A DNA stretch of 11,267 nt from Thermococcus sp. (GTDB lineage Archaea; Methanobacteriota_B; Thermococci; Thermococcales; Thermococcaceae). Position numbers and translations under genes: made by a program. The notes below the pieces were generated by a model. The model was not told the origin of the DNA, searched no databases, and saw nothing but the letters and a program-made list of their open reading frames with translations. Where the stretch lies: the NCBI GenBank assembly GCA_021157445.1, contig JAGGWM010000199.1:1-11267 (forward strand), given 5' to 3'. This document shows positions 1-11,267 of this stretch, in pieces; the stretch's first letter is position 1, and each line of letters begins with the position of its first letter.

Positions 1-533
1 ATCTCCATCTGCTTTACTGGATCTTGGGAGAGGTCAACAACGATGGCTATGGCATCAGCATTTCTTATAACACTCAAAAGCTGTGTTCCCATACCCTTTC
101 CCAAGGCAGCTCCTTCTATTAAGCCCGGCACTTCTACGAGTTGAATCTGAACGTCTTTATGCTTCATCATGCCGGGAACTGGCTCAACCGTTGTAAAAGG
201 ATAATCAGCAACATCAACATCAATGTCCGCAAGAACCTTGAGAAGTGATGATTTTCCAACATTAGGTAAGCCTGCAAGGACGATTTGAGCGGCCCCTTCT
301 TTTTTAACGCTAAATGAATAGCCTCCACCTTTTCTCTGGCTTTGCTGCTTTTCCAACTCCTTCCTAAGCTCTGCCAACTTTCTCTTTATTTGAAGCCTGA
401 GCTTTTCTGTACCCTTATGCTTTGGCACGGTAGCATACATTTTTTCTAGCGCCCTTATTTTTTCAGGTATTGTTTTAGCCTGCCTGTATTCCTCCTCCGC
501 AGCTAAGTACTCCGCTGTTACGTTTGTTGGCAT
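1..533 (-). CDS. DRG/Obg-family GTP-binding protein, N-terminal part
   Basis: Partial gene; the first 177 residues are in the window and the C-terminus lies beyond base 1. The protein starts MPTNVTAEYLAAEEEY. Residues about 1-70 are a charged, probably coiled-coil helical region. The G domain follows, with the P-loop GLPNVGKSS at 88-96, a switch-I PFTT at 112-115 and the G3 loop EVPGLIEGA at 134-142. The glycine-rich GKGMG after G3 and the NVGKS P-loop are typical of the Obg/DRG group (COG1163-like). These are cytosolic GTPases that associate with ribosomes or translation; that role is family knowledge. G4 (NKxD) and the C-terminal TGS-type domain cannot be seen here. The ATG at 533 is supported by GAGAGGTG about 8 nt upstream and a TATA box further up. 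It is divergently transcribed from the Lrp gene. Confidence 0.85.
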   Translation of the reverse strand, partial: MPTNVTAEYLAAEEEYRQAKTIPEKIRALEKMYATVPKHKGTEKLRLQIKRKLAELRKELEKQQSQRKGGGYSFSVKKEGAAQIVLAGLPNVGKSSLLKVLADIDVDVADYPFTTVEPVPGMMKHKDVQIQLVEVPGLIEGAALGKGMGTQLLSVIRNADAIAIVVDLSQDPVKQME

Positions 534-582
534 CTGTATTCACCTCTCCCTCTCTAGCCCATTTAGGGTTATAATAGAGGTT

Positions 583-592
583 TTTTATAAAT
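583..592 (-). promoter_or_regulatory. TATA box of the GTPase gene
   Basis: On the minus strand this reads ATTTATAAAA. It sits about 25 nt before a likely transcription start near 560, leaving a leader of roughly 28 nt that contains the GAGAGGTG ribosome binding site. Assigned by position and sequence only. Confidence 0.6.
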
Positions 593-616
593 CTATGGTG
601 TGAAACTATCATCAAC

Positions 617-624
617 TTTATATA
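617..624 (+). promoter_or_regulatory. TATA box of the Lrp-family gene
   Basis: TTTATATA lies 32-39 nt before the ATG at 656. The expected transcription start is near 644, so the leader would be only about 12 nt, just enough for the GGTGA at 647-651 that serves as ribosome binding site. Confidence 0.65.
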
Positions 625-630
625 CCTTCT

Positions 631-643
631 CGAAAAATTTTAG
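631..643 (+). promoter_or_regulatory. Candidate FL11-type operator for autoregulation
   Basis: CGAAAAATTTTAG lies between the TATA box and the expected transcription start of the Lrp gene. It fits 10 of 13 positions of the TGAAAWWWTTTCA consensus I recall for the Pyrococcus regulator FL11. A repressor bound here would block polymerase on its own promoter. AT-rich archaeal promoters give such matches easily, so this is a guess supported by position and by the identity of the encoded protein. Confidence 0.35.
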
Positions 644-655
644 GATGGTGAGAAC

Positions 656-1108
656 ATGAAGGGGCTTTTAGATGAAATTGACAAGGAAATCCTGAGAGTG
701 CTTCAAAAAAATAGTCGTACCCCACTAAGGGAGATATCAAAGCGAGTCGGACTTGCGGAGTCAACGGTCTATGAAAGAATTAAGAAGCTGAAAGAGCGTG
801 GAATAATAAAGAAATTCACAATTATCCTCGATCCAGAGTCCCTTGGCTTTCATCTCTTGGCTTTCATACTGATAAAGGCAAAAGCTGGAAAATATGCTGA
901 GGTTGCCGAAAAACTTATCTCCTACCCGGAGATAGTGGAAATCTATGAAACTACAGGCGATTATGATATGATACTCAAGATAAGGACGAGAAGCAGCGAA
1001 GAGCTTAATGACTTTCTTGACAAGATCGGAGAAATAGAAGGTGTGGTAGCAACACACACGATGGTTGTGCTGAAGATACACAAGGAAACAACCGAGCTCC
1101 CGCTTTAG
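656..1108 (+). CDS. Lrp/AsnC feast/famine transcriptional regulator, FL11-like
   Basis: A 150-residue protein, the usual length for a one-domain-plus-RAM Lrp/AsnC regulator. Residues about 5-50 form the winged helix-turn-helix (LREISKRVGLAESTVYERIKKL; recognition helix around 34-45). Residues about 66-140 are the RAM ligand-binding domain, with the typical TTGDYDMILKI at 99-109 and ATHTMVV near 132-138. The sequence is strikingly close to FL11 of Pyrococcus (PH1519) as I remember it, including the THT ligand-pocket stretch and the KETTELP tail. FL11 senses amino acids, lysine in particular, and represses many metabolic genes; this ortholog should do the same, by inference. The start is supported by GGTGA 4 nt upstream and a TATA box at the right distance. 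It meets the ASCH gene tail to tail with a 4-nt overlap. Confidence 0.93.
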   Translation: MKGLLDEIDKEILRVLQKNSRTPLREISKRVGLAESTVYERIKKLKERGIIKKFTIILDPESLGFHLLAFILIKAKAGKYAEVAEKLISYPEIVEIYETTGDYDMILKIRTRSSEELNDFLDKIGEIEGVVATHTMVVLKIHKETTELPL

Positions 1109-1668
1109 ATTTTCCCCTCTGCATAAAGCTTGTGATAAGCCCTTAGAAGGGCGTCCTTTACCCTTTTTGGCCCGTATCTTTTCACTGCACCTTTCAATCC
1201 TTCGGAATAAACCCTTTTAATTATCAAATCCACGTCGGGGGATTCTCTTAAGTTGTTTTCTATGTAGAGTTTCGCTATATCCTCCGGGTCCCTGTAGTTT
1301 AGCCCTTTAAGCCATTTTAAAGGAATTCCACTCTCGAATTTCTTTGTGACCTCGAATTCAATTACTGTTACCTCATCCTCCCCATTGAGCTCTCCATATA
1401 TCTTGTTCAATGCACTTACCAGCTCTTTGACGTCTTTAAAGCCGTCTTTTTTTGCATCTTGAGTTGTAAGCTCCTTAACCCTTTTCTTTTCCACTTTTGT
1501 AATCCTTACTTTTGCAATCGCTGTATCACTGGGCGTTATGACGAGATAAACCTCGCTCCCCGGCTCAGCCTCGTAATTTCCAAATCTAATTGTCGTAGTC
1601 TTCTTTCCGCTGAGAATTCTGGACTTGTATGTGTTACCTATTAGCAGGAACTTTCTTATTTGAACCAT
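1105..1668 (-). CDS. ASCH-domain protein
   Basis: A 187-residue protein. The first ~111 residues match the ASCH fold of the PUA-like superfamily: a beta-rich domain with the family signature [10 protein letters not shown] at 21-30, whose Lys and Arg line the putative RNA or nucleotide-binding cleft, and a closing strand [13 protein letters not shown] at 99-111. Residues 112-187 are an extra, mostly helical, basic tail ([19 protein letters not shown] around 149-167) that I do not recognise. ASCH proteins are thought to bind RNA; a bacterial relative, YqfB, is an N4-acetylcytidine amidohydrolase. The substrate here is unknown. The ATG lies 35 nt inside the 3' end of the HAD gene, so the two are probably translationally coupled. 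The 3' end overlaps the Lrp gene by 4 nt on the opposite strand. Confidence 0.82.
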
Positions 1669-2353
1669 TGTTGAGCACCTCTAAAATCTCTGGAAGTTCC
1701 AAAAGATCATTGATTTTGAAATCCGCATACTCTTCATATTCAAGCTCTCTATTTGCATATTTTCCATAGCGGAACCATACGGTATGCATTCCTACCTGTT
1801 TTGCCCCGTAGATGTCTGAATAAAGCCTGTCCCCAATCATCAAAGCCTCTTCCGGAGAGGCTCCAAATATTTTTAGGGCCTTTTGATATATTTTTGGATG
1901 AGGTTTTTTGACTCCTTCAAAGTCTGAGATTATAACATGCTCGAAGAAGTCGTCAAGATCAAGTCTCAGAACTTTTTCCCACTGCTTTATAGGATTCCCA
2001 TCTGTTATTATCCCCAAGCGGTAGCCCATCTCTCTGAGTCTGATTAGGGTTTTTCTTGCGTGCTTGACTTCCCTTATGTGGGCAAACTTGGTATTATGAT
2101 AGGCAATAACTCCAGCGGCAACCCATTTTGGATTGTATTTCAGGTCAAGCCTTCTGAGAAGGTAATCAAAGTGATGAGGAAAATTACTCCCATATTCGTT
2201 GATTAGCTCTAAGAGCTCATTATAGGCAGTGTCAAAATCAACTGGCAATCCGTGTTGGATCATGTTCTCTATGGCGTTTTTTCGGGCAAGTTCAGCTAGA
2301 CGAGACGTATCTACAACGGTATCATCGAGGTCAAAAAACACAACCTTTATCAT
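1634..2353 (-). CDS. HAD-superfamily Mg-dependent phosphatase (PH1421-like)
   Basis: A 239-residue cytosolic HAD hydrolase with all four catalytic motifs: motif I FFDLDDT with D8 (nucleophile) and D10, motif II T117 in IITDGN, motif III K149/K150 in GVKKPHPK, and motif IV GDRLYSD with D175 and D180. Residues about 17-90 form a helical cap. It closely resembles Pyrococcus horikoshii PH1421, a magnesium-dependent phosphatase of the TIGR02253 type; the physiological substrate is not known. I chose ATG 2353 over the in-frame GTG at 2365. A GGTGGGGG ribosome binding site sits about 5 nt before the ATG, and the TATA box at 2383-2392 would place the transcription start at or after 2365. The 3' end overlaps the ASCH start by 35 nt. 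Confidence 0.92.
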
Positions 2354-2382
2354 CCTAACCCCCACCCAAATAAAAAGTGTAA

Positions 2383-2392
2383 AGTATTTAAC
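2383..2392 (-). promoter_or_regulatory. TATA box of the HAD-ASCH pair
   Basis: On the minus strand GTTAAATACT overlaps the stop region of the upstream DUF3783-like gene. Its expected start of transcription is near 2360-2365, giving a very short leader for the HAD ATG at 2353. This suggests that HAD and ASCH can be expressed apart from sir2. Confidence 0.5.
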
Positions 2393-2780
2393 TTTTCCCT
2401 ATATCAAGATAAAAGGACTTCATCTTTTGCTTTTCTTCCCTTAACTTTCTAAAATACTCATCCTCCCGAATGAGCTCGTTGAGGAGATCCTCGAGCTTCC
2501 ACGTTAGGGATGTCGGTGTTGTGGTTGCGAAGATTGCACTGATTCCCTGAGAACGGACTGCCTTGATAACTCCATTTACCTCCTCATTCGAGAGGTTGTG
2601 CATTATGATAAACTTTCTCCAGTGCCAGTTACCGCTTCCCTCAAAAGTAGGAGCCTTTGCTACAACTTCTTCCACAACCCAATCTCTGCAGTATTCCGGG
2701 ACTTCATAAACCTCAAATTCAGTAAGGACGTTCTTTATCCTGGAAACCTCATCTCCTTCAAATCCAATTAGGAGTATCAT
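2388..2780 (-). CDS. DUF3783-like small protein
   Basis: A 130-residue cytosolic protein without membrane segments. It starts with a short alpha/beta segment ([12 protein letters not shown], 1-12). A conserved-looking aromatic patch follows around 41-56 ([19 protein letters not shown]), then [19 protein letters not shown] at about 85-103 and a charged helical tail rich in Glu, Arg and Lys. Overall it fits the DUF3783 family, common in Thermococcales and of unknown function. The ATG has GGTGGTG directly upstream and starts 9 nt after the sir2 stop, so it is almost certainly co-transcribed with sir2. The middle GGGNWHW region might be a binding surface, but no catalytic motif is visible. The family call is from memory of the pattern and is moderately sure. 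Confidence 0.72.
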
Positions 2781-2789
2781 AGCACCACC

Positions 2790-3554
2790 TTAACACCCTT
2801 TATCTTTTAAACATCTTTTAACCTTCGCCAAAAGGTGTTCCATTACATCCCCTGCCCGCCCTTTCAGAAAAATATCCGCTATTGGAGTTATGCCGCTTTC
2901 CTTTGGGTTGATCTCTATTACATAACCTCCATTGTCCCTTACAATGTAAGGAATATATGCCGCTGGAAACACCCGACCGCTCGTTCCGATAACCAGGCAA
3001 ACATCGGCCCTTTCGGCAAGCTTAAAGGCCTTTTGAAGAGCATCTTGTGGTAAAGGCTCTCCAAACCAAACAACGTCAGGTCTTAAGAGAGAATCACACT
3101 TTGGGCACTTAGGCAAATCCTCCTCTAAAAATTCCTCAAGTCTACCAGACTCAAGAAGGTCCTCACTATAATCACAGTTGATGCACTTAACTCGATAAAT
3201 ATTGCCATGAAGTTCTATGAGGTTTTTGTTTCCGGCCTCCCTGTGGAGGTTGTCGATGTTTTGGGTTATAACCGCCTTTAAAAGCCCCATTCTCTCAAGC
3301 TCTGCCAATGCTAAATGGGCTCTGTTGGGCTTTGCTTCCTTCATGATCTTCATTCTCATCTTGTAAAACTCCCATACAAGCCGGGGATTGCTTCTAAAAG
3401 CCTCTGGAGTGGCCACTTCTTCCACTTTATACTTCTCCCACAAGCCGCCCTTGTCTCTAAAAGTCGGTATTCCGCTTTCGGCGCTTATTCCAGCCCCGGT
3501 AAAAGCTATCAAAAAGTGAGAATGGGCTATTAATTTGGCCGCTTCCTCAATCAT
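2790..3554 (-). CDS. cobB: Sir2-family NAD-dependent protein deacylase
   Basis: A 254-residue sirtuin, the normal size of a prokaryotic core enzyme. It removes acyl groups from protein lysines using NAD+, releasing nicotinamide and O-acyl-ADP-ribose. NAD-binding motifs are [14 protein letters not shown] (20-33) and TQNIDNLH (97-104); the catalytic base is H116 in LHGNIY. The zinc is held by C124, C127, C150 and C153, and GTSGRVFPA (195-203) is the second Rossmann signature. FYKMR places Y64 and R67 in the YxxR position that class III sirtuins (SIRT5, bacterial CobB) use to bind succinyl or malonyl lysine, so longer acidic acyl groups are plausible substrates. It leads a four-gene minus-strand cluster. 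No strong ribosome binding site is seen before ATG 3554, and the TATA box suggests a nearly leaderless transcript. Confidence 0.95.
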
Positions 3555-3584
3555 AGGACATCGCCTTATAATTCTCCCTTGAAA

Positions 3585-3592
3585 TTTTTAAA
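3585..3592 (-). promoter_or_regulatory. TATA box of sir2
   Basis: TTTAAAAA on the minus strand, about 30 nt before the sir2 ATG. The predicted transcription start near 3560-3565 leaves a leader of around 10 nt or less. Confidence 0.5.
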
Positions 3593-3610
3593 GGTATTCC
3601 AACGGCAAGA

Positions 3611-3618
3611 TTTAAATT
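3611..3618 (+). promoter_or_regulatory. TATA box of glyA
   Basis: TTTAAATT lies about 50 nt before the glyA ATG. The transcription start would be near 3637, with a leader of about 28 nt that holds the strong GGGGTGAT ribosome binding site at 3654-3661. Confidence 0.55.
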
Positions 3619-3630
3619 ACATGGATGTAA
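3617..3630 (+). promoter_or_regulatory. Candidate operator palindrome upstream of glyA
   Basis: TTACATGGATGTAA has perfect 6-bp arms (TTACAT and ATGTAA) around a 2-bp centre. It directly follows the TATA box and precedes the expected transcription start, the usual place for an archaeal repressor site. The regulator is unknown. Confidence 0.4.
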
Positions 3631-3664
3631 AATATCACATGCAAGAAATCAACGGGGTGATATC

Positions 3665-4942
3665 ATGAGCTACCAGATGTATAGAGACAAGGTTTTGGAG
3701 TTTGTTGAGATGCACGAAAAGTGGAGGGCATCAACGATAAATTTGATTGCAAGTGAAAATGTAACTTCCCCAAGCGTTACAAGGGCTGTAGCCAGTGGAT
3801 TTATGCACAAATACGCTGAGGGATGGCCAAAGCAAAGGTATTATCAAGGATGTAAGTACGTCGATGAGGTAGAACTTATAGGCGTTGACCTCTTCTGCAA
3901 GCTCTTCAAGAGCGATTTTGCCGATCTGAGGCCAATCTCCGGAACCAATGCAAACCAGGCTGCGTTCTTTGGACTAACAAATGCCGGTGATAAAGCTATT
4001 GTTCTCCACACCTCTCACGGCGGGCATATAAGTCATATGCCCTTTGGCGCCGCTGGTATGAGAGGGTTAGAGGTTCACACATGGCCTTTTGACAACGAAG
4101 AATTTAACATCGATGTCGACAAAGCAGCCCAGATGATTAGGGAGCTCGAGCCCAAGATAGTTGTCTTTGGTGGTTCATTGTTCCCATTCCCGCACCCGGT
4201 CAAGGAGCTTGCCCCAGTTGCTAAAGAAGTTGGAGCCTATGTAATGTATGACGCAGCCCACGTCTTGGGGTTAATTGCTGGAGGAAAGTTCCAAGATCCC
4301 CTTAGGGAAGGAGCCGACGTAATAACCTCCTCAACACACAAAACATTCCCTGGCCCACAGGGTGGTGTCATACTCTACAAAGACCTTGGAGAGGATACAG
4401 CAAAACTGCAATGGGCAATCTTTCCAGGTGTCTTAAGCAACCACCACTTGCACCACATGGCTGGAAAAGTCATCACAGCTGCAGAAATGCTCGAATTTGG
4501 TAAAGCCTATGCAGAGCAGATTGTAAAGAACGCAAAAGCCCTAGCTGAGGCTCTTGCAGAGGAAGGGTTCAAGGTTATAGGCGAAGATAAAGGCTTCACC
4601 GAGAGCCACCAGGTAATAGTTGACGTCAGCGAGCTCCACGAGGCCGGTGGTGGATGGGCCGCTCCACTCTTAGAAGAGGCCGGAATAATCCTCAACAAGA
4701 ACCTCCTTCCATGGGATCCGCTTGAAAAGGTCAACACACCAAGCGGCCTAAGAATCGGTGTGCAGGAGATGACAAGAGTAGGGATGATGGAGGATGATAT
4801 GAAAGAGATAGCAAGGTTCATGAGAAGAGTTCTCCTTGATAAAGAAGATCCAAAGAAGGTTGAGAAAGACGTCTTCGAGTTCAGGAAGCAGTTCCAGAAG
4901 GTTTACTATTCCTTCGACCATGGCCTGCCAATGAAGGAGTGA
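3665..4942 (+). CDS. glyA: Serine hydroxymethyltransferase
   Basis: A 425-residue PLP enzyme of full family length. It interconverts serine and glycine and passes the one-carbon unit to a folate or, in archaea, a pterin carrier; which carrier is used here is not shown by the sequence. Visible signatures are the N-terminal INLIASENVTSPSV (25-38), YQGCKYVDEVE (60-70), D196 of YDAAHVLGL, which contacts the PLP pyridine nitrogen, and the Schiff-base lysine K226 within TSSTHKTFPGPQGG (221-234). The C-terminal domain carries PSGLRIGVQEMTRVGM near 360-375. Start at ATG 3665 with GGGGTGAT 3 nt upstream. It is transcribed alone, divergently from sir2, and followed by a T-rich terminator. A palindrome after its TATA box suggests specific repression. 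Confidence 0.97.
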   Translation: MSYQMYRDKVLEFVEMHEKWRASTINLIASENVTSPSVTRAVASGFMHKYAEGWPKQRYYQGCKYVDEVELIGVDLFCKLFKSDFADLRPISGTNANQAAFFGLTNAGDKAIVLHTSHGGHISHMPFGAAGMRGLEVHTWPFDNEEFNIDVDKAAQMIRELEPKIVVFGGSLFPFPHPVKELAPVAKEVGAYVMYDAAHVLGLIAGGKFQDPLREGADVITSSTHKTFPGPQGGVILYKDLGEDTAKLQWAIFPGVLSNHHLHHMAGKVITAAEMLEFGKAYAEQIVKNAKALAEALAEEGFKVIGEDKGFTESHQVIVDVSELHEAGGGWAAPLLEEAGIILNKNLLPWDPLEKVNTPSGLRIGVQEMTRVGMMEDDMKEIARFMRRVLLDKEDPKKVEKDVFEFRKQFQKVYYSFDHGLPMKE

Positions 4943-4947
4943 TTCCA

Positions 4948-4967
4948 TTTTTCTTACTTTTTCTTTT
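4948..4967 (+). terminator. T-rich terminator after glyA
   Basis: Directly after the glyA stop come three runs of T (TTTTT, TTTTT, TTTT) separated by CTTAC and C, the usual archaeal intrinsic termination signal. Confidence 0.6.
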
Positions 4968-5078
4968 GAAGGCTTCGCTGTTTGCTAAATTAACACGAAA
5001 TTATGTGGTTGAAGATTATTAAATTCGCAAGAAAGTAAAATTACTGTCTATGATGGAAAGAACTATAAGGGCTGAAAG

Positions 5079-5088
5079 TTTAAGTTTA
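5079..5088 (+). promoter_or_regulatory. Possible TATA box of the 5150 gene
   Basis: TTTAAGTTTA followed about 30 nt later by a purine-rich leader. Weak match; the rest of the 4968-5149 gap shows nothing else I can name. Confidence 0.3.
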
Positions 5089-5149
5089 TGTGATAATGCC
5101 AGAACTGAGTAAGGAGGCATCAGCAGAGACTTGAAAGGGTGGGAGACTG

Positions 5150-6124
5150 GTGGTAGTTAAAGGACGGATGGCAGTTCCTATCCTTTTCCTAATTCTCGCA
5201 TTGGCTTTTTTGGGTTATTGGCATCATTCACTATTAAACGAGCCAAATGGGAGCCCCTCTAATGCGAAGTGTCCATTCTGGGTTCCAGTTAAGGAAGCTG
5301 ACGGCAGCGTTTTTGCTAAGTTTAATGATACAATTATAATGAGATCAGCAGATGGGAATTTTTTTATAAAAACGAACAGAACTGCGTATCGTATAACTTC
5401 ATCCGAGGCTTACTTCTTTCCTTGGGGATTTGTTGGGCTCTATGAGAGGAATGAGACGGTTGAGCTTCCATTAATCCTTGTGGACGTGACGTATTATCCA
5501 GTGGCAGCTTTGGAACTTAAGAACAAAACCGCTACCTTGCAGGTAAAGCACTTTGTGGCATGTGACTACAGGGGAAATCTCCTGTGGGATCATGCTCAAA
5601 TGCTCCCTTACATTTGGGAAGTAAGGAAAGTTGCTAGAAGTGAGGAGGGTATAAGCTGGCCCCAAATTTTTGTAAGTTCAACTAGGGGGCATTTTTTCAT
5701 TGCAGAGTTTCATGGAGGTCTTCCAGCTGACAAAATGCCAGATGCAAGATACAAGCTTGGCGATGACTGGTTATATGTTTACGGTAAAGAGGGGCTTGTT
5801 AAAAAAATTGACCTTGGGAGGGGATATTGGGCAACAAGAAACATCTTCCTCGCTTCAAATGGCAGTTATACCATCCTAGGCTTTGAGTGTCCCCAGAGTG
5901 ATGGGTCTCCTATGTTCGGGAGAGTCATTATATTTGAGAATACAAAACCAATCTTTGACAAGAAGTTCGATTACGACCCAAACTGCCTGTGTCATGTGAT
6001 AGCTGGATGGGGCAAAATCAGGGAAGATGGCTGTGCAACATTTGGTTTGTACACCGGGATAGGAACCTACTGCAATGGAACATTCCATTATGAGAGCACT
6101 AAAGGGACTTCACAATCGGGCTGA
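5150..6124 (+). CDS. Exported, membrane-anchored glycoprotein of unknown function
   Basis: A 324-residue protein I do not recognise. Residues about 7-24 (MAVPILFLILALAFLGYW) form one hydrophobic segment, likely a signal anchor or uncleaved signal peptide; the rest would be outside the cell. The outer part is rich in Tyr, Phe and Trp, with beta-type segments such as DYRGNLLWDH (139-148) and YVYGKEGLVKKIDLG (209-223) that recall propeller blades. No clear repeat count can be made. Seven N-x-S/T sequons (N33, N59, N76, N101, N125, N237, N309) suggest surface glycosylation; seven cysteines, including C279/C281, may form disulfides. The start is the GTG at 5150 behind GGGTGGGAG; ATG 5168 is an alternative. 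The gene is 42 nt before another exported protein, perhaps its partner. Confidence 0.75.
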   Translation: MVVKGRMAVPILFLILALAFLGYWHHSLLNEPNGSPSNAKCPFWVPVKEADGSVFAKFNDTIIMRSADGNFFIKTNRTAYRITSSEAYFFPWGFVGLYERNETVELPLILVDVTYYPVAALELKNKTATLQVKHFVACDYRGNLLWDHAQMLPYIWEVRKVARSEEGISWPQIFVSSTRGHFFIAEFHGGLPADKMPDARYKLGDDWLYVYGKEGLVKKIDLGRGYWATRNIFLASNGSYTILGFECPQSDGSPMFGRVIIFENTKPIFDKKFDYDPNCLCHVIAGWGKIREDGCATFGLYTGIGTYCNGTFHYESTKGTSQSG

Positions 6125-6166
6125 TGGATTAAATAGATAACCAGTTAATCGCGAAAGGTGAAACTC

Positions 6167-6646
6167 ATGAGGAAACGGGATATTCTGCCTTTTTATCTCA
6201 TTTATATGCTCCTGTTCAATTTAGGGATTCCGGCAAATTCTCTAGTCTCAGAGAACAGCTTTGAAAAGCATCCTTATTACACGTACACGAACTACTCCAA
6301 ACCTACTTACACTGCTTCTTTTTATTGTTGGAACAGCACAAAGTATAGTGCCTCAAATGGGCAATATTTCGGATGTTATCTAGCATTTAAAGACAAATTA
6401 CCCATTATTAAGGGTTTTTTAATCAAAGTTGACACTAAGAGCGATATTTTGATTAAAGAGGAGCATCCAAGCGGAAGTAATTATATAGGATTTAATTTGA
6501 ATCCCAATTCAACGGGAAATCACACAATCACCGGAGAGATACAAGTTTATGAAGTTTGGTGGGTTGGTATTGTTGTACCAAGCAAATTGAAGTTCAAAAT
6601 TGAACTAAATTGCAGAGAAAAAGAATGCAAAGTAACTCTAAGGTAG
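6167..6646 (+). CDS. Secreted small protein of unknown function
   Basis: A 159-residue protein I do not recognise. MRKRDILPFYLIYMLLFNLG is a classic signal peptide (basic start, hydrophobic core), probably ending around IPANS at 21-25. The mature part is beta-rich, with sequons N42, N56, N114 and N118 and four cysteines (54, 70, 149, 154) that could form two disulfides. I chose ATG 6167 rather than the in-frame GTG 6158, because the AAGGTGA that contains this GTG is itself a good ribosome binding site 5 nt before the ATG. It follows the other exported gene by 42 nt on the same strand; TTAAATA at 6129-6135 could be an extra promoter. Codon pattern and a clean stop support a real gene, perhaps lineage-specific. 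Confidence 0.65.
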   Translation: MRKRDILPFYLIYMLLFNLGIPANSLVSENSFEKHPYYTYTNYSKPTYTASFYCWNSTKYSASNGQYFGCYLAFKDKLPIIKGFLIKVDTKSDILIKEEHPSGSNYIGFNLNPNSTGNHTITGEIQVYEVWWVGIVVPSKLKFKIELNCREKECKVTLR

Positions 6647-6807
6647 GTTGATAACAACCATGGATAAGCGTTCTGTGAAGACTTCATGAGAAATCAAGGT
6701 GTAAGTCTTTAGTAGCTGAAACCACTCTTGTTTCAATTAGATAAGGATAAGCGAGTTTCGATCTCTACAAAGGCACGGCACATTCACCCATAAAAAATTG
6801 TAAAGAG
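6647..6807 (+). other. Non-coding spacer with small hairpins
   Basis: No open frame that looks real. It holds a 5-bp hairpin right at the stop of the upstream gene (GGTTG/CAACC, 6646-6659), an AGACTT/AAGTCT stem at about 6679-6709, a TGAAAC/GTTTCA hairpin around 6717-6735, and a direct repeat GGATAAGCG at 6662-6670 and 6745-6753. No function can be assigned; it may be decayed DNA flanking the transposon remnant. Confidence 0.35.
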
Positions 6808-6838
6808 CTGACCTCCTCCCCGCCCTGAAGGACGAAGG
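6808..6838 (-). repeat. Right-end hairpin of the IS200/IS605 remnant
   Basis: On the minus strand an 8-bp stem, CTTCGTCC with GGGCGGGG around a TTCA loop, is followed by GAGGAGGTCAG. The order (GAA, GC-rich stem, TTYA tetraloop, GAGGTCA) parallels the ISDra2 right end/omega-RNA 3' end as I remember it (stem with CTTTAG loop, then GAGGTTCAA). The element would end near 6808 and any guide would be the following minus-strand bases. Confidence 0.55.
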
Positions 6839-6898
6839 TTCAGCTTTAGCCCCTCGCCAATGACGGAGAGGTTTGCAGGCCCATCACCTACTCCCGTT

Positions 6899-7116
6899 GC
6901 CGGTTTCGGCTCAGCCTGCAGGCCCGGTCTTGGGCCCATTACCCCTACCGCGCAGAGCGGTTCGGGGTTATCACCTCAAAAGCCACCTTCCAGAGTTTTT
7001 ACGGCCACGCCGGGTGGCGTGGAAAGTGGACGCCTTACAGCGTCGCCTATCCAAACGGATAGGCAGTAATGAAACCCTCTCAAAGAGGGTTTGTTCTCGG
7101 TGGCCTCTTCGAGGCC
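6899..7116 (-). ncRNA. Hairpin chain, omega-RNA-like region of the remnant
   Basis: Eight hairpins follow one another almost without spacers: 6899-6910 (4 bp), 6921-6936 (5 bp), 6947-6961 (5 bp, inside an outer ACCCC/GGGGT at 6941-6968), 7005-7022 (7 bp), 7029-7044 (5 bp), 7045-7064 (8 bp), 7072-7092 (9 bp) and 7102-7116 (6 bp). All are exact. TnpB nucleases use a guide RNA (omega RNA) made from the tnpB 3' end and right end, so minus-strand polarity is inferred from the terminus at 6808. Whether it is transcribed is unknown. Such stems fold on both strands. Confidence 0.45.
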
Positions 7117-7129
7117 TTACTATGCTGGC

Positions 7130-7141
7130 AAAACTTAAAAA
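7130..7141 (-). terminator. T-rich terminator after ubiD
   Basis: On the minus strand TTTTTAAGTTTT follows the ubiD stop within 4 nt, a plausible archaeal terminator. It also separates ubiD from the tnpB remnant. Confidence 0.45.
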
Positions 7142-7143
7142 GG

Positions 7144-8415
7144 TCACTCGAGCTTTGCCCTCTCGAACTCTTCTTTTCTGTTCAATGGCTTTGTGGCATC
7201 TATGCCCCACTTGGCAGTAAAGCCCTTCTCGCCAGAGGGATCAAGAGAAGAACCTCTTGCATTTGGGATTACAACGAGGTCTTTGTCCGCTTGAAATCTT
7301 GTAGCTATTGCCCATTCTACCTCCCTGTCGTCGTAGATGTTAATGTCATCATCAACCACTACCACATGCTTTAAGCTCGGATGTCCAGAAAAAGCTGCTA
7401 AAATAGCATTCTTTCCATCGCCGTCGTGCTGTTTTGTGATGCTTATCACTGCATGGAGCCACATGCATCCACCCTCTGTCAGTCTTACACCATGGACCTT
7501 CGGTACAACCCCTTTGACGCTCTTGTATATCTGAGGCTCCTTGGGAAGACCCATGAGCATATAATGCTCGTATCCACTGGAAAGCAATGCATGGAAAATT
7601 GGCTTCTCAACATGGTACATCTTTTCGAAGACTACAACGGGCTGCTCCCTTACGGTGTCATAAGTCCCGGTTATGTCAATAAATGGCCCCTCTTTGTCGA
7701 GCTCCGGCAAAATTTTTGCCTCAAAGACAAATTCACTCTCTATTGGAACCGGAATTCCATTAACATCTACAACTTCCAAGGGCTTCCCAAAGGCCATCTC
7801 GCTCATAGAGGATGCAATGTTAAGCTCACCTACCCCATAGGGAGGACTTGTAGCTGCTGCTAAAAGGATATGGATTGGATTACCAACAATTATCCTAACA
7901 TCAAGCTCTTCACCGTGTTCTGCTTTATCCTTCCACATTGCATACAAATGCCTGGGAACCAATCTAACAGTTCCAGTTTTTTCGTCCTTTACCATTGTTC
8001 TGTGGTAGGAGAGGTTAACAAAACCATTCTCGTCCTTTGCTATGTATATCGCCGAGGTAAAATACGGTCCGCCGTCCTTCGGAAAGTAGTGAGGAACTGG
8101 CAGCTCTTTGAGGGAAAAATCCCTCGTGGAGTTCTTAAAAAATTCCGCAGTTTGCGTCTCCTTATAAGGAGCAGACTTCTCCATCGCTTCCATTATGAAG
8201 TGAGCAATTTCTTCCCTTTTTATTCCGAGGTATTTTGCTATTCTCTCTCGTGTGCTCCAAATGTTTCCGGCAACTTCCCATCCATCGACATCTTTAAACA
8301 AAACGGGTCTTGTTTTGTGCTGAAGGAGGTACTTGGTTACCTCAAACTTCTTGCTGACTGGCTTATCAATGATAACAAGCTCATCTTGAAATTGTCCCAA
8401 TATCTCGCGTATCAT
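7144..8415 (-). CDS. UbiD-family decarboxylase, probable anhydromevalonate phosphate decarboxylase
   Basis: A 423-residue UbiD-family enzyme, using a prenylated FMN cofactor made by a UbiX-type prenyltransferase. Family marks include [11 protein letters not shown] and [11 protein letters not shown] in the cofactor-binding half, [20 protein letters not shown], and the acidic stretch [15 protein letters not shown] followed by [11 protein letters not shown], the position of the catalytic Glu/Arg network. Most archaea use a UbiD homolog of this size for decarboxylating trans-anhydromevalonate 5-phosphate in the archaeal mevalonate route to isopentenyl phosphate; since Thermococcales make no ubiquinone, this is the best guess, by inference. 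I chose ATG 8415, which has GGTGGTG right upstream, over ATG 8442, because the TATA box at 8447-8454 puts the transcription start near 8428. It is divergent from the helicase. Confidence 0.85.
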
Positions 8416-8446
8416 AACACCACCCATCCAAAATTTGCTCATACTG

Positions 8447-8454
8447 TGATAAAC
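8447..8454 (-). promoter_or_regulatory. TATA box of ubiD
   Basis: On the minus strand GTTTATCA, 32-39 nt before ATG 8415. The expected transcription start near 8428 excludes the upstream in-frame ATG at 8442. Confidence 0.45.
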
Positions 8455-8518
8455 TTTTTGGGCACTTCCATTTTTCGTGTTTCTTTTTGAATATTTTTCA
8501 AAATGATATAGAAAGAGC

Positions 8519-8525
8519 TATAAAG
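8519..8525 (+). promoter_or_regulatory. TATA box of the XPB-like helicase gene
   Basis: TATAAAG lies 32 nt before the helicase ATG. Transcription would begin near 8547, giving a leader of about 10 nt with no ribosome binding site, so the message is probably read leaderless or nearly so. Confidence 0.6.
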
Positions 8526-8556
8526 GGGGACTTCCAAAAATTTCTTTTGAGTTGCT

Positions 8557-9921
8557 ATGAAGACCGTGGTATTGAGAATCCCGGATAAATCCGCATTGGT
8601 ATATATTGAAAAGGCAGATCCTAAGATATACTTCATGATATACGAAGAGTTAACTTACCGAAAAAGTTTCGGCAAATGGGAGAAGCCAGAGAGTCTGTAT
8701 GATCCCCATACAAAATCCTTCCCTGTCGGCCTAATTCCCCGCGTAAAGCAACTTTTGAACTCAAAAGGATACAGGGTTAGGGTAATTGATGAAAGAAAAG
8801 TCGAGGGATTGGAGATAAACGCAACGTGGAACGAAGAATATAAACTAAGAAAATATCAGGAAAAAGCCGTCAAAAAGGCATTAAAGTTTGGTATGGGAGT
8901 TTTAGCATTGCCCGTGGGAAGTGGAAAAACAATAATCGGGTTGAGAATAATTTATGAGCTTAACCTCTCAGCCCTTGTTGTTGTACACACAAAGGAACTC
9001 CTTTATCAGTGGGCTGAGAATATAAAGAGGGTTCTTGGGGTTGAAGCTGGGCTTGTAGGAGATAACAATTGGATAGAAAGACCAGTAACGGTGGCTATGA
9101 TACAGACTCTTCTTTCCAGAGGGGTTGATAAGCTCCAGCTTCCATATGCAGTTGTTGTGTTTGATGAATGCCACAGGACATCGGCTGCAGAAAAGTTCTA
9201 TGAGCTTGGGATAAGCTTGCCACAAAAATTTAGATTCGGCCTCTCCGCAACTCCGTGGAGGAGGATTAGAGGGGAAGAGCTAAAGATAGAGGGAGTAATA
9301 GGCCCCATAATCTATGAGGTTAAAGCCGAAGATTTGATAAGAGAAAAGTTCTTGGCAAAACCGAAGTTCAAAGTAATTGAATACGAATCCTTCATGCCCT
9401 CCCTCGCAGAACGCTACAAAGAACTTTATGAAGAGGTGATCATGGAAAACGAAGAGAGAAACAAAGCAATAGTGGAGAGTGCATATAAACTCGCAAAACA
9501 AGGCCATAGGGTTTTAATAGACGTCAAGAGAATTGAACACGGGAAGATTCTCGTGGAGATGCTTAAAAAGAAGGGCATAAATGCGGAGTTTTTGAGTTCT
9601 CAGAGTCCAAATAGATGGGAAATTTTTGAAAAGTTCAAAAATGGAGAAATCAACGTTTTGGTGTCTACTCTGCTAAAAGAGGGAGTTGATATCCCAGAGA
9701 TTTCTGCCATAATTCTGGCTGGAGGAGGAAAAAGCGACATAATGACAATCCAGACGATAGGCAGGGCTTTAAGGCCCAAAGGGAGAAGCGGGGCAGTTAT
9801 AGTTGACATAAAAGATGAGGATCCATTGCTCTTTACCCACTTTATAGAGAGACAAAAAGCCCTAAAGCAGTATTACGGCAAATATTACGATAAAGAACTC
9901 GAGAAACTCATAAAGAAGTGA
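8557..9921 (+). CDS. XPB/Rad25-like superfamily 2 DNA helicase
   Basis: A 454-residue helicase resembling archaeal XPB, an ATP-dependent 3'-5' DNA translocase of the repair/transcription type. Residues 1-90 are an N-terminal domain in the place of the XPB damage-recognition domain. Helicase motifs follow: YQEKAV (100-105), Walker A PVGSGKT (119-125), DECH (203-206) in place of DEAH, SAT (230-232), a thumb-like IREKFLAKPKF (261-271), motif IV/V LVSTLLKEGVDIPE (368-381) and motif VI QTIGRALRPKG (399-409). The RED motif expected after SAT reads RIRGEE, which is degenerate. No gene for Bax1, the usual archaeal XPB partner nuclease, is seen nearby. ATG 8557 has no ribosome binding site, consistent with the close TATA box. 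The 3' end overlaps truA by 14 nt tail to tail. Confidence 0.87.
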   Translation: MKTVVLRIPDKSALVYIEKADPKIYFMIYEELTYRKSFGKWEKPESLYDPHTKSFPVGLIPRVKQLLNSKGYRVRVIDERKVEGLEINATWNEEYKLRKYQEKAVKKALKFGMGVLALPVGSGKTIIGLRIIYELNLSALVVVHTKELLYQWAENIKRVLGVEAGLVGDNNWIERPVTVAMIQTLLSRGVDKLQLPYAVVVFDECHRTSAAEKFYELGISLPQKFRFGLSATPWRRIRGEELKIEGVIGPIIYEVKAEDLIREKFLAKPKFKVIEYESFMPSLAERYKELYEEVIMENEERNKAIVESAYKLAKQGHRVLIDVKRIEHGKILVEMLKKKGINAEFLSSQSPNRWEIFEKFKNGEINVLVSTLLKEGVDIPEISAIILAGGGKSDIMTIQTIGRALRPKGRSGAVIVDIKDEDPLLFTHFIERQKALKQYYGKYYDKELEKLIKK

Positions 9922-10708
9922 ACCACTCCTCAAAAATGCTTGCTATTATTAAGTGCTGGGCAAATTTTTCGAAGAATTCTTTTTTAGCCTTTTCGACTGC
10001 ATAGGGATCTTTTTCAAAGAATACTTCATCATACTTAACTTCCCAGAGAACGAGGTTCTCTGGAGGGGCAGGAGGGAGTTTTCTGCCAACTTTTTCTTTC
10101 AGCATTCGTTTTACTTCTTCTCTTGAGAGAACACCAGAGGCACAAAGCTTGAGAGCCGTTACGATTCTTCTAATCATCTCCCAGAGAAAGCTCTCTCCTT
10201 CAATTTCAACCACAATTACATTCCCCTTTGGGAGTATTTCAACCTTATCTATTTTTCTTATCGGGTTTTTATTCCCTTCAAGGCGCGCAAAGTTTGAGAA
10301 GTCATGGACTCCAACAAAAAGTTGGGCACACGATTTCATTTTCTCAATATCGAATCCTTCATCGAGGAGGTAGTATCTATACACTTTCCCCCTGCTCCAG
10401 AATCTTGGATGGAAATCTTCTGGAACCTGTGCCCTTCCTAAAACCCATACATCCCTTAAATGATGATTCAGAATCCTGGGATACGTGAGTTCGGGTTTAG
10501 ATGTGTTAAAAGCGATGACGTTCCCAAAAGCGGAAACTCCCCTATCGGTCCTTGAAGCACCCTTAAAATTCGCATCTCCTGGGTTTTCAATTATTCCGAG
10601 CTTGGTTAATGCTCTAATTATCTCACCCTCTACGGTTCTTAACTTGGGCTGCCTTTGAAAGCCGTAAAACCTTCTCCCATCGTAGGCAATTTTTAAAGCT
10701 ATCCTCAT
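9908..10708 (-). CDS. truA: tRNA pseudouridine(38-40) synthase
   Basis: A 266-residue TruA, the usual length. It converts uridines at positions 38-40 of the tRNA anticodon stem to pseudouridine in the cytosol. The catalytic Asp is D55 in the motif GASRTDRGVSA (50-60). Other family marks are the N-terminal KIAYDGRRFYGFQRQP (6-21), SRGKVYRYYL (about 105-114), and the second-half GESFLWEMIRRIVTALK (175-191). The C-terminal 60 residues are basic and helical. No ribosome binding site precedes ATG 10708; a TATA box at 10731-10737 puts the transcription start at or close to the ATG, so the message is likely leaderless. It overlaps the helicase 3' end by 14 nt on the opposite strand. Confidence 0.95.
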   Translation of the reverse strand: MRIALKIAYDGRRFYGFQRQPKLRTVEGEIIRALTKLGIIENPGDANFKGASRTDRGVSAFGNVIAFNTSKPELTYPRILNHHLRDVWVLGRAQVPEDFHPRFWSRGKVYRYYLLDEGFDIEKMKSCAQLFVGVHDFSNFARLEGNKNPIRKIDKVEILPKGNVIVVEIEGESFLWEMIRRIVTALKLCASGVLSREEVKRMLKEKVGRKLPPAPPENLVLWEVKYDEVFFEKDPYAVEKAKKEFFEKFAQHLIIASIFEEWFTSL

Positions 10709-10730
10709 GCCCGGAAATTCGGATTGAGGC

Positions 10731-10737
10731 TATAAAA
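10731..10737 (-). promoter_or_regulatory. TATA box of truA
   Basis: On the minus strand TTTTTATA, 23-29 nt before the truA ATG. This spacing places transcription initiation at the ATG itself. Confidence 0.6.
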
Positions 10738-10825
10738 AGGTTGCTTGTTATTTTATCTTTACAAATATCAAGGTCAATGTGCCTATATCTCCGGTTAATT
10801 CGGGAATATTTTTGGAAGTTTGACA

Positions 10826-10835
10826 ATAAAAATAG
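10826..10835 (+). promoter_or_regulatory. Possible TATA box of the 10884 ORF
   Basis: An AATAAAAATA stretch about 50 nt before the ATG at 10884, with an expected start of transcription near 10853. Sequence is A-rich on both sides, so the exact box is uncertain. Confidence 0.35.
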
Positions 10836-10883
10836 GATAAAAGCTAAAACCTCTGCTCCACAGCGAAAATTGGAGGTGGTGAA

Positions 10884-11063
10884 ATGGTAGCTGAGATTGA
10901 TATGGAAACAATGGAGTCCCTAATTAACTTTGATATTATGTTTACGTTAGCAAAGAAATTTCTCCAAGAAGGGGGTCTTTTTAACTCCTCCCTATTTAAG
11001 AGAAAGAAAAGGGGTCAGAGAAAACTCCTCTTATATTTTTCTTCCGAAAACCTCGCCCTTTAG
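10884..11063 (+). CDS. Short ORF, probably the broken start of a gene
   Basis: A 59-codon ORF with an excellent ribosome binding site, GGAGGTGGTGA, 1-12 nt before the ATG. The first 33 residues (MVAEIDMETMESLINFDIMF, then TLAKKFLQEGGLF) look like a real helical protein start. After that the sequence (NSSLFKRKKRGQRKLLLYF) is basic and low in coding character, and the stop TAG lies inside the loop of the transposon hairpin at 11051-11070. The likeliest reading is a gene truncated by a deletion or an insertion near 10980, its rest lost. I do not recognise the family. It could instead be a complete small helical protein. The frame continues past the stop into the tnpB-like tail, which may be chance. 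Confidence 0.4.
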   Translation: MVAEIDMETMESLINFDIMFTLAKKFLQEGGLFNSSLFKRKKRGQRKLLLYFSSENLAL

Positions 11064-11070
11064 GGTGGGG
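11051..11070 (+). repeat. Left copy of the IS-type hairpin
   Basis: CCTCGCCC and GGGTGGGG pair (8 bp with G-T wobbles) around a TTTA loop. It is followed at 11070-11096 by a nested hairpin GATGC/GCATC around CACTC/GAGTG. The hairpin core from CGCCC to the last G is identical to the right copy. Confidence 0.6.
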
Positions 11071-11103
11071 ATGCAAACACTCTAAGAGTGGGCATCGAAA
11101 AAG

Positions 11104-11110
11104 TTAAATA
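11104..11110 (+). promoter_or_regulatory. TATA box before the omega-RNA-like region
   Basis: TTAAATA, preceded by AAAAG, lies about 30 nt before the first GC-rich stem at 11143. It would start transcription near 11134, giving a structured RNA of about 130 nt to the right end. Confidence 0.4.
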
Positions 11111-11134
11111 CCTCCATTACACGCATGATTTTGA

Positions 11135-11266
11135 GAAAGTATCCGGCGATTCCGTAAGGATAGCCGGTAGTGGCCGCGTGACCCGGCCAGTGAGAGCGAG
11201 GCTACCGGCAACGGGATGCCGGATGAGCTCTCACGAAGCTCCGCCCTTTAGGGTGGGGTAGGTCAC
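11135..11266 (+). ncRNA. Omega-RNA-like structured RNA
   Basis: Four stems follow in order: CCGGC/GCCGG (11143-11147 with 11163-11167, GTAA-capped inner stem), TGGCCG/CGGCCA (11171-11176 with 11184-11189), GTGAGAGC/GCTCTCAC (11190-11197 with 11227-11234) enclosing CCGGCA/TGCCGG (11205-11210 with 11217-11222), and the right-end hairpin (11239-11258, TTTA loop), then TAGGTCAC. The order GAA, stem, TTTA, stem, AGGTCA parallels the ISDra2 omega-RNA 3' end as I recall it. A guide would start just beyond 11266, outside the window. H/ACA guide RNA is the alternative. Transcription is inferred from the TATA box only. Confidence 0.5.
11239..11258 (+). repeat. Right-end hairpin of the IS-type element
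   Basis: CTCCGCCC and GGGTGGGG pair (8 bp) around TTTA, followed by TAGGTCAC. Near-identical to the copy at 11051-11070 and clearly related to the minus-strand hairpin at 6818-6837 (same order of stem, TTYA loop and GGTCA). Confidence 0.6.
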
Positions 11267-11267
11267 A

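Follow-up and report, generated by a model that had tools for sequence, protein, structure and literature searches.

A tnpB-less IS200/IS605-type element in Thermococcus with a promoter joined to a putative omega-RNA scaffold

The end of a contig of Thermococcus sp. (GCA_021157445.1, JAGGWM010000199.1) raises the question of what a GC-rich, strongly folding stretch of DNA does where no tnpB gene is encoded beside it. The whole stretch analyzed, 11,267 nucleotides long and here called the window (contig C130), belongs to a genome assembly of 1.16 Mb in 220 contigs that is 61% complete. Its GC content is 43.1%, whereas positions 11137-11266 reach 63.1%, a richness equaled by 63 of the 11,000 window stretches of 130 nt starting before position 11001; the GC-rich region described in the initial annotation is therefore real. 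The predicted fold energy of 11100-11267 is -66.6 kcal/mol (z = -3.29), and none of 200 shuffles was as good. We put the probability at about three in four that 11035-11266 represents a non-autonomous derivative of IS605 whose omega-RNA is driven by its own promoter and acts with a TnpB encoded elsewhere. Comparison with other sequences supplies the evidence on which this reading draws: the insertion and its borders, the homologies, the covariation, and the promoter conservation.

The window ends at an assembly break within a repeat: contigs C205 and C57 both open with the window's last 127 nt (11141-11267). All 12 congeneric genomes compared lack the element, and in them the DNA to the left of 11035 continues directly into what C57 has after the repeat; for G006, G010, and G011, where the pairwise alignment ends about 70 nt left of the site, continuity is taken from the multiple alignment. 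This empty-site comparison establishes C57 as the right neighbor of the window, as well as the borders of the element and its left motif CTTAT (Table 1), which occupies the left border as expected of a target-adjacent motif. None of the 12 comparisons revealed a target duplication. The border is ambiguous by one base (11035-11266 or 11036-11267), and the former was chosen because other copies end in CAC before varied bases. Position 11266, proposed initially as the right boundary, is confirmed both by the ends of aligned copies and by the empty sites. Thus, the element has both ends of its parent, lacks a transposase or tnpB gene, and was inserted precisely without duplication, as a non-autonomous IS200/IS605 element would be. 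In addition, the 3′ terminus of the scaffold falls on the right border of the transposon, and the flank then follows as the putative guide (12/12 relatives), the arrangement of a TnpB reRNA.

The insertion site lies where a small ORF (10884-11063) and pheT converge; gene names follow Pfam matches (PseudoU_synth_1 for truA, tRNA_synthFbeta for pheT, and Sec61_beta for Sec61-beta). The joined empty site reads TTATAG at the end of the small ORF and the window TTATAT, and from the frame the ORF had 50 residues before the insertion. A matching ORF end occurs only in G001 among the 12 relatives, the end lying earlier in nine and later in two. On the opposite strand (11035 / C57:128), PheT ends in FLRPFY(K/R) followed by four residues and a stop in 12/12 relatives, while in the window genome it would read FLRPF and then 21 other residues, the conserved short tail being replaced by the insertion. 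A second identical scaffold copy is found at C205:1-127, ahead of the Sec61-beta gene, with its left half absent from the assembly; the 11 of 11 relatives in which this locus was found read TTTTTTAT at the site, without the 127 nt. Contig C185 starts with a further copy of the scaffold that is 77% identical.

Table 1. Coordinates of the features described in the window.
Feature	Positions	Strand	Remarks
Second tnpB-less HgcC/omega-RNA-like repeat	6808..7143	-	Hairpin series (by eye), 3′ part ending GGAGGAGGTCA
Small host ORF, stop codon split by insertion	10884..11063	+	From the ORF list; extended by 9 residues into the element, now 59 aa
Target-adjacent motif CTTAT	11030..11034	+	Directly left of the element; TTTAT in other copies
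tnpB-less IS200/IS605-type element, whole	11035..11266	+	232 bp; precise insertion, empty site in 12/12 congeneric genomes
Left-end hairpin	11051..11070	+	8-bp stem, loop TTTA; most of the right-end hairpin has this sequence
Archaeal promoter	11096..11110	+	BRE-like CGAAAAAG and TATA box TTAAATA (11104-11110)
Junction of left end/promoter to right-end scaffold	11127..11136	+	By eye; within GATTTTGAGA; ATnnTGAG on both parent sides
Omega-RNA-like scaffold	11137..11266	+	Six helices; covariance-model match of 137.3 bits, the window being among the model's own training sequences
Scaffold helices 1-3	11142-11147/11163-11168; 11151-11153/11158-11160; 11172-11176/11184-11188	+	
Scaffold helices 4-6	11190-11196/11228-11234; 11206-11210/11217-11221; 11238-11246/11251-11259	+	
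Expected guide, first base	11267..11267	+	Continues in C57 from base 128; synteny in 12/12 relatives

The left half of the element (11035-11136) was overlooked in the first reading. Positions 11030-11135 match the DNA directly before the tnpB start, at 87% identity in C69 of the same genome and at 86% in G001, so that the window element consists of a left end, a tnpB promoter, and a right end. The tnpB elements of C69 and G001 carry the left-end hairpin at their own left ends, and in both a homologous promoter box precedes tnpB. The TATA box TTAAATA, noted initially as standing at the right distance, is indeed present and begins 33 nt before the scaffold. The usual archaeal spacing between TATA box and start puts the RNA start at the scaffold edge, and transcription would be expected to begin at about 11130-11136. 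Most likely, 11035-11136 represents the left end and promoter of a tnpB element, fused to the scaffold when about 1.15 kb of tnpB was lost. In G022 and G023, which belong to another genus, an insertion has a similar junction.

The scaffold is homologous to the 3′ end of tnpB elements together with their right end, as is that of a reRNA. It overlaps the last tnpB codons (tblastn, residues 388-422, 35 residues at 67%), in agreement with the earlier remark that a C-terminal tail and no tnpB ORF precedes it: roughly the last 35 codons survive, and they overlap the scaffold. The aligned copies extend from about 11128-11137 to 11266, beyond which the DNA differs save in same-site copies of two genomes. 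The DNA before the scaffold falls into two classes, one carrying a tnpB 3′ end and the other lacking tnpB and mostly carrying a leader with a TATA box.

Structural conservation was assessed in alignment A1, comprising 40 of 48 near-full copies (six that start too late and two without the start motif were left out). Standard pairs fill 96.3% of 1421 cells, and changes occur on both sides in 11 of 38 pairs, a count that is not exceptional alone in the 40-copy set (reached by 48 of 500 shuffles). Covariation amounts to 0.198 in these copies vs. 0.116 in shuffles (0/500) and to at most 0.075 in slid alignments, and to 0.208 vs. 0.133 (0/500; slid at most 0.081) in 38 tnpB-less copies alone, scores that shared ancestry inflates and that a structure derived from the consensus of the same sequences favors. 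The tnpB-less alignment holds 38 of the 44 copies, out of 69, that reach at least 109 bits, the six lowest being left out by choice; within it, 13 pairs show double changes (3/500 shuffles). The paired structure thus persists where no tnpB is encoded, and both sets display the conserved RNA structure of a reRNA. Helices 5 and 6 are 88% paired in the tnpB-less set vs. 97-100% in the others. The window's own minimum-energy fold pairs the 5′ part of the scaffold otherwise than the consensus does; covariation in relatives favors the local hairpin 11142-11147/11163-11168, whose outermost pair is a T-T mismatch in the window. Of the five exact stems initially described, the paired structure as such holds among 40 relatives, while the number is six and one helix carries that mismatch. 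Compensatory change, whose absence was to count against the stems, is present in both the 40 copies and the 38.

Copies of the element are widespread among relatives. A DNA search of 94 Thermococcaceae genomes found matches in at least 28, including the source genome (E ≤ 0.001, at most eight candidates scored per genome), and the 43 named stretches with the same scaffold pattern all lie on contigs of Thermococcus, Thermococci, or Thermococcales metagenome genomes. The exact pattern gave no match in viral contigs, and blastn gave none against plasmids. A covariance model trained on A1 (R1), which biases upward the scores of A1 members, yielded at least 132 matches at E ≤ 1e-6 in 12 of 13 genomes of the genus. 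The 101 matches of at least 60 bits were classified, their counts being limited also by contig ends: among these at least 101 strong copies, 69 are tnpB-less (some with a short tnpB remnant or decayed), 19 are tnpB-attached, and 13 are cut by contig ends. The tnpB-less copies number 21 in G010, 20 in G011, 15 in G003, six in G006, four in G012, two in G007, and one in the window's own genome. Where a genome has only one or two scaffolds (as G001, G002, G004, and G005), they are tnpB-attached.

The right ends read TTCAC in 77 and GTCAC in 16 of the 101 copies. Among 38 copies with the commonest (family-b-type) left end, TTTAT stands directly before the element in 27, TTAT lies within 16 nt in 33, and neither occurs in five, against a background of 0.0023 per position for TTTAT in flanks; for family-a copies, whose border is unfixed, TTTAT lies within 130 nt upstream in 11 of 17 inspected. 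The sequence [ATG]TTAAATA, the promoter box of tnpB-less copies also written as the TTTAAATA box, is present in the 110 nt preceding 51 of 69 tnpB-less vs. one of 19 tnpB-attached copies (expectation 0.019 per stretch), counts in which copies of one family share ancestry and are hence not independent events. In 29 of the 51, its distance to the scaffold is exactly 45 or 77 nt. Right-end homology, covariation, the 12 empty sites, and this distribution of the box all bear out the initial description of a free-standing omega-RNA-like gene with its own promoter.

From these comparisons we infer transcription, TnpB binding, cutting, mobilization, and action in trans for the element at 11035-11266. 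Internal deletion of a tnpB element would have left the tnpB promoter driving the omega-RNA scaffold directly. The transcript would start a few bases before 11137 and run through the scaffold and past 11266 into the flank; the RNA would comprise about 130 nt of scaffold and about 16-20 nt of guide copied from the insertion site. A TnpB from elsewhere, possibly of the lineage encoded on C69, would bind this RNA and cut a chromosome copy lacking the insertion, recognized as CTTAT followed by the guide, and repair from the insertion-bearing copy would restore the element. The element may thereby exploit TnpB to keep its place and a TnpA acting in trans to move. The 20-nt guide AGAAAGGTCTTAGGAAAATT has one match in the 61% complete genome (C57:127-146, up to three mismatches), as does its reversed control. 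The 16-20 nt after 11266, suggested for such a check, thus have no match beyond their own flank in this incomplete assembly, and keeping its own place would be the simplest function of the guide.

The presence of a same-lineage tnpB on C69 makes it plausible that the window RNA serves a TnpB encoded elsewhere. The search for a full-length tnpB, recommended at the outset, succeeded as to lineage and failed as to length, the C69 gene being open to the contig end and cut there at 268 codons. In G001, tnpB is open over 422 codons and encodes OrfB_IS605 and Cas12f1-like TNB domains. By synteny with G001, the right end on C185 belongs to the C69 tnpB element. Copies in G006, G007, and G011 resemble the window scaffold more closely (86-87%) than C185 does (only 77%); the window element therefore did not arise by direct deletion from the tnpB element spanning C69 and C185. 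The fit of the window scaffold to the C69-lineage TnpB is accordingly putative and is counted against our main explanation. Cognate tnpB is rarer than scaffolds in several genomes of the genus, with five loci in G003, three in G006 (all with stops), two full and several partial in G011, and three partial in G010. In G007 and G012, which contain tnpB-less copies, no cognate tnpB was found (best identities 28% and 30%), and the two well-kept tnpB-less copies of G007 contradict a simple rule.

The TnpB of the partner lineage contains PF01385 and PF07282, with RuvC-like acidic motifs seen by eye. TldR proteins are nuclease-dead TnpB regulators that have lost the RuvC active site. One cognate TnpB (L119:2022-3287, minus strand) apparently misses the usual C-terminal CxxC zinc-finger cysteines and keeps the RuvC-like acidic motifs, as judged by eye. 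At L119:1-1977 (minus strand) and in L005, a PIN-domain gene with intein-like and LAGLIDADG domains adjoins a full tnpB element. No Y1 TnpA was found in the 61% complete assembly of the window genome; five of 13 genomes of the genus carry the gene. Around the TnpA gene of G003 (L278), a Y1 element has a left end that by eye resembles the commonest tnpB-less type, and this transposase element is a candidate mover of tnpB-less elements.

The strongest competing explanation, although unlikely, is that the element is dead, the remains of a tnpB element in which scaffold and promoter are no longer active. Many tnpB-less copies have low scores and look decayed, and all three cognate tnpB loci of G006 contain stops. 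The four tnpB-less copies of G012, a genome in which no cognate tnpB was found, score 60.5-98.9 bits, a biased comparison since the model was untrained on G012. Against decay speak the intact ends of the window copy and its absence from all 12 relatives, the compensatory changes among tnpB-less copies, the promoter box kept in most of them, and copy numbers that imply spread after the loss of tnpB.

Far less probable is the recruitment of a transposon end as a regulatory small RNA of the host. The promoter of the element would suit such an RNA, as would HgcC4 and HgcC5 of T. kodakarensis, which are expressed without association with a transposase gene (PMC4247193). A right flank common between genomes was found for 10 copy pairs, seven of them tnpB-less on both sides; eight flank-sharing pairs were examined closely, and in six of the seven tnpB-less ones the right flank is better conserved than the scaffold. 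Sites common to species are thus few, and this together with the weaker conservation of the scaffold points to turnover rather than to a conserved role in the host. The insertion is moreover absent from the 12 relatives, and the guide has no second match in the 61% complete genome. The initial suggestion that the RNA had been taken over for regulation accordingly finds no support for this copy. In three pairs (L102/L246, L260/L247, and L115/L140), near-identical right flanks accompany unlike left flanks or elements, a pattern that suggests rearrangement or conversion at repeats, or draft misassembly.

It is also very improbable that the junction of left end and scaffold is a misjoin, even though the window ends in a repeat, its last 127 nt being common to C205 and C57: the junction lies upstream of the common 127 nt, a similar one is present in two genomes of another genus, and the two-sided synteny fits one insertion. 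Least tenable is the reading of the folding as a by-product of coding in a TnpB-tail remnant (ORF 11088-11261, 57 aa), to which the overlap with the tnpB 3′ end would point, as the ORF has no Pfam match at E ≤ 1 and compensatory pair changes occur in copies without tnpB.

The window contains a second repeat of this kind, directly behind a UbiD gene (Pfam; Table 1). It matches in all 13 genomes of the genus including its own, with up to 19 matches in one, some being right ends of tnpB elements. A search with a C166-type TnpB query found no tnpB within 1200 nt upstream of 21 copies (20 and the window's), except for two short C-terminal tnpB overlaps with the repeat. By eye, the hairpins of most of the 21 copies are preceded by a left end and a TTTTTAAA-like box. 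The usual left end seems to be missing from the window copy.

We consider a wider proposal, which in our view stands an even chance: Thermococcales would contain dispersed guide arrays, that is, many promoter-driven tnpB-less omega-RNAs with own-site guides served in trans by few TnpB proteins, arising independently in at least two distant TnpB lineages as self-homing parasites of another element's nuclease. If so, TnpB guide RNAs would act as separate genes scattered over the chromosome, and one nuclease would protect many non-autonomous elements. Such arrays would form a natural intermediate between guides bound to a transposon and multi-guide systems such as CRISPR, and would account for those known HgcC RNAs that lack association with a transposase gene. 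The proposal is testable in culturable Thermococcus species.

HgcC (RF00062) is itself a Thermococcales small RNA, and its 3′ hairpin and terminal AGGTCA align with those of the window element. T. kodakarensis has seven HgcC transcript sequences, of which five were detected (HgcC1-5): three have their starts within transposase genes, in the orientation of the gene, and two have no transposase association (PMC4247193). These transcripts look like omega-RNAs with and without tnpB, a reading that is ours and not that of the paper. The window yielded no Rfam match at curated thresholds; under loose settings, 11171-11265 weakly matched HgcC at 14.6 bits, for which membership was rejected (gathering threshold 50), and two further matches look like chance. 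The repeat at 6808-7143 is nearer to HgcC at 36.8 bits, still below the cut-off of 50. Across the genus, HgcC matches exceeded the cut-off in four of 13 genomes, and this search was left out of the counting because control matches arose in nine of 14 genomes, one over the cut-off. A literature search found nothing joining HgcC and TnpB, within a coverage that excludes most subscription papers, so the idea may already be published; nothing related by title joins TnpB, miniature inverted-repeat elements, and guide RNA.

In its general plan, the element resembles known TnpB systems. TnpB is an RNA-guided nuclease, and the ISDra2 reRNA is about 150 nt long, its last 16 nt or so being flanking DNA (PMC8612924). 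Solo-tnpB elements of S. islandicus have TTTAT at the left end (PMC10640517), and circular omega-RNAs have been described in archaea (PMC12558985). Like the reRNAs of ISDra2 and SisTnpB1, the window element has a right-end scaffold overlapping the tnpB 3′ end, a right-flank guide, and an AT-rich left-border motif. Unlike them, it lacks tnpB, its promoter is joined directly to the scaffold, and several genomes have many more scaffolds than cognate nuclease genes found. MITE- and PATE-like elements are non-autonomous IS200/IS605 derivatives, and as in these, the left and right ends are kept, no transposase ORF is present, and insertion occurs 3′ of a short motif without duplication; however, window-type elements keep a promoter and a covarying guide-RNA scaffold beyond the sequences for movement. 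IscB systems include omega-RNA loci that are not adjacent to their nuclease, and in both cases a guide scaffold stands apart from the nuclease gene, whereas the window type is TnpB-type and archaeal and has promoter boxes at fixed distances.
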